This document shows positions 1 through 33,435 of a stretch of 33,435 nucleotides of DNA, one piece after another. The stretch is from Planifilum fulgidum. Its GTDB lineage: Bacteria > Bacillota > Bacilli > Thermoactinomycetales > DSM-44946. Made by a program: the position numbers and the translations under genes. A model generated the notes under the pieces. The model did no database searches. It was given only the letters and a program-made list of their open reading frames with translations, and was not told the origin of the DNA. The stretch's first letter is position 1, and each line of letters starts with the position of its first letter. The stretch is taken from the NCBI RefSeq assembly GCF_900113175.1, contig NZ_FOOK01000034.1:1-33435 (forward strand). Direction: 5' to 3'.

Positions 1-258
1 TAGGACATCATTCTCCAGTCGCAGCCTTTTGACTTCCCGTTCCAGGTCCTTGTACTCTTTCCGCCTCCCTCTGTGCTCCATTAGCCCAAAATCGCCCTGT
101 TCCCGGTATTTCCGCATCCAGATCTTTAATCGCCCCACCTCTTGAATCCCCAGCTCTTCAGCAATCTTTGCCTTGGGAATGCCCTGAAGCCTCATTTCCA
201 CTGCCTTCTTTTTCAGTTCAAAGCTATATGTCTTGAATTTCTGTCCTTTTCTTGCCAC
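1..258 (-). CDS. IS3-family transposase OrfA, partial (runs off window)
   Basis: Eighty-six codons are visible, with the 3' part beyond the window start. The frame opens with GTG at 258, preceded by an SD-like AAGGGGTGA. The protein begins MARKGQKFKTYSFELKKKA and contains a helix-turn-helix (about residues 14-50, including AKIAEELGIQEVGRLKIWMR) followed by a charged leucine-rich coiled coil (KDLEREVKRLRLEN). This is the layout of the small DNA-binding OrfA of IS3/IS150-type elements, which is normally fused to the DDE catalytic OrfB by programmed frameshifting. The catalytic part is not in the window, so activity cannot be judged. It reads in the same direction as the helicase next to it. Family assignment rests on the HTH-plus-leucine-zipper pattern and the adjacent terminal repeat. 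Confidence 0.8.
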   Translation of the reverse strand, partial: MARKGQKFKTYSFELKKKAVEMRLQGIPKAKIAEELGIQEVGRLKIWMRKYREQGDFGLMEHRGRRKEYKDLEREVKRLRLENDVL

Positions 259-264
259 GAAAAT

Positions 265-326
265 CACCCCTTAAAGTAATTTTCACAGGGGTGTTTTCCT
301 GTGTCTACTTTAAGGGGTGCACTTCA
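265..326 (-). mobile_element. IS3-type terminal end with long internal inverted repeat
   Basis: On the minus strand the element appears to begin at 326 with TGAAGTGCACCCCTTAAAGT, a typical IS3/IS150-group end. Within it a perfect 14-base inverted repeat (265-278 against 306-319) encloses a second CACAGG/CCTGTG pair. The inner arm contains the SD of the transposase. The element sits about 25 bases beyond the stop of the helicase gene. The other end and any target duplication lie outside the window, so the exact border is inferred. Confidence 0.6.
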
Positions 327-351
327 CTACCGGCAGGGTGTTTTCCCTTTT

Positions 352-1935
352 TCAGGAACGGTTGCGGGGACGGGCCGGTTCGAGATTGACCCTCGCCCCG
401 TTGATTTTCGATTGGCGCAGAGCTTCGAAAACAAAGGGGGCCACTTCCTTCGGAACCTCCACAAAGGAAAACCGGTCGTAAATGTTGATCCGCCCCACCT
501 GTTTGGCCGAAATCCCCGCCTGTTCCGATATCATTTTCACCAATTCCTGGGGGCCGATGTTGGCGTTGCGTCCCAGGTTCACAAAAAAGCGAACCATTCC
601 GGGCGCGGCCCCCGTCTCGCCGAAATCGTAGGCGGAATCCGCACTTTCGGTCAGCCGATCGGCAAAGGCCAGATACAGCGCGGCGACCGCGACGGTTTCC
701 GGGCTGTGCCGGGCCGTCAACTCCCGCACCATTTCCCGGAACAGGGAGAAATCCTTCTCCGACCGAATCGTCTCCTCGACCTGGGCGATCCACGCCTGCT
801 GCTGCTTCTCGGCCACTTCCTCCAGACTGGGAACCTCCCGCAGCTCCAGCCGCTGATGAATGCCTTCCTCAATGGAACGGAGCTGCTTCATCTCCCGGGG
901 AGTGACCAGCGTGAGGGCGACTCCCGTCCTGCCCGCCCGCCCGGTGCGGCCGATGCGATGCACATAGCTCTCGGTGTCCTGGGGAATGTCGTAGTTGATC
1001 ACGTGGGAGACGTTTCCCACATCAATCCCCCGCGCGGCCACATCCGTGGCCACCAGGAGCTCGATCTCCTTCTTCCGGAAGGCGCTCATCACGCGATCCC
1101 GCTGCTGCTGGGGAAGGTCGCCGTGCAGCCCCCCGGCCAGATATCCCCTGGCCTGAAGAGCTTCCGCCAGTTCATCCACTCCCTTTTTGGTCCGGCAAAA
1201 GAGGATGGCCAAATCGATGTCCTCGCTGTCCAGAATCCGGCACAGCGCCTCCAGCTTGTTGCTCTCCAACACCCGATAATACACCTGTTCGATGACGGGC
1301 ACGGTCACTTCGCCGCGGCTGACCGTGACATAGCGGGGTTTCCGCATATACTTTTTCGCCAGCTGCCGGATGGCGGGGGGCATCGTGGCGGAAAAGAGAA
1401 GGAGCTGCCGATGTTCGGGCAAATATTTCATCACCGCTTCGATGTCGTCGATAAAGCCCATGTCCAGCATCTCATCCGCTTCATCCAGAACCATGATCTC
1501 CACACGGCTCAGGTTCAGCGTCCCCCGGCGGAGATGATCCAAAATCCGTCCCGGCGTCCCGATCACCACGTGGACACCCTGCTGAAGCGCCTTGATCTGC
1601 CGTCCGATCGACTGCCCGCCGTAGATGGGAAGGGTTCTCACCCTCTTAAGCCGACCGATTTTTCGCATCTCCTCCGAAATCTGAATCGCCAGCTCCCTCG
1701 TGGGGGCTAAAATCAGGCTTTGCACCTCGCGGCGGCGGGGATCGATCCGCTCCAGAACCGGAATGCCGAAGGCGGCGGTTTTTCCCGTTCCGGTCTGCGC
1801 CTGGCCGATCACATCCTCTCCTCGCAACACCAGCGGGATGCATTCCTCCTGAATCGGGGACGGTTCCTCAAAGCCCATGTCGGCGATTCCGCGCAGGATC
1901 GCCGGATCCAAGTCAAACATGTCGAAACGCTTCAT
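352..1935 (-). CDS. DEAD-box ATP-dependent RNA helicase with DbpA-type RNA-binding domain
   Basis: A 527-residue RNA helicase that unwinds short RNA duplexes with ATP in ribosome assembly or RNA decay. Visible motifs are the Q motif (GFEEPSPIQ, 21-29), Walker A AQTGTGKT (46-53), PTRELA (78-83), DEAD (151-154), SAT (182-184), ARGID (301-305) and HRIGRTGRAG (326-335). A spacer region near 355-440 leads to a C-terminal domain (about 446-518) with VRFFVNLGR and the FSFVEVP signature of the DbpA/CsdA RNA-binding fold. This resembles B. subtilis DbpA (YxiN) and E. coli DeaD, but I cannot choose between orthologues. The ATG overlaps the cinA stop (ATGA), with AAAGGTGA upstream, so the two are translationally coupled. 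In Bacillus recA usually follows cinA; here the helicase does, and an IS end follows directly. Confidence 0.93.
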   Translation of the reverse strand: MKRFDMFDLDPAILRGIADMGFEEPSPIQEECIPLVLRGEDVIGQAQTGTGKTAAFGIPVLERIDPRRREVQSLILAPTRELAIQISEEMRKIGRLKRVRTLPIYGGQSIGRQIKALQQGVHVVIGTPGRILDHLRRGTLNLSRVEIMVLDEADEMLDMGFIDDIEAVMKYLPEHRQLLLFSATMPPAIRQLAKKYMRKPRYVTVSRGEVTVPVIEQVYYRVLESNKLEALCRILDSEDIDLAILFCRTKKGVDELAEALQARGYLAGGLHGDLPQQQRDRVMSAFRKKEIELLVATDVAARGIDVGNVSHVINYDIPQDTESYVHRIGRTGRAGRTGVALTLVTPREMKQLRSIEEGIHQRLELREVPSLEEVAEKQQQAWIAQVEETIRSEKDFSLFREMVRELTARHSPETVAVAALYLAFADRLTESADSAYDFGETGAAPGMVRFFVNLGRNANIGPQELVKMISEQAGISAKQVGRINIYDRFSFVEVPKEVAPFVFEALRQSKINGARVNLEPARPRNRS

Positions 1936-3185
1936 GTCTGAGCTTCACCTTTCTTTAATCGTTCCTGTAGAATGAAAAGTGCATATTTTGCCGCACGCAA
2001 CTGGATCCCCTGGCGGTTCCCGCCGAGACGGAGCCGGTACGCGCGGGTGGGTCGCCCCTCTTCCGCACAACCGATGTACACCAGTCCCACCGGCTTGTCC
2101 TCCACCGGATCCGGACCCGCCACACCGGTCACGCTGACGGCCAAATCGGAACCGAAAAGCTCCCTCGCGCGCTCCGCCATGGCGAGGGCCGTTTCCATGC
2201 TGACCGTCCCGTATCGCTCGATCACCCCGGAGGGGACTTTCAGAACCCCTTCCTTCGCATCCGGCGTGTAACTGACCACGCCCCCCTTCACCGCTCCGCT
2301 GCTTCCCGGCACCGTCGTCAGCATGCGGCTGATCAAGCCGCCGGTGCAGCTTTCCGCAAGGGCCAGAGTCCTCTTCCGATCGAGGAGACGCCGGACCACC
2401 AGCTCCTCCAGCGACAATTCCCCTTCCCCGTAACAAAAGCCGCCCACCCGCTTCATGATTTCCCGGCGGACGGGTTCCATCAGCCTCTCCGCTTCATCCG
2501 CGTCGCGGGCCTTGGCGGTCAAGCGCAGGGTCACTTCCGCCTCCTTCGCCAGCGGAGCGACGGTCGGGTTGCTTTGGTTTTGAATCAGATCCTTGAGGCG
2601 TTCCTCCAGATGGGATTCTCCGATCCCGAAAAAGCGGTAAACCCGGGAGATGATCACTTCATCGCCGGGCAGAAGGGAGAGCAGGAAAGGCCTCACTTCC
2701 TCCTCAAACATCGGAATCAGTTCTCCGGGGGGGCCCGGCATCAGCACGTAAGTGGTGCCTTCGTGCGTGACGGCCATGCCCGGGGCCGTTCCGTTGCGGT
2801 TTTCAAAAACCGTCGCGCCTTCAAACACCAAGCCCTGTTTGTAGTTGCCGGGGGGAACCGACGAGCCGAAGCGGGCGAACAAGGCTTCCATCCGGGCAAT
2901 GGACGGCGGATGCGGGACGAGGGGAAGCCCCAAAACCTCCGCAAGGGCTTCCTTGGTCAAATCGTCCTCGGTGGGACCGAGTCCCCCGGTGATCAAAACC
3001 AGATCGGACCGGGATCCGGCCAAACGGAGCGTCTCCTTCAGCCGTTCCCGGTTGTCTCCGACGGCGGAATGGTAATACACGTTGATTCCCAGCTCGGCGC
3101 ATTCGCGGGAGAGATAGGCGGAATGGGTGTCCACAATTTGACCCAGAAGCAGCTCCGTTCCAACCGCAATGATTTCGCCGCGCAT
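1932..3185 (-). CDS. cinA: CinA: NMN deamidase / competence-damage inducible protein
   Basis: A 417-residue two-domain protein. The N-terminal MoaB/MogA-like domain (about 1-170) starts GEIIAVGTELLLGQIVDT and includes LITGGLGPTEDDLT (64-77) and LMPGPPGE (148-155). The C-terminal domain (about 258-413) carries the PncC signature AESCTGG (277-283), GVVSYTPDAK and SVTGVAGP. In characterised homologues the C-terminal domain deamidates nicotinamide mononucleotide for NAD salvage and the N-terminal domain has ADP-ribose pyrophosphatase activity. Length and motifs are normal. The start is ATG after GGAGGGTTGT. It lies downstream of pgsA, as in Bacillus, but recA does not follow. Confidence 0.95.
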   Translation of the reverse strand: MRGEIIAVGTELLLGQIVDTHSAYLSRECAELGINVYYHSAVGDNRERLKETLRLAGSRSDLVLITGGLGPTEDDLTKEALAEVLGLPLVPHPPSIARMEALFARFGSSVPPGNYKQGLVFEGATVFENRNGTAPGMAVTHEGTTYVLMPGPPGELIPMFEEEVRPFLLSLLPGDEVIISRVYRFFGIGESHLEERLKDLIQNQSNPTVAPLAKEAEVTLRLTAKARDADEAERLMEPVRREIMKRVGGFCYGEGELSLEELVVRRLLDRKRTLALAESCTGGLISRMLTTVPGSSGAVKGGVVSYTPDAKEGVLKVPSGVIERYGTVSMETALAMAERARELFGSDLAVSVTGVAGPDPVEDKPVGLVYIGCAEEGRPTRAYRLRLGGNRQGIQLRAAKYALFILQERLKKGEAQT

Positions 3186-3226
3186 ACAACCCTCCTGTTT
3201 TTCCGATCGGATGACGAAAAGGGCGG

Positions 3227-3249
3227 AGCCCCGCCGCCCGGCGGGGGCT
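3227..3249 (-). other. GC-rich intercistronic stem-loop between pgsA and cinA
   Basis: AGCCCCGCC (3227-3235) pairs with GGCGGGGGCT (3240-3249) around a four-base loop with one bulged G. On the minus strand CCGCCCTTTTCG follows. It could slow or partly terminate transcription, or act as an RNA-processing or stabilising stem; no strong U-tract directly follows. Confidence 0.4.
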
Positions 3250-3254
3250 GGCCC

Positions 3255-3839
3255 TCACCGGTGTTTGGAAAAGCGGATGACCTTCCAATTTTTAATGAAA
3301 TAATCTACACCGGACCAGACCGTGATGATCACGGCGGCCCAGGTGATGATTCCCGCAAAGGGAAAGGCGAAGGACGAAAAGGGAAAATTGTTGATCATCA
3401 GGGCGACGATGGCGACGATTTGGACGATCGTCTTCAGCTTTCCCCAGGGGCTGGCGGCAATCACCTGGCCCTCGGCGGCGGCGATCATGCGCAGTCCGGT
3501 TACCGCAAACTCCCGGCTGATGATCACAATCGCCACCCATGCATCCAACCGCTGCATCTCCACCAGCGAAATCAGCGCTGCGGAAATCAGCAACTTGTCC
3601 GCCAGGGGATCCAGCAGTTTCCCCAAATTGGTCACGAGCTTCCGTTTCCGGGCGATATATCCGTCCAGCCCGTCCGTGACGGCGGCCAGAATGAAGATCA
3701 GGGCGGCGATGATCTCGCTGACGGTGATCACCCCTTGCCCGAACTGAAACTGGCCGAGATTGAACCGGACCAGAAGGAAAAACATCACCACCGGAACCAG
3801 AAAAATGCGGGCCAGCGTGATCTTGTTGGGCAGATTCAC
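3255..3839 (-). CDS. pgsA: CDP-diacylglycerol--glycerol-3-phosphate 3-phosphatidyltransferase
   Basis: An integral membrane enzyme of 194 residues that makes phosphatidylglycerol phosphate from CDP-diacylglycerol and glycerol-3-phosphate, the committed step to phosphatidylglycerol and cardiolipin. The CDP-alcohol phosphotransferase signature is complete: DGLDGYIAR, then GKLLDPLADK, giving DxxDGxxAR...GxxxDxxxD. Several hydrophobic segments are visible (about 6-26, 33-54, 82-102, 125-175). The frame is open upstream, but the start is placed at GTG 3839 (VNLPNKITLARIFL) because GGAGGTT lies nine bases before it and the family begins this way. The start falls two bases before the rimO stop at 3841, which points to translational coupling. 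Confidence 0.94.
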   Translation of the reverse strand: MNLPNKITLARIFLVPVVMFFLLVRFNLGQFQFGQGVITVSEIIAALIFILAAVTDGLDGYIARKRKLVTNLGKLLDPLADKLLISAALISLVEMQRLDAWVAIVIISREFAVTGLRMIAAAEGQVIAASPWGKLKTIVQIVAIVALMINNFPFSSFAFPFAGIITWAAVIITVWSGVDYFIKNWKVIRFSKHR

Positions 3840-3840
3840 G

Positions 3841-5166
3841 TCAGAGAACCTCCCCCGCGAGGTCGAATTCGAATGAATGGGTGATCCGGGCGCGAACCAC
3901 TTCGCCGATGGGCAACCCTTGACCGCGGACAAACACCTCGCCGTCGATCTCCGGGGCGTCATACTGGGTGCGTCCCAAATAAACATCGTTCCGCCCATCG
4001 TAGGATTCGATCAACACTTCCAAATCCCGTCCGACATGCCGCTGATTCCGCCGGCTTGAAATCCGGCGCTGCAATTCCATCAGCCGGTGGGCCCGCTCCT
4101 CCTTGACCTCCTCCGGAACGTGGTCGGGCAGCCGGGATGCGGGCGTTCCTTCTTCGTTGGAATAGGTGAAGACCCCCAAACGATCGAACTCCACCTGCCG
4201 CACGAATCGGAGCAGGTTCTCAAAATCCTCCTCCGTCTCACCGGGGAACCCAACGATGATCGAAGTGCGGATCGCCACATCCGAAATGCGGGCGCGAATT
4301 TGCTCGATCAAAGACAGGATGTCGCGCTGCCTGCCCGGACGGCGCATGCGCCTGAGAATGCGATCTTCGCTGTGCTGCAGGGGCATATCGATGTACTTGC
4401 AGATTTTCGGGTTGGAAGCGATCGTCTCCAGAAGCTCTTCGTTGAAAGCACCCGGATAGAGATAATGAAGGCGAACCCAGCGTATCCCTTCCACTTCGGA
4501 AACGCGGTTCAGAAGGGAGGCGAGGGCCGGAGATCCATACAGATCCACTCCGTAGTTGCTGGTGTCCTGAGCGATCAGGATCACCTCCCGCACCCCCTCC
4601 GCAGCCAACTGCTCCACCTCGCGCACAATGCTTTCGATGCTTCGGCTGCGAAACGCTCCGCGCATGATGGGGATACTGCAAAAAGTGCAGGCGTTGTCAC
4701 ACCCCTCGGCAATTTTGACATGGGCAAAATGGCGGGGAGTCAACCGCTTTCGCGGGAGAGCCCGTTCATACGAAAAAACGGGGTTGCCTACAAACACCGG
4801 CCGTCGACCCGAAACGGATTGGGCAATCACCTCCGCGATCCTGGCAAAATCGCCCGTCCCCACGATTCCGTCAATCTCCGGAATCTCCCTCATCAGTTCC
4901 TCTTTATAGCGCTGGACCAAACACCCGGAAACGATCAAACATTTCACCCGTCCCGTTTCCTTCAGCGCCGCCAAATCCAAAATGGTGTTTATCGATTCTT
5001 CCTTGGCGGCATCGATGAATCCGCATGTATTCACAATCACGACGGTGGCGTCGTTCGGATCTTCCACCAGCTCGTGGCCTTGCTGATCGATCAGTCCCGA
5101 CATGATTTCAGAATCCACGAGATTCTTTTCGCATCCCAACGTGACAATCGCAACTTTTTCCGGCAT
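3841..5166 (-). CDS. rimO: Ribosomal protein S12 methylthiotransferase RimO
   Basis: A 441-residue radical-SAM methylthiotransferase that adds a methylthio group to the conserved aspartate of ribosomal protein S12. The N-terminal UPF0004 domain has three cluster-binding cysteines (Cys12, Cys48, Cys82). The radical-SAM CxxxCxxC is CDNACTFC (Cys156, Cys160, Cys163). A TRAM domain fills about 375-441. RimO rather than MiaB is chosen from TLGCEKNLVDSE and NTCGFIDAAKEES. ATG follows GGAGGAAATGCG. It heads a rimO-pgsA-cinA-helicase unit with its own promoter. Confidence 0.95.
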   Translation of the reverse strand: MPEKVAIVTLGCEKNLVDSEIMSGLIDQQGHELVEDPNDATVVIVNTCGFIDAAKEESINTILDLAALKETGRVKCLIVSGCLVQRYKEELMREIPEIDGIVGTGDFARIAEVIAQSVSGRRPVFVGNPVFSYERALPRKRLTPRHFAHVKIAEGCDNACTFCSIPIMRGAFRSRSIESIVREVEQLAAEGVREVILIAQDTSNYGVDLYGSPALASLLNRVSEVEGIRWVRLHYLYPGAFNEELLETIASNPKICKYIDMPLQHSEDRILRRMRRPGRQRDILSLIEQIRARISDVAIRTSIIVGFPGETEEDFENLLRFVRQVEFDRLGVFTYSNEEGTPASRLPDHVPEEVKEERAHRLMELQRRISSRRNQRHVGRDLEVLIESYDGRNDVYLGRTQYDAPEIDGEVFVRGQGLPIGEVVRARITHSFEFDLAGEVL

Positions 5167-5178
5167 CGCATTTCCTCC

Positions 5179-5231
5179 AAAAAATGGGCACCATCTCTGA
5201 CATTCTTCCGTAAGTATATACGATGCCCATT
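5179..5231 (-). terminator. Terminator-like hairpin enclosing the rimO promoter spacer
   Basis: On the minus strand AATGGGCATC (5222-5231) can pair with GGTGCCCATT (5183-5192), followed at once by a run of six T and then the rimO SD. Transcripts from the rimO promoter would start inside the loop and lack the 5' arm, so only RNA reading through from the rodZ-like gene would form the hairpin. The 33-base loop is long, so terminator strength is uncertain. Confidence 0.45.
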
Positions 5232-5242
5232 CGGCATGTCAA
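5213..5242 (-). promoter_or_regulatory. Sigma-A-type promoter for rimO operon
   Basis: On the minus strand a perfect TTGACA -35 (5237-5242) is separated by 18 bases from TATACT (5213-5218). Transcription would start near 5206, about 40 bases before the rimO ATG. It lies in the gap between the last rodZ-like gene and rimO. Confidence 0.75.
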
Positions 5243-5246
5243 AAAG

Positions 5247-6149
5247 CTAGGTCGTCTTCTGCTTATCCTCATCCTTCTTCTCACCGGCCTTCTTGTCCAG
5301 CCGGAACTGGTATGTCTGAGCCTCTTTCTGCTCCTTCGTGTCCACCAGATATCCGTTGACCTTAAGTTCAATCTTGTCCGGCTTGCCCAGATGCAGGGAG
5401 ATCCATTCGGAGTGGGTGAAGGTTTCCGTTTGGCCCGCCTGAATGTAACCGTCCTTCATCACCGAACCGGTCGGCCCCCCTCCCCGTGCGCGAAACCAGC
5501 TTTCGGACGAAGCTTTGATGGTGATCACCACCTCGTCCGCATTGCCGATAACATATTCGTCGCCGTGTTTGTTCGACTCCGACGTCTTCACCAGCCGGAG
5601 CGACACGTCGCTTCCTTCCCCGGACATAGAAGCCGCCCGGGACGAACCGCTCTCCTCCGAAGGAGAAGCCTCCTCCGGCTCCTGCGACGCTTCCGCGGAA
5701 GCCGACTCGCCGCCTTCCGGAGCGCTCCCGGAGAAAACGAAAAAATAAAGCGTGGATAAAGCGCCCGACAGAAGAATCAGCAATATGACGCCAAACAATA
5801 ATGGCTTGGAGGAAATGACTTTCAATAGGGACGGTTTTCCGACTTTCGCCCGTTCTTTCCTCGCGTGCCGCTCCTTCCGGCTCGGCAGGGAGCGTTTGGA
5901 GGCCCCGGCGGTGATAATCTGTGATTTCTCCTCGAAATAGCGCAAAATCGGATCCGGAGAAACTCCGAGACACTGCGCGTAGGCGCGTATGATCGCCCGG
6001 GCATAGGAATGTCCGGGCAACGCGGAATAGTCTCCCTCTTCGATGGCCTTCAGATAGCGGGATTGCACGCGGATCTTTCGCTCAACATCCTCCAGGCTGA
6101 GACCGGCCGCTTCCCGCGCCCGCCTCAGCTCTTCCGCTGGATTGGACAT
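5247..6149 (-). CDS. RodZ-like HTH membrane protein, paralogue 1
   Basis: A 300-residue protein with the RodZ layout: a cytoplasmic HTH_25 domain (about 3-72, LRRAREAAGLSLEDVERKIR...YLKAIEEGDYSALPG), a short basic linker, one membrane segment (about 116-139) and an acidic Ser/Glu-rich stretch. It ends in an extracytoplasmic beta domain of the DUF4115 type (about 205-286, ending DKIELKVNGYLVD). RodZ links MreB filaments to the cell-wall elongation machinery. The start is ATG 6149, preceded by GGAGGTGTCAGTCC; an upstream in-frame extension has no SD. Its linker is the shortest of the four copies, and it is nearest rimO and pgsA. Whether this or paralogue 4 is the true RodZ cannot be decided by reading. 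Confidence 0.88.
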   Translation of the reverse strand: MSNPAEELRRAREAAGLSLEDVERKIRVQSRYLKAIEEGDYSALPGHSYARAIIRAYAQCLGVSPDPILRYFEEKSQIITAGASKRSLPSRKERHARKERAKVGKPSLLKVISSKPLLFGVILLILLSGALSTLYFFVFSGSAPEGGESASAEASQEPEEASPSEESGSSRAASMSGEGSDVSLRLVKTSESNKHGDEYVIGNADEVVITIKASSESWFRARGGGPTGSVMKDGYIQAGQTETFTHSEWISLHLGKPDKIELKVNGYLVDTKEQKEAQTYQFRLDKKAGEKKDEDKQKTT

Positions 6150-6216
6150 GGACTGACACCTCCCGACCTTGCGTCCCGTTCCCCACCGCAAGGCCCACGG
6201 GCCCTGAAAAACTCAC

Positions 6217-6267
6217 GGGGCAGGGAACTCGATGAAACGCCGTGGAAAGGGATGCGCACCCTGCCCC
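6217..6267 (-). terminator. Possible weak terminator between two rodZ-like genes
   Basis: GGGGCAGGG (6217-6225) is perfectly complementary to CCCTGCCCC (6259-6267). On the minus strand the stem is followed by GTGAGTTTTTC. The loop is 33 bases and the T-run starts five bases after the stem, so termination would be partial at best. No clear promoter was found in the remaining intergenic bases (6150-6282). Confidence 0.35.
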
Positions 6268-6282
6268 TGGATTCTCCGCTTT

Positions 6283-7617
6283 CTATTCGGACCGTTCGAT
6301 GCGGATCATCTTGGAAGCCTCGATGGGCTGTCCGTTCACCTTGATTTGTTTAATTGCCTGCGGCGCCCCAAACTCAATGTACAGATTGGAAGACCCGTCT
6401 GCCGGGTGCTGGTATTTATAGGTCTCGTTATTCCTAAGGGTCACATCCTTCAGATATTTTCCGCCTTCCGGTTGTTCGCGGATCTGCACCCAGCAAACAT
6501 CGGCGGCCGGTCCGATTTCCACCGACAGCTCGCCCGTGGCCGTGATTTGATAATGAGCCACTCCGCCGCTTTTCTCCACCAGCGACACCTCGGCCTCTTT
6601 TCCTTCGTCTTCAGGGGAATCGCTTTCCTGGGGAAGCGGCTCAGCGTTCACATTATCCGGATCGCTTTGTTCCGACGCCGAGCGCGTCTCCGCAGGCGGA
6701 TCATCCTTCAGGAAAGCATATGCCCCCCAGGCCGCGGCGGGAATCAACAGGGCAATCCCTGCGACCATGCCGATCCGGCGGATTTTCCGGCTGGTTTCTC
6801 CTTCCTGGGCTCTCTCCGAACGGCGGGAACGGGAGGATCGCTCCATCGAATAACGGTACGGGGATTCCCGCTCCTCGTCGGGCGAATCGGTGTCCCCCGA
6901 AACGTACCCGGCTCCCGATCCCCTCTTCAATTCCAGGCGCATGGTCCGCTCCGCGGATCTGTCCGCTCCCTCCCGCGCCTCACCGGCCGCATCGGGCTCT
7001 CCCCGGGATGACAGGCGGGAAAACTTTGATGTGCGGGAAAGATCCTGTATCGCCCTTTGCCGACCCGTGTCCCGGCTTTTTGTCGGATCGCCGGAAACCC
7101 GATCCGTGTCGGAAAAAAACTCCCTCCGGGAGGGAGATCCGTAGGAATCCGCATCTCCGGGGGAATGCCCGGTTCCCGGTTTCGCGTTGGTCCTCTGCGA
7201 CAGCGATTCCATGCGCATGGTCCGCTGCGTGAAACTCCGGCTCCCCCCCTCCCCTTCAAGGGCGTCGCCAGACTCTCCGCGGGGGGAGATGCGGGGATGC
7301 GTCGACGTGAAGCGGGATCGATCCTGAACCGCCTTCTGGCGATCCGTGTTCCGTTTTTTCACCGCGTCCTGAGATCCGGACTCACCAGGAATCGGGCGAT
7401 ATTTTTTCAGCAAGTGATGCGGTTCGATACCGACGCACTTGGCATATTGGCGTATGCAAGTGCGCACGAAATAGGGGCTCGGCAATTTGTCGAATTCCCC
7501 GTTTTCAAGGGCCATCAAATATCCGATTTCAATGCGGGTTTTATCCCGAATATCCTGTATGCTAAGACCCAGCGATTCTCTCGCTTCCTTCAGCCGGAGA
7601 CCGATCTCGAGAGACAC
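6283..7617 (-). CDS. RodZ-like HTH membrane protein, paralogue 2 with duplicated linker
   Basis: A 444-residue RodZ-type protein. The HTH domain covers about 3-75 (EIGLRLKEARESLGLSIQDI...FDKLPSPYFVRTCIRQYAKCVG). A very long polar linker (about 76-280) contains two copies of a roughly 65-residue unit: about 90-158 (starting NTDRQKAVQD) and 183-245 (starting DTGRQRAIQD). Each copy includes RGE and RTMR motifs and ends G-D-x-D-S. One membrane segment (about 281-304) is followed by an acidic spacer and a DUF4115-like beta domain (about 360-440). GTG 7617 is the chosen start, with GGAGGT seven bases upstream; the longer frame has no SD. It has its own promoter at 7677-7706. Function beyond RodZ similarity is unknown. 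Confidence 0.87.
   Translation of the reverse strand: MSLEIGLRLKEARESLGLSIQDIRDKTRIEIGYLMALENGEFDKLPSPYFVRTCIRQYAKCVGIEPHHLLKKYRPIPGESGSQDAVKKRNTDRQKAVQDRSRFTSTHPRISPRGESGDALEGEGGSRSFTQRTMRMESLSQRTNAKPGTGHSPGDADSYGSPSRREFFSDTDRVSGDPTKSRDTGRQRAIQDLSRTSKFSRLSSRGEPDAAGEAREGADRSAERTMRLELKRGSGAGYVSGDTDSPDEERESPYRYSMERSSRSRRSERAQEGETSRKIRRIGMVAGIALLIPAAAWGAYAFLKDDPPAETRSASEQSDPDNVNAEPLPQESDSPEDEGKEAEVSLVEKSGGVAHYQITATGELSVEIGPAADVCWVQIREQPEGGKYLKDVTLRNNETYKYQHPADGSSNLYIEFGAPQAIKQIKVNGQPIEASKMIRIERSE
6883..7350 (-). repeat. Degenerate tandem duplication inside rodZ-like paralogue 2
   Basis: Two imperfect units encode similar linker peptides: 7144-7350 (NTDRQKAVQD...RGESGDA...RTMRMES...GDADS) and 6883-7071 (DTGRQRAIQD...RGEPDAA...RTMRLEL...GDTDS). 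The copies have diverged but align without large gaps. The likely origin is an in-frame duplication within the linker. Confidence 0.7.
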
Positions 7618-7676
7618 CCGGCACACCTCCCATGGATTGAGCCACCCCAACAAATCGCTCGTCTCTTTCCTGTTTG

Positions 7677-7706
7677 AGTATAACCTGCTGCGATCCCCAA
7701 TGTCAA
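7677..7706 (-). promoter_or_regulatory. Sigma-A-type promoter for rodZ-like paralogue 2
   Basis: On the minus strand TTGACA (7701-7706) and TATACT (7677-7682) are spaced 18 bases apart, with the gene start about 60 bases downstream. The boxes are the same hexamers at the same spacing as the rimO promoter. Confidence 0.75.
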
Positions 7707-7730
7707 AGAGCCCCCTGGATCGGGAGCTCA
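7706..7730 (-). terminator. Short terminator after rodZ-like paralogue 3
   Basis: On the minus strand GAGCTCCC and GGGGGCTC form a stem (one T-G wobble) followed by TTTG. It overlaps the stop codon of paralogue 3 and abuts the -35 box of the next gene, a compact terminator-promoter junction. The T-run is short. Confidence 0.4.
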
Positions 7731-8951
7731 TTTCACCAAACGGATGTGAACCACTTTTTGTTTCTTATATTCGCCCACTTTTTTTCCGTTGACCGAGATT
7801 TTCACATTCTTGGAGGGTTTCAGCTCGACCCACAAGTCCTCTTTGTCGGACTCGTAGGCAAAGGGAGGAGAACCGGGTTTGATGGTGACCTCTTTCAGCT
7901 TCTTGCCCACTTCCTCCTCTCGGATCTCGACCCCGCACTCGCCCTCCGCATCGATTTTCAGCTCAATCTTGTCCGCTTGGGTCAGTTCAAAATGATCGGG
8001 ACCGTTTTTGCTGGTTTCCGTGGGATATAAGATGGGCTCCTTCTTGCCCGCCTCCGAACCGTCGGCCGATACCTCGGTGCGGTCCCCGGCACTGATGGGT
8101 TTCTCTTCTTCTCCCCAGATCAAAATGCCGACGGCCAGAGCGGCAGGAATCAGAAGAACCGTGCCGGCGATGAGAAAGCGGTTATACCATTTGGCGAAGG
8201 TTCCTTCCTTTTCCTTCGACGCCGCCTTTCGGCGCCGGGAGAGGTGGGGAACCACTTCGGCCTGTCCGCTGCTTTCATCCACCACCGCGGGCGGCAAGGC
8301 GCGCTTTTCAACCGGTTCGGTCGAACGGGGATGCCCGGTCTCACCGCGCAACAGCGCATCCTTGGACCTCGAAAAGCTTCTTGAAGTTCTTGTCAGGTGC
8401 GAAGAAGGCTGGGCCGAGGGAGGATTGGCGGGAAACGATTCGGCGCCGGGAAAACTTTCCCGGGAAGCGCCCTCCCAGCCCTGCGTCCGTCCGTTTGAAA
8501 AGGAGGACCGGGAAGAGATGTTTTCCGGCCGCTTCGGTTCATGGGGAGGGGACGCCTTCTCCCATCCCCTCGCTGCCCCCCTTCTCGCCCGGTCAGGATG
8601 ATGCCGTTCCTCCCTTTCCGGCAAGGGCCATTGGCGATATCCCCTCGTATCCATCGAAGGTCGCCGCGGCTCCCGATCCCAACCGCGGGAGAAGGGGCGC
8701 TCCGCCTTTTCCTGCTCCGACGCCTGTTCCCGGTATTCCCGCAAGATGGCCGATGCGTCCAACCCGAGGAAATGGGCATAAGTGCGCAGATAGGAGCGGG
8801 CGTAAAATGGGCTGGGAAGGGCGTCGAACTGTCCCTGCTCCATCGCCAGCACATACTCTTTCCTGATTCGAATGCGATCCGCCACCTCATCCACGGTCAG
8901 GCCGCGGGCCTCTCTGGCCCGTCTGAGCCGGTATCCGATATCCTCCGACAC
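7728..8951 (-). CDS. RodZ-like HTH membrane protein, paralogue 3
   Basis: A 407-residue RodZ-type protein. The HTH domain is at about 3-77 (IGYRLRRAREARGLTVDEVADRIRIR...QFDALPSPFYARSYLRTYAHFLG). A long Arg/Pro/Ser-rich disordered linker (about 80-250) is followed by one membrane segment (about 259-280) and a C-terminal DUF4115-like beta domain (about 325-407, including KISVNGKKV). GTG 8951 is the start, with GGAGGT seven bases upstream; the GTG three codons earlier overlaps that SD. The gap to paralogue 4 is only 36 bases with no promoter, so the two are probably co-transcribed from the ymfK side. The similar domain order and conserved SPFYxR segment show recent paralogy with copies 2 and 4. 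Confidence 0.88.
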   Translation of the reverse strand: MSEDIGYRLRRAREARGLTVDEVADRIRIRKEYVLAMEQGQFDALPSPFYARSYLRTYAHFLGLDASAILREYREQASEQEKAERPFSRGWDREPRRPSMDTRGYRQWPLPEREERHHPDRARRGAARGWEKASPPHEPKRPENISSRSSFSNGRTQGWEGASRESFPGAESFPANPPSAQPSSHLTRTSRSFSRSKDALLRGETGHPRSTEPVEKRALPPAVVDESSGQAEVVPHLSRRRKAASKEKEGTFAKWYNRFLIAGTVLLIPAALAVGILIWGEEEKPISAGDRTEVSADGSEAGKKEPILYPTETSKNGPDHFELTQADKIELKIDAEGECGVEIREEEVGKKLKEVTIKPGSPPFAYESDKEDLWVELKPSKNVKISVNGKKVGEYKKQKVVHIRLVK

Positions 8952-8987
8952 CCAGCCCACCTCCCGAAATGCTGTTCCATCCGATGA

Positions 8988-10133
8988 TTACTTTTTCAGC
9001 TGAATGCGATAACTTTTCGCCACATCCTGGGCGGTCGTATCGATCTCCACGCCGTTTACCCGAATCTGCACCGCAGAGGGAACCGTCAGCCGGAACCACA
9101 AGAATTTGTCCTTTTTCACCGTCCGGGCGTCTCCCAGTTTCATCGTGTAGGTCTCTTCGGGTTCGTCGGGTTTTTCCCCGTAGAGGAACACGCTCTCCCC
9201 TTGGGTCGCTTTCACCTCAAGGACAATCTCGTTGGCTTTGGTCAACTCATAGAGATCGCCGGGAAACCCGGAATCCACTTCCTTGAGAACCAGCTCAGGC
9301 GCGTTCGTCTGCTGTGCGGCAGCCGTTCCGTTGCCCGTCTGCCCGTCGTCGGGATTGAATTGCTCCCGGGGAACATTGGAGGAAGCGTTCATATGCTGAG
9401 TCCAGTACCAGGCTCCCGAACCCAGGAGAAGGACGCCGAGGGCGGCCACACCCATCCAGATCCCGCCCCGTTTTTTCCCTTTGGCCTCCTGCGGCGGAAT
9501 CGGAGGTCTGCTGGGCCTTTTCTGCGGCGGAAGTGCTTGTCCCTCCGCCTTGACGATCGGATACGCTCCGCTCCGGAAACGCCCAGTCTGCTGGGAGACG
9601 GCAGAGGACCGGGAAGAGACGGAAGGGCGCGTCTCCTCGCGCACTGCCCGTTCCCGACCGGTGACCGCATCCATCTGCACCGTATGAAAATGTCCGGTGT
9701 CCTGAGGCGGACGGTAAGAAACCGTGTGCTGGGACGGGCCCGCGGGACCCGACTGCTGGCTCGAATGCTCGGACGGGGCCGCTCCATGGGGATTCGGCCG
9801 GGATGCATTCGTGGAAACGGTCCGGAATCGGCCGGTGTTGCTCCGCAATCCACCGCCCGGCTCCGGGCGGACCCTCCGAAACCGCGCCGTCGGGTGGGCT
9901 CCCCCTTGATTGAGACGTTCATAGCGTTCCAGAAGGACCTGGGGGTCCATCCCCAGGCACCGCGCATACGTTCGGAGAAAGGCGCGCACGTAAAAGGGGC
10001 TCGGCAGCGAATCGAACTGGTCATTTTCCAAGGCATGAAGGTACTCCGCATGGATTTTCGTCTGCTGTTGCACGTCCTCCAACGACAACCCCAACGCTTC
10101 TCTCGCCCGCCTCAACTGAGTTCCGATCTCCAT
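8988..10133 (-). CDS. RodZ-like HTH membrane protein, paralogue 4 (best positional rodZ/ymfM match)
   Basis: A 381-residue RodZ-type protein directly after ymfK, the position of rodZ (ymfM) in Bacillus. The HTH domain spans 1-72 (EIGTQLRRAREALGLSLEDV...FDSLPSPFYVRAFLRTYARCLG). The linker (about 76-222) carries five variants of a short motif: TARFRRV (82), TGRFRTV (100), TGHFHTV (146), TGRERAV (158) and TGRFRSG (183). One membrane segment (about 224-244) leads to a DUF4115-like domain (about 290-381). ATG 10133 follows AGGAGTGGGAATT. RodZ normally anchors MreB via the HTH domain. The long linker is unusual compared with the roughly 300-residue Bacillus protein. Confidence 0.89.
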   Translation of the reverse strand: MEIGTQLRRAREALGLSLEDVQQQTKIHAEYLHALENDQFDSLPSPFYVRAFLRTYARCLGMDPQVLLERYERLNQGGAHPTARFRRVRPEPGGGLRSNTGRFRTVSTNASRPNPHGAAPSEHSSQQSGPAGPSQHTVSYRPPQDTGHFHTVQMDAVTGRERAVREETRPSVSSRSSAVSQQTGRFRSGAYPIVKAEGQALPPQKRPSRPPIPPQEAKGKKRGGIWMGVAALGVLLLGSGAWYWTQHMNASSNVPREQFNPDDGQTGNGTAAAQQTNAPELVLKEVDSGFPGDLYELTKANEIVLEVKATQGESVFLYGEKPDEPEETYTMKLGDARTVKKDKFLWFRLTVPSAVQIRVNGVEIDTTAQDVAKSYRIQLKK

Positions 10134-10172
10134 AATTCCCACTCCTCGTCTCTCCCCGATTTTGAACCTGCG

Positions 10173-10937
10173 TCAAAAAGCCGCAAAATCGGAATCCAGC
10201 ACGTCGTAATCGATTTTTTCCTCAGGGTGATTTCTGAGTTCGATGATCACGTCGAAATCCTCCAGTGTGTACTCGGTCTCGCGGATGAAGATGTCCGGAT
10301 GTTCGATCACCTTTGTGGCATCCATTTGCAGGATTTCGCGCACCAGCGCATGGTGACGTTCCGTCGAACGGAGCGTGGAAACGATCCCGTCGATGATGAA
10401 CACGTTGTCGGGACTCATCTCATCCTCCGCCAGTTGACTGCGCACCGTCTGGCGGAGCAGGGTGGACGAGACAAAGGTCCACCGCTTGTTTGCGCAAACG
10501 CTGGAGGCCACGATCGATTCCGTTTTCCCGACCCTCGGCATTCCCCGCACGCCGATGAGCTGGTGTCCTTCCCTCTTCATCAATTCCGCCATGAAATCCA
10601 CAAGCAGCCCCAGCTCGTCCCGCGTGAAGCGGAAAGTCCGCTTGTCCTCCAGGCATTGGTCCAGGTATCGGCCGTGGCGAACCGCCATGCGGTCCAACAA
10701 CGTGGGAGGGCGAAGCGCGGTGATGGTGATATTGTCAACCCGGTTCAGGATGTGTTTGAGGGCGTGAATTTTTTCCCTGTCGTCGGTTTTGAGCAACATC
10801 CCGCGCCGCCGGTCCTCGACTCCGTTGATGGTCAAGATGTTGATGGACAGCATCCCGAGGAGGGAAGCGATATCCCCCAATAGCCCCGGGCGGTTTTTAT
10901 GTATGTGATATTCAAGATACCACATATTATCTATCAT
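10173..10937 (-). CDS. ymfK: YmfK-like DUF3388 protein (ACT domain plus P-loop-like motif)
   Basis: A 254-residue cytoplasmic protein of unknown function, conserved upstream of rodZ in Bacillales. The N-terminus (about 5-77) looks like an ACT domain: YHIHKNRPGLLGDIASLLGM and ILTINGVEDRRRG. A Walker-A-like GVRGMPRVGKTES lies at 129-141 and a possible Walker B, NVFIIDG, at 178-184. The ATG at 10937 follows AAAGGTG at good spacing; the in-frame GTG three codons earlier overlaps that SD. It has its own promoter and leads into rodZ-like paralogue 4 after a 39-base gap, so it heads the ymfK-rodZ4-rodZ3 unit. Confidence 0.88.
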   Translation of the reverse strand: MIDNMWYLEYHIHKNRPGLLGDIASLLGMLSINILTINGVEDRRRGMLLKTDDREKIHALKHILNRVDNITITALRPPTLLDRMAVRHGRYLDQCLEDKRTFRFTRDELGLLVDFMAELMKREGHQLIGVRGMPRVGKTESIVASSVCANKRWTFVSSTLLRQTVRSQLAEDEMSPDNVFIIDGIVSTLRSTERHHALVREILQMDATKVIEHPDIFIRETEYTLEDFDVIIELRNHPEEKIDYDVLDSDFAAF

Positions 10938-11008
10938 TCGAGACACCTTTCGTCAAATCCTGTCAAATATTCAGTCGAATTGCCAAATATCCCGCTAATT
11001 CGCTATAT

Positions 11009-11036
11009 AGTATACCACACGCCTTTAGCTGAGCAA
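11009..11036 (-). promoter_or_regulatory. Promoter upstream of ymfK
   Basis: On the minus strand TATACT (11009-11014) is preceded by TGG, giving an extended -10, and lies 16 bases downstream of TTGCTC (11031-11036). It falls between the ymfJ terminator and ymfK. Confidence 0.6.
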
Positions 11037-11070
11037 AACCCTGAGCGCGAATGAAATCCTTTTGTAACAT

Positions 11071-11102
11071 AAACGAAACGCCCGTAACGGGGCGTTTCGT
11101 TT
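11071..11102 (-). terminator. Terminator after ymfJ
   Basis: AAACGAAACGCCC (11071-11083) is perfectly complementary to GGGCGTTTCGTTT (11090-11102) with a six-base loop. T residues form the 3' side of the stem on either strand. It lies 19 bases past the ymfJ stop. Confidence 0.75.
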
Positions 11103-11120
11103 GAATGGGAAAATATGGGC

Positions 11121-11375
11121 TTATTTTTTTCCATCATTCAACATTTTCACCATTAATCCGGCCATCACGCGTTGCTCGTTTTGATCCGCCGCGTTCCACA
11201 TATCCCGGAGCAAACGTTCCTCTTCGTTTTTCGGCTCCACGTCCCTGGCCAGGTAATCCCCGATTTCGTAGGCGAGATTCTGGATGGTTTCCTGGCTCAT
11301 GCCCATTTTCTCCGCTTGCTTTATCCGTTCGGACAAAAAGTTTTTCCAATCCTGAAAGTTATCCAAGATGGACAC
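11121..11375 (-). CDS. ymfJ: YmfJ-like DUF3243 protein
   Basis: A small acidic helical protein of 84 residues (SILDNFQDWKNFLSERIKQA...MGMSQETIQNLAYEIGDYLA) of the DUF3243 family, function unknown. The frame is open further upstream, but GTG 11375 is chosen because AAAGGAGG lies eight bases before it and the family starts here. It keeps the Bacillus position between ymfI and ymfK. The SD can pair with a complementary segment at 11445-11456, so its translation may be controlled by RNA structure. Confidence 0.9.
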   Translation of the reverse strand: MSILDNFQDWKNFLSERIKQAEKMGMSQETIQNLAYEIGDYLARDVEPKNEEERLLRDMWNAADQNEQRVMAGLMVKMLNDGKK

Positions 11376-11464
11376 GGGTCGCGCCTCCTTTGCATATTGG
11401 CTCGCTCTAAGTGTAATATGATCATTTCCCCTTTCCCTTATGCAGGAGGGCGACCCCGCCGGAA

Positions 11465-12217
11465 TCACGGATACCAGCCGCCGTTTACGTGGATCACCTG
11501 ACCGGTGATGTAGCCCGATTCCGGAAGGCACAAATGGCAGATGAGCGAAGCCACATCCTCCGGCGTCCCCAAGCGGCCGGCGGGAATCCGTTCCGCAAGC
11601 TCATCCATCTCCTCCTCGGACAACTGCTCCGTCAGCATGTCCGTCCGTATGGCTCCCGGGGCCACGGCATTGACACTGATTCCGGAGGGGGCCAGTTCCT
11701 TGGCCAGCGCGCGCGTCAACCCGTTGATCGCTCCCTTCGCCGCCGAATACAATACTTCCCCGGATCCCCCCGCTTCTCCCCAGATCGAGGAAAGCAGGAT
11801 GATCCTGCCGTACCGGCGTGCCAACAACTTCGGAAGCGCCGCCCGGACCAGATGAAAGGCCCCCCGCACATGGGTATCCATCACCCGGTCATACTCCTCA
11901 TCATCCGCATCCTGAACCAGTCCCTTCCCCGCCACGCCGGCGCAATGAATCAGAAGGGACAGATGGCCGAAATACAGGGACGCATGCCGGGCGACGCGCT
12001 CCACATCCTCATAGACGCGGACATCCCCCTGCTCCGCCAAAGCCCGGACCCCCTGCTCGCGGCAACTTCGCACCACCTCTTCCGCCGCTTTCCGGGAAGT
12101 GCGGTACATCACCATCACATCGGCGCCGGCTTCCGCCAACCGACGGGCCACCGCCGCGCCGATCCCGCGGCTTCCCCCTGAGATCAAAGCCGCTTGGCCC
12201 GCGAGGGGTTTCGCCAT
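11465..12217 (-). CDS. ymfI: SDR oxidoreductase, EF-P 5-aminopentanone reductase-like
   Basis: A 250-residue short-chain dehydrogenase with the NADPH-binding GGSRGIG (14-20), the NAG-like CAGVAGKG, catalytic Ser (SSIW, about 143-144) and YSAAK (Tyr157, Lys161). In B. subtilis the gene at this position, YmfI, reduces the 5-aminopentanone modification on elongation factor P to 5-aminopentanol. The call rests on that synteny plus the fold; by sequence alone it resembles FabG. ATG 12217 follows GGAGGTGGGAGG, and upstream residues lack an SD. Confidence 0.88.
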   Translation of the reverse strand: MAKPLAGQAALISGGSRGIGAAVARRLAEAGADVMVMYRTSRKAAEEVVRSCREQGVRALAEQGDVRVYEDVERVARHASLYFGHLSLLIHCAGVAGKGLVQDADDEEYDRVMDTHVRGAFHLVRAALPKLLARRYGRIILLSSIWGEAGGSGEVLYSAAKGAINGLTRALAKELAPSGISVNAVAPGAIRTDMLTEQLSEEEMDELAERIPAGRLGTPEDVASLICHLCLPESGYITGQVIHVNGGWYP

Positions 12218-12268
12218 CCTCCCACCTCCCGCCTTCCGAGCCCGGGGCATCCGACACCGGCCCGCAGG

Positions 12269-13555
12269 TCATTGGCCAAGGGGCTTCACCATCGAAACCG
12301 CCATCCGGTCCGGATCCACGTGTTCGCGAAGGCGGCGGTTGACCTCTTCCGGTGTCAGCTTCTCCAACACGGGAACCACGCGGAACAGATCGCTTTGATT
12401 GAAGCGGTAACGGGTGAACTGATTGGCGATCCATTCCGGCGAGTTGAGGGCCCGGAGCATCTGACCCAACCGCTTCTTGCGGATGCGGTGGACGACTTCC
12501 TCCGGAATCCCCTTGTCCAGAACGCGGGGGATTTCCTCCTCCACCCGCTTGATCAAGGCGTCGGGATCCGGCGTGTCCCCGCCGATGACGGAAAATCCGT
12601 AACCCCTTTCCAGGGAATAATCGAAGCTGAAATTTTCATCAATCAAACCGTCGTCGTACAGCGACTGGTACAGGTCGGAGCCGGGCCCGAACAGGGCTTC
12701 CAACACCACATAGGTGGCCGTCTCCTGATTCAGGTAGTCATCCCCCGTCAAGCCGACCCTCGGCTCCTTAAACCCGAACAGGCACTTGGAAACTCCCACG
12801 CTCAGCCGAATCTCATGTCGACGGCGGGCGACCTCTTCCGGCTCCTCCGGGAAAAACCGTTCAATCTCTCCCGGAGGGGCAAAGGTTTTTTTCGCCTGAT
12901 TTTCCTTCACAAGGTCCAAGATCTTTTCGGGATCGACGGGGCCGACGACGAACAGAAGCATGTTGCCGGGATGGTAAAAGGTCTCATAACACGTATACAG
13001 CGCGTCCTTGGTGATTCTGGAGATGGACTCCACCGTTCCGGCGATGTCGATCCGCACGGGATGCCGCTGATAAAGGCTTTCGATCAACCCAAAGTAGGCT
13101 CGCCAATCCGGGTTGTCGTCATACATCCGGATCTCCTGGCCGATAATCCCCTTCTCCTTCTCCACCCCTTCCTCGGTGAAATAGGGATTTTGGACAAAAT
13201 CGATCAGGGTCGTCAAATTTTCCTCCACCCGGTCGGTGCTGGAAAACAAGTAAGCCGTCCGGTCAAAGCTGGTGAACGCGTTGGCCGACGCCCCCTGGGC
13301 GGCAAAGCGCTGAAAGACGTCCCCGTCCTCCTCCTCAAACATTTTGTGCTCCAGGAAATGGGCGATCCCGTCGGGAACGCGGATCGCTTCCTTCCCGGGG
13401 GGGCGGAAATGATTGTCGATCGAACCGTAATGGGTGGTGAAGGTGGCGTAGGTCTTGAAAAAGCCCGGCTTGGGCAATACGTAAACCTGAAGTCCGTTGG
13501 GAAGCTCTTCGCGATACAGGATCTCCCCCAGCTGGGAATGCTCAATTCGCTCCAT
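12269..13555 (-). CDS. ymfH: M16-family zinc peptidase, YmfH-like
   Basis: A 428-residue insulinase-family (M16) protein. The inverted zinc motif HFLEH is at 66-70, with a downstream EKGIIGQEI as second zinc-ligand region, and a C-terminal M16 half around 190-400. It pairs with the motif-less YmfF next to it, a common arrangement in which an active and an inactive subunit form a heterodimer. The substrate is not known to me. The ATG at 13555 overlaps the ymfF stop by 14 bases, with GGGGG upstream, showing translational coupling. Confidence 0.92.
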   Translation of the reverse strand: MERIEHSQLGEILYREELPNGLQVYVLPKPGFFKTYATFTTHYGSIDNHFRPPGKEAIRVPDGIAHFLEHKMFEEEDGDVFQRFAAQGASANAFTSFDRTAYLFSSTDRVEENLTTLIDFVQNPYFTEEGVEKEKGIIGQEIRMYDDNPDWRAYFGLIESLYQRHPVRIDIAGTVESISRITKDALYTCYETFYHPGNMLLFVVGPVDPEKILDLVKENQAKKTFAPPGEIERFFPEEPEEVARRRHEIRLSVGVSKCLFGFKEPRVGLTGDDYLNQETATYVVLEALFGPGSDLYQSLYDDGLIDENFSFDYSLERGYGFSVIGGDTPDPDALIKRVEEEIPRVLDKGIPEEVVHRIRKKRLGQMLRALNSPEWIANQFTRYRFNQSDLFRVVPVLEKLTPEEVNRRLREHVDPDRMAVSMVKPLGQ

Positions 13556-14834
13556 TTTGATCCCCCTTGTCCCGCAAGAAATAGATGGTGTCCAGCTGAA
13601 CCCGTTCCGCCACCCGGCACACATCCTCCATGCCCGTTTCGCCGATTCCCTTGAGCAGACGATCGAGCGTCCAATCCCTTCCGCTCAGGATGGAATGGTA
13701 GGCAAAATCGATCAGCTCGTAAGGGCGGTCCTGGCGTTCCCGCAGTTGATTGGACAAGGTGGCCCGGGTCTGGCTCAGCTCCCGGTCGGAAATCTCTCCC
13801 TTCCGCATCGCTTCCAGCTGCTCCCGGATGATGTCCAGCGCTTTTTGATAGTTGGCGATTTCAATCCCCGACTGAATGGTCAAAATGCCCTTGTGGCTCT
13901 CCAGCCGGGAAGAGGCGTAGTAGGCCAGGCTGGCCTTTTCCCGCACGTTTAGGAACAGTTTCGAGTGGGGAAAACCGCCGAGGATTCCGTTATACATCAA
14001 AAGGGGAACGTAATCGTCATCCCGGATCGTCACCCCGGTGCGACAGCCCATATTCAGCTTCCCCTGAATCACATCCAGCCGTTCCACCACTTCCTTGACC
14101 CGGTCGACGGCCGGCTGTTCCCGTTTCACCTCGACGGCAGGACGCTCCCCCTCCGCGTATGGAAACATCTCCCGCACCAGCGAGACCACTTCATCGACGG
14201 AGACGTTCCCCACGAAAAAGAAATCGATCGGACGGGTTTCAATCACCTGGCGATAATATGTATACAGATTGTGCTGATCGATCCCTGGAAGATCCTCTGT
14301 CCGACCGTAGACGAACAGACCGAAGGGCTCCTTATTGCACATCTCCGCGATGCAGCGCTGGGCGGCATAGCGAATCTTGTCATCCAGAAGACTTTCGATC
14401 TTCTGCTTCAGATTCTTCTTTTCCGCCTCCACGTAAGCGCGTCGGAATCCCCCGTCTTCGGTCACGGGACGGGTCAGCACCTCCATCAGAAAGGCGGTCC
14501 CTTCCCTCAGCAGTTTCGGACTCTCGGAGAGATACCGGCCGTTGGCGATCTCCAGCCCCACATGCATGATGTGGCGTTCTCCCCGCTTGAACACCTCGGT
14601 GTGCAGGGTGGCTCCGTAAAGGTCCTCCAACTTCCGCTTCAACTGCAGCGTGGACGGATAGGAAACCGTTCCGCGCTGGAGCACGCTCGGCAGCAATGCG
14701 GTCTTCGTCACCGTCTCCGGCTTCAGCTCCTGCTGGATCATGGCGGCGATGGTGGTGGTCTTAAATTTCTCCGTCGAACAGACGTGAACGCGGACATTTC
14801 CAATCGATACCGTCTCGAAAGGCGACACTCCCAC
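13542..14834 (-). CDS. ymfF: M16-family peptidase-like protein without zinc motif, YmfF-like
   Basis: A 430-residue M16-type protein: N-terminal half with TTTIAAMIQQELKPE and LEDLYGATL, C-terminal half with the family's R/Y-type region (REKASLAYYASSR). It has no HxxEH, so it is probably the non-catalytic partner of YmfH. The start is GTG 14834, because AAGGAGG stands eight bases upstream. A TTG at 14879 would add 15 residues and has a poorer SD. It heads the ymfF-ymfH-ymfI-ymfJ unit. Confidence 0.9.
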   Translation of the reverse strand: MGVSPFETVSIGNVRVHVCSTEKFKTTTIAAMIQQELKPETVTKTALLPSVLQRGTVSYPSTLQLKRKLEDLYGATLHTEVFKRGERHIMHVGLEIANGRYLSESPKLLREGTAFLMEVLTRPVTEDGGFRRAYVEAEKKNLKQKIESLLDDKIRYAAQRCIAEMCNKEPFGLFVYGRTEDLPGIDQHNLYTYYRQVIETRPIDFFFVGNVSVDEVVSLVREMFPYAEGERPAVEVKREQPAVDRVKEVVERLDVIQGKLNMGCRTGVTIRDDDYVPLLMYNGILGGFPHSKLFLNVREKASLAYYASSRLESHKGILTIQSGIEIANYQKALDIIREQLEAMRKGEISDRELSQTRATLSNQLRERQDRPYELIDFAYHSILSGRDWTLDRLLKGIGETGMEDVCRVAERVQLDTIYFLRDKGDQNGAN

Positions 14835-14890
14835 GCCGATACCCTCCTTCTCACACACTCCCCGGATGTGAAATGACAACGCCTCTTTCC

Positions 14891-14896
14891 ATTATA
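14891..14896 (-). promoter_or_regulatory. Putative -10 box for ymfF operon
   Basis: TATAAT on the minus strand lies about 57 bases before the ymfF GTG. The -35 region (around TTTCGC) is weak. It stands in the divergent gap shared with the plus-strand phosphatase gene. Confidence 0.5.
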
Positions 14897-14968
14897 GACC
14901 AACCAAAATGGGAGCGAAACGGTTGGACATCCCCCTTTTCGCCTTCAGGTAATATCCCCATTTCCGGT

Positions 14969-14976
14969 CATACTAT
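14969..14976 (+). promoter_or_regulatory. Possible sporulation-type -10 box before phosphatase pseudogene
   Basis: CATACTAT resembles the sigma-E -10 consensus, with TAATATC 12 bases upstream as a possible -35. The spacing is shorter than usual for sigma-E, so this is tentative. Confidence 0.25.
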
Positions 14977-15007
14977 CAGAGGATACCTCATCAAGGGGGG
15001 ACCGCCG

Positions 15008-16564
15008 TTGCGCAACCTGCTGTCCATCCTCCTCACCCTGATTTTGACCTTCCTGTTGATCCCCGTTCGCGCGTCAAAACCGCTCCAATCGCCGGAGCCG
15101 TCGCCTTCCCCGCCCCGGGGCGCGGCGCTTTTTGTCGTCGATTCCCTGATGCCGGAGGCCCTGAACGAACTTCTCCGGGAAGGCAAACTGAAAGCCATTC
15201 CGTTTCTCATCGATCGCGGATTCTACTGGGATGACGTCATCAGCGTCTTCCCGTCCATGAGCGTGGTGATCGACAGTTCCCTGCTCACCGGCGCCTAACC
15301 GGATGAACACCGCGTCCCCGCCCTCGTCTGGTACGACCCCGATTCCCGCCGGGTCATCAACTACGGGGACTCCCCCCGCTCCGTGTGGAAACAGGGACCC
15401 TCGACCACCCTGCAGTGGGTGCTGGAAGATTTGAATCAAAAACACCTCAGTCCCCGCGTCTCCACCATCCACGAAACCCTGAAGAGGGCCGGCCTCCGAT
15501 CCGGCTCGATCAATCTCCTGGTTCACCGGGGATTCGTCACACACCGGGCGCCCCTGCTTGAACGGACCTTAAAAGGCCCCGACCTGCTGGCTCTGGGGCC
15601 CATCCTGTCGGAACCGGGCGTCGGAACCTTTTTCAGCGCAAACGCCTTCCGCGATCCCGACACCTGGCAAATCGCCAGGCGGTGGCTTCACCGGAATCCT
15701 CCGCCCGATTTTTTGATCGCCTACCTGTCCGACCTGGATAAAAAGGTGCACAAAGAAGGCCCCGGCCACCGGCGTCATCTCCTGGAAATCGACCGCCGGC
15801 TGTCCGACCTCCTCTCCTCCTTCGGCTGCTGGGAGCGGGCCCTCGACCGCTACATCTTCATCCTGATGGGGGACAGCGGCCATGTCCCGGTCAAAGAGGA
15901 CGAAGGCCATCAAATCCGGCTGGAAGAGATCCTGGAAGGCTTCCGCCTCCTTCCCCCGGGTTCCCGCCTGCAACCGGACGAATACGACTTTGTGGTGGCT
16001 CCCAACGAACAGCTGGCGATTCTCTATCCGATCCGTTCCTCCGTGCGGATCCGTCCCGTCATCAGGCGGCTTCTTTCGCACCCCGGCGTCGACCTGGTGG
16101 TGCATCGGGACGGGGAGATGATCACCGTCCGCAGCCGCAAGGGGATCCTTCGGTTCCGGAAGGGAGGGCCGTGGACCGATCCCTACGGAACCTCCTGGAC
16201 CTTTTCGGGAAACCCGGGCGTCCTCGACCTTCAGGTCGATCCGGCAAAAAAGCGCGTCGGATTCAGGGCTTATCCCGACGCCTTCCGGCAGCTCCTGGGA
16301 GCGGCGGGCGCCCAGCGGAGCCCCTGCCTCCTCGTCACCGCCCGCACCGGATACGAGTTCCGTTACGGCACCTCCCCGGGCCATCCGGGCGGCGGAAGTC
16401 ACGGCTCCCTGAAGCGCCGGGAAATGCTTGTGCCCCTGATCGCGGGAGGCACGGCGGTCCGGCCCGCCCACCGCCGCATCGTCGACCTGAAGGCGTGGAT
16501 CCTGACCCTCCTCGAGGAAAAAAAGAAGCCCGGAAAGCGACCGGGGCCGGGCGCAAAAAATTGA
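15008..16564 (+). pseudogene. Alkaline-phosphatase-superfamily exported protein, interrupted by in-frame TAA
   Basis: The only gene-length frame on the plus strand. It starts at TTG 15008 with AAGGGGGG before it, giving a hydrophobic signal segment (LLSILLTLILTFLLIPVRAS). Codon 97 is TAA (15296-15298), within SLLTGA-stop-PDEHRVPALVWYD, where related phosphodiesterases carry Tyr. Translation is open in the same frame on both sides, so a single TAC/TAT-to-TAA change explains it. Metal-site-like elements remain: LFVVDS, SDLDKKVHKEGPGH, GDSGH and SHGS. The intact length would be about 518 residues. It may be a fresh pseudogene or a sequencing error; an internal restart seems unlikely to make an exported enzyme. 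The 3' end overlaps the nupQ terminator hairpin. Confidence 0.8.
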
Positions 16565-16590
16565 ACGCCCGCCCGCTTTCCGGGCTTCTT
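16516..16590 (-). terminator. Terminator of the nup-like operon (convergent)
   Basis: AAGAAGCCCGGAAAGCG (16523-16539) is perfectly complementary to CGCTTTCCGGGCTTCTT (16574-16590). On the minus strand the stem runs into a T-rich tail (TTTTTTTCC). It lies just past the nupQ stop and inside the end of the converging phosphatase frame, so it may serve both strands. Confidence 0.75.
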
Positions 16591-16596
16591 TCGTGC

Positions 16597-17529
16597 TCAC
16601 CGCCCGCCCTTTTCGTAGGGCTTTCCGACGGCGGCCGGCGCTTCCGACCTGCCCACAAAACCGGCCAGGGCCAGGAGGGTGAGAACATAGGGCAACATGC
16701 TCAGCACTTCGCTTGGAACGACCTGCGTCCATCCGTAAATTTGACCGATCAGCGCTAGGGAGACGGAGAAGCCGAAAAAGATCGCCGCCCCCAGCACTCC
16801 CAAGGGGTGCCACTTTCCGAAGATGAGCGCCGCCAGGGAAATAAAGCCCTGCCCCGAGACCGTCGTCTGCCCGAATTCGCTGCCGATGGCGATGGACAAT
16901 CCGGCTCCCCCGGCGGCCGCCAAAGCCCCGCTGATCATCACGGCAATGTAGCGCATCCGGATCACGTTGATCCCCGCCGTCTCGGCGGCGCTGGGGTGCT
17001 CGCCCACCGATCGCAGCCGCATGCCGAAGGGGGTGTGATACAGCACCACATAAGTGGCGATCACCACCAGAAAAGCCAGGTACGTGGTGGGAAATTGATT
17101 GAACAGCGCCGGGCCGATCACCGGGATGTCGCTCAAAAGGGGAACCGGCACCTGGTGGAACAGTTCCGGGACGGTCGGCGTCTTGCCGGCTCCGTCGTAC
17201 ATATATTTCACGAGATAGACCGACAGCCCCAGGGCGAGAAAATTGATCGCCACCCCGCTGACCACCTGATCCGCCTTGAAGGTGATCGAAGCCACGGCAT
17301 GGGGAACCGCCATGAGAACACCGGCCACCATCGCCGCCGCGAGGCCGATCCACGGGCTCCCCGTCAAGAGGGTGATCACCGCCGCGGTAAATGCGCCGAT
17401 GATCATCAATCCCTCCAGGGCGATGTTGACCACGCCGGACCGTTCCGAATACAGCCCGCCGATGGCCGCCAGGATGAGCGGGGTGGAATAAAGCACCGCC
17501 GAGTGTATCAAGGCCGTCAGGTCAGGCAT
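16597..17529 (-). CDS. nupQ: ABC transporter permease, NupQ-like (nucleoside import)
   Basis: A 310-residue integral membrane permease of the BPD_transp_2 type, with about eight to nine hydrophobic segments. It carries the family motifs LAAIGGLYSERSGVVNIALEG near the N-terminus and AAETAGINVIRMRYIAVMISGALA in the cytoplasmic loop that contacts the ATPase. It is the second permease of a nupNOPQ-like importer. Its start overlaps the end of nupP by eight bases, after GGAGGGTGAAAGCAG. In B. subtilis this system imports guanosine; substrate here is inferred from family only. Confidence 0.9.
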   Translation of the reverse strand: MPDLTALIHSAVLYSTPLILAAIGGLYSERSGVVNIALEGLMIIGAFTAAVITLLTGSPWIGLAAAMVAGVLMAVPHAVASITFKADQVVSGVAINFLALGLSVYLVKYMYDGAGKTPTVPELFHQVPVPLLSDIPVIGPALFNQFPTTYLAFLVVIATYVVLYHTPFGMRLRSVGEHPSAAETAGINVIRMRYIAVMISGALAAAGGAGLSIAIGSEFGQTTVSGQGFISLAALIFGKWHPLGVLGAAIFFGFSVSLALIGQIYGWTQVVPSEVLSMLPYVLTLLALAGFVGRSEAPAAVGKPYEKGGR

Positions 17530-18592
17530 CTGCTTTCACCCTCCTTTCCCGCCGGAAGCGCTCAACGATCCAACCGGTGACATTGGCGGCCACAAACAGA
17601 ATGATCGCCGCAAACACCACGCGAATCACTTCAAAGGGAACGTTCGCTTCAAATTGCATCGTCCCGCCGCCGTAGGTCAAGATCCCGAAGAGGACGGCGG
17701 CCAAAATCACGCCCAACGGGGTATTTCCGCCCAGCAGGGCGACGGCGATGCCGTCAAAGCCCAGCCCGTTGAAAAAGGTGAGAATCGTCAAATACTCGTC
17801 GGTCCCCAGCATCTCGGTGGCACCCGCCAGACCGGCGAAGGAACCGCTGATCATCATCGACAGGATGATGCTCCGCCGCACGCTCATTCCGGCATACTGC
17901 GACGCGTGCGGATTCAGGCCCACCGCCCGGAATTCAAAGCCGACGGTGGTCCTCCACAGCATCCAATGCATGAACAGGGCGAGAAGAAGCGCGATAAAAA
18001 TCCCCAGATGAATCCGCGAATTGGCAAAGACACCCGTCAAAACATCCCAGCGGATGGAAGCGGACTCCGGAATCATCGGCGTCGAATCGGCTCCGCTGCT
18101 GAGCCAGGACCGGACCAGGAAATTGGACAGATAGAAAGCGAGGAAGTTCATCATGATGGTGGAAATCACCTCGTGAACTCCCCGCGTCGCCTTCAAAAGC
18201 CCCGGCAAAAACGCCCACAGGGCGCCGGCCAGACCTCCGAGGATCATGGCGACCAAGGCGTGCAGCACCGGAGGAAGGGGCAATTTCAGCGCCACGATGA
18301 TGGCCACCAGCTGTCCGATGATGTACTGTCCTTCCGCCCCGATATTGAAAAGCCCCGTCCGGAAGGCGATGGCGACGGCCAGACCGGTCATGATGAGCGG
18401 AGAAATGGTTCGGATGGTCTCCCCGATGTCGAAGGACTGGGTAAAGGGAGTCCGAAACAGGGCGCTGTAGGCCCGCACCGGATCATAACCGGCCAGCACC
18501 ATGAGGACGGCCCCCACCAGCATTCCCAGCAGAACCGAAACGACGGCCAAAAGCAGCGGCGACTGCCGATTGGCGCGAACAAAGAGATTCAT
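17522..18592 (-). CDS. nupP: ABC transporter permease, NupP-like
   Basis: A 356-residue permease with multiple hydrophobic helices (first about 14-36) and the family segment ISPLIMTGLAVAIAFRTGLF near 64-83 followed by NIGAEGQYIIG. The cytoplasmic coupling region reads GLNPHASQYAGMSVRRSIIL. It pairs with NupQ to form the membrane channel of the importer. It is joined to the ATPase gene by an ATGA overlap, so stoichiometric translation is likely. AAGGAGCGAAATC precedes the ATG. Confidence 0.9.
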   Translation of the reverse strand: MNLFVRANRQSPLLLAVVSVLLGMLVGAVLMVLAGYDPVRAYSALFRTPFTQSFDIGETIRTISPLIMTGLAVAIAFRTGLFNIGAEGQYIIGQLVAIIVALKLPLPPVLHALVAMILGGLAGALWAFLPGLLKATRGVHEVISTIMMNFLAFYLSNFLVRSWLSSGADSTPMIPESASIRWDVLTGVFANSRIHLGIFIALLLALFMHWMLWRTTVGFEFRAVGLNPHASQYAGMSVRRSIILSMMISGSFAGLAGATEMLGTDEYLTILTFFNGLGFDGIAVALLGGNTPLGVILAAVLFGILTYGGGTMQFEANVPFEVIRVVFAAIILFVAANVTGWIVERFRRERRVKADA

Positions 18593-20109
18593 GATTTCGC
18601 TCCTTCCCCCTTCCCGCCGGCCATCATGAGCCCCAATTCCTCCTCGGTCACCGTTTCGGGATCCACCCAGCCGACAATTTTCCCTTCACAGATGATGGCG
18701 ATTCGATCGCTCAGTTTCATGATCTCGTCCAGATCCAGAGAGATAAGCAGCACCGCTTTCCCCTTGTCCCGCTGTTCGATCAGCCGCCGGTGGATGAATT
18801 CGATGGCGCCCACATCCAGTCCGCGGGTCGGTTGGGCGGCGATCAACAGATCCGGGTCCCGGTCCACTTCCCGGGCGATAACCACCTTTTGCTGGTTGCC
18901 TCCCGACAGCGCCCGGGCCGCCGTCCGCTCGTCCGGGGTCCGGACGTCGAACTGCTCGATCAGGCGTCGGGCGTGGGCGAAGATTTCGGGGTAGCGGAGA
19001 CGGATTCCCCGGGCAAAGGGAGACTGATCATAGGTGATGAGAGCCATGTTCTCTCCGACGGAAAAATCCAGTACGAGCCCCCGCTTTTGCCGATCCTCGG
19101 GAATGTGTCCCACGCCTCGCCGGAGAATGTCCCGGGTTTTTCGGTTCGTCACATCCTTTCCGTTCAGTCGGACGACCCCCGCCTCCACCCGCCGCAGACC
19201 GGTGATCGCCTCCAGGAGCTCCGACTGGCCGTTGCCGTCCACTCCGGCGATCCCGACGATTTCCCCCGCCCGGACCTCCAGATCGAGTCCGCGGACGGCA
19301 TCCAGCCCCCGATTGTCCTTCACCACCAATCCTTCCACTTCCAAAACCGCCTTCTCCGCCTGACTCGGAGCCTTCTCCACGGTAAAGGAAACATCCCGTC
19401 CCACCATCAGGGCGGCCAGACGGCTTTCATCGGTTTCGGACACAGGAAGCGAATCGATCATCTTCCCTCTCCGGATCACGGTCACCGTATCGCAGGCCCG
19501 CATGATTTCCTTCAGCTTGTGCGTGATGAAGATGATCGTCTTTCCTTCCCGTACCAGCCGTTTCATGATCTCGATCAATTCGTCGATCTCCTGGGGAGTC
19601 AGCACGGCGGTCGGTTCATCCAAAATCAGGATGTCCGCCCCCCGGTACAGGGTCTTCAAAATTTCCACCCTTTGCTGCATTCCCACCGATATGTCCCGGA
19701 TCTTCGCCCGGGGATCCACCTGCAGTCCGTACTGTTCCGACAGGCGGCGAACCTCCTCCTCCGCCCGCTTCAGGTCCAGAAACCCCAGTCGGCGCGGTTC
19801 CTTGCCGAGGATGATGTTTTCCGTCACCGTAAAGGGTTCCACCAGCATGAAATGCTGATGAACCATCCCGATGCCCAGGCGGACCGCCTCGTTGGGATCG
19901 CTGATGGTCACCGGCTTTCCGTTGATCTTGATGCTCCCCTCGTCCGGCTGATACAACCCGAACAAAATGTTCATCAACGTCGATTTCCCCGCGCCGTTTT
20001 CCCCGAGCAGCGCGTGAATCTCCCCCCGCTTCACGCGCAGATCGATACCGTCATTGGCGACAAAGGCGCCGAATCGCTTGGTGATTCCTTCCATCTCTAC
20101 CACAAACAA
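18589..20109 (-). CDS. nupO: ABC transporter ATPase with two NBDs, NupO-like
   Basis: A 506-residue protein with two nucleotide-binding domains. The first has Walker A GENGAGKST (36-44), a degenerate signature (ISVGMQQRVE) and ILDEPTAVLTP. The second has the altered P-loop GVDGNGQSE usual for this family, the signature LSGGNQQKV and IAAQPTRGLD. It powers the NupP/NupQ channel. The start is uncertain: TTG 20109 has AAAGGGGG at ideal spacing, while GTG two codons later is possible. The frame continues upstream without an SD. It is separated from the lipoprotein gene by a hairpin, so the ATPase is probably made at a lower level. Confidence 0.9.
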   Translation of the reverse strand: MFVVEMEGITKRFGAFVANDGIDLRVKRGEIHALLGENGAGKSTLMNILFGLYQPDEGSIKINGKPVTISDPNEAVRLGIGMVHQHFMLVEPFTVTENIILGKEPRRLGFLDLKRAEEEVRRLSEQYGLQVDPRAKIRDISVGMQQRVEILKTLYRGADILILDEPTAVLTPQEIDELIEIMKRLVREGKTIIFITHKLKEIMRACDTVTVIRRGKMIDSLPVSETDESRLAALMVGRDVSFTVEKAPSQAEKAVLEVEGLVVKDNRGLDAVRGLDLEVRAGEIVGIAGVDGNGQSELLEAITGLRRVEAGVVRLNGKDVTNRKTRDILRRGVGHIPEDRQKRGLVLDFSVGENMALITYDQSPFARGIRLRYPEIFAHARRLIEQFDVRTPDERTAARALSGGNQQKVVIAREVDRDPDLLIAAQPTRGLDVGAIEFIHRRLIEQRDKGKAVLLISLDLDEIMKLSDRIAIICEGKIVGWVDPETVTEEELGLMMAGGKGEGAKS

Positions 20110-20143
20110 TTTTCTCCCCCCTTTCGGTCGGTCGCCCAAGAAA

Positions 20144-20165
20144 GGGGCTAGCTTATGCTAGCCCC
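20144..20165 (-). terminator. Intercistronic hairpin between bmp lipoprotein and ATPase genes
   Basis: GGGGCTAGC (20144-20152) pairs perfectly with GCTAGCCCC (20157-20165) around a four-base loop; on the minus strand TTTCTTG follows. It is probably a leaky terminator or mRNA-stabilising stem that gives more binding protein than transporter, as is common in ABC operons. Confidence 0.6.
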
Positions 20166-20178
20166 CGCCTCATCGGTG

Positions 20179-21225
20179 TCACTTGAAGGACTTCAATTCT
20201 TCTTCCGTCGAGGGTACCTTGATTTCTCCCTTTATGATTTTCTGCTTGAACTCTTCCACTTTTTTCAGCACGTCTTCGGGAACGTGCTTGCTGGTCGTCT
20301 CGGCGATGCCCACGCCGTTATCCTTCAGTCCCAGCTCCACTTCTTTTCCGCCCGGGAACTGGTTCTCCTTCGCCTGTTTGGTCACTTCAAAAACGGCCAC
20401 ATCGACCCGTTTGATCATCGAACTGAGCGTATGATCCGGAGCCAGGGAAGATTGATCCATGTCGACGCCGATCGCCCAGTACTTTCCTTTTTCCCGGGTC
20501 TTCACCTCGTTGAAGAGCCCTTTGCCGACTCCCCCCGCGGCGTGATAGATCACATCGACGCCGCTGTTGTACATGTTTTGGGCGAGCGAACGGCCCTTGG
20601 CCACGTCGTCGAAGCTTTCCGCGTAGGCCACCTTCACCTCCGCATCGGGGTTGGCCGCCTGGACGCCGGCCCGGAAGCCCACTTCAAACTTTTTGATCAG
20701 CGGAGACGAGATCCCGCCGATAAAGCCCACCTTATCCGTCTTGGTCATCAAACCGGCGATGACTCCCATCAGGAAGGAACCTTCATGTTCCTTGAAGGTG
20801 ACCGCCACCACGTTGGGCGGAATGTTGCCCCCGAGATTGCTGTCCACGATGCCGAACTTCGCATCGCCGAACTGCTTGGCCACCTGCGGGATCACGTTTT
20901 CAAACTTGAATCCGATCCCCCAGATGATGTCCCGCCCTTCCCGGGCAAAATGCGAAAGGTTGGGAACATAATCCGCATCCCGTTTGGATTCCAGGTATTT
21001 CACATTCACGCCCAGCTCTTTCTGAAGGCGCTTCATCCCTTCCCAGGCGGTCTGGTTGAAGGATTCGTCGTTCACACCCCCGGTATCGGTCACCATCCCG
21101 GCAGAGAACGCCTCCTGGTCAGCGCCTTGCTGACCCCCCTGTTCCTGCTGGCCGGAACCGCAACCTACGGCGGTAAGGACAAGCAATGCGCATAACAATA
21201 CAGAAATCCAGTTTTTCCTTTTCAA
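20179..21225 (-). CDS. nupN: BMP-family substrate-binding lipoprotein, NupN/BmpA-like
   Basis: A 348-residue exported lipoprotein. It has a basic start (LKRKNW), a hydrophobic signal peptide and lipobox-like AVGC with Cys22 as the acylated residue, then a Gly/Gln-rich tether. The Bmp fold is shown by GGVNDESFNQTAWEGMKR, GDAKFGIVDS, MGVIAGLMTKTDKVGFIGG and AAGGVGKGLFNEV, which bind purine nucleosides in PnrA/BmpA relatives. The start is TTG 21225, with AAGGGGGTC seven bases before it; the longer upstream frame lacks an SD. It is the first gene of the importer, 38 bases after the GntR gene. Confidence 0.92.
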   Translation of the reverse strand: MKRKNWISVLLCALLVLTAVGCGSGQQEQGGQQGADQEAFSAGMVTDTGGVNDESFNQTAWEGMKRLQKELGVNVKYLESKRDADYVPNLSHFAREGRDIIWGIGFKFENVIPQVAKQFGDAKFGIVDSNLGGNIPPNVVAVTFKEHEGSFLMGVIAGLMTKTDKVGFIGGISSPLIKKFEVGFRAGVQAANPDAEVKVAYAESFDDVAKGRSLAQNMYNSGVDVIYHAAGGVGKGLFNEVKTREKGKYWAIGVDMDQSSLAPDHTLSSMIKRVDVAVFEVTKQAKENQFPGGKEVELGLKDNGVGIAETTSKHVPEDVLKKVEEFKQKIIKGEIKVPSTEEELKSFK

Positions 21226-21263
21226 ATCCCTTGACCCCCTTGGCATTGGAAACGAACTCATCC

Positions 21264-22004
21264 TCATTTTTCCCCGATCAGCTCCAAATCCTTCACAACC
21301 GTTCCTGCCGGGCGGATTCGCTCCACCTGGAAGGAGAATTGATCGGAGCGGAAATAATGGGAGGAAAACAGGACCGGACGATCCTGCCCGTCATAATGAA
21401 GCTGGCGCAGGATCAGGAGCGACGACTCCGGAGGACTGCACAGAAGGGAGGAAATCCTCTCGTGGTATCCAATCGCTTCCACGCGGGTGCGGGCTCTCAC
21501 GACGCGCCTTCCCGCCTTTTCAAAAAGCTGAAACAGAAAATCGCTTTCACAGGGATGGAAATCTTCAGCCATCGAAGCCGGAAACTTGTCCAAACAATAA
21601 ACCACCGGTTTCCCATTCGCTGTCCGGACCTGCTCCAGTCGAAAAACCATCTCCCCGGGCTCCAGTTTCAACAGCTCCCTGAGCCACGGATCCGGTTTCT
21701 CGACGGAAGCGTCCAAGAAGACCGTACCGGCGGAACAGCCCGAACGGGTGATCATATCGGAAACGCTGATCAGCTCTTCCAACCGGATAGAAAAAACCGG
21801 ACGGGCACCGACTACCCACCCGATCCCGTGGTGGCGGACGAGGTACTTTTCCTCCTCCAGAACCATAAGCGCCTCCAGAATCTCGCTCCGGCTGACATCC
21901 AACTGCCGCGCCAATTCATATTCCGACGGAAGAAGCTCCCCTTCCGCCCAGACACCGCGGTTCAACATCTCCCTCAATCGTTCGACGCAGGAACTTTCCT
22001 CCAT
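21264..22004 (-). CDS. GntR/HutC-type transcriptional regulator (ymfC position)
   Basis: A 246-residue regulator with an N-terminal winged helix (about 1-68; PSEYELARQLDVSRSEILEALMVLEEE) and a UTRA ligand-binding domain (about 85-245; VFRLEQVRTANGKPVVYCLDKFPASM and HYDGQDRPVLFSSHYFRSDQF). It lies between spoIIIE and the transporter and probably controls the importer and itself. The start is uncertain. ATG 22004 fits family length, but the best SD (AAGGAGG) lies about 15 bases upstream. An ATG at 22100, coupled to the spoIIIE stop, would add 32 atypical residues. A possible promoter (CTGGCC, 18 bases, TATAAA) lies near 22063-22092. Confidence 0.85.
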   Translation of the reverse strand: MEESSCVERLREMLNRGVWAEGELLPSEYELARQLDVSRSEILEALMVLEEEKYLVRHHGIGWVVGARPVFSIRLEELISVSDMITRSGCSAGTVFLDASVEKPDPWLRELLKLEPGEMVFRLEQVRTANGKPVVYCLDKFPASMAEDFHPCESDFLFQLFEKAGRRVVRARTRVEAIGYHERISSLLCSPPESSLLILRQLHYDGQDRPVLFSSHYFRSDQFSFQVERIRPAGTVVKDLELIGEK

Positions 22005-22108
22005 ACTCGTGGCATCAGCCTCCTTCCGGCAGCACCAAAACCGAGGGTCACCCCATCCTTTTTTATACCATGCCCGGTGGCTTTTGGCCAGTATTTTCAT
22101 CACTTACC

Positions 22109-24409
22109 TCAAATGGAGATCTGTTTCCGGGCGTGAAGCTGTTCGGGCGTGATCAGCACCTCCCGCGGTTTGCTTCCCTCATAGGGGCCCACCACCCCCC
22201 GGCTTTCCATGAGATCGATCAGCCGGGCCGCCCGCGTGTATCCGATGCGCAACCGGCGCTGCAGCATGGAGGCGGAAGCCACCCGCGCCTCCACCACCAG
22301 CCGAACCGCTTCCGGATACAACTCGTCGTCCATCGCCCCCTCTTCCTCCGACTCCTTCAAATCGGGGATCATCTCCTCGTTATAACGGGCTTCCTGCTGC
22401 TCCTTCACAAATTGCACCACCGCCTCCACCTCCTTGTCGGAGACAAAGGCCCCTTGAACGCGGATCGGTTTGGGCGCCCCCACGGGCAGGTACAGCATAT
22501 CTCCCCTGCCCAGCAATTTCTCCGCCCCGCCCATGTCCAGAATGGTCCGGGAGTCCACCTGGGAGGAGACGCTGAATGCGATCCGCGAAGGGATATTGGC
22601 CTTGATGACGCCGGTGATCACATCGACGGAGGGACGCTGGGTGGCGATGATCAGATGGATCCCCGCGGCCCGGGCCATTTGAGCCAGGCGGCAGATCGCG
22701 TCCTCCACATCCGCCGGGGCCACCATCATCAGGTCCGCCAATTCGTCGATGATCACCACGATATACGGCAGCGGATCCCGCTCCGGATCCCCCTCGATCA
22801 TTTGATTATACCGCTCGATGTCCCGGGCTCCCGTCTTGGCAAACAGCCCGTAACGCTTCTCCATCTCGGCCACCACTTTTTTCAAAGCCACTGCCGCACG
22901 CCGGGCGTCGGTGACCACCGGGGTGAGCAGGTGGGGAATCCCGTTGTAGACGTTGAGCTCCACCATTTTGGGGTCCACCATCATCATTTTGACTTCGTTC
23001 GGTTTCGCCTTGTAGAGGAGGCTGGTGATGATCGCGTTGATGCAGACGCTTTTTCCGGACCCCGTCGCGCCCGCGATGAGCAGATGCGGCATCTTCGCCA
23101 GATCCCCGATCACCGGTTCCCCGGAAATATCCCGTCCCAGCACCAGACTCAACTTGGAGGGGGATTCGTGGTAGGCGGAACTTTCCAGCAACTCCCTGAG
23201 CCCCACCGTGGCGATTTCCGGATTGGGCACCTCGATCCCCACCGCGGACTTGCCGGGAATCGGGGCTTCGATCCGGATATCCCGCGCCGCCAGGGCGAGG
23301 GCCAAATCGTCCGCCAGATTCACAATCCGGCTCACCTTCACCCCGACCTCGGGATGCACCTCATATCGGGTCACCGCAGGCCCCCGATGGGCATGGGTCA
23401 CCTTGGCCCGGACGCCGAAGCTTTCCAGGGTGGCTTCCAACTTTTTCGCCTTGGACATGATCTCCTGCTTTTCCTCTCCCCGATGGGGATTGCGCTGCTT
23501 CTTCAGGAGGGAATAGGGGGGCAGGCGGTATTCCGACGGTTCCGGATTCGACTGCTGGAAATGCACCTTGACGGACGCCTTCTCCCGGGCTTTCGGTTCC
23601 GGTTTTTCCTCCCATTCCTTCAGCGGAAGGGTGAGCTGCCGGGGACGGACCGATTCCGAAGAGGAGGAGAATTCCCGCTGATGTTCCTTCTCCATGAAAT
23701 CGTGGATCACAGGGGCCTCCCCATCTCCCCCCGCCACCTCCCCGAGGGGCGGCGGGGCGGCCTTCTTCCGCTTCCTTTTTTTCCCGGAGGACGCTTTCCG
23801 CTTCAAGCGCTCCGCCAACTCCCGCTTCCACCCATGGAGCCGGCGACGCGCCCGTTCCCGGACGGAGCGGACCATCTGGACGAAGGAAAAGCCCGTCGCC
23901 AGCAGACTTCCCGCCAAAAACAGAGAGACCACCGCAATGGGCGTCCCCGCCTCATCGAACAAATACTCGAAGAGCGAGTATACCAAAGCGCCGATCATGC
24001 CCCCGCCGATATCCGTGGGAAGCTGCGCTTGGCGCTCCGCCAAGATCTTTTCCCAGGTGACGGCGAGAACCGTTTTCTCCCGGTCCTCCGGCCCGAGGGC
24101 GTCCATCATGCTCATGTGGTTCAGCACCAAAAACGCCAGGATGATCAGGACGACCCCGGTCCAGCGGGGGGACCATCCCGTGGGCCAACGCCGCTTCACC
24201 ATGATGTAGAGGGACAAGATCATGCCGGTGAGGGGAATGATGAAATCCCAGGTTCCCACCAGAAACCGGGACAAATATGTGAGGGAGCGGCCGACCGCTC
24301 CCAGGCTGGCCATGGCGATCAGCGATGCGGTGAACAGGGCGATCCCGTACAGTTCAAAGTGGATGGCCCTTTGAATCTGTTCTTTTCTCTTTTTCTTTCC
24401 CTTGGACAT
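22109..24409 (-). CDS. spoIIIE: DNA translocase SpoIIIE/FtsK
   Basis: A 766-residue septal DNA pump. The N-terminal membrane domain has four or more helices (about 19-40, 47-71, 84-100, 135-180). A basic, proline-rich linker (180-310) leads to the alpha domain and the RecA-like motor with Walker A GATGSGKS (447-454) and Walker B VVIIDELADL (551-560). The C-terminal winged-helix gamma domain (about 696-757; LRIGYTRAARLIDLMESRG) reads SRS/KOPS-type sequences. It exports the forespore chromosome at sporulation. The frame is open 124 codons upstream, but ATG 24409 follows AAAGGTGAGATCG and the promoter lies just before it. Synteny supports SpoIIIE. Confidence 0.95.
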   Translation of the reverse strand: MSKGKKKRKEQIQRAIHFELYGIALFTASLIAMASLGAVGRSLTYLSRFLVGTWDFIIPLTGMILSLYIMVKRRWPTGWSPRWTGVVLIILAFLVLNHMSMMDALGPEDREKTVLAVTWEKILAERQAQLPTDIGGGMIGALVYSLFEYLFDEAGTPIAVVSLFLAGSLLATGFSFVQMVRSVRERARRRLHGWKRELAERLKRKASSGKKRKRKKAAPPPLGEVAGGDGEAPVIHDFMEKEHQREFSSSSESVRPRQLTLPLKEWEEKPEPKAREKASVKVHFQQSNPEPSEYRLPPYSLLKKQRNPHRGEEKQEIMSKAKKLEATLESFGVRAKVTHAHRGPAVTRYEVHPEVGVKVSRIVNLADDLALALAARDIRIEAPIPGKSAVGIEVPNPEIATVGLRELLESSAYHESPSKLSLVLGRDISGEPVIGDLAKMPHLLIAGATGSGKSVCINAIITSLLYKAKPNEVKMMMVDPKMVELNVYNGIPHLLTPVVTDARRAAVALKKVVAEMEKRYGLFAKTGARDIERYNQMIEGDPERDPLPYIVVIIDELADLMMVAPADVEDAICRLAQMARAAGIHLIIATQRPSVDVITGVIKANIPSRIAFSVSSQVDSRTILDMGGAEKLLGRGDMLYLPVGAPKPIRVQGAFVSDKEVEAVVQFVKEQQEARYNEEMIPDLKESEEEGAMDDELYPEAVRLVVEARVASASMLQRRLRIGYTRAARLIDLMESRGVVGPYEGSKPREVLITPEQLHARKQISI

Positions 24410-24443
24410 CGATCTCACCTTTCCGGGCAAAGCCTCCGTTCCC

Positions 24444-24449
24444 ATTATA
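24444..24449 (-). promoter_or_regulatory. Extended -10 promoter for spoIIIE
   Basis: TGTTATAAT on the minus strand is an extended -10, about 35 bases before the spoIIIE ATG. The -35 region is weak (TGATTG at 16 bases). The remaining 24450-24582 shows no other feature. Confidence 0.6.
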
Positions 24450-24582
24450 ACATGGAAACTGGCACAATCAGCCAATTGAAGGGGCAAATTTGTCCGAAGC
24501 AAAAAGAGGCCGAACCGCCGGAAAAACTCCGGGATCCGACCGTCTTTCCGTGGGGTCTCGGGTGCGGAAGAAACGGGGGCCT

Positions 24583-24810
24583 TTACGGGAGGGAGGGAAC
24601 GAGCCTTACCCGGTTGCCCGGTTGAAAGCGGGGATCCAGATAGTGGCGGGGATCGGGGGAAAGCAGGCGGACAATCCGCGCTTCTCCGTTTTCCAGGATC
24701 TCCACCTGCATCGCCACGCCGCCGATGGACACATCCCGGATGCGGCGCTTCGGGGGAGACAGCGGATCCGTGTAGATCCATTCGGGAGGATAAATCGTGT
24801 AATGAATCAT
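24583..24810 (-). CDS. ylzJ: YlzJ-like protein
   Basis: A 75-residue protein of the YlzJ family ([15 protein letters not shown]..., ending [11 protein letters not shown]), unknown function, found between tepA and spoIIIE in many Bacillales. Its ATG overlaps the tepA stop (ATGA), so it is translationally coupled to tepA and probably expressed with it. Confidence 0.9.
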
Positions 24811-25586
24811 TGGACGGTCCCCCCCGCTTTCCTCGCTTCGATCAGCCGGTTCAACTCCGCCATGGCATCGGCCAATCCGCCCACCCGGTCGATCAATCCG
24901 TATTCCACCGCGTCCCGGCCGATCACATTGGTGCCGATATCCCGGGCCAGTTCTCCGGTCCGGAACATCAGCTGCCGAAACAGCTCCTCGGTGATGTTGG
25001 AATGGTTGACGACGAAGCGGATCACCCGCTCCTGCATCTTCTCCAGATACTCAAAGGTTTGGGGCACACCGATCACCAAACCCGTCAGCCGGATCGGATG
25101 AATGGTCATGGTGGCCGTTTCGGTGATGAAGCTGACATCGGCGGCCACGGCGATCGGCACGCCGATGCTGTGCCCTCCCCCCAGCACGAGGGAAACCGTC
25201 GGCTTGCTCATCGTGGCGATCATCTCGGCGATGGCCAAACCGGCCTCCACGTCCCCGCCGATGGTGTTGAGGGCGACAATCACGCCTTCCACCTGCGGAT
25301 TCTGCTCCGCCGCGACAATTTGAGGGATGACGTGTTCATATTTGGTCGTCTTGTTGTGGGAAGGCATGACCAGATGCCCTTCGATTTGACCGATCACCGA
25401 CAAACAAAAGATGTTGGATTCCAGCTGCGGAACATTGGACCCGCCCAACTGCTGAATGGCTTGAATCGTCTCTTTTTTCCTGTCCGGCTCCTCGATCAAA
25501 GGCTTTTCATTCCAAAACCCATCCACTTCAGTGTGCACCCCTTTTGCTCCGAAGTCCAAAAAATCCGTCCGCACGGGGGGCGCCAC
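24807..25586 (-). CDS. tepA: ClpP-like serine protease TepA
   Basis: A 259-residue ClpP/crotonase-fold protease with no ATPase partner nearby. The core has [20 protein letters not shown] (oxyanion strand), the nucleophile Ser140 in GGGHSIGVP and His163 in MTIHPIR; a downstream Asp ([10 protein letters not shown]) may complete the triad. In B. subtilis TepA (YmfB) is a forespore enzyme linked to degradation of small acid-soluble proteins and outgrowth. The start is GTG 25586; the SD is weak, and a TGA closes the frame upstream. A sigma-G-like CATACTA lies about 40 bases upstream, agreeing with a spore role. Confidence 0.92.
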
Positions 25587-25622
25587 GGAACCGTCGCCTG
25601 CTCAACCCCCCGCCTTCCCACC

Positions 25623-25641
25623 TAGTATGCTCCGGGAGCAT
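25623..25641 (-). promoter_or_regulatory. Sigma-G/F-like -10 box with overlapping palindrome upstream of tepA
   Basis: CATACTA (25623-25629) on the minus strand fits the forespore sigma-factor -10. A perfect inverted repeat ATGCTCC-G-GGAGCAT (25627-25641) overlaps its upstream edge, between the expected -10 and -35. The -35 lies in the T-rich TTTTTATTA of the upstream terminator and matches poorly. Confidence 0.4.
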
Positions 25642-25648
25642 CCGTAAT

Positions 25649-25672
25649 AAAAAGGGGACTTTCTTAAGCCCC
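25649..25672 (-). terminator. Terminator upstream of tepA
   Basis: On the minus strand GGGGCTT pairs with AAG(T)CCCC (one bulged T), followed by TTTTTATT. As the rnjB terminator already lies at 26128-26155, this second terminator suggests that the stretch between them is transcribed as a separate unit. Confidence 0.65.
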
Positions 25673-26123
25673 GGAAATCAAAACAAAGGCGCAGCTTCCG
25701 CCGATCCGCCCGTGTCGCAAATCAGGGACGCGCCGGCCTGAAGCATCTCCCGGTGCAAATCTCCGCCCGCAAACAGCCTCCTGCCCGCAAGATGCTGTGA
25801 GCCAGCCATCTTTCCGGGGCGAAAGCAAGGCGGGCAACGTCCCAAGGCGGAGATGGAACCCGGTGAGGCGCGGGGTTCCGGCACGGGGGTGGGACCTGAA
25901 AAAGCCCTCGGTGATCGGGGGATCAGGCGTGCGGTATCTGCCTCGATGACCGAACATTGACTGCCTGGGCATCATGACCGGAATCGAACAAGGACAACAC
26001 CCCGTGCATGGGATGGTTCCCGAAAGGACAAACGAAGGCCGACAATTTGCAAAACAGATCACACAGCCGCCCCCGGGACAGGGGAGGCCAAGAGCGCTGC
26101 AAACAGCCAATTCCTTCAAAATC
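25673..26123. ncRNA. Candidate structured RNA region between rnjB and tepA; no convincing gene
   Basis: About 450 bases without a recognisable coding gene. They contain many adjacent complementary pairs: 25759-25767/25846-25854 (9 bp), 25782-25788/25830-25836 (7 bp), 25789-25797/25803-25812 (9 bp, one bulge), 25855-25861/25873-25879 (7 bp), 25881-25885/25928-25932, 25895-25899/25923-25927, 25905-25910/25916-25921 and 26071-26074/26081-26084. The first three are nested. Minus-strand terminators flank the region. Strand is unsettled: one helix favours plus by a G-U pair, another favours minus. A minus-strand frame ending at 25678 (about 97 codons, no normal start) has coding-like GC at third positions, so a decayed gene is an alternative. 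Confidence 0.4.
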
Positions 26124-26127
26124 AAAA

Positions 26128-26155
26128 AAAGCCGGCACCCGAAGGTGCCGGCTTT
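26128..26155 (-). terminator. Terminator of rnjB
   Basis: AAAGCCGGCACC (26128-26139) and GGTGCCGGCTTT (26144-26155) form a perfect 12-bp stem with a four-base loop; on the minus strand a run of seven T follows. It lies 11 bases after the rnjB stop. Confidence 0.9.
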
Positions 26156-26166
26156 CGAACCGGGAA

Positions 26167-27846
26167 TCAGACCTCCATGATGATCGGCAAAATCATCGGA
26201 CGCCGCCTCGTCCGGTCGTACAAAAAGCGGCTCAAGGCATCCCGGATGTTGGTCTTGAGGGAAGCCCATTCGCTGACCCGGTTCCTCATGCATTTTTCCA
26301 TCGTCTGCGTGACAATGCGGTTGGCTTCATCCAACAGTTGCTCCGATTCCCGCACGTAGACGAAACCGCGGGAAATGATATCCGGACCGGACAAAATCGT
26401 GCCGTTGTTTTTGCTCAGGGTGACTACAACCACCAAAATTCCGTCTTGTGACAACAACTTGCGGTCTCTGAGCACGATATTTCCGACATCTCCGACTCCC
26501 AAACCGTCAATCAACACATTGCCCGTGGCAATCTTGGGTCCGTAACGCGCCTTTCCGTCGGAAAACTCGACCGTGTCCCCGTTGTCGCAGATAAAAATGT
26601 TTTCCGGACGGATGCCAACAGACTCGGCAAGTTGGGCATGAGCACGCAGCATGCGATACTCACCGTGAATCGGGATAAAGTACTTGGGACGAATCAGGTT
26701 CAGCATCAATTTCAAGTCTTCCTGCGACCCGTGGCCGGATACGTGCACTCCGTGCTGGGACGTCGTGCTGTAGACGACATCCGCTCCGATGCGGAACAGC
26801 TGATCCACCGTGCGCGCGACCAACTTCTCATTCCCCGGAATGGGCGTGGCCGCAATCACCACGGTGTCGCCGGGAAGCACCTCCACCTTGCGATGAGACG
26901 AATGGGCCATCCGGGTCAAAGCCGACATGGGTTCCCCCTGGCTTCCCGTCGACATCACGGCCACCTTATGGGCGGGCAGCTTGTTGATCTCATCCGGATC
27001 GATCAGCAAGCCGTCCGGAACCCGAAGATACCCCAGCTCCATCCCGATGTTGACCACATTCACCATGCTGCGCCCCACAACCGCCAGTTTTCGTCCGTGC
27101 TTGTGGGCAGCATCCATCACCTGCTGAATCCGGTGAATGTTGGAGGCAAAGGTGGCCACAATGATCCGTTGCTTGGCCTTGCGGAACACCTCTTCCAGGG
27201 CTTCCCCGACCACCCGTTCCGAACCCGTGAAACCAGGCCGCTCCGCGTTGGTGCTGTCCGACATAAGGCATAAAACGCCTCTTTTTCCGATCTCAGCCAT
27301 CTTGTGCATGTCCGCGGCCTGACCGTTCACCGGGGTGAGATCGAACTTGAAGTCCCCCGTGTGCACCACCAGACCTTCCGGCGTTTCCAGACAAATCCCC
27401 ACCGAATCCGGAATGCTGTGGTTGGTCTTGAAGAAGGTGGCCTTGATCGAACCGAGCCTGACTTCCGAACGGCTGTGAATCAGAATCCGCTTCGTCTCGT
27501 TCAACAGGTGCGCTTCCCGCAGCTTGTGTTCGACAAGCCCCAAGGTCAATTTCGTCCCGTACACCGGCACATTCAGATGGCGCAGGATGTAAGGAAGAGC
27601 TCCGATGTGATCCTCATGTCCGTGCGTCAAAAGAATCCCGCGTACTTTCTCGCGATTTTCGATCAGGTACGTGATGTCGGGAATGACGACATCGATTCCC
27701 AGCATCTCCTCTTCCGGGAACATCAACCCCGCGTCGATCACCACGATATCGTCCCCGTACCGAACCACGTACATGTTCTTCCCGATTTCGTCCAACCCAC
27801 CGAGCGCAAAAACGGTCAGTTTGCCTCGTGAGTTGAATCTTGTCAA
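26167..27846 (-). CDS. rnjB: Ribonuclease J (RnjB position)
   Basis: A 559-residue metallo-beta-lactamase/beta-CASP RNase. The zinc motif is HGHEDH (75-80), and further ligands lie in HTGDFKFD. The beta-CASP part has the SDSTNAERPGFTGSE region and MSTGSQGEP. The C-terminal PIHGEYRML and a small terminal domain complete the usual length. RNase J cleaves endo- and 5'-exonucleolytically in mRNA decay and rRNA maturation. I call it RnjB from the dapA-rnjB-tepA order. Start is TTG 27846 with AGGAGGG eight bases upstream. It has its own promoter and terminator. Confidence 0.93.
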   Translation of the reverse strand: MTRFNSRGKLTVFALGGLDEIGKNMYVVRYGDDIVVIDAGLMFPEEEMLGIDVVIPDITYLIENREKVRGILLTHGHEDHIGALPYILRHLNVPVYGTKLTLGLVEHKLREAHLLNETKRILIHSRSEVRLGSIKATFFKTNHSIPDSVGICLETPEGLVVHTGDFKFDLTPVNGQAADMHKMAEIGKRGVLCLMSDSTNAERPGFTGSERVVGEALEEVFRKAKQRIIVATFASNIHRIQQVMDAAHKHGRKLAVVGRSMVNVVNIGMELGYLRVPDGLLIDPDEINKLPAHKVAVMSTGSQGEPMSALTRMAHSSHRKVEVLPGDTVVIAATPIPGNEKLVARTVDQLFRIGADVVYSTTSQHGVHVSGHGSQEDLKLMLNLIRPKYFIPIHGEYRMLRAHAQLAESVGIRPENIFICDNGDTVEFSDGKARYGPKIATGNVLIDGLGVGDVGNIVLRDRKLLSQDGILVVVVTLSKNNGTILSGPDIISRGFVYVRESEQLLDEANRIVTQTMEKCMRNRVSEWASLKTNIRDALSRFLYDRTRRRPMILPIIMEV

Positions 27847-27906
27847 AAAAATACCCTCCTGTATTCAGTTGTAAGTCACCCGAAACCGCACAAGCCACTT
27901 GCGTTC

Positions 27907-27936
27907 ATTATACACGAACCGGGACGCCGGACGCAA
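27907..27936 (-). promoter_or_regulatory. Promoter for rnjB
   Basis: On the minus strand TATAAT (27907-27912) lies 18 bases downstream of TTGCGT (27931-27936), between the dapA terminator and the rnjB start. The 5' leader would be about 55 bases. Confidence 0.6.
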
Positions 27937-27962
27937 CAATCCGGAAAAACCCCTCCCCAACG

Positions 27963-27994
27963 AAAAACGCTTCGGGGAATCCCGAAGCGTTTTT
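27963..27994 (-). terminator. Terminator after dapA
   Basis: AAAAACGCTTCGGG (27963-27976) pairs perfectly with CCCGAAGCGTTTTT (27981-27994) around a four-base loop, giving a terminal T-run on either strand. It lies 11 bases past the dapA stop and closes the asd-dapG-dapA unit. Confidence 0.9.
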
Positions 27995-28005
27995 CCGTGC
28001 CAAAA

Positions 28006-28881
28006 TCAAATGTTCAGCCTGCGGAGCAGGTCTTCGATCCGGCGCCGCTCTTCCTCCGTCGGCGGGACGAGGGGGAGGCGCACGGTCGGATCGCACAATC
28101 CCTTCACATGCAAGGCGTATTTGACGGGAACCGGATTGGAAGTGATGAACAGGCCCTCAAACAGCGGATGGTACTCCTGGTGAATCCGGGCCGCCCGCCG
28201 CACGTCGCCGGCAAAAAAGGCGTCCATCATCTCCCTCAATTGGGATCCGACCAGGTGGCTGGCCACGCTGACGACCCCCACCCCTCCCACCGCCAGGACG
28301 GGCAACAGCAGCTTGTCGTCGCCGCTGTAGACCGCCACCCTATCCGGCACGCGGGAGGCCAATTCCGTCACCTGCGACAAGTCGCCGCTCGCTTCCTTGA
28401 TCGCCACCACGTTGTCCATCTCTGCGAGGCGGACCATCGTGTCGACGGAGATGTTCATCCCGGTCCGTCCCGGGACGTTGTAGAGCATGACCGGGAGGGA
28501 AGTCGCCTCGGCGATCGCTTGGAAATGGCGGAACAGACCCTCCTGAGACGGCTTGTTGTAATAGGGGCCCACCAACATCACCCCGTCCACGCCGGCCTCT
28601 TCCGCCTCCTTCGTCAGCCGGATGGAGGCTTCGGTGTTGTTGCTGCCCGTTCCGGCGATCACCTTCACCCGGCCGTCCGCCTGCCGGCTCACCCGGCGGA
28701 ACAACTCCAGCTTTTCCTCGTGGGTGAGCGTCGGCGATTCTCCGGTGGTTCCGGCAACCACGAGAGTTTCCGTTCCCGTGCGGATCAGATGTTCCACAAG
28801 TTCGGTAACCCGCCGCCAATCGACCGCTCCGTCCGGGGTGAACGGAGTGATCATCGCTGTCACCAGTCTGCCGAATTGCAC
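28006..28881 (-). CDS. dapA: 4-hydroxy-tetrahydrodipicolinate synthase
   Basis: A TIM-barrel aldolase of 291 residues that condenses aspartate semialdehyde with pyruvate, the entry to diaminopimelate, lysine and dipicolinate. Visible: GTTGES (44-49), catalytic Tyr134 in LYNVPGRTG and the Schiff-base Lys162 in AIKEASGD. The start is placed at GTG 28881 (VQFGRLVTAMITPF), nine bases after GGAGG; the ATG three codons upstream directly abuts that SD and is unlikely. It follows dapG by 42 bases. The enzyme feeds both cell wall and the spore dipicolinate branch encoded upstream. Confidence 0.95.
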   Translation of the reverse strand: MQFGRLVTAMITPFTPDGAVDWRRVTELVEHLIRTGTETLVVAGTTGESPTLTHEEKLELFRRVSRQADGRVKVIAGTGSNNTEASIRLTKEAEEAGVDGVMLVGPYYNKPSQEGLFRHFQAIAEATSLPVMLYNVPGRTGMNISVDTMVRLAEMDNVVAIKEASGDLSQVTELASRVPDRVAVYSGDDKLLLPVLAVGGVGVVSVASHLVGSQLREMMDAFFAGDVRRAARIHQEYHPLFEGLFITSNPVPVKYALHVKGLCDPTVRLPLVPPTEEERRRIEDLLRRLNI

Positions 28882-28923
28882 GTCCGTCATCCTCCATTAA
28901 TGATGTCTTGGCGGTCTCTCCGC

Positions 28924-30153
28924 TCATTGATAGTGAATCTTGTGCAGTTCAAACTTGCGGTGAAGGGCCCGGACGGCCTTATGCATGTCTTCCCCCCGCA
29001 CCAGCACCCAAATGGTGGTGTGGGAGTCAGCCGACTGCAGGATCTGGATATCCTCGTCCGTCAAAGCCTCCACAATTTTGGCCATGACGCCGGGAACCCC
29101 CGCGATGCCGGCCCCCACCGCCGAAACCTTGGCGCAGTTCCGGTTAAGCTCCGCCTCAAAACCCAGGTCGCGCAAAAGAGCTTCGGCGCGGTCCGCCCAC
29201 TCGTCGAAAACCGTGTACGCCACTCCGCTCGGATTGACATTGATGAAATCGATGCTGATCCCGTTTTCCGCCATCGCCTTGAACACTTTCAGTTGCAGGT
29301 CGTATTGCCCTTCCCCGGCATGAACCTTGATCTGGGTCACGCCCGGAACCTGCGTGATTCCCGTGATCAGCCGGTCATTCACTTCCCCGGCCAGGCGGTT
29401 CACTTCCCCCTGATTGGTCACCAGGGTGCCGGGGCTGTCGGCGAGGGTGGAGCGAACGCGGATCGGGACGTTGGTCTGCATGGCGATCTCCACCGCCCGG
29501 GGATGGATCACCTTGGCCCCCTGGAAAGCGAGGTTGCACATCTCCGTGTAGGTGACCGTGTTCAGGGCCACCGCGTCCTCCACGATCCTGGGATCCGCGG
29601 TCATGATCCCGTTCACGTCGGTGAAAATGTCCACCATCTCCGCGCCCAGGGCCACCCCGAGGGCCGTGGCCGTCGTGTCGCTTCCCCCGCGTCCGAGGGT
29701 GGTGATCTCCCCTTCGGTCGTCCGTCCCTGGAAACCGGCGACGATCGGCACCCGTCCCTTCTCCAGCTCCTGACGGACCCGGACGGGATTGACGGTGATG
29801 ATCTGGGCGTTGGTGTGATCGTTATTGGTGATGATTCCCGCTTGCCCTCCCGTCAACACGCAGCAGTCAATCCCTTTGGACCGCAGAAGACTGGCCAAGA
29901 CGGATGCGGAAATGATCTCGCCGCAGTGGAGAAGCAAATCCATTTCCCGGGGAGGGAGAGCATCGCCGTTGTTTTTGACCCATTCCAGCAAGGTGTCGGT
30001 TGCGTAGGGAGCCCCTTTTCTCCCCATCGCCGAAACCACGACCACCAAACGATACCCTTCATCCAAAGCGGTCCGGACATGGTGAGCCACCCGTTCCCGC
30101 AGCTCCGGCGTCGCCAGGGATGTTCCTCCGAATTTCTGAACCAGGATCTTCAT
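28924..30153 (-). CDS. dapG: Aspartokinase (DapG-type)
   Basis: A 409-residue aspartate kinase that phosphorylates aspartate in the first step of the aspartate pathway. The N-terminal kinase domain begins MKILVQKFGGTS, with VVVVSAMGRKGAPYATD and GRGGSDTTATALG. Two ACT domains occupy about 260-409 and probably bind the feedback inhibitor, diaminopimelate in B. subtilis DapG. ATG 30153 follows AAGGGGGCAGGGC; the longer upstream frame overlaps asd and lacks an SD. It starts 13 bases after the asd stop. Confidence 0.93.
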   Translation of the reverse strand: MKILVQKFGGTSLATPELRERVAHHVRTALDEGYRLVVVVSAMGRKGAPYATDTLLEWVKNNGDALPPREMDLLLHCGEIISASVLASLLRSKGIDCCVLTGGQAGIITNNDHTNAQIITVNPVRVRQELEKGRVPIVAGFQGRTTEGEITTLGRGGSDTTATALGVALGAEMVDIFTDVNGIMTADPRIVEDAVALNTVTYTEMCNLAFQGAKVIHPRAVEIAMQTNVPIRVRSTLADSPGTLVTNQGEVNRLAGEVNDRLITGITQVPGVTQIKVHAGEGQYDLQLKVFKAMAENGISIDFINVNPSGVAYTVFDEWADRAEALLRDLGFEAELNRNCAKVSAVGAGIAGVPGVMAKIVEALTDEDIQILQSADSHTTIWVLVRGEDMHKAVRALHRKFELHKIHYQ

Positions 30154-30166
30154 GCCCTGCCCCCTT

Positions 30167-31201
30167 TTACCTGTCGGTGGAAATGAGAAGTTCGGCAATC
30201 TGTACCGCGTTGGTTGCTGCTCCCTTCAACAGATTGTCCGCCACAACCCACAGGTGAAGCCCCTTGGGGTTGTGCAGATCGCGGCGGATCCTTCCCACGA
30301 AAACTTCGTGGCGGCCGTCCGCCGTAAGGGGCATCGGATACACCTGCTCGTCAATGTCGTCCTGGACGATAATGCCCGGAGCGTCCGCCAAAATCCTGCG
30401 AACCTCCTCCGGATCGGCTTCTTCCTTCAGTTCCGCATAGACCGATTCGCTGTGACCGCGAAGGACCGGAATGCGCACGCAGGTGGCGCTCACCCGGATC
30501 GAGTCGTCCTCGAAAATCTTCTGGGTCTCCCGCACCATTTTCATCTCTTCCAACGTGTACCCGTTTTCCTGGGACACGTCGCACTGGGGAATCGCATTGA
30601 AGGCGATCTGGTAATGCTTGGACAGCTTGCTCACCGGGAGCACTTCGCAGGACACCTCTTCGCCGCTGATCACCGCCCGGGTTTGCCGCTTCAGTTCCTC
30701 GATCGCCTGCCAGCCCGAGCCGGAAACCGCCTGGTACGTGGAAACGATGACGCGCTCCAGTCCGTAACGGTCGCGGATCGGTTTCAAGGCGACCACCATC
30801 TGAATGGTAGAGCAGTTGGGATTGGCAATGATCCCCTTGTGCTCCCGAACCTTATGCCCGTTGACTTCGGGAACCACCAGGGGAACATCGGGATCCATCC
30901 GGAAAGCGTTGGTGTTGTCGATGACGACGGCGCCCCGTTTCACCGCTTCCGGAGCCAGTTTGAGGCTGACTCCCCCGCCGGCGCTGAACAAAGCGATGTC
31001 CACTCCTTCGAAGGCGTCGGGAGTGGCTTCGCGGACAACCACCTCTTCGCCCCGGAACCGAACGCTTTTGCCTGCGGATCTCGCCGATGCCAGGGGGCGG
31101 AGTTCCCCGACGGGGAACGAACGCTCCTCCAGGTTTTTCAGCATCTGTTCTCCGACCGCGCCCGTGGCTCCCACCACGGCGACTGTATAGGTTTTGGCCA
31201 T
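30167..31201 (-). CDS. asd: Aspartate-semialdehyde dehydrogenase
   Basis: A 344-residue NADPH-dependent enzyme that reduces aspartyl phosphate to aspartate semialdehyde. It has the nucleotide-binding GATGAVG (11-17), SAGGGVSL, the catalytic Cys130 in NPNCSTIQ and AVSGSGWQAIEEL. The start at ATG 31201 is supported by GGGGGAG upstream. It is the first gene of asd-dapG-dapA and is preceded by a 250-base leader with an attenuator-like hairpin and a promoter inside the end of spoVFB. Thus it can be expressed in growth as well as with the spore genes. Confidence 0.95.
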   Translation of the reverse strand: MAKTYTVAVVGATGAVGEQMLKNLEERSFPVGELRPLASARSAGKSVRFRGEEVVVREATPDAFEGVDIALFSAGGGVSLKLAPEAVKRGAVVIDNTNAFRMDPDVPLVVPEVNGHKVREHKGIIANPNCSTIQMVVALKPIRDRYGLERVIVSTYQAVSGSGWQAIEELKRQTRAVISGEEVSCEVLPVSKLSKHYQIAFNAIPQCDVSQENGYTLEEMKMVRETQKIFEDDSIRVSATCVRIPVLRGHSESVYAELKEEADPEEVRRILADAPGIIVQDDIDEQVYPMPLTADGRHEVFVGRIRRDLHNPKGLHLWVVADNLLKGAATNAVQIAELLISTDR

Positions 31202-31460
31202 GTGTGATCTCCCCCTCTCCCGAACATTAAGAGGCCCTTGTCTCCGCGCCTTTATCCCCTCATGGCAAAAAGGCGCCGGATGCTCCTGGCCGCGCCAAAA
31301 AGGAAGGAACCTGGAGGCCGTCCTTGATGCCGGCAACATCCGGTCCTCCAGGAGATGTCCCATCCGAAAGGGTTGGTGCTAAAACCCTGCACCTTCCTTT
31401 CATCCGGACACCGCAGCCCCCCTTGCCGGAGGGGCGGTGAACGCGTCAAGTCTCTCTCTA
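31202..31460 (-). promoter_or_regulatory. Structured leader of asd-dapG-dapA (candidate attenuator/riboswitch)
   Basis: The 259-base gap between spoVFB and asd is rich in pairing segments. Minus-strand reading: CACCG/CGGTG hairpin (about 31409-31439), a closing stem 31392-31400/31299-31307 (9 bp, perfect), a small stem GGGTT/AACCC, and an 11-bp arm 31341-31352/31310-31320 with one bulge. These are followed by a terminator-like stem (31272-31296, GGCGC/GCGCC) and five T (31267-31271). CCGGATG upstream can also pair with CATCCGG inside that terminator, so alternative folds are possible. I do not recognise a known lysine riboswitch or T-box on this strand. Confidence 0.5.
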
Positions 31461-31489
31461 TTATGAAGTCAAGTAGCGATATTTTTCAA
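31460..31489 (-). promoter_or_regulatory. Promoter for asd within end of spoVFB
   Basis: On the minus strand TTGAAA (31484-31489) lies 18 bases upstream of CATAAT (31460-31465). The -10 overlaps the spoVFB stop codon TAA. Confidence 0.6.
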
Positions 31490-32063
31490 CTATTAACGGT
31501 TGCAGCTGTTTTCCCTCCATTGCCGCGGCGCAGGTTTCCGGAATCAATTCCATGCGGGCGACCATGGAGTTGGGCTTCTTTTCGGGATTGTCCTGGCCGA
31601 AGGGAACGAAGTAGATGTCCCTCGCCGGCAGAAGGCGGGCCAGGTTGACCGCATTGAGGCCGAGGGCATCGTTGGTGGAGATCGCCACCACCACGGGACG
31701 GTGATTCCGCATTTGGGCTTTGGCCGCCATGAGGACGGGACCGTCGGTCAAGGCATTGGCCAAGCGGGCCAGGGTGTTTCCGGTGCAGGGGGCGATCACC
31801 AGACAATCCAGCAACTTTTTCGGGCCGATCGGCTCCGCTTCCGGAACGGTCGTGATCATCGGCTCGGAAGTGATCTCCCGGATCTTGGCAATCCACTCCT
31901 CGGCCTTCCCAAAACGGCTGTCCACGTTGGCCACCGTGTACGAAAGGATGGGAATCACCTTGGCGCCGAGCTGTACCAGACGCTTCATCTGCGGCAAAAC
32001 CTCGTCATGGGTGCAATGGGAACCCGTCATCGCAAAGCCGATAGTTTTTCCCTCGAAATTCAT
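31461..32063 (-). CDS. spoVFB: Dipicolinate synthase subunit B
   Basis: A 200-residue flavoprotein-fold subunit (dpaB). It begins GKTIGFAMTGSHCTHDEVLP and contains VIAPCTGNTLARLANALTDG (89-108). With subunit A it oxidises dihydrodipicolinate to dipicolinic acid in the mother cell, which then loads the spore core. The ATG overlaps the spoVFA stop (ATGA), so the subunits are coupled. Length is normal for the family. Confidence 0.95.
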   Translation of the reverse strand: MNFEGKTIGFAMTGSHCTHDEVLPQMKRLVQLGAKVIPILSYTVANVDSRFGKAEEWIAKIREITSEPMITTVPEAEPIGPKKLLDCLVIAPCTGNTLARLANALTDGPVLMAAKAQMRNHRPVVVAISTNDALGLNAVNLARLLPARDIYFVPFGQDNPEKKPNSMVARMELIPETCAAAMEGKQLQPLIVEKYRYLTS

Positions 32064-32962
32064 CGCTCCCCTTTTCCTCCCTTTCCGTCCTGTTCGGACA
32101 AATCCTGGACTATGGTCATCGCGAGAATGCGTCCGGCCGTTTTCGGGGCGACGAGTCCCGGCAGGCTGGGGGCGAGCAGAGCCTTGATTCCCCTTTTTTC
32201 CGCGTATCCGAAGTCCACTCCCCCCGGTTTGGAAGCCAGGTCGATGATCACCGCACGGTGGGGCATGTGGGCAATCACGCGGGATGTGACGACAAGTGCC
32301 GGTATCGTGTTAAACAAAAGATCCACATCCTCCACCTGATCGGAGAGCTCCTCAATCTGAAAAGGGGTGAGCCCCATCTCATACGCCCGGGCAAACAACT
32401 CGCTCTGCCGAACCCCTACGCGGACCTTGGCGCCCAATCCGTGGAGCGTTCGGGCCAGCGTCATGCCCACCCTTCCCAACCCCAGCACGATGCAGGCGGA
32501 GCCGTGGATGGTGATGTCCGTGTTTTGAATGGCCATCATCAAAGCCCCTTCCACCGTGGGAATCGAATTGTAGATGGCGACATCGTCCCTTTCCAGCAGC
32601 TCCACCAAGCGCTTGCCGCGTTTCTCGCAAAGATAGCGCAGATAGGGTTTGGCCATCCCGGCGTAGATCACCGCCTGCTCCGGCAGCGCCTCGATCAGTT
32701 CCTCGGTGAGGACCAGCGTTTTTTTCGTAAAGATGCTTTCCACATTTCCGCGGTCATCCGTGCCGACAATGGGAAGGATCAAAACGTCCACCGTCTTCAT
32801 CAGATCGGGGGTGAGCTCCCGGTTCGTCGCTTCGATGAACGGATTTTGCAGATTGTCAAATCCGACGAGGCTCACACGGGCCCGCAAATCGATGCATTTC
32901 TTGATGATTTCCAACTGCCGGGCATCTCCCCCGAGAAAGACGATATGTTTGCCTGACAGCAT
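32060..32962 (-). CDS. spoVFA: Dipicolinate synthase subunit A
   Basis: A 300-residue dehydrogenase-like subunit (dpaA). The N-terminal part is VFLGGDARQLEIIKK; the Rossmann domain has VLGLGRVGMTLA (159-170) and a second conserved stretch LFNTIPALVV. It forms dipicolinate synthase with SpoVFB. ATG 32962 follows AAAGGGGTATCGGCG. A sigma-K-like promoter is 61 bases upstream, consistent with mother-cell expression late in sporulation. The gene is first in this block; an IS1182-type end lies further upstream. Confidence 0.95.
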   Translation of the reverse strand: MLSGKHIVFLGGDARQLEIIKKCIDLRARVSLVGFDNLQNPFIEATNRELTPDLMKTVDVLILPIVGTDDRGNVESIFTKKTLVLTEELIEALPEQAVIYAGMAKPYLRYLCEKRGKRLVELLERDDVAIYNSIPTVEGALMMAIQNTDITIHGSACIVLGLGRVGMTLARTLHGLGAKVRVGVRQSELFARAYEMGLTPFQIEELSDQVEDVDLLFNTIPALVVTSRVIAHMPHRAVIIDLASKPGGVDFGYAEKRGIKALLAPSLPGLVAPKTAGRILAMTIVQDLSEQDGKGGKGER

Positions 32963-33022
32963 CGCCGATACCCCTTTCCCCCTGCGCCCCAGGCGGCTTG
33001 ATCAGTTCTCACTGCCTGATCC

Positions 33023-33050
33023 CATATTATGAAAGGGGGGAGGCTTCGGT
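33023..33050 (-). promoter_or_regulatory. Sigma-K-like promoter for spoVFA-spoVFB
   Basis: On the minus strand CATAATATG (33023-33031) fits the sigma-K -10 CATANNNT, with AC (33049-33050) 17 bases before it as the -35 element. B. subtilis spoVF is a sigma-K operon, so function and position agree. Confidence 0.55.
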
Positions 33051-33077
33051 TACCCGTCCGGATGAGCTCCTGCCATC

Positions 33078-33104
33078 AAAAAACGAGCCCGCAACGCGGG
33101 CTCG
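33078..33104 (-). terminator. Terminator upstream of the spoVF promoter
   Basis: CGAGCCCGC (33084-33092) pairs perfectly with GCGGGCTCG (33096-33104), and on the minus strand TTTTTTG follows. It would end transcription coming from the IS side and insulate the spoVF promoter. Confidence 0.75.
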
Positions 33105-33119
33105 AGATTGATGACAAAC

Positions 33120-33153
33120 CCCCTGGCTCTTTTCGCAAGAAAAGCGCCAGGGG
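33120..33153. repeat. Inverted repeat near IS1182-like element end
   Basis: CCCCTGGC-T-CTTTTC (33120-33134) pairs with GAAAAG-C-GCCAGGGG (33139-33153) around GCAA: 14 bp with one mismatch. No T-run follows on either strand. Its closeness to the transposase end suggests it belongs to the element's terminal region; the exact border cannot be set from one end. Confidence 0.45.
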
Positions 33154-33188
33154 TTGCATGTTTATGGGGAATAAACAGATAAAGGAAA

Positions 33189-33435
33189 TTAGATTTGGTA
33201 AATTAGGCGGATCACAAAGCCTTTTCCTCTCTTCGAGAGGAGCAAGGCCATTTTTTTGATGTTTTGAGCCACGGCAATAAGGAGGCATTGCTCTCTGACT
33301 TTGGCAAGCCCCCTGTAGCGTGCATAACGAAGCCCATGAAGTTCTTTGGCGTCAGCGAAGCTGCGCTCAATGGTCTGACTCCGTCGTTTATACAGTTGTT
33401 TGCCCCTTTCACTTAAACGGTTTTGACGTGCCCAC
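33189..33435 (-). CDS. IS1182-type transposase, C-terminal fragment (runs off window)
   Basis: On the minus strand a frame enters from the window edge and ends at TAA 33189-33191. Its last 80 residues include QLYKRRSQTIERSFADAKEL, HGLRYARYRGLAKVREQCLL and ALLLSKRGKGFVIRLIYQI. This is the C-terminal part of a DDE transposase of the IS1182/IS5-like group, with the conserved glutamate region in IERSFADAKE. The frame is intact as far as visible; the upstream catalytic aspartates are outside the window. Confidence 0.85.
   Translation of the reverse strand, partial: WARQNRLSERGKQLYKRRSQTIERSFADAKELHGLRYARYRGLAKVREQCLLIAVAQNIKKMALLLSKRGKGFVIRLIYQI

Follow-up and report, generated by a model that had tools for sequence, protein, structure and literature searches.

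The window, a stretch of 33,435 nucleotides from Planifilum fulgidum, carries on its minus strand four consecutive RodZ-like genes in the order A-B-C-D. The cluster occupies the ordinary place of rodZ (ymfM) between DUF3388 (ymfK) and pgsA and, in this genus, rimO sits between the cluster and pgsA. From upstream to downstream, the features are as follows.

10173..10946, minus strand: DUF3388 protein (YmfK-like), upstream of the cluster
8988..10133, minus strand: RodZ paralogue A, 381 aa from ATG 10133 (384 aa from the alternative GTG 10142); HTH_25, 151-aa linker, predicted TM helix, RodZ_C-type ectodomain
7728..8951, minus strand: RodZ paralogue B, 407 aa; HTH_25, 185-aa linker, predicted TM helix, RodZ_C-type ectodomain
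7677..7706, minus strand: promoter-like site TTGACA-18-TATACT, 11/12 match, upstream of C and inside the cluster
6283..7617, minus strand: RodZ paralogue C, 444 aa; HTH_25, 211-aa linker, predicted TM helix, RodZ_C ectodomain
5247..6149, minus strand: RodZ paralogue D, 300 aa; HTH_25, 47-aa linker, predicted TM helix, RodZ_C; last gene of the cluster
5213..5242, minus strand: promoter-like site TTGACA-18-TATACT, 11/12 match, upstream of rimO
3841..5166, minus strand: RimO-like radical SAM protein, downstream of the cluster
3255..3845, minus strand: PgsA-like CDP-alcohol phosphatidyltransferase

The starts of A-D were picked by eye from the Shine-Dalgarno match and the position of the HTH; in the case of C, an ATG-started reading frame extends to 7731, and the GTG at 7617 adjoins the HTH and has a Shine-Dalgarno-like GGAGG. 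In Pfam profile searches, all four proteins have an HTH_25 domain at the N-terminus (73.9-92.2 bits against a cut-off of 24.6; E-values of 1.8e-26 for A, 6.4e-25 for B, 9.1e-21 for C and 2.4e-22 for D). Each has one strong hydrophobic segment, predicted from hydropathy to be a membrane helix (mean 1.65-2.61, with the runner-up at most 0.84), followed by a C-terminal tail of 140 (A), 129 (B), 141 (C) or 161 aa (D). All four proteins end in an [IL]xVNG strand (RVNG in A, SVNG in B, KVNG in C and D). Thus, the observation in a first-pass annotation of four consecutive RodZ-like genes, with a polar linker, one membrane helix and a KVNG-like terminal strand in each, holds, as does its distinction between one short linker (D) and three long ones (A-C, 151-211 aa); that annotation numbered the cluster from the opposite end, and its short-linker copy 1 is our D.

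The identity of the ectodomains is less evident from single sequences. RodZ_C scores are above the Pfam cut-off of 23.9 bits for D (43.8) and C (25.1) and below it for A (14.4) and B (13.2). We considered and rejected the idea that A and B are not RodZ proteins on this account because their ectodomains match that of D in profile-profile comparisons with probabilities of 99.1 and 98.8, respectively (97.3 for C). As families across relatives, A and B also match RodZ_C: at E<=0.1, the domain was detected in all 13 A ectodomains and in 10 of the 12 from B, and in this sense all four proteins of the window have a RodZ_C domain. Foldseek searches of the PDB with models of the A and C ectodomains (mean pLDDT 75.5 and 78.4) gave no match at E<=0.001. 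Among NCBIfam models, the streptococcal RodZ model is the best match of A-D, below its curated cut-off for all four and through the HTH alone for A-C. In B. subtilis, where the gene order is ymfK-ymfL-ymfM-pgsA, RodZ/YmfM has the same domain order (HTH_25, TM and RodZ_C), the same place between ymfK and pgsA and a short linker like that of D (33-87 aa across the order of the window); it differs in its linker from A-C, in being present in one copy rather than four, and in that no MreB was detected in the genome of the window.

This expansion is a feature of a single order. At least two strong HTH_25 genes are present in 40 of 42 genomes of the order (range 2-5), with a single one in both genomes of family f5. 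By contrast, among 360 sampled Bacilli outside the order, 350 have one HTH_25 gene, five have two and five have none; with the best 15 candidates at most scored per genome, no genome in this sample has three. Four copies being universal in Bacilli is, therefore, rejected. With the expansion and the divergence of its copies in place, RodZ_C detected in the copies and four copies not universal, the outcome is the opposite of what the first-pass annotation had itself set against its proposal, namely copies lacking RodZ_C or a set of four shared by all Bacillales. DUF3388 adjoins the cluster in all 42 genomes of the order, and pgsA is found there in 40 of them. A search of named genomes with copy A gave no match, and one with an 11-row HTH alignment gave 79 loci.

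In the tree, the copies fall into four old orthologue groups (A-D), each of which broadly follows the species. A single outgroup, with which the other outgroups do not group, served to root the species tree; the MreB-less group of family f6 is weakly supported in this tree, and G002 is not part of it. The A copy of G002 enters no count. Copies that lack an ectodomain were assigned to groups by position and HTH similarity, with a narrow margin for several B copies; copy 2 of G032 is slightly nearer to C by HTH similarity. The single-copy RodZ proteins of f5 are narrowly nearest to D, with which their HTH identity is 50 and 47%, compared with 47 and 46% for A. In f2, the HTH_25 genes examined outside the cluster number six, from G003, G004, G005, G009 and G010.

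In the genus of the window, purifying selection acts on each of the four copies, with dN/dS values of 0.05-0.14 for the HTH and 0.12-0.35 for the TM and ectodomain, and we rejected on these values that A-D are pseudogenes. Broken or truncated copies do occur in the order (A in G009, D in G014 and G015, and A and B without an ectodomain), and could be read as the remains of a relic duplication giving redundant copies with no separate roles. The same dN/dS values and the maintenance of the four orthologue groups across families speak against this reading, which we find highly improbable.

RodZ has mainly been studied as a membrane anchor for MreB, and the first-pass annotation suggested that the expanded set provides MreB with several adaptors anchored in the membrane. 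The genome of the window is 99.99% complete, and profile searches of it found no MreB, MreC, MreD or RodA; a loose search for MreB in the same genome gave only two weaker matches, in frames of 666 and 436 aa. At the expected mreBCD site, RadC directly meets MinC; the site is closed up in G000, G029 and G013, that is, in three lineages. That an MreB lies concealed in the assembly was rejected because the loose search, the sister genome and the closed site all argue against it. Across the order, MreB was found in 24 of 42 genomes and not found in the remaining 18, which represent about four lineages. MreD was found in the same 24 genomes, and MreC in the same 24 with one additional match below the cut-off; because the MreD model detects only five of 14 control genomes, the absence of MreD leans on the closed RadC-MinC site. 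SEDS genes follow the same division, with three in each of the 24 genomes with MreB (in G017, four matches reflect one gene in two pieces) and two in 16 of the 18 genomes without it, the other two, which are incomplete, having one and none. The extra SEDS protein in G014 is RodA, and the window's genome retains SpoVE and FtsW. The copy number of DivIVA did not separate the two sets of genomes. The order multiplied RodZ prior to the loss of MreB, MreC, MreD and RodA in several lineages. A set of MreB adaptors would fit the 24 relatives with one MreB, where A-D mostly keep the aromatic residues that contact it; for the window's genome, the missing elongasome genes, the closed sites and the purifying selection on all four genes despite the absence of MreB make it very unlikely. 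In other words, the expansion, divergence and non-universality noted at first stand, and the adaptor role in this genome does not.

The copies differ in how they relate to this loss. In T. maritima RodZ, the aromatic residues that contact MreB are Y53 and Y57, as given in passages of PMC6946637. The HTH in the T. maritima RodZ-MreB complex (PDB 2WUS) is homologous to that of D by sequence (E 1.9e-8), and the residues at the two sites in the window are Y/F in A, Y/Y in B, F/C in C and Y/I in D, so that both are aromatic in A and B. In D, both aromatics are present in 19 of 24 genomes with MreB and in none of 17 without it (Fisher value 3.2e-7, computed from hand-entered counts and ignoring shared descent, the independent losses numbering about four). 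The 19/24 count takes in the two f5 single copies, both with the aromatics, and two genomes in which the HTH of D is broken; 17 of 18 MreB-less genomes were used because the D gene of G023 is cut by a contig end. The state of D was assigned by eye in G028, where it is diverged, and in G029, G019-G021, G031, G014 and G015. In MreB-less genomes, both aromatics are present in 13 of 13 A, 17 of 17 B and 14 of 16 C copies; A-C mostly keep them whether or not MreB is present (for A, 21 copies from genomes with MreB were counted, the frameshift-split copy of G009 being left out).

In several MreB-less genomes, the changes in D go further. The whole HTH of D is lost in G019-G021 and G031 with the TM and ectodomain retained, and the HTH-less D of G019-G021 has dN/dS values of 0.23-0.28. 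In G029, no reading frame longer than 60 aa lies within the 358-base gap at the position of D. In the genus of the window, the D HTH is sound (82.6 bits) and under selection, with only one of the two aromatics lost, as is also the case for C. Damaged D genes occur in five of the 24 genomes with MreB as well (G008, G011, G035 and the apparently HTH-frameshifted G014 and G015), and D is the fastest-evolving copy even in the presence of MreB. From the f6 genera with MreB to those without it, HTH identity falls from 74.0 to 49.3% in A, from 65.9 to 45.7% in B, from 92.6 to 77.5% in C and from 47.9 to 33.8% in D. Because the HTH of every copy is less conserved in the MreB-less f6 genera, part of the decay of D may reflect faster overall evolution. 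Copy D, which lies closest to pgsA/rimO, has the appearance of the original partner of MreB.

The cytoplasmic parts of A-C raise the question of DNA binding. HTH_25 has an Xre-type fold, and A-D also match HTH_19 and HTH_31. The C HTH is the most conserved group in f6 (92.6% across seven genera with MreB) and has a mean net charge of +2.8, compared to -1.2 for 20 outgroup RodZ proteins; C linkers range from 113 to 377 aa. Based on these features, and in line with the shift of some copies to transcription control that the first-pass annotation also proposed, A-C, and above all C, could be membrane-tethered DNA-binding regulators, in which the HTH on its long linker would reach DNA while the ectodomain would sense the state of the wall. 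However, the aromatic protein-binding face of RodZ is mostly retained in A-C, the mean HTH charge is only -1.2 in A and +1.5 in B, and the E. coli RodZ HTH is reported in passages of PMC6946637 to bind MreB and itself, not DNA. We regard such a regulatory function as rather improbable. The linkers themselves contain recurrent motifs: TALTI in eight and LSRSA in nine of 21 C linkers against a shuffle maximum of five, and A and B linkers likewise beat their shuffles (seven against four and ten against six), in comparisons that take no account of shared descent.

The first-pass annotation also proposed at least three transcription starts in the cluster, which we could not confirm: the scan gave four promoter-like sites against a mean of 2.1 in shuffles, with one 11/12 site inside the cluster, and the two sites not listed above are 9/12 matches, the first within D and the other on the plus strand. 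Across the order, a site matching at least 10/12 within 250 bp upstream was found for 14 of 28 C, 23 of 31 D, three of 36 A (the two f5 single copies included) and none of 39 B copies. These data bear on the idea that the set mainly serves sporulation, acting with SpoIIE in asymmetric septation, a role that in spore formers would outlast the loss of MreB. In B. subtilis, formation of the asymmetric septum requires RodZ, which binds SpoIIE, according to the abstract of PMC4945075. The retention of SpoVE in the window's genome points the same way. On the other hand, the promoter-like boxes preceding C and D match a sigma-70-type consensus, and other sampled Bacilli, which include spore formers, have a single RodZ. 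A set devoted mainly to sporulation is, in our judgement, unlikely.

Loss of the ectodomain (A, B) is almost wholly confined to one f6 group and does not occur in the genus of the window, G013 or G029. It is thus absent from three of the approximately four MreB-less lineages, and MreB loss as its direct cause was rejected. The ectodomain alone has been shed by some copies (A, B) and the HTH alone by others (D), a pattern that points to a hetero-oligomer whose subunits need not all contain both modules.

Based on these data, we favor, as the likelier account, an ancient set of four RodZ paralogues, inherited vertically, in which D is the old MreB adaptor while A-C form an MreB-independent scaffold. 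In this model, each MreB-less lineage would have altered the MreB-contact face of D or dispensed with its HTH or the whole gene, and A, B and C would function without MreB as bitopic scaffold proteins. The aromatic face of their HTH domains could bind sister HTHs or another cytoplasmic partner, with FtsA-based or septal machinery as candidates; the presumably disordered linkers would bear short motifs; and, outside the cell, the RodZ_C domains would touch wall enzymes that are driven by FtsW and SpoVE, the SEDS proteins still present. The setting might be hyphal septation, growth or sporulation. A-C probably serve divisome-type wall synthesis as a membrane scaffold. Named genera of the order have a hyphal form, and the data are compatible with a tie of the RodZ set to hyphal growth. 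More tentatively, we speculate that three or four paralogues might constitute a RodZ-only morphogenetic system. Such a scaffold would be an obligate hetero-oligomer that spans the membrane; in hyphal, endospore-forming Bacilli it would stand in for the MreB elongasome and couple FtsA or the septal machinery to wall synthesis by FtsW/SpoVE, its subunits being free to shed the cytoplasmic or the extracellular module.

MreB-less cocci have a single RodZ. Streptococcus and Staphylococcus retain RodZ without MreB, as does the genome of the window; they differ in having MreC and MreD (passages of PMC6946637), which were not found here. In the titles and abstract openings of the open-access papers listed in our searches, we found no description of such a RodZ paralogue set or of MreB loss in Thermoactinomycetaceae. 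Because MreB is lost while four RodZ proteins are kept, these bacteria offer a way to learn what RodZ does without MreB. The copies respond differently to the loss, one losing its contact face and three mostly retaining it, and both states occur among the species of the order. This natural experiment splits an MreB-dependent from an MreB-independent role of RodZ.

The first-pass annotation had described four consecutive RodZ-like genes, and this is borne out by the HTH_25 domain, linker, hydrophobic segment and ectodomain profiles of the products, here named A to D; the earlier annotation's numbering had started at D.

8988-10133, minus strand: RodZ paralogue A, first in transcription order
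7728-8951, minus strand: RodZ paralogue B, second in transcription order
6283-7617, minus strand: RodZ paralogue C, third in transcription order
5247-6149, minus strand: RodZ paralogue D, fourth in transcription order
10173-10946: DUF3388 gene, bordering the cluster on the A side
3841-5166: RimO-like gene, bordering the cluster together with pgsA on the other side

All four proteins contain the N-terminal RodZ HTH (HTH_25; Pfam profile, E 1e-20 to 1e-26), polar linkers of 151, 185, 211 and 47 residues in A, B, C and D, respectively, and a single strong hydrophobic segment followed by a tail of 129-161 residues. For the C-terminal extracellular beta domain (RodZ_C), C and D score above the Pfam cut-off and A and B below. 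The RodZ_C identity of the A and B ectodomains is settled because their family alignments match D (profile-profile matches of 99.1% for A and 98.8% for B, with 97.3% for C) as well as RodZ_C, which is detected at E<=0.1 in 13/13 A and 10/12 B family members. In AlphaFold models, both the A and the C ectodomain fold as beta domains, and neither model had a PDB match at E<=0.001. By eye, the C linker seemingly holds an internal direct duplication at approximately 7351-7190 and 7071-6900 on the minus strand, with the units TDRQKAVQD...RTMRMES and TGRQRAIQD...RTMRLEL.

In a strict HTH_25 search (E<=1e-9) over 42 genomes of the order, 40 have 2-5 HTH_25 genes, i.e. two in five genomes (one of them only 67% complete), three in five, four in 26 and five in four, and each of the two genomes of family f5, which we guess to be Novibacillus, has one. 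The same domain was also counted in a sample of 398 Bacilli, scoring up to 15 candidates in each genome. Of the 360 that do not belong to the order, 350 carry a single HTH_25 gene, five carry two and five carry none. Thus, four copies are not universal, and the expansion is not private to the window's genome either. Named members of the order are Kroppenstedtia guangzhouensis (G006), Marininema halotolerans (G008), Marinithermofilum abyssi (G009), Melghirimyces (G010, G011), Paludifilum halophilum (G012), Hazenella coriacea (G022), Laceyella (G024, G025), Lihuaxuella thermophila (G026), Paenactinomyces guangxiensis (G027), Polycladospora coralii (G029) and Thermoactinomyces (G036, G037); G002 is a Bacillota MAG. 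All eleven named genera are placed in Thermoactinomycetaceae, and their members are generally known to grow as hyphae.

The cluster occupies the rodZ spot, with DUF3388 adjoining it in 42/42 genomes and pgsA nearby in 40/42; in G023 and G041, pgsA was not seen before the contigs end. The rimO gene between cluster and pgsA is found in the window's own genus only, and the cluster-flanking stretches examined from other families gave no RimO match. In a gene tree of HTH and ectodomain, the paralogues form four orthologue groups, each broadly tracking a species tree built from five neighbouring proteins and rooted on one outgroup, with which the other five outgroups do not group. These species-following groups place the duplications before the split of families f1 (the window's own genus) to f4 and f6. 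The f5 single copy groups among outgroup RodZ proteins and is, by HTH identity, narrowly nearest to D. In the five f2 genomes from which such genes were taken (G003, G004, G005, G009, G010), a C-type gene is found outside the cluster (loci L087-L092), with two of them in G010. G004, G009 and G011 likewise carry a pair of strong HTH_25 genes away from the cluster, of which only some were placed in the tree.

RodZ normally acts with MreB, and the paralogues had been proposed to be a set of MreB adaptors; in the window's genome this is ruled out, as MreB, MreC, MreD and RodA were not detected. At E<=1e-30, 24/42 genomes have a single MreB_Mbl match (MreB+); all 24 belong to the 40 genomes with a completeness of 90% or more. 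The window's genome, with a completeness of 99.99%, has none, and a loose search there matched only frames of 666 and 436 aa, sizes that we take to be those of DnaK and FtsA. MreD is found in the same 24 genomes, with a weak model that detects 5/14 controls, as is MreC, with one additional below-cut-off match in G041. Each of the 24 MreB+ genomes has three SEDS genes, a fourth match in G017 being one gene in two pieces, and 16/18 MreB- genomes have two, the remaining genomes (G002, G023) being 67-68% complete. In G017, a single-RodZ genome, this SEDS gene (G017:C1:1335964-1337024) is seemingly broken in two, with one TAG inside the match. The extra SEDS protein of G014 is RodA (NCBIfam, 403 bits vs a cut-off of 336.7), and the SEDS proteins of the window's genome are SpoVE and FtsW. 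The gene order in G014 is RadC-MreB-MreC-MreD-MinC-MinD-like; in the window's genome (G000), G029 and G013, RadC is directly followed by a MinC homologue with no mreBCD between. MreB- genomes occupy about four places in the tree, i.e. f1, G013, G029 and a group within f6 that has weak support. Separately, DivIVA matches in most multi-RodZ genomes (e.g. G000:C36:26282-26779) fall into two pieces of a single, longer frame of about 270-460 aa, which looks like a linker insertion; each of the two f5 genomes has one unbroken full-length match.

Y53 and Y57 of T. maritima RodZ (F60 and Y64 in E. coli) form part of the interface with MreB, and mutating them reduces binding (PMC6946637, excerpt). D has both aromatics in 19/24 MreB+ genomes, the exceptions being G008, G011, G035 and two genomes in which the HTH seems frameshifted (G014, G015), vs 0/17 MreB- genomes, a count that omits G023, where D is cut by the contig end, and in which non-aligned cases were scored by eye. 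In 11 of the 17, one or both aromatics are gone; in four (G019-G021, G031) the whole HTH is gone while TM and ectodomain are kept; in G028, D is strongly diverged, and in G029 it was not seen. Fisher's test gives 3.2e-7 with ancestry ignored; a fair statement is that every one of about four MreB losses was accompanied by a change in D, vs about four damage events in MreB+ lineages. The HTH-less D of G019-G021 is under purifying selection (dN/dS 0.23-0.28). In G014 and G015 (L059 3426-4217, L060 3222-3863), TM and ectodomain of D are open, with a dN/dS of 0.22 between the two genomes. D looks like the former MreB adaptor.

Both aromatics are kept in 13/13 A, 17/17 B and 14/16 C copies of MreB- genomes, the two exceptions being the C copies of the window's own genus. 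The ectodomain is lost from A in 6/13 MreB- vs 0/21 MreB+ genomes and from B in 13/17 vs 2/22, a difference confounded with ancestry because the losses lie almost wholly in one f6 group and none was seen in G013, G029 or the window's genus; the C ectodomain is present in 15/16 and 18/18, respectively. Mean HTH identity among the seven MreB+ f6 genera is highest for C (92.6, vs 74.0 for A, 65.9 for B and 47.9 for D). Among MreB- f6 genera it is 77.5 for C, 49.3 for A, 45.7 for B and 33.8 for D, and as all four drop, the faster evolution there is not D-specific. In G009 (L054 6663-7859), the HTH of A is in one frame and its TM and ectodomain are in another, owing either to a true frameshift or to an error in sequencing.

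Between the window's genome and its sister G001, both MreB-, dN/dS for A, B, C and D is 0.05, 0.06, 0.09 and 0.14 in the HTH and 0.19, 0.12, 0.29 and 0.35 in TM and ectodomain. All four are kept as proteins in the genus, with D under the loosest constraint. The three transcription starts suggested earlier were not confirmed; a promoter-like scan gave four sites vs 2.1 expected, among them:

7706-7677: promoter-like site, 11/12 match, TTGACA-18-TATACT, upstream of C
5242-5213: promoter-like site, 11/12 match, TTGACA-18-TATACT, upstream of rimO

These near-identical boxes flank the C-D pair. Across the order, sites matching at least 10/12 positions lie within 250 bp upstream of 14/28 C and 23/31 D copies, vs a background of 3/36 for A (including two f5 single copies) and 0/39 for B.

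Because A-C mostly keep the aromatic face without MreB, this face probably binds another partner, likely A-C themselves or a divisome protein; the E. coli RodZ HTH binds itself (PMC6946637, excerpt). The recurring motifs of the C linker, TALTI (8/21 sequences) and LSRSA (9/21; shuffle maximum 5), would fit a linker with partners of its own, but shared descent alone could cause such an excess, which A and B linkers also have. In B. subtilis, RodZ is also a binding partner of SpoIIE and functions in forming the asymmetric septum (PMC4945075, abstract). This further role does not necessarily depend on MreB. Given the kept aromatic face and the SpoIIE role, we favor a model in which A-C would act independently of MreB as a RodZ scaffold that supports wall synthesis of the divisome type, with partner, oligomer and process all conjectural; control of transcription by the paralogues and a role in sporulation only are the rivals to exclude. 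RodZ without MreB is already known, in cocci, which, like the window's genome, kept RodZ without MreB (PMC6946637, excerpt). Among the titles and abstract openings listed in open-access searches, none described a fixed four-gene RodZ set that spans an order, has outlasted several disappearances of MreB, MreC, MreD and RodA, and decays differently from copy to copy.
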